Source of the DNA: Acidobacteriota bacterium | GTDB taxonomy: Bacteria; Acidobacteriota; Terriglobia; Versatilivoradales; Versatilivoraceae | Direction: 5' to 3' | Length of the DNA: 39,184 nucleotides | Assembly (NCBI GenBank): GCA_009841055.1 | Contig: VXMN01000086.1 | Span: forward strand, 1-39,184 | Part shown: positions 1 to 39,184 of the stretch, one piece after another | Numbering within the stretch: position 1 is the stretch's first letter | Layout of the letters: each line of letters starts with the position of its first letter | Program-made: the position numbers and the translations under genes | The notes under the pieces: model-generated | Told to the model about the DNA's origin: nothing | What the model saw: only the letters and a program-made list of their open reading frames with translations | The model's database searches: none

Positions 1-802
1 TTTCAGGCTCGCGGCTCAAGTCGAAGGCCTGGCGGGTTTCAGGTGTCAAGATCATCTGCAGGGCCTGTTGGGTGAATCGATCCATGGCCTGGTGCTCGGC
101 CCTTTCGATCTTGCTGCGATACATTCTGTCGACCAGTTTCAACAGGGAACGCCGGTCCCGCAAGCGCTCAACCGTCAGCGATTTCGGAAGAGCCAGGTCC
201 GAGATCTGGAAGTCCTCCTTGCTGGGATCGGGAACCACCATCGGGTTGTAAGCCGGATCCAGGAAGGCGCCCTTGGTATATTCGCCATAGGAAGCCGTTT
301 TCCAGGTGTCGGGAACCAGCACGTTGGCGGGAACGTTGTTGCGGGCCCCCAGTTCCCTGGTAACAATGGTGCCCAGACTGGGAAACTGCATGGCGGCGGT
401 GGGACGGTGTCCGGTCAGCGCGTAATAGGTGCCCTGGCCGTGGTTGTTTTCTTCGGTGTGGACCGACCGGATCAGAGCCAGCTTGTCCATTTGCCTGGAC
501 AACCGTGGAAGCAGTTCGGAAACCTGAATTCCCGCCACGTTGGTCGAGATGGGCTTGAAGCTGCTGTTGGGTTTCGGGTCCCAGGTATCCACGTGGCTGG
601 GACCTCCTTCCAGCCAGACCAGGATGCAGGCCTGGGCCTTCCCGTTCTTGCGGGTGTCCTTGGCGCCGGCAGCCTGCAGGCTCCGGAAATTCAGATATTG
701 GGGCAGGCTGATTCCGAGAAGGCTGAGAGAGCCGACTCGAAGGAAGTGGCGTCGCTTCAGAAGCTCCGGGGTAACGGTCAAACACCCTGCTTTTGGCATC
801 AT
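1..802 (-). CDS. DUF1501 family protein, Tat-exported (3' end off window)
   Basis: This frame is open from an ATG at 802 to the left edge of the window, so the C-terminus is missing and about 267 residues are visible. It starts MMPKAGCLTV, preceded by AGGAG seven bases upstream. Residues 16-35 carry a twin-arginine export signal (KRRHFLRVGSLSLLGIS). The body has the hallmarks of DUF1501: LVWLEGGPSHVDTWDPKP, then IRSVHTEENNHGQGTYYALTGHRP, then a substrate-loop region around FLDPAYNPMVVPDPSK. DUF1501 proteins are sulfatase/alkaline-phosphatase-like and usually sit beside DUF1549/DUF1553 genes, exactly as here. It is the last gene of the leftward set and lies 43 bp after the DUF1549/DUF1553 gene. 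The substrate is unknown. The family call is firm. Confidence 0.9.
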   Translation of the reverse strand, partial: MMPKAGCLTVTPELLKRRHFLRVGSLSLLGISLPQYLNFRSLQAAGAKDTRKNGKAQACILVWLEGGPSHVDTWDPKPNSSFKPISTNVAGIQVSELLPRLSRQMDKLALIRSVHTEENNHGQGTYYALTGHRPTAAMQFPSLGTIVTRELGARNNVPANVLVPDTWKTASYGEYTKGAFLDPAYNPMVVPDPSKEDFQISDLALPKSLTVERLRDRRSLLKLVDRMYRSKIERAEHQAMDRFTQQALQMILTPETRQAFDLSREPE

Positions 803-845
803 TGTCGATCTCCTGGCGCCCGCATTCGGTATCACCAAGGCGGCG

Positions 846-3395
846 TCAGTGGTTGAAGGCAAACTCTCGGGAGGTGATCAGGCTCCACATCAGGTCCTCC
901 CAGGCCCGCCTCTTGTCGGAACTGTTTCGCAAGGTCGATTCCAGCTCGGCCAGTTCCAGCGATGACGGAAAGCGGGACAAGGCGGCCAGGTAGAGCTCCT
1001 GAATCACCTCGCCGTGGGATGCGTCTTCTTGGATCAACCGGTCGAGGCGTCCGCCCTTCCTGGAAATCTTCTCCGTGTAGGTCTTTCCCACCAGCATGTG
1101 GAGCGCCTGGTTGAGGCTGGGCGAGGCCTTGATATCCGGGATCTGCAGAAGATTGGGCCGCCCGTACATCTGCAGAAAATCGGAGGGATAGATGTCGGGC
1201 ACCTCCAGTTGAATGGCCCGGGTTCCCGGGGGAGCCTGGCCCCCCTGGCCGTTTTCGAAGATTTCCGGGACGCCGGTCACCTGGCTGATGGCATCCAGAA
1301 GCACCTCGGCTTCCAGCGGCTTCGGGATGAAGTGCGAGTAGTTCAAGGTATCCTGGCGGTTCGACTCGCTGGGAGTGGAGGCAAGCTGGTAGGTTCGGGA
1401 ACGGGTGATCCGGCGCAGGACCTGCTTCAGGTCGTATCCGTTGCGCCGGCAGTCCTCGGCCAGGGCTTTCAGTAGATCGGGATGGGTCGGCGGATTGGTC
1501 GAGCGGAAATCATCCACCGGATCCACCAGGCCGCGTCCAAAGAGGTAGCCCCACATGCGGTTGACCAGGGTTTCGGCAAAGTAGGGGTGCTCTGTGACCC
1601 AGCGGGCAAACTCCCGTCGGGGATGTCCGATGCCTTCGGAGGCGATGGCCTGACCATTCAGGAATGCGGGTTTGACGAGGTGCTTGCGACGGGGATGAAT
1701 CACCTTCACCGTTTCGGCCGACTCTCCGAAATCCGGTTGGCGGCCGGCGGGATCGTCAAAGAGTACCGACGCCCCGAACCCGGTCCATTCGGTTCGGCTG
1801 ATCTGCCCGAAGAAGGACGCCAGCCCCCAGAACTGATCCTGGCTCCACTGCTCATAGGGGTGGTCGTGACACTGGGCGCAATCCAGCCGCCTTCCCAGGA
1901 AGACCCGCACCTCTTCCGGCATTATGTCGGCGGCCTTGGCTTCTTCCCCGTAGGAAAGGAAGTGTCTCGAGGGGCCGCCGTAGCCCTGTGCCGCCAGCCG
2001 CTCCAGGGCAATTTCCCGATAGGAGTTGTTTTGGGCGATGTTTTCCCACACCCAGCGCCAATAGGTGTAGGCGTGCTCAGCCCCACCGACGGCGCCTGCC
2101 GCCACCCGGAAGAGCCGGCCGAAGCGAAAGGTCCAGTAGTCCACGTATTCGGGAGAATCCAGCAGGGCGTCGATCAGTTTCGTTCGTTTTCGAGGGTCCC
2201 GGCTGGCGATGAACTCCCGCACCCGACCGGGCGGCGGCAGCGTTCCCGTCAAGTCGAGGCAGACCCGCCGCAGGAACTCGGCGTCGCTGGAGAGCGGTGA
2301 TGCGGGAATCTGAAAGCGGCTCAACTTGCCGAAGACGAAGTCGTCGATAAAGTTGTGCGGGGGAGGCGAAGGGTCGGCATGGAACGGTTCGGAGACGACT
2401 CCGAACCGTGCGCTGACGGTATGACCGGCCGTGCGTACGATAAGGGTCGTCTCTCCCGTGGTCCGGGCCCGGACTCGACCGGAGTCGGTCACCGTTACCA
2501 CCTCTTCATTGCTGGACTGGTAGGAGGCCTGGTGGGTCAGGTCCCGGGTGCGACCGTCGGCAAGATGGGCGGTGACCAACACCTGCTGGGTTCCCTCGGC
2601 ATCGAGCACTCTTTCCTCCGGAAACAGGGTCACCCGTTCGACTTCAGCCTCTGAATCCCTGCGCTCGTAAGGAGCGCCGGACTGAATCCAGTCCAACAGT
2701 GTGCGGTAGTCGGAAGACCCGGCGGTCAGGCGTTCTCCACCTCCATGAGGCAAGAGGAGGGTGGGTTTACGCAGCAACAGGCTGTTTTCGGGTTGGCTCA
2801 GGTCGATGCGGGGGGACTCCGGACCTGCGGATTCCAGGCTCATCACCTGGTAGATGCCGCCCTTGACGATCCATCGATAGTCTTCCTTCGGATCCAGGGC
2901 GTTGAGAGAGAGTTTGAATCCCCCTCGTCCCTTGACACCCGCATGGCAACTACTGTCGTTGCATCCCCGCTTGGTCAGGATTCCGCCGATATCGTGCTGA
3001 AAACTGAAGGGTGGCGGCGTCTTCAGAGACTGCACCGTCAGTCCTGCCGTGGCTGATCGGTTGGCCACCAGGGCTTGCACGGTTGTGTTTCCCTCAGCAA
3101 GGGCCGTCAATTGACCTTGTTTCCCGACGGCCGCCATCTCGGCGGAGCCCAATAGAAGGGGAGAAGCACCCGTCAGGTCACGTTCCAGGCCGTCGGAATA
3201 CCTGCCCAGCACCAACACCTGCTGGGACGGGTTGAGACCGGAAAGATGAATGTCCTCCGGCACGATCCTCAGCGAAAGCAGGGTCGGGGGAGCTGCGGTG
3301 TCCTGGCCGCGGACCCAACCGGAATTCCACACCAGGCAAATCAGCAGAATCGCCAGGAATTTCGCAATTGAATGACCAGGCTGTCGAAGGACCAA
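846..3395 (-). CDS. Secreted BIG2/DUF1549/DUF1553 (PSCyt2-PSD1) protein
   Basis: The 849-residue protein starts at a TTG with AGGAG five bases upstream; no ATG lies near the signal peptide (residues 10-30, KFLAILLICLVWNSGWVRG). The order is an Ig-like BIG2 domain (about 38-120), a cytochrome-like segment with a CNDSSCH motif near 145-151, a second BIG2 domain (about 255-335), DUF1549 (about 346-555) with a c-type heme motif CAQCH near 506-510, and DUF1553 (about 590-840, with FARWVTEHPYFAETLVNRMW). This architecture is common in Planctomycetes, Verrucomicrobia and Solibacter-type Acidobacteriota and is nearly always paired with DUF1501. A role in periplasmic or envelope breakdown of complex substrates is suspected for the family but unproven. 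The CX4CH spacing is usual for this subfamily, not damage. Confidence 0.92.
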   Translation of the reverse strand: MVLRQPGHSIAKFLAILLICLVWNSGWVRGQDTAAPPTLLSLRIVPEDIHLSGLNPSQQVLVLGRYSDGLERDLTGASPLLLGSAEMAAVGKQGQLTALAEGNTTVQALVANRSATAGLTVQSLKTPPPFSFQHDIGGILTKRGCNDSSCHAGVKGRGGFKLSLNALDPKEDYRWIVKGGIYQVMSLESAGPESPRIDLSQPENSLLLRKPTLLLPHGGGERLTAGSSDYRTLLDWIQSGAPYERRDSEAEVERVTLFPEERVLDAEGTQQVLVTAHLADGRTRDLTHQASYQSSNEEVVTVTDSGRVRARTTGETTLIVRTAGHTVSARFGVVSEPFHADPSPPPHNFIDDFVFGKLSRFQIPASPLSSDAEFLRRVCLDLTGTLPPPGRVREFIASRDPRKRTKLIDALLDSPEYVDYWTFRFGRLFRVAAGAVGGAEHAYTYWRWVWENIAQNNSYREIALERLAAQGYGGPSRHFLSYGEEAKAADIMPEEVRVFLGRRLDCAQCHDHPYEQWSQDQFWGLASFFGQISRTEWTGFGASVLFDDPAGRQPDFGESAETVKVIHPRRKHLVKPAFLNGQAIASEGIGHPRREFARWVTEHPYFAETLVNRMWGYLFGRGLVDPVDDFRSTNPPTHPDLLKALAEDCRRNGYDLKQVLRRITRSRTYQLASTPSESNRQDTLNYSHFIPKPLEAEVLLDAISQVTGVPEIFENGQGGQAPPGTRAIQLEVPDIYPSDFLQMYGRPNLLQIPDIKASPSLNQALHMLVGKTYTEKISRKGGRLDRLIQEDASHGEVIQELYLAALSRFPSSLELAELESTLRNSSDKRRAWEDLMWSLITSREFAFNH

Positions 3396-3426
3396 CGTTT
3401 CTCCTGACTGTCAACACCTACCGAAA

Positions 3427-5415
3427 TCAGCGTCGGGAAGTCATCACCTGAGTCTCTTCGGCCGGCCGGACAGCCAGGAAGGGAATCCTTCCTGCCGGCA
3501 ACGCCGGTCCCACCCATCCATCCACGACCGGCCGGGCCTTGAGTTCAAGAAATCGCGGGGCACCGGTGATGGGTGCATCGGGACTCGCCCAGAACACGAG
3601 CGTGGTTGCGCTTCGTTGCGGGCGATGGTGGCGTGGGGATACTACCTCGACACCCAGCGGTCGATACTGGATGCCCCGCATCAACGTTTCCGTCCAGCCG
3701 GCCGCGGTGCTGACCCAGGCTTGCACGCCGGGGGGAAGGTTGTCGACCGTGAGGAGGACGTTTCCCTGGAACCCTTCCTCCTTTTCGCACACTACCACCA
3801 TTTCCCTGGCCTGGCCCGCCTCCAGGTTGATTCGGTCGGTCTTGTCGATGAGTGTGGACAGGGAGGGCGTGACTCCCAGGCTGATTTCAACACGGCCCAG
3901 ATGAGGAACCTGCGGGCGCACCAGCAGTCGATACCTGAACCGAGGTCCCCCTTGCACCGAGGTCAACTCCCGGATCTGCAGGAAGTAGCTGCCCGTTTGC
4001 TCGATGGTGAAGACCGTTTTCCGTTCAACCGTCTTGTTGACGTCATCTCCGTCGCCGCCGTATTCCATGTAAATATTGGACACCAGCTCGTTGCCGCTCC
4101 CGTCCAGGAGCTTGAGCCAGGGGTTGAAATGTGGCAGAGAGTCCTCGGGAGTTTCAATCTCGAATGCCAGTTTCTGTCCCGCTTCTGCTCGAAAGCGGAA
4201 GAGGTCGATATCGCCGGGAGTCTGGATTCGGCCCTCGATCAGGCCGGGAATCTTCACCGTGCCCGGTCGGTCGAAGGAGTTGTTGGGCTCCACTTCGGGA
4301 GCCGTTTCGATCCGGGAAGCGTGGTCGGAAGAAGGACCGGAAGAATTGCCTTGGCTGGATACGGATTCGGCTGGTGCAGAGGGCTTCCCGTTGAAGGGCG
4401 CCCTGCCGGAACGGTAATGCAACAGGGCCAAACGGTCGGCCTCCAGCGGCCGCTGGAAACTTCCCAGTTGTCTCAGAGTGGCCGAGTCCCTTTCCAACCA
4501 GTCGCCCGGATCGGGGTGGGCCAGCTTGCCCAGGACCTGGCGGGGTGCAGAGGACCGGCCTCGGACAATTCGAATCTGGTAGCCATGATTGGGGTCGCCG
4601 GTTCCGGTGAAGGTGCCGACCGAAAGGAAATAGCGGCCCGGGGCCTCAAATCGGTGAGAAATACGCTGGAAGAGGGCGAATCTGCCGGTTGACCGGGTTC
4701 GCTCGTATCGCTGAAAGGGCTCCCAGGACAAGGCAGGGCCGCTAACGGCCAACCGGACCACGCGGCTGGGATCGAACCAACTGTCGGAGCGTTGATAGAG
4801 GGTGATTCCGGCCTGGGCCTGGTAGGTGCGGCTGGGACCCAGATCGGAACGGACGGCAAAGAGCAGTTCCTCCCCCCGGGAAACGCGGAATGCATAGAAG
4901 TCCCGCTGGCCCTTTTCCGAAAGCCTCCCGTTCACGACGGCGGGGACCGACAGGTATTGTGAATCTTCCGCGGTCTGGTGCGGGCGGGCGGTTTCCGAAA
5001 TGATCGGATCGGAGACTACCTGCAGGCCCAGGGCATTGGAGAGTCCCCGCGGAGTGACCATCCGGAACAGGTGCAACCCGAGGGAGGCCGTTTTCGGTAC
5101 CCGGACCCGCAGGACAGCCCGGTGATCGGCCTTCACCTCTTTTCCCAGGTAGTCTTCCGGCTCCTTGTCCTTTTCTTCCGAGGCGGCCTGGAGTTTTTCC
5201 AGCTTCAGTATGGAAGCGGAGAGTTCCCCACCCTCGAACCAGACGGCGTGTGTGCCTTGCAGGGCTGCGCCCGAGACCTTGAGGTCGAAAGTAGTCCCCT
5301 GTTGGCCGCCCAGCGGGAAATGGGAGAGCAGCTTGGGCTCAGTGACTGCTTCAGTGCTCTGGGCGCTCAGTGGAGCCGCCAGGCAGAGGGCAGCGGCAAT
5401 CAATCTCAAGTACAC
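3427..5415 (-). CDS. Secreted PPC-domain protein
   Basis: This 662-residue protein has a signal peptide (residues 1-19, ending LSAQS) and starts at GTG; no other start codon fits the signal. Residues about 27-135 form an IPT/TIG-like beta domain (LLSHFPLGGQQGTTFDLKVSG). Two bacterial pre-peptidase C-terminal (PPC) beta-sandwiches follow, at about 150-290 (NGRLSEKGQRDFYAFRVSRGEELLF) and about 375-500 (EVEPNNSFDRPG, then IQTPGDIDLFRFRAEAG). A beta-rich C-terminal domain ends the protein. No peptidase domain is attached. PPC proteins of this type are regularly encoded beside DUF1549/DUF1553 genes, and this one ends 31 bp before that gene, so the two are probably co-transcribed. It likely acts as an extracytoplasmic binding or scaffold partner; that role is inferred from context. 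Confidence 0.85.
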   Translation of the reverse strand: MYLRLIAAALCLAAPLSAQSTEAVTEPKLLSHFPLGGQQGTTFDLKVSGAALQGTHAVWFEGGELSASILKLEKLQAASEEKDKEPEDYLGKEVKADHRAVLRVRVPKTASLGLHLFRMVTPRGLSNALGLQVVSDPIISETARPHQTAEDSQYLSVPAVVNGRLSEKGQRDFYAFRVSRGEELLFAVRSDLGPSRTYQAQAGITLYQRSDSWFDPSRVVRLAVSGPALSWEPFQRYERTRSTGRFALFQRISHRFEAPGRYFLSVGTFTGTGDPNHGYQIRIVRGRSSAPRQVLGKLAHPDPGDWLERDSATLRQLGSFQRPLEADRLALLHYRSGRAPFNGKPSAPAESVSSQGNSSGPSSDHASRIETAPEVEPNNSFDRPGTVKIPGLIEGRIQTPGDIDLFRFRAEAGQKLAFEIETPEDSLPHFNPWLKLLDGSGNELVSNIYMEYGGDGDDVNKTVERKTVFTIEQTGSYFLQIRELTSVQGGPRFRYRLLVRPQVPHLGRVEISLGVTPSLSTLIDKTDRINLEAGQAREMVVVCEKEEGFQGNVLLTVDNLPPGVQAWVSTAAGWTETLMRGIQYRPLGVEVVSPRHHRPQRSATTLVFWASPDAPITGAPRFLELKARPVVDGWVGPALPAGRIPFLAVRPAEETQVMTSRR

Positions 5416-5583
5416 GGGAAGGCCGACCTCGATACCACGGAACTGACCGAATACACGCCCAAGGATACCATAGGAGTACAGGCTCAGGGACCGCTATCGC
5501 CCCGGAACCCGCCTGCACCCGGACACTTGGTCAAGAGCTTGAAGAGCAGGAGTTTTCCCCTCGGCATTGACCGAACCGGACGC

Positions 5584-7047
5584 TCAATCCACCGTCTCGC
5601 GGATTGGCCACTTTTCCCGGTCCGCTTTTCGGAAGGAGAGCTGAGTCACATCGCTGACCAGCGCTCCCGGTGAGTCCACATACAGAACTTGTCGGGCGAG
5701 GGGGGCGAAAGCCGCGTGGAAATGCTGCATCGATTTCACCACCAGGATCCGCCTGGTCCGAGGATCGATGCCCATATTGGTGAAGGCATCGGCGCCCAGG
5801 GTTTGAGTCCGAATGGAGTTGACCACGATGTCGATGCCGCCGGTGCGCAAAACGACAGCGTCCCCAAGGGGGGAGACCGAACGGCCGGCACCGCTGCCGA
5901 AGGTCTGACAGGCGTTGCGGACCACTTTGGCTACCGTCACCGAAAGATCCAGGGGGCGTCCCGAACTCGGCCCCATCTTGCCTCCCAGACGCACATCGAA
6001 TCGCGCCCCTTCTCCCGCTTCGGTAGCCACGGCTGCCACCGTCGGATCCCAGATACAGGCCACCGCGGCATCCTCGATCCGGTGATCGATAAGAGCCTCG
6101 AGGACGAAGGTGGAATCTCCGGAAGCTCCACCTCCCGGGTTGTCGGCCACGTCTGCCAATACCACCGGTCCCCGGTCCTGCCGCAGGGCTTCTCCCAGGG
6201 CATTGTCGATGGTCCTGTAGTCCGGCCGGAGCCGATGACGCAGTTGATAGAACCGGCGCCCCAGGGACTCTGCCAGGCGGTTTCCTTCCCGGGGTTCTCC
6301 ATCGCTGACGACCAGGATCCGGGTTCCCATGTCGGCAACGTCCCCCCAGAGGAACCCGTGGGCAACAGAGATCGAAAGAATCCCGTTCTGCCGCTCCAGG
6401 CGCTTGACCCCGTCCAGGTAGCTTTTCATGGGTTCCGAGGTGGTGTGGTAGATGCCCATCATGCCGCAATCGTAGAGAGCCATGTGGGGTTGGATGGCCC
6501 CTGAGGCAGTCGCGGACAGGATGTGAAAGAGTTCTTCGGCCCGGTCGGCAGCATCCGTATGGGGGTATTCCTTGAAGCTGACGATGGCGGTAGCCTCCTC
6601 GACCATCCGGCTGGTCAGGTGACAGTGGAGATCCAATTCGACCCCGACCGGCACCTTGGGACCGACCAGGGCGCGAATACGAGCCAGCAGATCCCCCTCG
6701 CAATCGTCATATCCTTCGGCGACCATGGCGCCATGCAGACTGAGTAGAACCATGTCCACCGGCATGGCCCGCCGGAGGTCCGCCAGGATTTCTTCCCTGA
6801 AGGTTTCGTAGACGGGGCGAAGCGTCACTCCGGACGGTTGGGCAAAGGCGCACAGGCTCTCCACCACCGACCAGCCGTTTCGCAAGGCCAATCGGCGCCA
6901 GAGGACCAAGGGCACCGCAAACAGAAACGGATCGGGACCATGGTTTCCCCCTCTGACCAGGCAGGTTTCCTCAAAGGTGCGGTAACCGGTGGGGAAGGGA
7001 GAGAAAGTGTTGGTTTCGGTGCCCAGGCAGGCGAGAAAGAGTTTCAT
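5584..7047 (-). CDS. M81 family metallopeptidase (MlrC-like), copy 1
   Basis: The 487-residue protein matches the M81/MlrC family along its whole length. N-terminal ETNTFSP (residues 11-17), LHGAMVAEGYDDCEGDL (104-120), ELDLHCH (137-143) and EYPHTD (160-165) are seen; Asp139, His141, His163 and Asp165 are the presumed zinc ligands. The MlrC_C half contains DVADNPGGGASGDSTF. No signal peptide is seen, so it is probably cytoplasmic. The family takes its name from the enzyme that degrades linearised microcystin, but most members have unknown substrates, and microcystin should not be assumed here. It lies 168 bp upstream of the PPC gene on the same strand and is divergent from the lipoprotein at 7310. 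A second, distant M81 paralog is at 23262. Confidence 0.92.
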   Translation of the reverse strand: MKLFLACLGTETNTFSPFPTGYRTFEETCLVRGGNHGPDPFLFAVPLVLWRRLALRNGWSVVESLCAFAQPSGVTLRPVYETFREEILADLRRAMPVDMVLLSLHGAMVAEGYDDCEGDLLARIRALVGPKVPVGVELDLHCHLTSRMVEEATAIVSFKEYPHTDAADRAEELFHILSATASGAIQPHMALYDCGMMGIYHTTSEPMKSYLDGVKRLERQNGILSISVAHGFLWGDVADMGTRILVVSDGEPREGNRLAESLGRRFYQLRHRLRPDYRTIDNALGEALRQDRGPVVLADVADNPGGGASGDSTFVLEALIDHRIEDAAVACIWDPTVAAVATEAGEGARFDVRLGGKMGPSSGRPLDLSVTVAKVVRNACQTFGSGAGRSVSPLGDAVVLRTGGIDIVVNSIRTQTLGADAFTNMGIDPRTRRILVVKSMQHFHAAFAPLARQVLYVDSPGALVSDVTQLSFRKADREKWPIRETVD

Positions 7048-7309
7048 GGGTGCGCTTCCGCCGGACTATTCCACCGGGATCGATGTCCTCCGGCAGGAAT
7101 TGCCGCTGTCGGGGATTATTCCGCAACCCGGTCGGGTACGGAAACGTTGTCGGTTGTGCCCGCCCGAATGCGTGGGGCCGGAGGAGGACGGACGCAAGTT
7201 CGCATGAGATGTTATGATTTTCCCGGTCTGCGCCATGAAGGTTCCGGTCATCCGATTGCTCCTCCCGAAGCAGTTTCGGGTGGCCGCCGCTTCACCGAAA
7301 GGAAGAATC
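7048..7309. other. Intergenic region between divergent genes
   Basis: This 262-bp stretch separates the minus-strand M81 gene from the plus-strand lipoprotein gene, so promoters for both are expected here. I could not identify convincing -35/-10 boxes or an operator. The open frame that continues upstream of 7310 has no signal or similarity I recognise and is treated as non-coding. Confidence 0.4.
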
Positions 7310-7768
7310 GTGAATCCCAAGACGCTTGCATTGTCCATTGCCCTCGTGATTGCAACTGCCGCGGGCTGCACCCGCAATGCCGGTCCCGATAATGCGGCTG
7401 CCTTGGAAGAGCACTTCCGGCAGTCACTTTCCGGAGCGACTCTTGCCGGCTACTTCACCGTGGGGGATAAGAAGGATCTGCGGGAGGAAAAATACACAAT
7501 CACCAAGGTTTCGAAGATTCCAGGCGGCCTCTGGCTCTTTCAGGTCCGAATTCAATACGGCCAACGTGACGTCACGCTGCCGCTGCCGCTGAATGTCCAG
7601 TGGGCGGGAGATACCCCCGTCATCACGCTGACCGACTTGAGCATCCCGAACCTTGGAACCTACACCGCCAGAGTGCTGATCTATCGAGACCAGTACGCCG
7701 GAACCTGGAGCGGAGGCGATGTGGGCGGGCAGATGTTCGGGCGAGTGGTTCGTGACGCGAACCATTGA
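7310..7768 (+). CDS. Small predicted lipoprotein of unknown function
   Basis: The chosen GTG start at 7310 follows an AAGGA sequence and places a lipoprotein signal at the N-terminus: NPKTLALSIALVIATAAGC with the lipobox AAGC around residues 18-21. The mature protein of about 130 residues is mostly beta-strand in character (GYFTVGDKKDLREEKYTITKVSKI, then DVTLPLPLNVQWAGDTPVITLTDL, then TYTARVLIYRDQYAGTWSGGDVGGQMFG). The frame stays open upstream to 7214, but that start would bury the signal. I do not recognise a named family. Its 3' end converges with the glycoside-hydrolase-like gene, 19 bp away. A coding gene is likely; the function is unknown. Confidence 0.75.
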   Translation: MNPKTLALSIALVIATAAGCTRNAGPDNAAALEEHFRQSLSGATLAGYFTVGDKKDLREEKYTITKVSKIPGGLWLFQVRIQYGQRDVTLPLPLNVQWAGDTPVITLTDLSIPNLGTYTARVLIYRDQYAGTWSGGDVGGQMFGRVVRDANH

Positions 7769-7787
7769 GCGTCCGACTGGCCGGCAG

Positions 7788-9488
7788 CTAGCGGTAGCGC
7801 ACCGTCAGTTCGACCTTTTCCACCTTCATCCGGGGCTGGGTATCGGCTACCGGGCGAGTCCGACGAATCCCCAGAAGATTGGTTCCGGCAACCAGCTGAG
7901 TCCCCCGAGGCCGGAACGTCAGCCAGCCCTCATCGATCACGGGCTGAGCCAGTAACGCCCCGTTAAGCCTCACCTCGATTTCCCGTTCGATCCCCTTTTG
8001 GGGAGGCAGGTTGTAATAGCTGTCGGGAGGCTGGGCCTTGCGCGCCCGGATCCTTGCCTGCATGAATCGCTTGACGAAGGTCCGCTCCAGTCTTTGCGTG
8101 TCCGGCAGGGACTGGGCGGCCGGGTCCGACAGCAAGATCCTCAGGCTGAGGTCTTTGATCCGGCCGGGCCTCCAACCCAGCTCGTCCGCCACCTCCAGTC
8201 GAAGCAGAGTGTCGGCCTTGCCGTCATTGGCCAGTCCGGCCGGGAGTTGAGCCAGCATATTGGAGTTGGCGTAAAAATATCGGGGAGTATGCCAACTTTC
8301 CGGCTCCAGCGAAGGGTGCCCGCCCCCGCCCCGACGTTGTATCACGAAGGTCTTGTCCCGGTCTTTCAGAGCTGCGGGCATGCCCATTTCCCGATAGGCC
8401 TGCAGGTGGGTTTCCCAGACCGGGGTACCGCTCCACTGGGCCGAACGCCAGACGTGGACCACGGGGTCGGGAAATGGAACTCCGATTCGAGCTGCCGGCT
8501 CGGGACGTCCGTAAGAGAAGTTGAAGGTGTGGATGCCGTCAGCTCCCTGCCTCCACCAGTTGGCGAAGATCCCGCGAAAGACTTCAATGGGCGGCCATTG
8601 GTAGCCGTCACTGCTGTGCCAGTCGTCCAGACTGGGGTAAAGCTTGATGTTGCGGTGCCGCGTGAAGGACCGGTAGCCCTGAATGTTGACCTCGAAGGAA
8701 CGCACCCCCAGGGCGAACAGGTCCACAATCTGCTCCCGGGCCCAGGTTTCCACGTCCAGGCCGTCGAAGTGGGCGCCCTCGACCGATTCGGGAACCCTGG
8801 CCGACAAAAGGAAGGGACGGTTCCGCTTGCGCTCGAACTCCAACAGCATGGAACGGAGCTCGCGCATGAACTCCGTGAGGTGGTGGCGCAGTTGCCACTG
8901 CCTGCCGGGGGGCAGCACCGGAGGGGCGCGGGCGAAGTCGATATCGATACCGTCGAAATCGTAGTTTTCGGCCACCTCTCTCAGGATGCTCAACTTGTAG
9001 TCCCTCACGCCCTGAACGGCAAAATTCCACATTCCCGAATCTCTCCAAGGCAAATGGATGAGCCAGTCCGGGTGGGATTCCTTCAGCGAGATCTGGCGGG
9101 TGGGCAGCAAATGAAGGTCGTTGTCGCCGCCGTTGATGCGATAGGCAAAAAAGGCTTCGAGCCTTCTCTTGCGCGTTTCTTCCAAAAAGATCCGGACGGG
9201 ATCTATACCCTCGTCCAGCCATCGTTGGTAGCCGGGGTGGTCATAGGTCTCGGCGTAGTGGGGCAGGATCTTGCTGGGATAGGGCGCCTGATGACCCTCC
9301 CCCCAGTTCCACCACAGGCTGTCGATATGAGTCGGGAAGTGGTCAATGAAGTCAAACTTGTAGTCGACCAGGTCCCGAATGTCCGGATCGGTAAAGGTGG
9401 GGTCTCCGTGTATGGCGTCCCGGTTGACCACCACCCTGCGACGACGGTTGACGGCCGCCAGATGTTGATCCGATAGCTTGAATGGCAC
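7788..9488 (-). CDS. Putative TIM-barrel glycoside hydrolase (GHL10/family-10-like)
   Basis: From the GTG at 9488 the protein is 566 residues. AAGGA lies seven bases upstream of it, while the TTG at 9494 would leave only a one-base spacer. The N-terminal two thirds look like a (beta/alpha)8 barrel: RVVVNRDA near residue 22, an arrangement of WWNWGEGH, then NYDFDGIDIDFARAPP at about 176-189. That DGIDIDF strand is typical of the hypothetical glycosyl hydrolase families that act on or bind polysaccharide, with the acidic residues presumed catalytic. Later come GADGIHTFNFSYG and a C-terminal beta-sandwich-like domain. No signal peptide is evident. The gene stands alone between convergent and co-directional neighbours. 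Fold confidence is good; substrate is unknown. Confidence 0.75.
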   Translation of the reverse strand: MPFKLSDQHLAAVNRRRRVVVNRDAIHGDPTFTDPDIRDLVDYKFDFIDHFPTHIDSLWWNWGEGHQAPYPSKILPHYAETYDHPGYQRWLDEGIDPVRIFLEETRKRRLEAFFAYRINGGDNDLHLLPTRQISLKESHPDWLIHLPWRDSGMWNFAVQGVRDYKLSILREVAENYDFDGIDIDFARAPPVLPPGRQWQLRHHLTEFMRELRSMLLEFERKRNRPFLLSARVPESVEGAHFDGLDVETWAREQIVDLFALGVRSFEVNIQGYRSFTRHRNIKLYPSLDDWHSSDGYQWPPIEVFRGIFANWWRQGADGIHTFNFSYGRPEPAARIGVPFPDPVVHVWRSAQWSGTPVWETHLQAYREMGMPAALKDRDKTFVIQRRGGGGHPSLEPESWHTPRYFYANSNMLAQLPAGLANDGKADTLLRLEVADELGWRPGRIKDLSLRILLSDPAAQSLPDTQRLERTFVKRFMQARIRARKAQPPDSYYNLPPQKGIEREIEVRLNGALLAQPVIDEGWLTFRPRGTQLVAGTNLLGIRRTRPVADTQPRMKVEKVELTVRYR

Positions 9489-9614
9489 CAGCAAGTCCTT
9501 GAGTTGACGGGGCCGGGGGAGACTGATTCTTCAAGTATGAACAGGCTTGAAGATTAGACGGAACGGTGCACGGAGGCAAGACTTTCCTGGCGGGGGGCGA
9601 CTCTCGGCTCCGAA

Positions 9615-9647
9615 AAGCAGCCCCCTTTTGACGAATGGGGGCTGCTT
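9615..9647 (-). terminator. Rho-independent terminator of the FecR/DUF6600 gene
   Basis: A perfect 11-bp inverted repeat (AAGCAGCCCCC / GGGGGCTGCTT) with an 11-base loop lies 28 bp after the stop codon of the FecR-domain gene. On the minus strand the hairpin ends in a T-run (TTTTCG), as expected for an intrinsic terminator of leftward transcription. It separates this gene from the glycoside-hydrolase-like gene downstream. Confidence 0.85.
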
Positions 9648-9675
9648 GTCTGGCGAGCGACTGACCCAATGGGCG

Positions 9676-10135
9676 CTAACGCCTTTGAGACCGGCTTCTG
9701 CCGGAACTGCGGGACGACCGGCTTCGGCTGGACGAGCTGGAACTTGAACTGCTGGAGGATGACACCCTGGAAGAACTTCGGCTGGAGGAGCTGGACCTTG
9801 AGCTGCTGGAGGATGAAACCCTGGAGGAGCTTCGACTTGAGGAACTTGACCTGGAGCGACTGGGAGTCGAAACGCGGGAGGAGCTTCGGCTGGAAGGCCT
9901 GGAGACCGAAGGGGACGGACGGCTGTAGCTGGGGGCGCTGCGAACCCGTGACGAGGACCGGGACGAAGAGGGCTGCGAAGGCGCCGAGACCCGGGAGGAG
10001 CCGCGGCCGGAAGGCCTGGAGACCGAAGGGGACGGACGGCTGGTGCTGGGGGCGCTGCGAACCCGTGACGAGGACCGGGGCGACGAAGGCCGCGAAGGCG
10101 CCGAGACCCGCGAGGAACTTCTGGGCGCAAAGCGT
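9676..10135 (-). repeat. Ser/Arg/Pro low-complexity coding repeat with 117-bp period
   Basis: Within the tail of the FecR/DUF6600 gene, a block of about 70 bp starting near 9894 recurs almost unchanged near 10011, a 117-bp (39-codon) period. It encodes SRVRSAPS(T/Y)SRPSPSVSRPS. The remaining tail is degenerate (SSSRVSS)-type sequence closing in runs of Ser. It is an in-frame expansion-prone region. Confidence 0.8.
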
Positions 10136-12009
10136 GGAGATGGCCGCACCGATGGCGCCGACGGGACCGAAGGGGAAGATTCCGACACCGATTCAGCTTG
10201 GCGCGGAGTCGAACTTCCGGAGGGCGCCCCACCCGGGACCGTGCCTTGGGTGGCGGCGCGGCGGTTGAAACGTCGCCAGCGCTCGAGCGAGCCCGACCGG
10301 CTGCCGCCATCCGGACGGGCAGCCGATGGACGCGGAGGATTTGCGGGCTCTCTCGGGCTTCGATTGACGTTGTTCCGACCGCGAACCGTCGCCGAGTTCG
10401 GTGGAGCACGCAGGCTGCGCCGGTTGGTGGTTCCTGCCGTGGACCTGGTGGCCGTAGTCCGTTGGGGTCTCAAACCCGGCGCCGAACGTCCCGCCTCTGA
10501 CCTGACGGAAGAGCGGGCATTGGTCGGACGAGTGGCTTGGGTGTCGCTTCCCCCCATGGAATCGACGTATCGGACCATCTCCTGGCGTTGCTGGACGAAG
10601 GAGCGACGACTGACGTTGCGTCTCGCTCGGTCGGTCGAATAGAAGCGGGTTCGAATGTTTGAGCCGGGATTCCGGGTCACACGGCGGGTCCTTTGATCGA
10701 GTTGACCCTGACTGGCGCGATCGGGTACGACGGGAATGCGGCCACGCATCAGGCTGGCTCGTCGCACCTCGGTGGCCTGCAGGGCGCGCGCATTCAGAAT
10801 CTGTCCCCGGGAGAAGTGCCGGGCGGCGACCAGGGTGGTGCCATTTCGATGGCGAGCGTTGCGATAGCTGTTGTAGATGTTGATCCGGTTGTTGACCAAA
10901 ACGGTGGAGCCGCCCCTGCTCCGTCCTCGGCCGAAGCGAGAACGACGTCCATACCAGGGATAGTAGGGCTCCCCTGGGGCCAGGGGAATCCAGCCGTAGT
11001 ATCCATACCGCGATCCCAGGCCGATCCCGAGACCGCCGCGGCCGTCAAAGCCGAAAAAGGCTACCAGCGCCGGTCGCCAGCGGTGACGTGAGTAATAGGA
11101 TCCGGGGTACCAGCCCCAACCATAGCGGGCATGGCGGAACCAGCGCCCATAGTGGTAGGGCGCCCAGCCCCAGGGGTCGTGACTGACCCAGGTCCAGCCG
11201 TAGTAGTCCAACCACGACCATCGACCATACCGATAAGGTGCCCAGCCCACGGTGACCGAGGGAAACCAGCAGCGGCCATAGCTGGGAACATAGACCCAAT
11301 CGCCATGGCCGTCCAGGTCCTCAACACCGTAAACGCTGGTGTGAACGTAGCGGTAGGCCTTGGACTTCATGAGTTGCCGGTCCCGGTGTGAGTTCCAGAG
11401 GTCCCAGTCATCCCTGGGGTCGGCCTTGGCCACCTGGAATTCGACGCCCTGGTCTCCTTTGCGGATGATCATGCGTTGACCGGATTTGAGCGTTTCCGTA
11501 CCTTTGGCCGAGGCAACCTCGGCCCGTCCCTTCCGCACTGTGACAATCACCCTGTCCAGCCCGACGACTTCGACCCGATAGCGGCCGTTCTTCTCGGGAC
11601 GAACCGCCGCCAGGGGAGTCTCGACATCGACGTCCGCATCGCCGCCCCTCAATTCGCTGTAGGTGAGGATCCCTCGTTCGAGTTGAAGGCGGAAGGTTCG
11701 ATGGCCCAGGTTGGCCAGTCGGACGGCGGAGAATTCGTTAAGGCGCAGAAAGTTGGAGTAGTCCAGTTGGACTTCGGCACGGGAGGCCGATCCGGCAGTC
11801 AGAATGTCGGCTTCCACCAGCGGCATGTTGACCGTGGCCTGGATCGAATCTCCCGATTCGCCTCGCTGCACGATAACGTCGCCCTTGGCCAGGCTGAGCC
11901 TGGAGACACCCAGCGCCGGACCGGTCTCCTGCGACTGTGCCAGTGCCGAGTGATCGAAAGACATGGCGAAGAGGGGAAACAGAACCAAAATTCCGCGTCG
12001 ACTTGTCAT
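9676..12009 (-). CDS. FecR-domain/DUF6600 protein with Arg/Ser-rich repetitive tail
   Basis: This 777-residue protein starts at ATG with GGGAGG nine bases upstream and has a probable signal peptide (residues 1-25, ending ALAQ). A FecR-like beta domain spans about 35-190 (RLSLAKGDVIVQRG, then VDVETPLAAVRPEKNGRYRVEV). Residues about 238-330 are extremely rich in Trp, Tyr and Gly (WVYVPSYGRCW, VGWAPYRYGRW, DPWGWAPYHYGRW), the DUF6600 pattern common in Acidobacteriota. After a basic linker, the last ~150 residues are almost only Ser, Arg and Pro, with a 39-residue internal repeat. FecR domains usually serve in envelope signalling, but no sigma factor or TonB receptor gene is nearby, so an envelope or matrix role is as likely. 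It is transcribed away from the PQQ gene across a 519-bp gap. Confidence 0.87.
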   Translation of the reverse strand: MTSRRGILVLFPLFAMSFDHSALAQSQETGPALGVSRLSLAKGDVIVQRGESGDSIQATVNMPLVEADILTAGSASRAEVQLDYSNFLRLNEFSAVRLANLGHRTFRLQLERGILTYSELRGGDADVDVETPLAAVRPEKNGRYRVEVVGLDRVIVTVRKGRAEVASAKGTETLKSGQRMIIRKGDQGVEFQVAKADPRDDWDLWNSHRDRQLMKSKAYRYVHTSVYGVEDLDGHGDWVYVPSYGRCWFPSVTVGWAPYRYGRWSWLDYYGWTWVSHDPWGWAPYHYGRWFRHARYGWGWYPGSYYSRHRWRPALVAFFGFDGRGGLGIGLGSRYGYYGWIPLAPGEPYYPWYGRRSRFGRGRSRGGSTVLVNNRINIYNSYRNARHRNGTTLVAARHFSRGQILNARALQATEVRRASLMRGRIPVVPDRASQGQLDQRTRRVTRNPGSNIRTRFYSTDRARRNVSRRSFVQQRQEMVRYVDSMGGSDTQATRPTNARSSVRSEAGRSAPGLRPQRTTATRSTAGTTNRRSLRAPPNSATVRGRNNVNRSPREPANPPRPSAARPDGGSRSGSLERWRRFNRRAATQGTVPGGAPSGSSTPRQAESVSESSPSVPSAPSVRPSPRFAPRSSSRVSAPSRPSSPRSSSRVRSAPSTSRPSPSVSRPSGRGSSRVSAPSQPSSSRSSSRVRSAPSYSRPSPSVSRPSSRSSSRVSTPSRSRSSSSSRSSSRVSSSSSSRSSSSSRSSSRVSSSSSSSSSSSSRSRSSRSSGRSRSQRR

Positions 12010-12528
12010 GGCTGATGACCTCCCGGTCGTAGCTACGGAATGGACTTGCCTGAAGTGGACGGACTCGTCGGAAGGGCCTGCACTCGACCAGTATACCTGG
12101 AGAGAAATGGCGTTTCCACGTCAGGCCCTTCCTGCTTGAGAGATTTCCGGCTCAGATGGCTGGTGGACAAAGACCGGATCGAGTGTTGCGGGTGGGATGC
12201 ATGTGGACGGACGAGGTGTTGCCTGGAAGCACGAGGAATCACTGTCGACAATAGTCTTTATAACCGGCAATTTGAGATACGATAGGCAGATAGCCGGAAT
12301 CTCCGTCGGGAAGGCAGCGATGGCGTGATTGCGGTCGATGGGGCGATTTGAGGGCGACTGGCGCAACCCTGTGTGTGCAAATAAGTTGAATCATCGGGTG
12401 AGTTGGCATAACGTTGCGTTTTGCTTTCAAGGCGGTTCAATCCCATTTTCCTCCCGCGTTTCCGGTTCACGGCAGGAAATTCGGGTTGAGACAGCCCATC
12501 GAGCCGGAAATTCGACAAGGAGCAGATA
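12010..12528. other. 519-bp divergent intergenic region
   Basis: The region separates the FecR/DUF6600 gene (minus) from the PQQ beta-propeller gene (plus) and is locally more AT-rich than its surroundings, notably around 12240-12300 and 12370-12420. Both promoters must lie here. I see no confident -35/-10 pair, operator, RNA gene or short gene. The short open frames in it lack ribosome sites. Confidence 0.5.
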
Positions 12529-13755
12529 ATGAAGTATCCCGCCATCTTTGTATTGTTGCTTTCTCTGGTCCTTTCCCTGTCCGGACTGCCGGCTCAGGAA
12601 GAGGACTGGCCACAATTCAGGGGGCCGGGAGGCCAGGGTCACGCTTCCGCCCGCGGCCTCCCGAAAGAATGGAGTGAAACCAAGAACATCACCTGGAAGG
12701 TTTCCCTTCCGGGAAACGGCTGGTCGTCACCGGTCATTCAGGGCGATAAGATCTGGTTGACCGCCTCGGTGGACGAAGGACGTTCGCTGCGAGCCTTGTG
12801 CGTGAGCCGGAGCGACGGAAAACTGCTCCATGACCTGGAGGTCTTCCGCCAGGAGCAGGTGGGCCGGATCCATACCAAGAACAGCCATGCCTCTCCCACT
12901 CCCATTCTGGAAGGGGACAAGGTCTATGTCCACTTTGGAGCATTCGGCTCGGCCGGCATTCGCAGCGACGGCAGGATCCTTTGGAAACACCGGTTCGATT
13001 ACAATCATCGCCACGGACCGGGCGGTTCTCCGGCCCTGTTCCAGGACGTTCTCATCTACAACTGCGACGGCACCGATGTGCAGTTCGTGGCAGCCCTGGA
13101 CAAGCATACGGGGGAGTTGCGGTGGAAAAAGACTCGCGAGGGCCGGATGGCCTACTCAACGCCCCTGGCCATCGAGGTGCAGGGCAAACCCCAGTTGGTC
13201 AGCGCGGGCGGCGATCGAGTCGTGACCTACCACCCGCTTTCCGGAGAGGAGATCTGGTCGGTGCGTTACGACGGGTTCTCTCTGGTTCCTTGCCCTGTTT
13301 TTGGCCAGGGTCTGGTCTATATCATCTCGGGATACCCGCATCCCGTGCTCTACGCCATCCGCCCCGATGGCCACGGCGACGTGACCGACAGTCACGTGGC
13401 CTGGACCTTGAAGCGAGGAGTGCCGCTGAATCCTTCCCCCCTGCTGGTGGGAGAGGAACTCTACATGGTCAGCGATCGCGGTATTGCATCTTGCGTGGAC
13501 GCCCGGACCGGCAAGCACCACTGGCAGGAAAGGCTGCCGGGAGAGTACTCGGCTTCGCCGGTATATGCCGAAGGGAAAATCTATTTGCTGAACGAATCAG
13601 GAGAGGCCACTGTCCTGGAGGTCGGTAAGGAGTTCAAGAAACTTGCCACCAACCGGTTGCCGGGTCGCACCCTGGCCTCGTTCGCCATGCACGGCCGCGC
13701 CATTTACGTGAGAACCGACAGCCACCTCTATCGGATCGAACGGTCGACCAGTTAG
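12529..13755 (+). CDS. Secreted PQQ-binding-like beta-propeller protein
   Basis: The ATG start is set by AAGGAG seven bases upstream. Residues 1-23 are a signal peptide (FVLLLSLVLSLSGLPAQ). The mature start DWPQFRGPGGQGHA is the signature opening of the PQQ-like/BamB-like propeller proteins abundant in Planctomycetes and Acidobacteriota. Repeated blades follow: WKVSLPGNGWSSPVIQGDKIW, HASPTPILEGDKVYVHFG, ALDKHTGELRWKK, HPLSGEEIWSV and CVDARTGKHHWQERLPG. The 408-residue length suits a seven- or eight-bladed propeller. No dehydrogenase cofactor site is evident, so it is probably a periplasmic binding or scaffold protein rather than a true quinoprotein enzyme. The lyase gene follows 66 bp later. 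Confidence 0.88.
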   Translation: MKYPAIFVLLLSLVLSLSGLPAQEEDWPQFRGPGGQGHASARGLPKEWSETKNITWKVSLPGNGWSSPVIQGDKIWLTASVDEGRSLRALCVSRSDGKLLHDLEVFRQEQVGRIHTKNSHASPTPILEGDKVYVHFGAFGSAGIRSDGRILWKHRFDYNHRHGPGGSPALFQDVLIYNCDGTDVQFVAALDKHTGELRWKKTREGRMAYSTPLAIEVQGKPQLVSAGGDRVVTYHPLSGEEIWSVRYDGFSLVPCPVFGQGLVYIISGYPHPVLYAIRPDGHGDVTDSHVAWTLKRGVPLNPSPLLVGEELYMVSDRGIASCVDARTGKHHWQERLPGEYSASPVYAEGKIYLLNESGEATVLEVGKEFKKLATNRLPGRTLASFAMHGRAIYVRTDSHLYRIERSTS

Positions 13756-13821
13756 ATGGACTTGTAACTTTCGTCACACACCAAGCGGCCCGGAAAGAAG
13801 TTCGGGCTTAGGAGTTTAAGG

Positions 13822-14751
13822 ATGGCCAAGCTCCAGCTGCAAAGACTCGGTGGGGTCTGGTCGGCTACCCCGACGCCGTTTACCAAGGATTTGAAGGTCG
13901 ACACGGCGAGTGTCAAGAATATGGTGGAGCACCATCTGCGTCTGGGAGTTCGGGGACTCTTCCTGGCCGGCACTTGCGGAGAGGGCCCCTGGATGCCGGA
14001 TGTGGAGCGACGGCGACTGGTAAGGGCGGTCCGCAAATATTCTCGAGACCGGTTGATGATCGCGGTGCAGGTCACCGACAACTCGGCCAGTCGCGTGGTC
14101 GCCAACATTCGAGCCGCCAAGGCGGATGGAGCCCAGATTGCCGTGGTCGCCCCGCCGCTCTTTTTTCTCAATGCCAATCCCCAGACATTGACCAACCACT
14201 ACCGCCAGATCCTTCGGGAGAGTGAGTTGCCTATTGGCATCTACGATCGCGGACGCCACAGTTCGGTGGTCATCCCGGAGTCTGTTCTCGCTACCATTTA
14301 CGCCGACCGGCGCGTGATCATGGTCAAGGACAGCTCGTCCGACAATCAGCGACGAGAGATCGCCCTGGCCGCGCGGCGGAAACGCCCCCGGTTGCGGCTG
14401 CTCAACGGTAATGAATTTCAATGTCTGGACTACTTGAGAGCCGGATACGACGGCCTGCTGCTCGGCGGTGGAATCTTCACGGGCTACCTGGTGGCCCAGA
14501 TGATCCAGGCGGTTGCAGCCCACGACTATGCCCGCGCCGAGAGAATACAGACTCGCACGACGCGCATGCTCTACGCGGTTTATGGCGGCGACCGGCTGGC
14601 TTGCTGGCTCTCGGGCCTGAAGCGCCTTCTGATGGAGTTGGGCGTGTTCCGGTACTGGTCCAACTACCTGGGCTATCCTCTGGACCGTGCCTGTGTCCGC
14701 AACATCAAGCGGATCGTCGCCGAGAACCGGGACGTGCTGTTGCCTTCCTGA
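13822..14751 (+). CDS. Dihydrodipicolinate synthase family protein (DapA/NAL-like aldolase)
   Basis: This 309-residue TIM-barrel protein has the class I aldolase features of the DHDPS/N-acetylneuraminate lyase superfamily: GVWSATPTPF at 11-20, AGTCGEGPWM at 49-58 (in place of the usual GTTGE), catalytic-type Tyr141 in IGIYDRG and Schiff-base Lys169 in VIMVKDSSSD. AGGAG lies seven bases before the ATG. The Cys in the GTTGE loop and the non-biosynthetic context argue for a catabolic lyase/aldolase rather than lysine-pathway DapA. It releases or condenses pyruvate or a related keto acid by family rule; the actual substrate is unknown. It lies 66 bp after the propeller gene, with a repeat-containing gap downstream. 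Confidence 0.88.
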   Translation: MAKLQLQRLGGVWSATPTPFTKDLKVDTASVKNMVEHHLRLGVRGLFLAGTCGEGPWMPDVERRRLVRAVRKYSRDRLMIAVQVTDNSASRVVANIRAAKADGAQIAVVAPPLFFLNANPQTLTNHYRQILRESELPIGIYDRGRHSSVVIPESVLATIYADRRVIMVKDSSSDNQRREIALAARRKRPRLRLLNGNEFQCLDYLRAGYDGLLLGGGIFTGYLVAQMIQAVAAHDYARAERIQTRTTRMLYAVYGGDRLACWLSGLKRLLMELGVFRYWSNYLGYPLDRACVRNIKRIVAENRDVLLPS

Positions 14752-14940
14752 TCCGAACCAGGCCGGTTGACGATTGCCCGGTTCCGTTCCGAGATTACCG
14801 CAACCCCGAATCCAATATTCAGATACGGCTATCTCCCCCGTCGATCGTTGCCGTTGCCTGCCTCCATTGGTGGATTCCGATTGAATCGAGCACCAGGGAG
14901 AACGGGCTCGATCCCGACAGGAGGCGGTGGCGGTGAATTC

Positions 14941-14954
14941 GGGAGGCCGGGTTG
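14941..14954 (+). promoter_or_regulatory. Relic Shine-Dalgarno and TTG start of hyuA
   Basis: GGGAGG at 14941-14946 lies five bases before a TTG at 14952. The frame TTG AAT TTC GAG ACG TCC GCT would run straight into hyuA codons (AAC ATC CCT CAG) if the element at 14974-15103 were removed. In the present sequence that frame stops at a TAG at 15012-15014 inside the element. Confidence 0.65.
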
Positions 14955-14971
14955 AATTTCGAGACGTCCGC

Positions 14972-15103
14972 TAGCCCGCATTTCTCACCAGGGGGCGCCC
15001 AGCACCGTGTGTAGGCTGAAGACTCCATACAAAGCGCCGTAAGATGTTAAACACGAAACCTTGACTACCGTAGGCTCAGCGGCCTGGTGAGAAATGCGGG
15101 CTA
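14972..15103. mobile_element. 128-bp MITE-like element with TA duplication
   Basis: The ends are perfect inverted repeats of 19 bp (GCCCGCATTTCTCACCAGG at 14974-14992, its complement at 15083-15101), each bounded by TA (14972-14973 and 15102-15103). The TA dinucleotides look like a target-site duplication, as made by IS630/Tc1-mariner-type transposases. The interior of about 90 bp has no open frame and no similarity I recognise. It is therefore a non-autonomous miniature element, or the end-to-end remnant of a larger one. It separates hyuA from its apparent original start; the present ATG of hyuA (15094) lies in the right repeat. No transposase gene occurs in this window. Confidence 0.75.
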
Positions 15104-17201
15104 ACATCCCTCAGGGCGCCGTACGCATTGGCGCAGACGTTGGTGGCACCTTTACCGATGTGGTGGTATTGGACGGGCAGGGAAATCTATCCACTCACAA
15201 GGTGCCGTCGACTCCTCCGCACTATGAAGAGGCCGTCATCCAGGCCATCGGGGCCTGGCTCGGCTCGACAGCGATTTCCGGCGCTCGCGTGAGGGAAATC
15301 GCCCATGGTACGACGGTAGCCACCAATGCCGTGCTGGAGCGTCGGGGGGCACGAACGGCGCTGGTCACCACCAAGGGGTTCCGGGACGTTCTGGAGTTGA
15401 GGCGGATTCGGGTGCCGGTGCTCTACGACTGGTTCTTCCAAAAGCCGGGGGAACTGGTGGAGCGCTATCTGCGTTTCGAGGTGGACGAACGCATCCTAGC
15501 CGACGGGGACGTTCAGGTAGCCCTGCGGGAGTCGGAACTTTGGGAACTCAAGAAAAAGCTGGAACAAGAGGCGGTGCAATCGGTGGCCGTTTGCTTTCTC
15601 CATGCCTACGCCTACCCTGAACACGAGCAAATGGCAGGTCGGTTCCTGAGGAAGCACCTTCCCCATCTGGCGGTTTCGCTCTCTTCCGAGATACTGCCCG
15701 AGCGCAACGAGTATGAGCGTACCGCCACGGCCGTGGTCAATGCCTACGTTCGCCCGGTGATGCGTGGCTATCTGGGTGCGCTGCGGAGACATCTGCGCCG
15801 GATGGAGATCGAGGCGCCCCTGCTCATCATGCAATCGGCCGGGGGCCTGACGCCCCAGGAAGACGCTGCCATGCGTCCCGTTTTCGTTCTGGAGTCCGGT
15901 CCCGCGGCAGGGGTCCTGGCAGCCGCAACCACCGCAGGCAAGGCAGGTCTGCCCAACCTGATCACCTTCGACATGGGAGGAACCACGGCCAAGGCCTCCA
16001 TGATCGAAGAGGGCCGGCCCGGCTACCATTCCGAATATGAAGTCGGGGCCTCCCTGTCCACCGGCAGCCGGCTCATGGGCGGCAGCGGAGAGCTCATTCG
16101 CGCACCCAGCCTCGACATCGCCGAGGTGGGGGCCGGAGGTGGGAGTATCGCCTACCTGGACCGGGCCGGCGGGCTCCATGTCGGTCCCCAAAGCGCCGGA
16201 GCTGTACCGGGACCTGCCTGCTACCGTCGGGGCGGCAAGGAACCGACAGTTACCGATGCCAACGTGGTCCTGGGTTATATCCGGCCCGGGCCGCTGGCCA
16301 ACGGGGAGGTCCATGTCGACCCGGAGGCTGCGCGGCGAGCCATTCAGGACCGGATTGCCGGCCCCTTGGGAATAGGGCTGCTGGAGGCTGCCGAGGGGAT
16401 TCACCGCATAGCCAACACCCGCATCATGAAAGCCCTGCGTGAGGTCTCGACCGAACGGGGGAGGGACCCCCGCGAGTTTGTGCTGATGGCCTTCGGAGGT
16501 GCGGGTCCGATCCACGCCGCGGGCCTGGCTGAGGAACTTTCGGTTCAAGGGGTCATGGTTCCGGCGCTGCCGGGCTTGTTCAGCGCGCTCGGTCTGCTCT
16601 ACTCCGACGTCGAGCGCCACGGAGTCCGGAGCTGCCTGCTGGCCATTGAAACCGTTCGTCCCCGGGAAATCGAGAAACTGCGAGAGACACTGGAAAACGA
16701 CATGCTGGCCTGGTTCCGGCGAGGGCACTACCCGGCGGAACGAGTTCGGCTCGCCTGGAGTGTCGATATGCGGTTTCGGGGACAGACCTCGGAAATCAGG
16801 GTCCCGCTACCCGGCGGGACACTCACGCCTCGGGATGTCGACACCCTTCGCCAGACCTTTGAGGACGAGCACGAGCGGCTCTACGGACATCGGTCCGCCG
16901 CCGGACACACGGTCGAAGTACTGGCGGTGCGCCTGGTGGGGAAAGCAGTGCGGGACCGGATGGAGGGGGTTCTTGGACCACCTGAGCTGCAGGGTGAGAC
17001 GGCCCCGAGCCGTACCGCCTATTTCGGCTCTCGATGGGGGTCCATTAAAGCCCCCGTGGTCACCCGAACCGCTCTCCGGGAGGTCACCCGGGGCCCCCTG
17101 TTGATCGACGAGTATGACTCGACCGTGGTGGTTCCGCCCGCGACCCGCGTCTGGCTCGACGACCTTCAGAATGTCGTGATGGAAGGAGTCGACTCCCACC
17201 T

Positions 17202-17205
<4 letters not shown>
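15094..17205 (+). CDS. hyuA: Hydantoinase/oxoprolinase subunit A (HyuA)
   Basis: The 703-residue protein is full length for the hydantoinase A/oxoprolinase family. The ATP-binding ASKHA-type fold shows VRIGADVGGTFTDVVVLD at 10-27, HGTTVATNAVLERRGARTALVTT near 71-93, LIMQSAGGL, and ITFDMGGTTAKASM near 290. The enzyme pairs with HyuB to open 5-membered cyclic amides such as hydantoins, 5-oxoproline or N-methylhydantoin in an ATP-dependent way. The usual family start is only two or three residues before IGADVGG. Here the extra MRANIPQGAV derives partly from the terminal repeat of the element at 14972-15103, which also supplies the ATG; the ribosome site (GGTGAG) is weak. Its stop overlaps the start of hyuB by four bases, so they are translationally coupled. 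Confidence 0.92.
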
Positions 17206-18977
<1,772 letters not shown>

Positions 18978-19109
18978 GTTTTCTTGTCCTGTGTTTCAGG
19001 GTTTTCACACTTGGGACCAGCGGTGCGCCGGTCGGAAAACATCGTGCCGTTCCGCTGTCTCCTCGAGTGGATTGGTGAGTGAGGGTGGAGTCAGGGAGGA
19101 GTTGTCGGA

Positions 19110-20705
19110 ATGAGTTGGGATCTGATCCTGCGAGGTGGCGAGGTCCTGGACGGGACGGGGCGACCGCCCTTTCGCGCCGATCTGGCAGTCACGGACGGGC
19201 GGATCTCGGAGGTCGGATCGATCGGTCAGGCTGACGGCGCCGCGGAGTTGAACATTGCCGGGCTGTGGGTATGCCCGGGAATCATCGACATCCACAGCCA
19301 TTCCGACTTCACGCTGATCGTCGATCCCAGGGCCATGAGCTCGGTCATGCAGGGAGTCACCCTGGAAGTGATCGGCAACTGCGGTCACGGCTGCGCCCCC
19401 ATCGTGGATCCCGAGCGAGCCCGGTCGAACATCTATGGCTGCCAGGCTGCCGACGACATCGGTTGGCGCACCATGGCGGGGTACCTGGAACGCCTGGAAG
19501 CAGGGCAACCGGCGGTCAACGTGCTGACGCTGGTGCCGAACGGTCTGCTTCGACTGGCGGCGGTCGAGGACGTCGGCAAGCCCTCCACTCCGGCGGAGTT
19601 GAGCCGCATGAAGCGGTTGCTGTCCCAGTGCCTGGAAGAGGGCGCCTTCGGGCTTTCCACGGGATTGGAGTATGGCCCCGAGAAGGCCTGCCCCGAGGAA
19701 GAAATCGTCGAGCTGTGCCGTCTGGTGGCCGACGCCGGGGGATTCTATGCCACCCACACCCGGAATCGGGCCGGCGAAGTGGAAGAGACTATCGCGGAAG
19801 CCATTCGAACAGGCCGGGCTTCAGGGGCAGCGCTTCAAATCTCCCACATCCAGGTGGTGGCCAGACTGACCGATGATGGACAGCAGGCTTACCGGCAAGC
19901 CCTGGGGATGGTGGATGAAGCCCGCCGGCAGGGTCAGGACGTGGGATTCGACATGCATACCCGCCTGTTCGGGACCACCAATCTGAGAACGGCGCTGCCG
20001 CCCTGGTCGCTGGAAGGAGGCCCGAAGGCCGTCTCGGCGCGTTTGCGGGATTCCGGGGTTCGAAGAGACCTCAAGACCTACCGGAGCCATCTTCGCTCGC
20101 TGGTCCGGGACGACTGGGAGCGAATCGTCATTTTCGAGTCTCAAGCCTACCCGGAGTTTTCCGGAAAGAGTGTCGGCGAGATCGGCCGGCGGATGGGCGT
20201 CGAGCCTCTCGACGCCGTCTATGACCTGTTGCTTGCCGAAGTCGACGATATCCACCGGCTGATGGTGATAGCTTTGACCTACCGGCTGGAAGAGAACGAA
20301 CTGGCATTCGAGCACCCCCATTGCATGGTGGGCTCGGACGCCACCGCCCTGGCCACCGACGGCCCCCTGCGGGACCGATCCTTCCACGGGGCCTACACCT
20401 GGGCCTCCTGGTTCTACCGGCACTTTGTGCGCGATACGGGAAAGCTCCGCCCCGAAGAGGCGATTCGCCGCCTGACGTCCCTTCCGGCCGGCCGCCTGGG
20501 CTTGAAGGACCGTGGCGTCATCGAGAAGGGGGCTTGCGCGGACCTGGCGATATTCGATCCGCGGACCTTCAGCGAGCGGGGCACCACCTGTGAACCCAAC
20601 CGGACCGCCGTCGGCATGACTCACGTGTTTGTGAACGGTGTTCAGGCTGTCAGGGACGGTCGATTGACGGGAGATCGCGGCGGGCGGGTGCTGCGCCGTC
20701 AATAG
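19110..20705 (+). CDS. N-acyl-D-amino-acid deacylase (D-aminoacylase family amidohydrolase)
   Basis: The 531-residue protein has the amidohydrolase start DLILRGGEVLDGTG and the metal motif PGIIDIHSHSD (His62, His64). It has Cys91 in IGNCGHG, the cysteine ligand typical of D-aminoacylases. ATHTRNR and ISHIQ supply further histidines, and MVGSDATAL holds the catalytic-type Asp. A beta-sandwich tail (LKDRGVIEKGACADLAIFDP) completes the fold. The enzyme hydrolyses N-acyl-D-amino acids to D-amino acid and carboxylate in the cytoplasm. It follows hyuAB by 159 bp and precedes the BKACE gene by 19 bp. The subfamily includes dihydroorotase-like members, so the exact acyl donor is open, but the Cys and HxH pattern favours D-aminoacylase. 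Confidence 0.88.
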   Translation: MSWDLILRGGEVLDGTGRPPFRADLAVTDGRISEVGSIGQADGAAELNIAGLWVCPGIIDIHSHSDFTLIVDPRAMSSVMQGVTLEVIGNCGHGCAPIVDPERARSNIYGCQAADDIGWRTMAGYLERLEAGQPAVNVLTLVPNGLLRLAAVEDVGKPSTPAELSRMKRLLSQCLEEGAFGLSTGLEYGPEKACPEEEIVELCRLVADAGGFYATHTRNRAGEVEETIAEAIRTGRASGAALQISHIQVVARLTDDGQQAYRQALGMVDEARRQGQDVGFDMHTRLFGTTNLRTALPPWSLEGGPKAVSARLRDSGVRRDLKTYRSHLRSLVRDDWERIVIFESQAYPEFSGKSVGEIGRRMGVEPLDAVYDLLLAEVDDIHRLMVIALTYRLEENELAFEHPHCMVGSDATALATDGPLRDRSFHGAYTWASWFYRHFVRDTGKLRPEEAIRRLTSLPAGRLGLKDRGVIEKGACADLAIFDPRTFSERGTTCEPNRTAVGMTHVFVNGVQAVRDGRLTGDRGGRVLRRQ

Positions 20706-20724
20706 GGGCCGCCGACAGGCAAGC

Positions 20725-21558
20725 ATGTCCACGGCAAGACCAACTCCCGCGATTCTTTGCGTCGCCCCCAACGGGGCCCGCAGGACCCGCCGGGACCATC
20801 CCGATCTCCCCACGACGCCCGCTGAATTGGGGCGAGTGGCCGCTGAGAGCCTGGAAGCCGGAGCGGCCATGATTCATCTGCATGTCAGGGACCGCAATAT
20901 GGCCCACATTCTGGACGCGGCGGCCTACCGGGCCGCCATCCGGGCCATTCGCTCCCAGGTGGGAGACAGTCTGGTGATTCAGGTCACCACCGAGTCCTGC
21001 GGCCTTTACGGTCCGGAGGAGCAGATGGGTTTGGTCCGTGAGCTCAGGCCGGAGGCAGTGAGTCTGTCCATCGGCGAAATTTTCCCCGATCCGACGGTTG
21101 AAGCTGCCACGGCCGAATTCCTCGACTGGCTGAGGGTGGAAGGGATCCATGCCCAGTTTATCGTTTTCGACGCCGAACAGGTCCGGTTCCTGGTTCGACT
21201 CGTTCATCGCGGCATCGTTCCGCATTCCGATCCCTGCGTCCTCTTTGTGCTGGGGCGCTATACCCCAAGTCAACAATCGGCGCCCGCTGACCTGGATCCA
21301 TTGCTGGAAGTCAGCCCCTTTCGAAAGGGATGGTTCCTGTGCGCTTTCGGGAAGCAGGAGTTGGCCTGCATGGACCGCGCGCTGATTCTGGGCGGACACG
21401 CCCGAGTCGGCTTCGAGAACAATCTGTACAGACCCGACGGCACCCAGGCCGGGGGCAATGCGGAGCTGGTAGGCTTGACGGCGGCGCGTGCCCGGCATCG
21501 GGGACGGCCTCTTGCCAATGCCGATCAGGCCCGCGAGCTGTTCGCACGGCTACTATAG
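20725..21558 (+). CDS. BKACE family beta-keto acid cleavage enzyme (DUF849)
   Basis: This 277-residue TIM barrel has the BKACE zinc site: HLHVRD with His51 and His53, and Glu231 in VGFENNLY. The PNGARR segment (residues 15-20) and the QVTTES strand also match. Family members condense a beta-keto acid with acetyl-CoA, yielding acetoacetate and a new CoA ester; the best known is 3-keto-5-aminohexanoate cleavage enzyme of lysine fermentation. There is no lysine fermentation cluster here, so the keto acid is unknown. The gene follows the D-aminoacylase by 19 bp and precedes a GNAT gene, hinting at amino-acid-derived substrates. Confidence 0.87.
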   Translation: MSTARPTPAILCVAPNGARRTRRDHPDLPTTPAELGRVAAESLEAGAAMIHLHVRDRNMAHILDAAAYRAAIRAIRSQVGDSLVIQVTTESCGLYGPEEQMGLVRELRPEAVSLSIGEIFPDPTVEAATAEFLDWLRVEGIHAQFIVFDAEQVRFLVRLVHRGIVPHSDPCVLFVLGRYTPSQQSAPADLDPLLEVSPFRKGWFLCAFGKQELACMDRALILGGHARVGFENNLYRPDGTQAGGNAELVGLTAARARHRGRPLANADQARELFARLL

Positions 21559-21614
21559 CCTTTGTTTTTCAGTGGCTTTCAGGTAGGAAGTTCAACCAAA
21601 AAGGGAGGAGGAAC

Positions 21615-22166
21615 ATGCCCCACTTTCTAGGAGACAGAGTGTACCTGAGGGAATACCTGTTGAGCGATGTCGAGGCCCTCTACCAGTGGCGTACCCTGGA
21701 TGATATCGTATGGTGGACGGGTTCCTATGTCTGGCCCGAATCCCTGGAGCAGGCTCGGGCCTTCGTGGAGGATCAGGTCAACAACGTGGATCCGGCCAAC
21801 CGAAAATTCGCCATCTGTCGACGGGAGGACGACAAGTACCTGGGGCATATCGGCTACGAATACCTGGATCTGCGGCGACAGAACACCGAGGTGGGGATAG
21901 TCATTGGAGATGTCACTTCGCTGTCCAAGGGCTTGGGTGAGGAAGCCCTGCGGCTGTTCCTGAAAGTCTGCTTCGAAGAGTTGAACCTGCACCGCGTCGG
22001 TCTCAGGGTGATTCGAGCCAACAAGCGGGGTTATCGCTGCTACCGGAAGTGCGGGTTCAAGGAGGAGGGGGCTTTGCGGGACTGGCACTTCTCCCGCGGC
22101 CAGTGGCATGACCTGATCCTCATGGGAATCCTCAGGGATGAATACATGGCAGGTTCCAGGTCCTGA
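21615..22166 (+). CDS. GNAT family N-acetyltransferase
   Basis: The start at 21615 is set by a strong GGGAGGAGG sequence; the frame is open for about 95 codons further upstream, but that part overlaps the BKACE gene. The 183-residue product shows a RimJ/RimL-like GNAT fold: RVYLREYLLSDVEALYQWR at 8-26, KYLGHIGYEYLDLRRQNTEVGIVIGD (beta-strands 2-4), then LGEEALRLFLKVCFEELNLHRVGLRVIRANKRGYRCYRKCGFKEEG, which holds the acetyl-CoA loop and the final NxxxxxxYxKxGF motif. The acceptor is unknown; RimL relatives acetylate protein N-termini, others small amines or antibiotics. It sits between catabolic genes in the same direction. Confidence 0.85.
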   Translation: MPHFLGDRVYLREYLLSDVEALYQWRTLDDIVWWTGSYVWPESLEQARAFVEDQVNNVDPANRKFAICRREDDKYLGHIGYEYLDLRRQNTEVGIVIGDVTSLSKGLGEEALRLFLKVCFEELNLHRVGLRVIRANKRGYRCYRKCGFKEEGALRDWHFSRGQWHDLILMGILRDEYMAGSRS

Positions 22167-22249
22167 GGGAGTATTTGTACGGCGCTGTTTGGCGGGACCG
22201 CAACGATCCGCCTGCACCGGTAACAAAAACTCATGGAAGGAGAAAAACA

Positions 22250-23233
22250 ATGGAAATGAGGTTATTGGGCCGTAGCGGCATCGTGGTCAGCCGACTCGGC
22301 CTGGGCTGCGCCACATTCGGCAGGGAAATAGACGAGGCCACCTCGTTTCGGATCATGGACGCTGCCCTGGAACGCGGCATTACGCTATTCGATACCGCCG
22401 AGGCCTACGGCGGCGGGCAGGCGCGTCAATATCGGCGCGACAACCTGGGTGTGGAGGACGAGCGCGAGGTGAGCGGCGAAATGTACTCCTCGGAGAAAAT
22501 TCTGGGTCGTTGGCTGAAATCCCGAGGGGTGCGCTCCCGGGTCACCATACAGACCAAGGTGTCGGCCAACGGGAGGGAGCAGGAAGTCCGGGAGGCCCTG
22601 GAAGCCAGCCTGGAGCGTCTCCAGACCGACACCATTGATCTTTACCTGTTCCACAAGTATGATCCCGAAGTCCCGCTGGAAGAAGGTTTGGCGGCGCTGG
22701 ATCGAGGAGAGAAGGAAGGCAGGATCCGCTGCAGCGGATGCAGCAATTTCTCCGCCGCGCAACTGTCGGAAGCTCTCGGACTGAGTCGCCGGAACGGCCT
22801 GCCCCGCCTCGGAGTCATTCAACCCATCTATAATCTGGCTCGTCGGGAGATCGAGTCGGATCTGCTGCCCCTGTGTCAACGGCAGGAGGTTGGAGTGGTC
22901 ACCTACAGTCCGCTGGGGGCGGGATTCCTGGCCGGAAAGTACACGTCCGATCAAGCCGAGATTCCCAAGGGAACCCGCTTCGACGTGATTCCCGGTCACG
23001 TGGACGTCTATTTCCACCCGCGCAGCTTTCGGGTCGTCGAGCAACTTCGACAGATGGCGCAAAGAACAGGTGTTTCCATGGTTCAACTGGCCATGGGATG
23101 GGTCCTCAAGCGGGAGGGGGTCGACTCCGTGCTGATCGGAGCTCGCCACACCGGCCATCTGGACAATGCCATGCGGTCCCTGGAAATGGAATTCCCCCAT
23201 GAATGGATGGTGGAAATGAACTCCTGGGACTGA
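22250..23233 (+). CDS. Aldo/keto reductase
   Basis: AAGGAG eight bases before ATG 22250 sets the start; the frame is open to 22175, but the AKR fold begins at MRLLGRSGIVVSRLGLG. The 327-residue protein has the complete catalytic tetrad: Asp48 and Tyr53 in FDTAEAYGGG, Lys103 in IQTKVS and His135 in YLFHKYD. Late residues (VLKREGVDSVLIGARHTGHLDNA) form the NADPH-binding site. It is an NADPH-dependent oxidoreductase of the YajO/Tas-like group acting on a carbonyl or sugar. It lies 28 bp before the M81 gene and may be co-transcribed with it. Confidence 0.9.
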   Translation: MEMRLLGRSGIVVSRLGLGCATFGREIDEATSFRIMDAALERGITLFDTAEAYGGGQARQYRRDNLGVEDEREVSGEMYSSEKILGRWLKSRGVRSRVTIQTKVSANGREQEVREALEASLERLQTDTIDLYLFHKYDPEVPLEEGLAALDRGEKEGRIRCSGCSNFSAAQLSEALGLSRRNGLPRLGVIQPIYNLARREIESDLLPLCQRQEVGVVTYSPLGAGFLAGKYTSDQAEIPKGTRFDVIPGHVDVYFHPRSFRVVEQLRQMAQRTGVSMVQLAMGWVLKREGVDSVLIGARHTGHLDNAMRSLEMEFPHEWMVEMNSWD

Positions 23234-23261
23234 GTCAGGACGAAAGGGAGGCGTACATCCA

Positions 23262-24758
23262 ATGAAACGCGTTGGTGTTATGGGATTTATCCATGAATCC
23301 AATACCTTTGCAGTCACCCCTACCACCTACAAGGACTTTGAACAGGTGAGCCTGACCCGGGGCAGGGGGCTGATCGAGCGCTGGACGGGAGGCAATCACG
23401 AACTGAGCGGCTTTCTGGAGGGCGCCCGATCCGCCGGCCTGGAGCCCGTTCCACTTGTGGCGGCCTTCGCCATGCCGAGCGGCACCGTAGTCCGGGAGGC
23501 CTTCGACGCCATAGCGGACGAGACGGTCGAAGCCCTGAAGGCGGCCCTGCCCGTGGACGCTCTCTACCTGGCGTTGCACGGGGCTACCGTGTCCGAGGAG
23601 TTCCCCGACGCCGACGGCGAGATGGCCCGGAGGATGCGGGAAGTCGTGGGACCGGATGTGCCGGTCGTCATGACGCTGGACCTGCATGCCAACGTTTCCC
23701 CAGGGATGGTGGCCAGCACCGACGCCACCACCATCTATCGCTCCAATCCGCACCTGGACCAGAAAGCCCGAGGGCTGGAAGCCGCTTCGCTGCTCGGCCG
23801 GACGCTGCGGGGAGAGATCCGACCGGTGCAAGCCCTCGAATGCCCGCCACTGATCATCAGCATCGCCAAGCAGTACACCGATGAGAATCCGTCCAAGGGG
23901 TTGTATGAGGATGTCGAGTCGGTTTTGCAGTGGCCGGGCATTCTTTCCGCCAGCGTGGCCATGGGGTTTTCCTACTCGGACGTGGAGGAATTCGGCGCCA
24001 GCTTTCTGGCCGTGGCCGACCGCGACCGCGACCTGGCTCGCAAGGCGGCGCGCTGGATGGCCCAAAGGGCGTGGGACCGGCGGGAGGAATTCCAGGCCGA
24101 CCTGCCTGATGCCGCCGAGGCGGTGGCCATGGCCATGCGGGCCCCCGAGGCCCCGGTGGTGCTGATGGATATCGGCGACAACGTCGGTGGCGGAAGTCCG
24201 GGGGATTCCACCATCGTACTGGCCGAAATCGTGGCCCAGAAGGCTTCCAACGCCATGGTGGTCCTGTTCGATGCCGAGTCGGTGGCCCGCTGCGTGGAAG
24301 CCGGGGTTCGCAACCCGGTCAACCTGGAAGTCGGAGCCAAGACCGATGGCCTGCACGGCTCCCCGGTCTCCATTCGAGGCCGGGTGCGGATGATCTCGGA
24401 TGGAATCTTTCAGGAGCCGGAAGTGAGGCATGGGGGCTGGGGTTCCTTCGACCAGGGGGTGACGGCGGTGGTGGAGACCCCCGAGCAGCACACCCTGGTG
24501 CTGACCAGCGTGAAAATGGCTCCGGTGAGCCTGGAGCAGGTCAAGAGCCTGGGGATCAAGCCGGAATCCAAGAAGATCCTGGTGGCCAAGGGTGTGATTG
24601 CCCCCAGAGCCGCCTACAATCCGGTCGCGGCCCGGACCATTCTGGTGGACACGCCGGGGGCCACCTGCGTGAATCCGGCCAGTTTCACCTACCACCACCG
24701 CCGGCGCCCCCTCTATCCGCTGGAGACGGAGGCTGAATATCCGAGTAATGAAGTGTGA
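23262..24758 (+). CDS. M81 family metallopeptidase (MlrC-like), copy 2
   Basis: The 498-residue protein covers both M81 domains: HESNTFAVTP at 11-20, LALHGATVSEEFPDADGEM at 103-121, LDLHANVSP at 139-147 and SNPHLDQKARG at 161-171. Asp140, His142, His164 and Asp166 are the presumed zinc ligands. The C-terminal half has DIGDNVGGGSPGDSTIV and ILVDTPGATCVNP. It is only moderately similar to the copy at 5584, so the two probably act on different amides or peptides. No signal peptide is present. Its last residues (NEV) and TGA stop are encoded by the first units of a heptamer array beginning at 24748, so the original C-terminus may have been altered. Confidence 0.92.
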   Translation: MKRVGVMGFIHESNTFAVTPTTYKDFEQVSLTRGRGLIERWTGGNHELSGFLEGARSAGLEPVPLVAAFAMPSGTVVREAFDAIADETVEALKAALPVDALYLALHGATVSEEFPDADGEMARRMREVVGPDVPVVMTLDLHANVSPGMVASTDATTIYRSNPHLDQKARGLEAASLLGRTLRGEIRPVQALECPPLIISIAKQYTDENPSKGLYEDVESVLQWPGILSASVAMGFSYSDVEEFGASFLAVADRDRDLARKAARWMAQRAWDRREEFQADLPDAAEAVAMAMRAPEAPVVLMDIGDNVGGGSPGDSTIVLAEIVAQKASNAMVVLFDAESVARCVEAGVRNPVNLEVGAKTDGLHGSPVSIRGRVRMISDGIFQEPEVRHGGWGSFDQGVTAVVETPEQHTLVLTSVKMAPVSLEQVKSLGIKPESKKILVAKGVIAPRAAYNPVAARTILVDTPGATCVNPASFTYHHRRRPLYPLETEAEYPSNEV

Positions 24759-24817
24759 AGTTTGAAGTGTGAAGGGTGAAGGGTGAAGTATGAAGTTGGA
24801 AGTTTGAGGTGTGAAGA
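24748..24817 (+). repeat. Heptamer array, ten units of (N)TGAAGT type
   Basis: Ten consecutive 7-bp units (ATGAAGT, GTGAAGT, TTGAAGT, GTGAAGG and variants) run from the last codons of the second M81 gene into the downstream gap. The stop codon of that gene is part of unit two. An inverted five-unit array lies at 24947-24981. Confidence 0.92.
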
Positions 24818-24946
24818 GGCGGACGGCGGAGGGTTTGGGGAGCAGACAGGCGCCTTGTGACGTGGTTGCACTTCAAGCAGTAGCACCGAGATCAGCAAGG
24901 CAATTAATGCTCCGATCGGACCACTCTCCACTCTCAACTCTTCCCC
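24818..24946. other. Spacer between inverted heptamer arrays
   Basis: The 129 bp between the two inverted arrays hold no open frame with a ribosome site. With the arrays and the segment to 25094 they make up a 336-bp gap before the cyclase gene. I see no promoter that I could defend. Confidence 0.45.
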
Positions 24947-24981
24947 CTTCAAACTTCAAACTTCACCCTTCAAACTTCACC
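24947..24981 (-). repeat. Heptamer array, five inverted units (CTTCAAA/CTTCACC)
   Basis: Five 7-bp units (CTTCAAA, CTTCAAA, CTTCACC, CTTCAAA, CTTCACC) are the reverse complement of the units in the array at 24748-24817. Folding of a transcript across both arrays would give a long imperfect stem with a loop of about 130 bases. Confidence 0.9.
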
Positions 24982-25094
24982 TGCCGGTCCGGTTGCAATG
25001 GGCTTTCCGATATTGATAAGGTTAGCAGCCCTGAACGACAGTCAAAGTGAGTCGGTTGTCCGTTTGCCGGACAGGCCCCGCGAGGTATGAATCG

Positions 25095-26837
25095 ATGCGC
25101 CCCAAACGGTTTTCGTGTCTAAGTCCTCCGTTCGGTCCTTCTCTCCCCGGGAAGGCCGTCTGCTTGGGTCTGGCGGTCCTGGGCTGCCTGGCCTGGAGTT
25201 TGCAGCCGGGGCCGATTCAAGCCGACAAGCACCCGGGGCCGGAGTTCGTCGACCTTTCCCTGATGGTCGCTCCCGAGTTTCCCTGCAGTTGGCCCGGAGC
25301 CGGACCGGGATTTCAGATCAACCACTACCGGCGGATCGGTCCGCTCAGCGCCTACAACTCGGATATTCTGACGCTGGATGAGAACGTGGGGACCCAGTTC
25401 GACGGACCGACCCATTCGGTGGCGCCGCCCGATTCCGGGAAACCCAACGCTGGCCCTTACGGCCTGGTAACCGGGGACAAGGTGCCGGCCTGGCAGTTTG
25501 TGGGAGAAGCCTGCGTCATCGACATTCGGGAACTGCTCGACACCGCGCCCAATGGCCACAGCTCCCTGGTGGAAGCCGGCCACGTGCAGGCCTGGGAACA
25601 GCGGCACCGGCCTCTGGGACTTGGGGATGCGGTGCTCTTCTACAGCGGTTTCAGCGACCGCTACTACCGTCCCTTCCCCTCGGGACGTGGATTCGTCGCG
25701 GATCCCCTGGAGGGCAGGACGCCGGGTTGGCCCGACCCCACTCCCCAGTGCATGGAGTACCTGGCGACGCGAAAAGTGATGACGCTCGGCACCGACAGCC
25801 CCAGCATGGGGCCGATCCCGGGTCCCATCGCCGAAGAGACCCACTATGCCGGCCTCAAGCACGGAATGATCTGGACTGAAGGGGCGACCCGCCTGGGCAA
25901 ACTGCCGGCAACCGGGGCCTTCTACTGTACGGTCGGCCTCAAGCACTCCCAGGGGATCGGCGCCGAATCCAGGGCCTTCGCCATCGTGGGCCAGCCCTTG
26001 GCAGGGCAGTTGATCGAGTCGGCCAGGAACAAGCGGGTCATCGACCTGTCGGTGCTGCTGGCCGACAATCTCCCGGTGTGGTGGCCCGGCAGGGGAGTCG
26101 GCAACAATCGCCATCCCTATCTGCGGAGCATCATCCCCCCCTACGGGATGAAGCTCCACCACCTGGACAGCCATGCCGGCACCCACCTGGTGCCGCCGGC
26201 CTACGCTCTTCCCCCACCCGGCTTCGACAACCGGACCTACGCCCCGGAGGTGCGGCAGTGGCTGGCGGCCTACGAGCGGCGGTTCGGGAAGCGTGGGACC
26301 AGTCGGGTGACCACTGAACAGGTTCCGCTTTCCCGGACTTGCGGCTGGGCCCGGGTCATCGACGTGCAACATCTCATCGGAACCACCTCCGAGGAGCAGT
26401 GGCCGGTCTCCCCGGAAATAACTCCCAAGGATATTCAGGAGTATGAAGCCAGGCACGGTCCTCTCAAGAGCGGGGAGATCGTCATCTTCCGCAGCGGCTA
26501 CAGCGACCGCTATTTCAAACCTTTCCCCGAAGGCAACCGGTTCATGGCCGATCCCTTGAACGGCCGGAGCGAAGGATGGCCGGCGCCGGGGCCGGAGGCT
26601 GTCGTTTACCTGGCTGAACGCGGGATCCGTTGTGTCGGCACCGACGGACCCACTCTGGGAGGCGCCGATCCCCGTCGGGCCCTGATGACCTACTGGGCGC
26701 TGGGGAGTCGTGGGCTGGTAGGGGTCGAATCCCTGACCGGGCTCGGCGAGGTGCCGCAACGAGCCTATTTCATCTTCGCACCCATCAAGATCCGCGACAG
26801 TCATGGAGGCCCGGGCAGAGCCCTGGCCCTTTACTGA
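25095..26837 (+). CDS. Secreted tandem cyclase-family protein (two kynurenine-formamidase-like domains)
   Basis: I choose ATG 25095, with GAGG upstream. The frame is open to GTG 25047, but that start lacks a ribosome site. The 580-residue product has a long N-terminal signal region (residues 20-43, VCLGLAVLGCLAWSLQPGPIQA). It has two copies of the PF04199 cyclase fold: domain 1 at about 48-305 with GTQFDGPTH at 99-107, and domain 2 at about 318-575 with HAGTH at 360-364 and HGPLKSGEIVIFRSGYSDRYF. Both copies share the late motif GTDSPS/GTDGPT. The family hydrolyses N-formylkynurenine, isatin, cyclic amides or lactones with a metal bound by HxGTHxD. Here domain 1 has GTQFDGPTH, a known subfamily form, and domain 2 lacks the usual Asp (HAGTHLVPP). 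Function is inferred. Confidence 0.85.
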   Translation: MRPKRFSCLSPPFGPSLPGKAVCLGLAVLGCLAWSLQPGPIQADKHPGPEFVDLSLMVAPEFPCSWPGAGPGFQINHYRRIGPLSAYNSDILTLDENVGTQFDGPTHSVAPPDSGKPNAGPYGLVTGDKVPAWQFVGEACVIDIRELLDTAPNGHSSLVEAGHVQAWEQRHRPLGLGDAVLFYSGFSDRYYRPFPSGRGFVADPLEGRTPGWPDPTPQCMEYLATRKVMTLGTDSPSMGPIPGPIAEETHYAGLKHGMIWTEGATRLGKLPATGAFYCTVGLKHSQGIGAESRAFAIVGQPLAGQLIESARNKRVIDLSVLLADNLPVWWPGRGVGNNRHPYLRSIIPPYGMKLHHLDSHAGTHLVPPAYALPPPGFDNRTYAPEVRQWLAAYERRFGKRGTSRVTTEQVPLSRTCGWARVIDVQHLIGTTSEEQWPVSPEITPKDIQEYEARHGPLKSGEIVIFRSGYSDRYFKPFPEGNRFMADPLNGRSEGWPAPGPEAVVYLAERGIRCVGTDGPTLGGADPRRALMTYWALGSRGLVGVESLTGLGEVPQRAYFIFAPIKIRDSHGGPGRALALY

Positions 26838-26863
26838 GTCTTCCGGAGACCGAGTCTTCCGGA
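26836..26863 (+). repeat. Short direct repeat GAGTCTTCCGGA
   Basis: The 12-bp word GAGTCTTCCGGA occurs at 26836-26847 and again at 26852-26863, a 16-bp period, just after the cyclase stop codon and before the MBL gene. It looks like a small local duplication; no function is evident. Confidence 0.6.
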
Positions 26864-26904
26864 ACCGGTGCGCAGCGCCGGTTTCAACCCAAGGTGGAGG
26901 AACT

Positions 26905-27624
26905 ATGTCGGTTAAGGTGGAATGGGTAGGACACGCCTGCTTTCGGGTCTGGCGGGAGGGGGGACCAATCATCGTCATGGACCCTTACACGCCCAAGACC
27001 GTCTACCTGCCGGAGGATGCGGCCAGGGTCGATGGAGATACCGTCATCGTCAGCTCCCTGACCGACGACGCCCACGGTTATCCCGAGTTGGTACGGGGGC
27101 GCCGGAGAGTCATCGATGCTCTGGATGTGGTCGAGAACGGGTTGGCAGTTGAAGTCGACGGCAGCCCGCTGGTAACGGTCGGTGCGGCCGAATCGCCCAT
27201 CCACGACAGTGGAAGCCCCAAGGACAACGCCCTCTATGCCCTGCAGGTGGGAGGAGTGTGGGTCATGCACATGGGGGATCTCGGATACGGACTGCCGCGG
27301 GAGGAAGTGGCTCCCTTCGAAGGGCGATGCGACGTAATGCTCGCCATCGTGGGTCAGTACAACACCTTGTCCCTGCCGGATCTGGATGCGATGATCGATC
27401 ATCTCAAGCCCAGGTGGATCGTTCCCATGCACTTTGCGCTGCCTCCGGTGTCGGGCCCCATGCGACCCCTGCGGGAGTTCCTGGACCGCCGGCGGGAGGA
27501 TCCCCTGATCTTTCCCAGGTCTTCGGTGGTTGAGTTTCCCATCGACCTGCCGGTGCTGGATCGCCCAACCATCGTCGCCCTCGAGCCCAGTGGATACCAA
27601 CCCACTGCCGGATTGGAAGATTAG
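26905..27624 (+). CDS. MBL-fold (UlaG-like) protein with degenerate metal motif, copy 1
   Basis: The start ATG 26905 follows GGTGGAGG; the frame is open further upstream into the cyclase gene. The 239-residue protein has the metallo-beta-lactamase-superfamily opening VEWVGHACFRVW (1-15), PIIVMDPYTP (21-30), ESPIHDSGSPKDNALYALQVGGVWVMHMGDLGY (His122, Asp125), CDVMLAIVGQ and WIVPMHFALP (His176). Where HxHxDH is expected, it reads SSLTDDAH (residues 50-57), so two or three metal ligands are missing. UlaG relatives hydrolyse L-ascorbate-6-phosphate lactone. Next to sugar isomerase and SMP-30 genes, a lactone or sugar role is plausible, but catalysis is uncertain given the motif. A paralog starts at 28692. 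Confidence 0.85.
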   Translation: MSVKVEWVGHACFRVWREGGPIIVMDPYTPKTVYLPEDAARVDGDTVIVSSLTDDAHGYPELVRGRRRVIDALDVVENGLAVEVDGSPLVTVGAAESPIHDSGSPKDNALYALQVGGVWVMHMGDLGYGLPREEVAPFEGRCDVMLAIVGQYNTLSLPDLDAMIDHLKPRWIVPMHFALPPVSGPMRPLREFLDRRREDPLIFPRSSVVEFPIDLPVLDRPTIVALEPSGYQPTAGLED

Positions 27625-27684
27625 TTGACCGGAAGCCCGGAATGCCCTCAGGTTTCCTACCGGGTCGCCGGGAGGAGGTACGAA

Positions 27685-28701
27685 GTGAAAATCGGTGTCA
27701 ACACACTTTTCCTGCTGCCCTTCGATTTCGAAGAAGGCCTGGATTTCGCCCAAAAGCAGGGCGTCGAGATGATCGAGATCGCCTGTCTGGGGGAGGCCAG
27801 CCGGAAATACTGCGACCTTCCAAAGCTGCTGTCCGACCCTGAAGCGTTGAAGCGCTGGAAGGGTGCTCTGGATGACCACGGCTTTACCATCAGCGCCTAT
27901 TCGGCTCACGGGAACGGACTCTCGCCCGACCCGGCGGAAGCCAAACAATACTCCGAGCACTTTCGCAGAGTCTGCCGTCTGGCCGAGGCCACGGGGGTGG
28001 ATCTGCTGACATTGAACGCCGGCAGCCCGCCGGGTGCGCCCGGAGATGCCTGTCCCTGTTGGGTGGTGGACCCCACCAATGCCCGCAACCGGGCCATTCT
28101 GCGCTGGCAGTGGGAAGAGCGGGTCATTCCTTTCTGGCGGGAACACGCCGCGGTTGCCCGCGATCACGGCTGCCGCCTGGCTTTCGAGCCCTGGATCGGC
28201 GACATCGTGCACACGCCGGTGACGGTCATGAAGCTGCGGGAGGCCATCGGACCCATTGTGGGATGCAACCTGGACCCGTCGCACCTCTTCGTTCAGCACA
28301 TCGACGTGCTGGAAACCATCGCCTACCTGGGGGACCGGCTCCTGCACGTCCACGTCAAGGATACCCGCATGGAGCCCCGCAACCTGAAGCTGCAGGGACT
28401 GCTGGACACCACCCAGACCCCATCCAACCCGGAAAAGCGGTCCTGGACCTTCAACCTGATCGGCTGGGGCCACGATCGGCAGTTCTGGCGCGACTTCATC
28501 ACCACCTTGCGCTTTATCGGTTATGAGGGAGCCCTCTCGGTCGAGATGGAGTGCGACTACATGGATGTAAGGGAAGGATTGGAAAAGTCCATCGAGTTCC
28601 TCAAGCCCCTGGTGATGGGAGCCCCCCCCAGGAAAGGGACCGGCTGGTGGGAACTGGCAGGTTTCCATCAGATCACCGAGGACAACGTCAATTGGCCGTG
28701 A
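27685..28701 (+). CDS. Sugar phosphate isomerase/epimerase (xylose isomerase-like TIM barrel), copy 1
   Basis: The GTG at 27685 has GGAGGAGG six bases upstream and gives MKIGVNTLFL, the usual opening; the TTG at 27625 has no ribosome site. The 338-residue protein shows AP-endonuclease-2/UlaE-like barrel motifs: GVEMIEIACLG, AFEPWIGDIVHT, GCNLDPSHLF, LHVHVKDTRME and SVEMECDY. The Glu, Asp and His residues in these strands are the presumed metal ligands. Members epimerise or isomerise keto-sugars or cyclitol intermediates such as inosose. The C-terminus runs 10 bases past the start of the second MBL gene, so the two are translationally coupled. A paralog (30450) shares NLDPSHLF and VHAKDTR. Confidence 0.87.
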   Translation: MKIGVNTLFLLPFDFEEGLDFAQKQGVEMIEIACLGEASRKYCDLPKLLSDPEALKRWKGALDDHGFTISAYSAHGNGLSPDPAEAKQYSEHFRRVCRLAEATGVDLLTLNAGSPPGAPGDACPCWVVDPTNARNRAILRWQWEERVIPFWREHAAVARDHGCRLAFEPWIGDIVHTPVTVMKLREAIGPIVGCNLDPSHLFVQHIDVLETIAYLGDRLLHVHVKDTRMEPRNLKLQGLLDTTQTPSNPEKRSWTFNLIGWGHDRQFWRDFITTLRFIGYEGALSVEMECDYMDVREGLEKSIEFLKPLVMGAPPRKGTGWWELAGFHQITEDNVNWP

Positions 28702-29399
28702 ACATCGAGTGGGTGGGCCATGCCTGCTTTCGCATCTGGCGGGACGGCGGCCCGGTCATCGTCACCGATCCCTTTTCTCCAACGCGCCTGGGCTTGCCGG
28801 CCGGACCGGCCATCCAGGGGGACCTGGCCATTGTCAGCTCCCTGGATGACCCGGCCCACGGAGACCCCGGACTGATCCACGGGGCCCCGGAAGTCATCAA
28901 CGCCCTGGACCTGGTGCGGGATAACCGCCGGGTCGAGGTGGACGGCAACCCGCTGATTCCCCTGGGCGCGGCCGAATCGCCCATTCACGAAAGCGGCAGC
29001 CCCAAAGACAACGCGCTCTACGCTTTCAAGGTCGAAGACCTCTGGATTCTGCACCTGGGGGATCTGGGCTACGGCCCCAGCCCGGCCGAACTGTCGGTCT
29101 TCGAGGGCAAGTGCGATGTCCTGCTGGCCATCGCCGGTCAGGCCAATACGCTGACTCTGGAAGAGCTGTCGAGGCTCATCGACCAATTGCGACCCCGGTG
29201 GATCATCCCCATGCACTACCTGCTGTGGTGGCCCAGCAGGATGCGCCCCCTGGGTGACTTCCTGAAGACCCGCCCCACCGATCCCTTGATCCATACGCGT
29301 TCCACAACCGTACGGCTCTCGTCGGGACCGGCGGGATGGAAGAAGCCGGCCATCCTGGTGCTGGAGGCTTCCGCCGATCCCGGAAGACACCAGTGCTGA
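28692..29399 (+). CDS. MBL-fold (UlaG-like) protein with degenerate metal motif, copy 2
   Basis: I choose TTG 28692 because it gives MAVNIEWVGHACFRIW, which aligns with the first residues of copy 1, and GAGGA lies nine bases upstream; GTG 28698 is the alternative. The 235-residue protein repeats the whole plan of copy 1: PVIVTDPFSP, ESPIHESGSPKDNALYAFKVEDLWILHLGDLGY, CDVLLAIAGQ, WIIPMHYLLW. It too lacks HxHxDH, reading SSLDDPAH at 49-56. Copies 1 and 2 are clear paralogs flanking the isomerase gene. Overlap with the isomerase stop codon indicates coupling. Enzyme activity is uncertain for the same reason as copy 1. Confidence 0.82.
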   Translation: MAVNIEWVGHACFRIWRDGGPVIVTDPFSPTRLGLPAGPAIQGDLAIVSSLDDPAHGDPGLIHGAPEVINALDLVRDNRRVEVDGNPLIPLGAAESPIHESGSPKDNALYAFKVEDLWILHLGDLGYGPSPAELSVFEGKCDVLLAIAGQANTLTLEELSRLIDQLRPRWIIPMHYLLWWPSRMRPLGDFLKTRPTDPLIHTRSTTVRLSSGPAGWKKPAILVLEASADPGRHQC

Positions 29400-29428
29400 C
29401 GAAAATCTCCGGACGCACCGGTGCCTCC

Positions 29429-30421
29429 ATGGATGCCGCCCGATCGAGGGAAATGTCTGAACCAGACCCGGCGGATCGAGCGCGCCTGCCGTCGCCCCGG
29501 CGGTTCCTGAGAACCGGCGCCCGGCTGAGCCGGGCCTCAGAGATCGCCTTTGCCGAGGGACCGGCCTACCACTCCGACGGGAGCGTCTACTTCAGCGACA
29601 TCATCAACAATCGGGTGATGAAGCTTGCGGCGGACGGGCAGCTCTCCGTCTTCAGGGCGGACAGCGGCAGGACCAACGGAAACCTGTTCGACAGTCGAGG
29701 GAGGCTGGTCAGTTGCGAGGGCTGCGGAATGGGGCCGGGTGGCCGGCGTCGGATCGTGCGCACCGATCTGGAGACCGGCCGGGTCGAGGTGCTGACAGAG
29801 CGATTTGAGGGTCGGCGTTACAATGGCCCCAACGACCTGGCCATCGACCGAAAGGGACGCATCTACTTCACCGATCCCTGTTATGGCGACCGTTCCACCA
29901 TGGAGATGGATGTCGAAGCCGTCTATCGCCTGGACTGCGACGGAAAGGTGTCCAGAATACTGGAGCAGCCTGCAATCCAGCAACCCAACGGGATTGCGGT
30001 CAGTCCGGACGACCGTTTTCTCTATGTGGCGGACTACAACATCAGCCCGGGGGGAGCCCGAAAAATCTGGGGGTTTGAGCTCAATCCAGGGGGCGTGCCT
30101 GCCGGACAAGCCCTGGTCTACGACTTCGGCGAGGGGCGGCCGGGTGACGGTCTGCGGGTTGATATGCAAGGTAACCTGTGGACGGCTGCCGGAATTACCT
30201 TGCCCAAACGAGAGGGAGAATCCAATGTCAACCCGGCAGGGATCTATGTAATTTCTCCTCGGGGCGGACTGTTGGACAGAATACCCATTCCGGAAGACGT
30301 GGTGACCAACATGACCTTTGGGGGAAGCGACAAGAAAACCCTCTACGTGACCGCCGGCAAGAGCCTCTTCAAGATCGGCATCAACGTGCCCGGTTACAGC
30401 CTTTTTCCCCCGTTGAAGTGA
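29429..30421 (+). CDS. SMP-30/gluconolactonase/LRE family protein
   Basis: The 330-residue beta-propeller has SMP-30 family signatures: AFAEGPAYHSDGSVYFSDI (metal-type Glu), YNGPNDLAIDRKGRIYFTDPCYG, QPNGIAVSPDDRFLYVADYN and PGDGLRVDMQGNLWTA. These carry the Glu, Asn and Asp residues that bind the divalent metal in gluconolactonases. No signal peptide is seen. ATG 29429 is the first good start; ATG 29453 (preceded by GAGGG) is a close alternative. Members open sugar lactones such as glucono-1,5-lactone. Between the MBL and isomerase genes it supports a sugar-acid pathway. It could act on another lactone; the family call is strong. Confidence 0.9.
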   Translation: MDAARSREMSEPDPADRARLPSPRRFLRTGARLSRASEIAFAEGPAYHSDGSVYFSDIINNRVMKLAADGQLSVFRADSGRTNGNLFDSRGRLVSCEGCGMGPGGRRRIVRTDLETGRVEVLTERFEGRRYNGPNDLAIDRKGRIYFTDPCYGDRSTMEMDVEAVYRLDCDGKVSRILEQPAIQQPNGIAVSPDDRFLYVADYNISPGGARKIWGFELNPGGVPAGQALVYDFGEGRPGDGLRVDMQGNLWTAAGITLPKREGESNVNPAGIYVISPRGGLLDRIPIPEDVVTNMTFGGSDKKTLYVTAGKSLFKIGINVPGYSLFPPLK

Positions 30422-30449
30422 ATACTAGAGCGCTGCACAGGAGCCAACC

Positions 30450-31418
30450 ATGAAAATAGGACTGTTTACCGACGGACTTCCCGATCTGTCCTTCACCGCC
30501 GCCCTGGATTGGGTGGTGGAAGAGGGGATCGAAGCCGTTGAAATCGCCACCGGGGGATTTTCCAAGGCTAACCACTGCGACGCCGACCTGTTGCTGTCCG
30601 ATGCCGGAGCGCGGTCGGAATTCAAGGCTGCCGTCGACAGCCGCAACCTGGTCGTCAGCGCCCTGAACTGCAACGGGAATCCGGTGGACCCCAACCCGGA
30701 AAGAGGCAGGAAACACGGCCAGGACCTCTTCAATTGCATTGACCTGGCTGAAAAGTTGGGAGTGGATACGGTGGTCGCCATGAGCGGCTGCCCGGGAGAT
30801 CCCTCCGGCACACCCTATCCTAACTGGGTGGCCCACAGCTTCCAGCAGGAATTCCTGGACCTTCTCGAGTGGCAGTGGGATGAAGTCCTGACACCCTTCT
30901 GGAAGAAGGTTGGCCGGCATGCGGCCGACCACGGAGTCCGGGTCGCCATCGAGATGCACCCCGGGCAGTCGGTCTTCAATACCCCCGGTCTGCTGCGGCT
31001 GCGCGAGATCGCCGGTCCCTCGGTGGGGGCCAACCTGGATCCCAGCCACCTGTTCTATCAGGGGATGGAACCGAGCTGGGTGGTTCAGAACCTGGGCCCC
31101 GACTTCGTCTTCCACGTGCACGCCAAGGACACCCGCATCGACCGGCACAAGATGGCCTTGAGCGGCGGAATAGACCTGACTCCCATGCACCTGGTCCTGG
31201 AGAGGTCCTGGGGATACCGCACACTGGGATTCGGACACGGAGAGTTGTGGTGGCGGGAGTTCCTCAGCGCCTTGCGATCGGTCGGTTACGATGGGGTGCT
31301 GAGCATCGAGCACGAGGATTCCCTGATGAGTGCGCCGGAGGGAATCGTCAAGAGCGTCGAGTTCCTCAAGCCTCTCCTCATCAGGACCATGCCCGAGGAA
31401 AATCCGCCCTGGTTATAG
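30450..31418 (+). CDS. Sugar phosphate isomerase/epimerase, copy 2
   Basis: This 322-residue TIM-barrel protein begins MKIGLFTDGLPDLSFTAALDW after CAGGAG. It shares the isomerase plan of copy 1: EGIEAVEIATGG, VAIEMHPGQSVFNTPGLLRLREIAGPSVGANLDPSHLF, VFHVHAKDTRID, GFGHGELWWREF and LSIEHEDS, with metal-type Glu, Asp, His and Glu in these strands. Compared with copy 1 it keeps the canonical IEMHPG and IEHEDS motifs, so it may be the more typical catalyst. The Gfo/Idh gene starts 10 bp after its stop. IolE/IolI-like inosose processing is one possibility, as is sugar epimerisation. Confidence 0.9.
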   Translation: MKIGLFTDGLPDLSFTAALDWVVEEGIEAVEIATGGFSKANHCDADLLLSDAGARSEFKAAVDSRNLVVSALNCNGNPVDPNPERGRKHGQDLFNCIDLAEKLGVDTVVAMSGCPGDPSGTPYPNWVAHSFQQEFLDLLEWQWDEVLTPFWKKVGRHAADHGVRVAIEMHPGQSVFNTPGLLRLREIAGPSVGANLDPSHLFYQGMEPSWVVQNLGPDFVFHVHAKDTRIDRHKMALSGGIDLTPMHLVLERSWGYRTLGFGHGELWWREFLSALRSVGYDGVLSIEHEDSLMSAPEGIVKSVEFLKPLLIRTMPEENPPWL

Positions 31419-31428
31419 ACGCGACGCC

Positions 31429-32586
31429 ATGAACTCATTGGGTGTGGGCGTGGTCGGCATGGGGTGGATGGGACACACTCACAGCCGGGCCTACCGCCAG
31501 CTTCGAGACCGCTTCCCGGAACTGGACACGGAGGTGCGCCTGGTCTGCTGCGCCGATGCCATGGGCGAACGGGCCAGGGAAGGGGCCGCCCGGCACGGGT
31601 TCGACCGCCATACCACCGACTGGTCCTCGCTGATCGAGGATGATCGGATCGCGGCGGTGAGTGTGACCACTCCCAATGACAGCCACCTGGCCATCGTGAG
31701 CGCGGCGGCCCGGGCGGGCAAGCACATCCTCTGCGAGAAGCCCGTGGGCAGGACGCCAGCAGAGACGGTAGCCATTCGGAGAGTGGTTGAAGAATGCGGC
31801 GTGGTGACGCTGGTGGGCTTCAACTACCGATGGGCGCCCATGGTTCAATACGCCAGGCAGCTCATCCGGGCGGGCTACCTCGGCGAACTCACTCATTTCC
31901 GCAGCCGCTATTTCGAAGGCTATGCCCGCAATCCGGAGGAAGCCATTTCCTGGCGCTTCGATCGATCCGTCTCCGGGACCGGCGTGTTGAACGACATGCT
32001 TTCACACACCACCGACCTGGGCCACTTTCTAGTGGGCCCCATCAAGCGGGTGGCGGCCAATCGAAAGACCTGGATCGGCAGCCGCCCCCAGGCCGGGGGA
32101 CAGGATTCCGGCGCGCAGCGCCAGCCGGTCACCAACGAAGACTACGTGGGCGGCCTGGTTCAGTTCGAAAACGACGCCCGGGGAAGCTTCGAAGCCTGCC
32201 GCATCATCACCGGCCCGCAACAGGAGTTGAAATTCGAGGTGAACGGCACCACCGGTTCGATTGTCTGGGATTTCGAGCGAATGAACGAGCTGCAGGTCTA
32301 TGTGAATCCGGGACGGGAACCGCTCCGGCAGGGATATACCCGCCTGTTCAGCAACCCCGAGTATCCGTTTCACGGGCACTTCAATCCGGGACAGGGCACC
32401 GGTCTGGGATACGAGGACCTGAAAATTATCGAGGCCTCCCGTTTCGTCGAGTCGATCCTGGAGGGAAAGCAGGCGACACCGGGCGTTCGGGAAGCCGCCG
32501 AGGTGGCGGCCGTTCACACGGCGGTGGAACGTTCCTGGGAGTCGAATCAGTGGGAGGAAGTAGGACGAGTGGAGAGTGAAGTTTGA
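31429..32586 (+). CDS. Gfo/Idh/MocA family oxidoreductase, copy 1
   Basis: The ATG at 31429 gives MNSLGVGVVGMGWMGHTHSRAYRQL, a Rossmann opening; the frame is open upstream into the isomerase gene. The 385-residue protein has CEKPVG (Glu103, Lys104, Pro105), VGFNYRWAPMVQYAR, the DMLSHTTDLGHF catalytic region and NEDYVGGLVQFENDARGSFEACR. Members are NAD(P)-dependent dehydrogenases of sugars, inositols or their derivatives. It is a close tandem paralog of the gene at 32786. Its last residues (ESEV) and stop are encoded by the first heptamer units of the array at 32576, so its C-terminus may have been rewritten. Confidence 0.92.
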   Translation: MNSLGVGVVGMGWMGHTHSRAYRQLRDRFPELDTEVRLVCCADAMGERAREGAARHGFDRHTTDWSSLIEDDRIAAVSVTTPNDSHLAIVSAAARAGKHILCEKPVGRTPAETVAIRRVVEECGVVTLVGFNYRWAPMVQYARQLIRAGYLGELTHFRSRYFEGYARNPEEAISWRFDRSVSGTGVLNDMLSHTTDLGHFLVGPIKRVAANRKTWIGSRPQAGGQDSGAQRQPVTNEDYVGGLVQFENDARGSFEACRIITGPQQELKFEVNGTTGSIVWDFERMNELQVYVNPGREPLRQGYTRLFSNPEYPFHGHFNPGQGTGLGYEDLKIIEASRFVESILEGKQATPGVREAAEVAAVHTAVERSWESNQWEEVGRVESEV

Positions 32587-32603
32587 AGTGTGAAGTTTGA
32601 AGG
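32576..32603 (+). repeat. Heptamer array, four units of (G/T)TGAAG(T/G)
   Basis: Units GTGAAGT, TTGAAGT, GTGAAGT and TTGAAGG run across the stop codon of the first Gfo/Idh gene. They match the arrays at 24748 and 24947 in unit sequence and period. Confidence 0.9.
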
Positions 32604-32619
32604 ATTCCAGGAGGGGCCG

Positions 32620-32720
32620 CGGTCCGGCAAGTCGGCCTGTGCTCCCTTGAGCAGCAAGAGGGATGGGAGCAGGCCCACCCGGGAGCGCGGGCGTCCCGCC
32701 CGCATGCACTCCCGTTGCGT
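32620..32720. repeat. Dispersed ~100-bp GC-rich repeat, copy A
   Basis: The segment is about 80% identical by eye to 39085-39184, with the last ~50 bp identical (from GGCCCACCCGGGAGCGCGG to CGTTGCGT). It contains the palindrome GCGGGCG-TCC-CGCCCGC near 32687-32703, able to form a 7-bp hairpin. It lies between two Gfo/Idh genes, 33 bp after a stop codon. It is of the REP-like kind that is scattered over many Acidobacteriota and Verrucomicrobia genomes and yields spurious peptides beginning MHAGGTPALPG on the minus strand. Confidence 0.82.
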
Positions 32721-32785
32721 ACCGCTCAGTTTCCCTGGGATGCGGCGCCCGGCTAAACACCAATCACTGAAGGTGAGGACTAGCG

Positions 32786-33964
32786 ATGGCACATGAAATC
32801 GGTATTGGAGTCATCGGCATGGGCTGGGTCGGCAACGTGCACAGCCGCGTTTACGGCCAGGTGGCGGATCGGTTCCGAGACACGGGAATCCGTCCCCGCC
32901 TGGTCATCTGCGCCGACGAAGTGGAGGCGCGGGCCAGGGAGGGGCAGGAGCGCTTCGGCTTCGAGCGGCGGACCACCGACTGGAAAGAGGTCATCGAAAA
33001 CGATTCCGTTCAGGCCATCAGCGTCGCCTCGCCCAACCACCTGCACCTGGAGGTCGTGCGTGCGGCGGCGGAGGCCGGCAAGGACATCTTCTGCGAGAAG
33101 CCGGTGGGCATGGGGCCGCTGCAGACTGCCGAGATCGAGGGGATCGCTCGCCGGGCCAAAGTCATAAGCTGGGTCGGTTACAATTACCGCTGGGCCCCGC
33201 TGGTCCAATACGCCCGCAAGCTCGTTCAGGAGGGCAAGCTGGGGGAGGTGACCCACTATCGCGGTCGCTTTCTGGTGGGTTACGGCAGGGATCCCAATGG
33301 AGTCCTCTCCTGGCGATTTCAGAAGGAATGGTCGGGGACCGGAACCCTGGGCGACCTCATCTCCCATGTGGCCGACATGGCCCACTCCATGGTCGGGCCG
33401 GTGAAGCGCCTGACCAGCATCAGCCACACCTTCATCACCGAACGCCCCCTGGTTCCCAAGGGGTCCGGCACCCACTTTTCCACAGGCTCGGCCGATGACC
33501 CCAAGGGGCCGGTCACCAACGAAGACTACGTGAGCGCGCTGGTCGAGTTCGGCAACGGAGCCCGGGGGACCTTCGAAGCCTGCCGGGTGATCAAGGGGCC
33601 CGGCTGTGAAATGGCCTTTGAGTTGAACGGAACCCGGGGAGCGTTGAAGTGGGACTTCGAACGCATGAATGAGCTTCAGCTCCATCTGCCCGACAGCGCC
33701 ACCGAGCGTGACGGGACCACCGTGATTCAATGCAGTCCCGACCATCCCTCCTACGTGCAGTTCTACACCGGTCCGGCCATCAGCATGAGCTACGACGACC
33801 TCAAGTTGATCGAGGCGGTGGAATTCCTCAACTCGGTGGCCGGCCGAAAGCAGGGAGAGCCGGGATTCAAGGAGGCCCTGGCCGTGGCCGAGGTCCAGGA
33901 GGCCATGCAACGATCCTGGAAGTCCCAATGCTGGGAAGAGGTTCGCAGTCTTAGACGGGACTGA
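32786..33964 (+). CDS. Gfo/Idh/MocA family oxidoreductase, copy 2
   Basis: The 392-residue protein begins [25 protein letters not shown] and has FCEKPVG (Glu104, Lys105, Pro106), [30 protein letters not shown] and [23 protein letters not shown]. It aligns along its full length with copy 1 (31429), including the unusual [10 protein letters not shown] segment, so the two arose by tandem duplication and the repeat A region now lies between them. It is a soluble NAD(P)-dependent sugar or cyclitol dehydrogenase by family. Divergence in the C-terminal loop suggests different stereoisomers or partner substrates. Confidence 0.92.
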
Positions 33965-34043
33965 CCGGATCGGATGTCTCAGAAATTACATGAACAGTGG
34001 TTTTCTAGTCTTTTCATTAGAAAGGGCTCAGTGAGGTATATGG

Positions 34044-35078
34044 ATGGGCGATAAACGAGCCGGCTGGGGCCTGTTGAGCACGGCCCGCATCAACGAGCGC
34101 TTGATTCCCTGCCTGAACCGGTCGGGACGAAACGAGCTGATCGCGGTAGCCAGCCGTAGTCAGGATGCGGCCAATCGCTATGCCGCGGAACACGGCATTT
34201 CCAAGGCCTACGGCAGCTATGACGAGATGTTGGCGGATCCCGCCATCGACGTGGTTTACATCTCTCTGCCCAACGGGCTGCACACCGAGTGGTCGCTCCG
34301 ATGCGCCGAGGCCGGAAAGCATGTGCTCTGTGAAAAGCCGCTGGCTCTTTCCGTCGAGGAGGTGGATCGACTCCGGGAGGCATCCGGCCGTTGCGGAGTC
34401 ACCATCCAGGAAGCCACCATGATGCGGTTTCACTCCCAGACCTCCTACGTGCGCGACCTGATCGCTCAAGGCGCCATCGGCGAGGTTCGAATGGGCCGCG
34501 GCCTCTTTACCTTCACCCTGGAACGTCCCGGAGACATCCGTCTCGACCCCGCCATGGGCGGCGGATCGGTCTGGGACCTGGGCAGCTATTGCGTCAGCTT
34601 CGCCCGCACCGTGCTGCAGGCCGAGCCGGTGGAGGTTCGTGCCGTCGAAGTTGCCGGCCCCACCGGGATCGACCTCAGTTTTTCAGGTCACCTGAGATTT
34701 CCGGGGGGGACCTTCTTTCACTTCTTCTCCAGCTTTGCCTCATTCACCCAGGTCGACGCCGACTTCCTCGGAACCGTCGGGTATCTCCACCTGGATCTTC
34801 CCTGGGTCAACCGCGAGAATCAGCCGGCCACCGTGCGACTGGTCAGTGAGGCCGGAGTCAAGGAGGCTTCCACCTTCGGCGACGGGCTCGGCAATCGCAG
34901 GACCGAGAGCAGGGTCTTCGCCGACGTCAACGCCTATCAGGACGAAGTCGAGTCCATGGCGGCCACGGTTCTGGACGGCGCCGATCCGGTGGTCACCCTG
35001 GAGGACAGCCGCGCCAATGTGGCTGCCATCACGGCACTCTACCGGTCGGCCCGGGGAGGCCGTCCGGTGAAACTCTAG
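34044..35078 (+). CDS. Gfo/Idh/MocA family oxidoreductase, xylose-dehydrogenase-like
   Basis: The ATG at 34044 follows GAGG by eight bases and yields a 344-residue protein. The start RAGWGLLSTARINERLIPCLNRSG, then VYISLPNGLHTEWSLRCAEAGKHVLCEKPLALS (Glu97, Lys98, Pro99), EATMMRFHSQTSYVRDLI and GGGSVWDLGSYCVSFARTVL define the subgroup that includes NADP D-xylose 1-dehydrogenase and dihydrodiol dehydrogenase. It is not a recent copy of the two Gfo/Idh genes before it. It follows a 79-bp AT-rich gap with a weak hairpin (34002-34023), which could separate transcription units. The next gene starts 11 bases after its stop. Confidence 0.9.
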   Translation: MGDKRAGWGLLSTARINERLIPCLNRSGRNELIAVASRSQDAANRYAAEHGISKAYGSYDEMLADPAIDVVYISLPNGLHTEWSLRCAEAGKHVLCEKPLALSVEEVDRLREASGRCGVTIQEATMMRFHSQTSYVRDLIAQGAIGEVRMGRGLFTFTLERPGDIRLDPAMGGGSVWDLGSYCVSFARTVLQAEPVEVRAVEVAGPTGIDLSFSGHLRFPGGTFFHFFSSFASFTQVDADFLGTVGYLHLDLPWVNRENQPATVRLVSEAGVKEASTFGDGLGNRRTESRVFADVNAYQDEVESMAATVLDGADPVVTLEDSRANVAAITALYRSARGGRPVKL

Positions 35079-35089
35079 GGGGCGTTCCG

Positions 35090-35974
35090 CTGCCAATCCA
35101 ACGCATTGCCATTTTAAGTCCCGGAGACATGGGACACGCCGTAGGACGGGAGTTCCGGGCCAGTGGCCTGGAGGTGATGACCTGCCTGTCGGGTCGCAGC
35201 CCTCGCACCTGCCGGATGGCGGAACTTGCCGGGTTCCAGACTGTGCCCAGCCTGGAAGCACTTGCCGAGCAATCCGACCTCATTCTTTCCATTCTGGTGC
35301 CCGAGGCGGCGGTGGCTTTGGCGGAAGCCGTGTCCAAGGCCCTGATCAACACCGGTTGCCGCCCGGTCTTCGCCGACTGCAACGCGGTCTCCCCGGCGAC
35401 CTCTCGGAGGATCGAAGGCATTATCTCCGAGGCCGGCGGACGCTATCTGGACGCCTCCATCATCGGGCCCCCTCCGGGCCAGGGGCAGCCTCCCCGCTTC
35501 TATGTCTCCGGCTCCAATGCGGATGCCATGGCTCGGCTTGACGGTCGAGGCATTGCCGTCAAGTGGATCGGCAGCGAGATCGGACGGGCTTCGGCCATCA
35601 AGATGTGCTATGCCGGGCTCACCAAGGGAACCCTGGCGCTTCACGCGGCCGTGCTCACCAGCGCCGAGGCTCTGGGGCTCTCGGACGAGTTGAGGTCGGA
35701 GCTTGCCTACAGCCAGGGCGGGAAGCTGAAGGCCATGGAGCAGGTCAGGCGGGTGCCGGCCAAGGCCTTCCGCTGGATCGCCGAAATGGAGGAGATTGCC
35801 CGCACCTTCGGGAGCGTCGGCGTCACGCCGGACATCCACACGGGGGCGGCCGAGGTCTTCAGAATGATCGCGGAGAGCGACCTGGGAGAGGAGCGGACCG
35901 ATACGTTGGATCGAGACCAGACGCTCCAGCAGACCGTATCCAGACTGGCCGGAAGCTTGAAGCCGAAGCCCTGA
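35090..35974 (+). CDS. NAD(P)-dependent oxidoreductase with DUF1932 domain (HIBDH-like)
   Basis: The Rossmann strand QRIAILSPGDMGHAVG lies upstream of the first ATG (35129), so the true start must be earlier. The only candidate after the preceding stop is a CTG at 35090 (with GGGGG upstream), an unusual start codon. From there the product is 294 residues. It shows the 3-hydroxyisobutyrate dehydrogenase-type N-domain (LILSILVPEAAVALAE, VFADCNAVSPATSRRIEGII, YLDASIIGPPP) and Lys in ASAIKMCYAGLTKGTLALHAAVL. A C-terminal DUF1932 helical domain follows. It likely oxidises a beta-hydroxyacid derived from the sugar pathway. The start is the uncertain part; the family is firm. Confidence 0.85.
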   Translation: MPIQRIAILSPGDMGHAVGREFRASGLEVMTCLSGRSPRTCRMAELAGFQTVPSLEALAEQSDLILSILVPEAAVALAEAVSKALINTGCRPVFADCNAVSPATSRRIEGIISEAGGRYLDASIIGPPPGQGQPPRFYVSGSNADAMARLDGRGIAVKWIGSEIGRASAIKMCYAGLTKGTLALHAAVLTSAEALGLSDELRSELAYSQGGKLKAMEQVRRVPAKAFRWIAEMEEIARTFGSVGVTPDIHTGAAEVFRMIAESDLGEERTDTLDRDQTLQQTVSRLAGSLKPKP

Positions 35975-36034
35975 CGCGGGCAGGATCGGCTGCCTGCTCA
36001 ACGCTGTTATGGCTCCATTTCTTCGGGGAAATAC

Positions 36035-37558
36035 GTGAACACCTCAGTTTTTTCAGCGCTGGACTACGTGGCCCTGACCACCTACCTGGTTTTGGTGATC
36101 GCCATCGGGGTCTGGGTGGGCCGCGGTCAGAAGGACACCAAGGAATACTTTCTGGCCGGCCGCTCCATGGGCTGGTTTCCGGTCGGCATCTCCACCCTGG
36201 CCAGCCTCTACAGCGCCATCACCTACATGGGAGCCCCGGCCGAGTACTATACCCATGGCCTGGAGATGGCCAGCCAGACCCTCTCGATCGTGCTGGTGGT
36301 CCCGGTGGTGATGTATGTCTTCATGCCCTTCTACCACCGGCTGCAGGTCTACACCGCCTACGAATACCTGGAGGAACGATTCGACCTGAAGGTCCGCACC
36401 CTGGCCAGCGCGGTGTTCGTCTTCTGGAGAATCCTGTGGATGGGCACGGCCACCTACGTGCCGGCCCTGGTGCTGCACACCGTTACCGGCATGCCCCTGC
36501 TGGAGACCATCCTGGGGGTCGGCATCGCGGCCACGCTCTACACCGTGGCCGGCGGCATGCGGGCGGTCATCTGGACCGACGTCTGCCAGTTCTTCATCTT
36601 GATCGGAGGCTCTGTGCTGGCCGTCTGGATCATCGGCATGGATGCGGGGGGAACGGGCGAGATCTGGAGGCTCGCCGAGCAGGGGGGCAGGACCCGGCTG
36701 TTCGACTGGTCGCTGGACCCGACCATCAGAGTGACCACCTGGGGAGCGGTGATGGGGTCGCTGGTGGGCCACATCGGCATGTACGGCGCCGACCAGGTCA
36801 GCGTGCAGCGCTATCTGACCGCCAGGTCGCTTCCGATCATGCAGAAGTCCTACATCCTGAACATGGGTGCGGGTCTGGTCATGAAGGGGTTCATCATCAT
36901 GATCGGGCTGGGACTGTTCGCCTATTACGCCACCAATCCGCAGAATTTGCCCGAAGCGATTCAGGGCGATCGGGTCTTCCCCTATTTCATCGCCACCCAG
37001 ATGCCCATAGGACTGCGGGGGATGATGATTGCCGCCATCCTGGCGGCGGCCATGTCGTCCATCGACTCCGGACTGAATTCCTGCACCACCGCCCTGATCA
37101 CAGATTTCTTCAAGAGGTTCAACTGGAAGCCCGGGTGGATCATGAGATGGTCTCCCGGAGAGGCGCCCCTTGAGGTGGCCGCCAGGGAATTGAAGCTCTC
37201 CCGCCTGTTGACCTTGGGCCTGGGTGTGGCGGTTACGGTGCTGGCCTGCTTCGTGGGTGGGCTGGGGTCCATCATCGAGATCACCAACAAGCTGGTCAAC
37301 AGCTTTGCGGGTCCCATGGCGGCCGTCTTTCTGCTGGGAATGCTGACCCGCAGGTGCGAGTCTCAGGGAGCCTTCTGGGGTCTGCTGGTGGGAAGCCTGG
37401 TCACCAGCTATTTCATCTTCTATTCCACCGTCTCATTCCTCTGGTACGGCACCGTGGGCCTGGCCACCACCCTGGTGGTCGGCTACGGCATCAGCATGGG
37501 GCAGGGGAGCCCCCCGACCAGGCGCACCGACCTGGTGTACCGGATCCCCGGATTCTAA
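36035..37558 (+). CDS. Sodium:solute symporter (SSS family), copy 1
   Basis: This 507-residue inner-membrane protein has about 13 predicted hydrophobic spans, starting YVALTTYLVLVIAIGVWVGR. The family motifs include GRGQKDTKEYFLAGRSMGWFPVGIS, SLYSAITYMGAP, TAYEYLEERFD, YTVAGGMRAVIWTDV and AAILAAAMSSIDSGLNSCTT near 340, where the Ser residues usually help bind Na+. It is a sodium-driven importer for a sugar, vitamin or organic acid. The start is a GTG after a weak ribosome site. It is followed 10 bp later by a highly similar paralog. Co-location with sugar isomerases and dehydrogenases points to uptake of their substrate. Confidence 0.93.
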   Translation: MNTSVFSALDYVALTTYLVLVIAIGVWVGRGQKDTKEYFLAGRSMGWFPVGISTLASLYSAITYMGAPAEYYTHGLEMASQTLSIVLVVPVVMYVFMPFYHRLQVYTAYEYLEERFDLKVRTLASAVFVFWRILWMGTATYVPALVLHTVTGMPLLETILGVGIAATLYTVAGGMRAVIWTDVCQFFILIGGSVLAVWIIGMDAGGTGEIWRLAEQGGRTRLFDWSLDPTIRVTTWGAVMGSLVGHIGMYGADQVSVQRYLTARSLPIMQKSYILNMGAGLVMKGFIIMIGLGLFAYYATNPQNLPEAIQGDRVFPYFIATQMPIGLRGMMIAAILAAAMSSIDSGLNSCTTALITDFFKRFNWKPGWIMRWSPGEAPLEVAARELKLSRLLTLGLGVAVTVLACFVGGLGSIIEITNKLVNSFAGPMAAVFLLGMLTRRCESQGAFWGLLVGSLVTSYFIFYSTVSFLWYGTVGLATTLVVGYGISMGQGSPPTRRTDLVYRIPGF

Positions 37559-37568
37559 CCAGACATCC

Positions 37569-39083
37569 ATGCCCGTCTCTCCGTTTTCCTTTCTGGATTA
37601 CCTTCTGCTGTTCGCCTATCTCCTGGTGATGGTCTCAATCGGAGTCTGGGTGGGCAGGGGACAGAAAGACACCCGGGAATACTTCCTGGCCGGCCGTTCC
37701 ATGGGGTGGTTTCCCCTGGGCATCTCCACCATCGCCAGCCTCTACAGCGCCATCAGCTACATGGGGACTCCGTCGGAGTACTTCACTCACGGCGCCAAGT
37801 TCGCGGTGCAGATGCTGGCCGCCTTTCCCTCGGCCGTGGTCGTCATCTTCGTGTTCATGCCCTTTTACCATCGTCTTCAGGTCTACACGGCCTACGAGTA
37901 CCTGGAAAAGCGCTTCAGCGTCACCGTGCGGTCTCTGGCCAGCGGCGTCTTCGTCCTGTGGCGGATCCTCTGGATGGGCACCGCCATTTACGTCCCCTCC
38001 CTGGTGCTGCACACGGTCACCGGATTCGCCTTGATCGAAACCATCGTGGCCGTGGGTGTGGTGGCCACCCTCTACACCGTCCTGGGCGGCATGCGCGCCG
38101 TGATCTGGACCGACGTGGTTCAGTTCTTTGTGCTGTTTTGCGGGTCGATCCTGGCCCTGTGGGTTGTGAGTTCCGCGGTTGGAGGGATCTCCGGAATCTG
38201 GACCGTTGCCGAAGCCGGGGGAAGGACGCGAGTCCTGGACTGGTCGCTGGACCCGACCGTTCGGATCACCACCTGGGGAGCCTTCCTGAGCGGGCTGGTG
38301 GCTCACCTGGGAACCTACGGCACCGACCAGGTCAGCGTGCAGCGCTACCTGTCGGCCCGCTCCCTCAAGGTGATGCAGCAATCCTTTCTCATGAACATGG
38401 GCGGAGGATTCCCTCTGGGGCTGATGATGATCTCGATCGGACTGGGCCTGTTCGCCTTCTACCATCTCAATCCGGGCCAGTTGCCGGCAGACATCCAGGG
38501 GGACCGGGTCTTTCCCTACTTCATCGCCAGCCAGATGCCGGCCGGATTGCGGGGGATCATGATCGCGGCCATCCTGGCGGCGGCCATGTCTTCGATCGAT
38601 TCGGGGCTGAATTCGGTGACCACGGCCATCACGAACGATTTCGTCAAGCGCTTCGGCTGGTCCCTGGCCTGGATTTCGCCCTGGTTGCCCGGGCCGGGTT
38701 CGGTGGAGCTGGCCTTCTCGCGACTGTTGACCCTGGGCCTTGGGGTCCTGGTCACCGTGCTGGCCTGTTACGTGGGGCAGTTGGGTTCCATCGTGGAAAT
38801 TGCTGCCACCATCGTGGACAGCTTCACCGGTCCCATGCTGGGGGTGTTCCTGCTGGGAATGCTCACCCGCAGGACCGAGTCCAGGGGCGCCTTCCTGGGG
38901 CTGCTCCTGGGAACTCTGACCACGGCCGGGTTCATCTTCTACTCCAGTGTCTCCTTTCTCTGGTATGCGCCCATCGGCGTCTGCACCACGCTTCTGGTGG
39001 GCCAACTCGCCAGCCGGCTGGTGGGCGGCCGCGGCGAGCCGCCCTCGGAACTGGTGTTCCGGATTTTTCGGTCCGGGAAGTAA
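37569..39083 (+). CDS. Sodium:solute symporter (SSS family), copy 2
   Basis: The 504-residue protein parallels copy 1 motif by motif: YLLLFAYLLVMVSIGVWVGRGQKDTREYFLAGRSMGW, SLYSAISYMGTPSEYF, YHRLQVYTAYEYLEKRF, YTVLGGMRAVIWTDV, GTYGTDQVSVQRYLSARSL and AAILAAAMSSIDSGLNSVTT. Long identical stretches show recent tandem duplication. The substitutions cluster in the membrane segment after the first motif block and around residues 230-300, which may shift substrate choice. No clear ribosome site precedes the ATG, so translation is probably coupled to copy 1. The dispersed repeat begins one base after its stop. Confidence 0.93.
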   Translation: MPVSPFSFLDYLLLFAYLLVMVSIGVWVGRGQKDTREYFLAGRSMGWFPLGISTIASLYSAISYMGTPSEYFTHGAKFAVQMLAAFPSAVVVIFVFMPFYHRLQVYTAYEYLEKRFSVTVRSLASGVFVLWRILWMGTAIYVPSLVLHTVTGFALIETIVAVGVVATLYTVLGGMRAVIWTDVVQFFVLFCGSILALWVVSSAVGGISGIWTVAEAGGRTRVLDWSLDPTVRITTWGAFLSGLVAHLGTYGTDQVSVQRYLSARSLKVMQQSFLMNMGGGFPLGLMMISIGLGLFAFYHLNPGQLPADIQGDRVFPYFIASQMPAGLRGIMIAAILAAAMSSIDSGLNSVTTAITNDFVKRFGWSLAWISPWLPGPGSVELAFSRLLTLGLGVLVTVLACYVGQLGSIVEIAATIVDSFTGPMLGVFLLGMLTRRTESRGAFLGLLLGTLTTAGFIFYSSVSFLWYAPIGVCTTLLVGQLASRLVGGRGEPPSELVFRIFRSGK

Positions 39084-39084
39084 C

Positions 39085-39184
39085 CGGTCCGGCAAGCTGG
39101 CCCGTGCCCCCTCGAGGAGCAGGAGTGACGGAGGAGGCCCACCCGGGAGCGCGGGCGTCCCGCCCGCATGCACTCCCGTTGCGT
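39085..39184. repeat. Dispersed ~100-bp GC-rich repeat, copy B
   Basis: This is the second copy of the repeat at 32620-32720, in the same orientation and cut by the window edge. It carries the same palindrome (GCGGGCG-TCC-CGCCCGC). It begins one base after the stop codon of the second symporter gene. Confidence 0.82.

Follow-up and report, generated by a model that had tools for sequence, protein, structure and literature searches.

In the genome analysed here, an IS1380-type MITE has inserted in the first codons of hyuA, and HyuA probably now starts at an ATG within the right terminal repeat of this element, with a Shine-Dalgarno-like GGTGA of the same repeat as its ribosome site. An intact host gene seems in this case to draw its ribosome site and start codon from the end of a mobile element, and how the locus looks without the element can be seen at the empty sites of two relatives. 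According to the course of events that we propose, the MITE would have landed at a CTAG/CTAA target, leaving the old ribosome site and its TTG to open a frame of 20 codons that stops inside the element.

The window (the whole stretch of DNA that was analysed, 39,184 nucleotides) is contig 10 of its source assembly (4.3 Mb, 374 contigs, completeness 93.8), and the source genus belongs to the Acidobacteriota, Terriglobia, Candidatus Versatilivoradales. Members of this genus live in sponges. In the following, G000 denotes the window's own genome and G001 to G006 six congeners, while C stands for contig and L for locus. Among the congeners, G001 is OX638355.1, a Terriglobia MAG, and G005 is Candidatus Versatilivorator vitaminiformans, whose contig C301 (6404 bp) corresponds to JAPVWS010000037.1. 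The features of the locus are collected in Table 1.

Table 1. Features of the hyuA locus, in positions of the window
Feature	Position	Strand	Basis
Dihydrodipicolinate synthetase (DHDPS) family protein (PF00701), upstream gene	13822..14751	+	Pfam, E 1.2e-29
Old Shine-Dalgarno sequence, GGGAGG	14941..14946	+	Same spacing to TTG kept in G003 and G005
Old TTG start (14952-14954) and 20-codon leader frame	14952..15014	+	TTG aligns with TTG in G003 and G005
Left 4-bp target copy, CTAG	14971..14974	.	Target-site statistics (95 paired copies) and sequence
MITE, 126 bp	14975..15100	.	Repeats, copies, target border, empty sites in G003 and G005
Left terminal inverted repeat	14975..14992	.	Inverted-repeat search
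Right terminal inverted repeat	15083..15100	.	Inverted-repeat search
GGTGA, Shine-Dalgarno-like, within right repeat	15086..15090	+	Sequence; anti-SD duplex energy
Putative new start codon ATG within right repeat	15094..15096	+	Sequence; in-frame TGA at 15088-15090 just upstream
Right 4-bp target copy, CTAA (three of four bases equal to left copy)	15101..15104	.	Target statistics and sequence
hyuA, 703 aa, hydantoinase A / oxoprolinase	15094..17205	+	Pfam; congener orthologs; dN/dS
hyuB, hydantoinase B	17202..18950	+	PF02538, E 1.9e-175

The insertion at hyuA and its empty sites

The open reading frame of 703 aa is assigned to HyuA by three Pfam domains, Hydant_A_N, Hydantoinase_A and Hydant_A_C. 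At its 5' end, two arms of 21 nt each (14972-14992 and 15083-15103) are 100% complementary and stand 90 nt apart; when the 501-bp region was shuffled 300 times by mononucleotides, the longest inverted match was 16, with zero-loop palindromes counted. The element is a MITE in that it is short (126 bp), devoid of a transposase and bounded by perfect terminal inverted repeats. The net insertion amounts to 130 bp, the element proper to 126 bp. Deleting the 130 bp in silico yields a single unbroken HyuA frame from the TTG, in agreement with the first-pass annotation, which had also rightly placed a GGGAGG and a TTG upstream, the annotated ATG inside the right repeat and the stop of the old frame at 15012 (the leader frame ends after 20 codons at a TAG, 15012-15014, within the element).

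Orthologs of hyuA are present in all six congeners and are 83-95% identical, that of G002 being cut by a contig end inside the gene and therefore unreadable at its 5' end. The element is found at this place in none of the five readable congeners. Indeed, GGGAGG and GTACGC lie 180 apart in the window but 50 apart in G003 and in G005, a difference of exactly 130 bp, and the empty sites of these two congeners retain the GGGAGG, the TTG start and the downstream codons. The flanks of the window, joined with one target copy kept, have 73 of 90 bases equal to G003 and 72 of 90 equal to G005. Because the 26 bases that flank the insertion (14955-14970 and 15101-15110) are poorly conserved in these congeners, with 13/26 equal to each of them, the exact sequence before insertion stays approximate. 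These comparisons bear out the insertion that was the main proposal of the first-pass annotation, the other half of which, initiation at the new ATG, we infer from the reading frame. Among the readable congeners the insertion is specific to the lineage of the window, a timing that the empty sites suggest.

The 3' end of the DHDPS-like gene and the following spacer can be aligned with their counterparts in the congeners. Neither the element nor the GGGAGG-TTG segment is present in G004, G006 or G001, even though G004 carries the closest full-length ortholog of hyuA. Judging from their sequences, these three of the five readable congeners must begin HyuA at other codons, and their lack of the segment indicates that the 5' end of hyuA is fluid within the genus. 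Variation also affects the spacer that separates hyuA from the DHDPS-like gene (positions 14750-15094 of the window compared with L092, L094 and L097).

Copies, target site and transposase type

The end repeat occurs at 43 sites of the window's genome with up to three mismatches, and its reversed control at none. The further copies foreseen by the first-pass annotation are thus present in this genome: four (C147, C7, C51 and C100) align over 115-131 bp with 81-87% identity, and four longer relatives of 243-245 bp lie on C369, C92, C121 and C189. The two outcomes that the first-pass annotation had named as refuting it, conservation of the sequence upstream of hyuA (checked in the readable congeners) and a lack of other copies, were both looked for, and neither was observed. 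By eye, the short form resembles a shortened version of the 243-245-bp elements. Several copies are situated within about 250 bases of contig ends (C27, C51, C100, C147 and C326 in G000; C1, C5, C6 and C9 in G004); assemblies apparently tend to break at the repeats, so that the true copy numbers may be higher.

The copy of C92 (249 bp with flanks), used as a query, matched all seven genomes of the genus that were searched, none of five others of the family and none of 49 of the class. Furthermore, the exact 19-mer is found in at least 118 stretches of public genomes, and the matches listed include, by record titles, Gammaproteobacteria, Alphaproteobacteria, Planctomycetota and Verrucomicrobia; single solo matches may be due to chance. 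End pairs spanning 240-245 bp were found in 19 of the first 80 listed 19-mer loci, five of these 19 belonging to the genus (L155, L163, L164, L177 and L224). The set of 95 paired copies includes 240-246-bp elements at 19 loci outside the genus; elements of this size with the same ends exist in Gammaproteobacteria. An alignment of ten hand-picked elements, three of them from the genus, has a mean column identity of 59% with some interior patches kept. L181, L201, L206, L218, L224, L012 and others, from Acidobacteriota and Gammaproteobacteria, are 240-246-bp elements with the same ends and some interior patches in common. This sharing between the two groups would reflect either horizontal spread or mobilisation by a common type of transposase. 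A plasmid collection queried with a 246-bp stretch of L181 gave no match, and among the papers listed for this repeat, for MITEs with start codons, for IS1380-linked MITEs and for Versatilivorator there was no report of the element.

The first-pass annotation had described perfect inverted repeats bounded by TA and a mobile unit of 128 bp. The repeats and the mobility of the unit stand; its size had to be revised to 126 bp (14975-15100), and TA had to be abandoned as the target duplication. At the 190 ends of the 95 paired copies, the repeat is followed on its outer side by A (179), then T (147), then C (125) or T (49), and it is this near constancy that moves the border one base further inward. 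A duplication of 4 bp, mostly CTAG, emerges instead: the two copies are identical in 38 of the 95 pairs, whereas 500 re-pairings gave 22.75 on average and never more than 29. Of the pairs from outside the genus, 27 of 51 have perfect 4-mers (re-paired mean 19.76, maximum 26), and in the genus alone 11 of 44, above the re-paired mean of 4.96 and equal to the maximum of 11 that was also reached in 500 re-pairings. At hyuA the two copies, CTAG and CTAA, match at three of four bases. A MITE with a TA target, of the IS630/Tc1-mariner type, to which the TA border of the first-pass annotation would point, is a very improbable reading of the element: TA does stand on both sides in 54 of the 95 pairs, but this equals the level of re-pairing (mean 50.6, no clear excess) because TA belongs to the common end context, while the 4-bp test exceeds re-pairing and the transposase remnants between the same ends are of another type.

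These remnants match PF13701, which we take to be the model for the IS1380-type transposase. They were found in four of the six genomes searched, above the cut-off in three; the single fragment of G000 scores below it. Of the eight fragments, three, in L270, L271 and L273 (G003, G004 and G005), are flanked by the same terminal repeats and form defective elements of 714-758 bp with ends at 0-2 mismatches of 16. Two longer frames were inspected: next to that of L278 (354 aa), a similar end (2 mismatches of 15) was recognised on one side and none on the other, and that of L277 (466 aa) is without these ends. Among the PF13701 loci inspected there was no intact parent with exactly these ends. When the open reading frames adjoining the ends were clustered in search of a parent insertion sequence, no transposase was recognised by eye among the 11 listed, which resemble host genes or spurious frames. 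A 1.2-kb end pair in L165 was likewise rejected as a parent element, its six listed open reading frames being host-like or spurious by eye, with no transposase. The ISAzo13-type transposase (PF07592) had no match in G000, in a search that was uninformative since its control had no match anywhere either.

Members of the IS1380 family make target repeats of 4-5 bp. The elements described here share with this family the PF13701 remnants between the same terminal repeats and the short direct repeat of the target; they differ from it in that the window copy carries no transposase and that the loci inspected include no intact full-length parent whose ends are exactly these. We regard the hyuA element as an IS1380-type MITE whose mobility presumably depended on a transposase encoded elsewhere. 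For IS1247, a member of the family, Table 2 of PMC3281130 gives a direct repeat of 5 bp.

The repeat end as a start and the state of hyuA

Both ends of the element read outward GGTGAGAA-ATG-CGGGC, which combines a Shine-Dalgarno-like sequence with a start codon. This composition of the ends, the likeness to IS1380 and a hairpin able to hide the start go beyond what the first-pass annotation had noted. The GG of GGTGA stands 6 nt before the ATG, and an in-frame TGA-GAA directly precedes the ATG at 15094. The energy of the anti-SD duplex is -7.4 kcal/mol for GGTGA, against -9.8 for the old GGGAGG and -11.0 for the site of G003, as computed with the textbook anti-SD, which was used because the three G000 hits of a 13-base 16S pattern did not resemble a 16S end by eye. 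The first 16 codons, which reach five codons past the beginning of the HyuA domain at residue 11, contain no other in-frame ATG, GTG or TTG, and for this reason hyuA probably initiates now at the ATG at 15094. The new N-terminus would read MRANIPQ... and would be four residues shorter than that from the old TTG.

The dN/dS of hyuA is 0.170-0.187 for the five pairs that include the window and 0.120-0.200 for the ten other pairs, which shows purifying selection on this gene, whose frame is intact. These values do not amount to proof of expression, because the insertion may be young and a recent insertion would not alter dN/dS even if translation of the gene had ceased.

In an RNA that reads through the element, the two arms are predicted to pair as a 21-bp stem, with a fold strength of z -2.23 (6 of 200 shuffles fold as well). 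A fold of this strength is what one might expect of a conserved regulatory hairpin, such as a riboswitch or a leader, rather than of a mobile element. We hold this to be extremely improbable, since the sequence has no Rfam match up to E 1, has many copies elsewhere and is absent at all five readable orthologous sites.

For the MITE, the predicted stem would hide the new start: in the read-through RNA, the probabilities of being unpaired are 0.000 for the Shine-Dalgarno-like sequence and 0.001 for the ATG. The same values are predicted with a ribosome parked at the leader stop. They rise to 0.170 and 0.831 in an RNA that starts after the left arm, and to 0.380 and 0.629 when the left arm is held open, as by ribosomes on the leader frame. 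Hence hyuA would be expressed only if transcription began within the element or if the left arm were opened, as ribosomes translating the leader frame might do. No sigma-70-like promoter was seen in 14700-15200, and with the start hidden by the stem this leaves a promoter that escaped notice, opening by leader translation, or low expression.

The predicted stem could also silence hyuA. According to this alternative, useful translation is lost through the hairpin and the displacement of the ribosome site, the ATG is no more than the choice of a gene caller and the frame is intact since the insertion is recent. The burial of both the ribosome site and the ATG in the predicted read-through RNA and the lack of a promoter-like site in 14700-15200 agree with it, as do the perfect terminal repeats, which suggest a young insertion, and the five hyuA-like places in the window's genome, with which a loss could be tolerated. 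We nevertheless judge silencing unlikely: the 703-aa frame has no stop, the dN/dS of the pairs with the window lies inside the range of the other pairs, and the Shine-Dalgarno-like sequence and the ATG are well spaced and in frame, although the frame alone would be right by chance in one case out of three.

Repeat ends at other genes and related systems

The ATG is retained in 299 of 328 outward ends. Open frames of at least 60 aa in the frame of this ATG were found at 69 outward ends (26 in loci below L151 and 43 from L151 on), a list in which some loci from L151 on belong to the genus, three have the ATG changed and some sites appear in more than one locus. Ten of these frames, picked by eye, were submitted to Pfam, and eight had a domain. 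In these eight genes and in hyuA, other starts were then sought as far as the fifth codon after the beginning of the domain. No other start was present in hyuA, the Fe-S protein (L181), the Nudix gene (L165), the D12-class adenine methylase (L152) and purS (L049). For ligD (L209) the alternatives are GTG codons at 41-42, without a visible Shine-Dalgarno sequence, and for the glycosyltransferase (L268) a GTG at 12, inside its domain. On the other hand, waaA (L035) and the DUF3108 gene (L039) were discarded as end-started genes, as they possess other in-frame starts.

A paired element precedes the genes of L181 and L209, only a solo exact end those of L152 and L268, and several ends the Nudix gene; the cases of L152, L268 and Nudix are weaker than those of L181 and L209. 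A few other genes, encoding the Fe-S protein, LigD and the Nudix protein, seem to start on such ends. Among these candidates, hyuA is the one gene with an empty-site comparison in its favour; in the case of L181, the best matches to the Fe-S gene elsewhere, two in number, are only 36-38% identical, too little for a comparison of the site.

The purS gene was dropped as a second case: five of the six congeners listed have the same or a similar start, which is thus native. In G005, GGTGAAAA stands before ATGAAGGCC, and the purS start of the window's genome (L049, G000 C304:1518-1538) is similar to the outward repeat end (GGTGAGATATGCGGGCTAG) although no element is present there. As purS demonstrates, ordinary gene starts may also match the outward end, if less closely.

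At the 190 ends of the 95 pairs, outward frames of at least 50 aa number 51 in the ATG frame, 79 in +1 and 15 in +2. Because there is no excess of the ATG frame, in-frame capture is to be seen as an occasional outcome that the end sequence allows, not one shown to be selected. A broader and doubtful proposal is that the repeat is a portable translation-initiation region, which would use its two outward GGTGAGAA-ATG starts to re-start genes in several phyla, and that translation of the leader frame at hyuA would open the hairpin and thereby gate the new start, as an attenuator made by one insertion.

Insertion elements are well known as suppliers of promoters. Among small repeats, MITEAba12 is derived from ISAba12, and BOX repeats are built of box modules. 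The case described here makes it testable how often transposon ends serve as mobile translation starts and alter the N-termini of proteins. It would be a variant of a known exaptation of small repeats, that of MITEAba12 ends and of BOX start codons. In the sections of PMC6382973 that deal with MITEAba12 of Acinetobacter, the ends are noted to hold start codons, with a possible fusion with neighbouring genes; this is another element, and those sections present the fusion as a possibility, with no gene supported by an empty-site comparison. BOX repeats of Streptococcus pneumoniae are described, in the relevant part of PMC3049150, as giving a start codon to an expressed open reading frame that reaches past the repeat. 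Unlike BOX, the hyuA element is bounded by terminal repeats of 18-21 bp and lies at the 5' end of a conserved gene.

Finally, a copy of 245-246 bp lies upstream of the same gene, ileS-like by eye, in three species: L012 (G000 C92), L062 (G004 C19) and L063 (G006 C147). The ATG of the repeat is in frame with this gene, and a second in-frame ATG follows 17 codons further. The three copies probably go back to one old insertion shared by these species, which may have extended the protein at its N-terminus.
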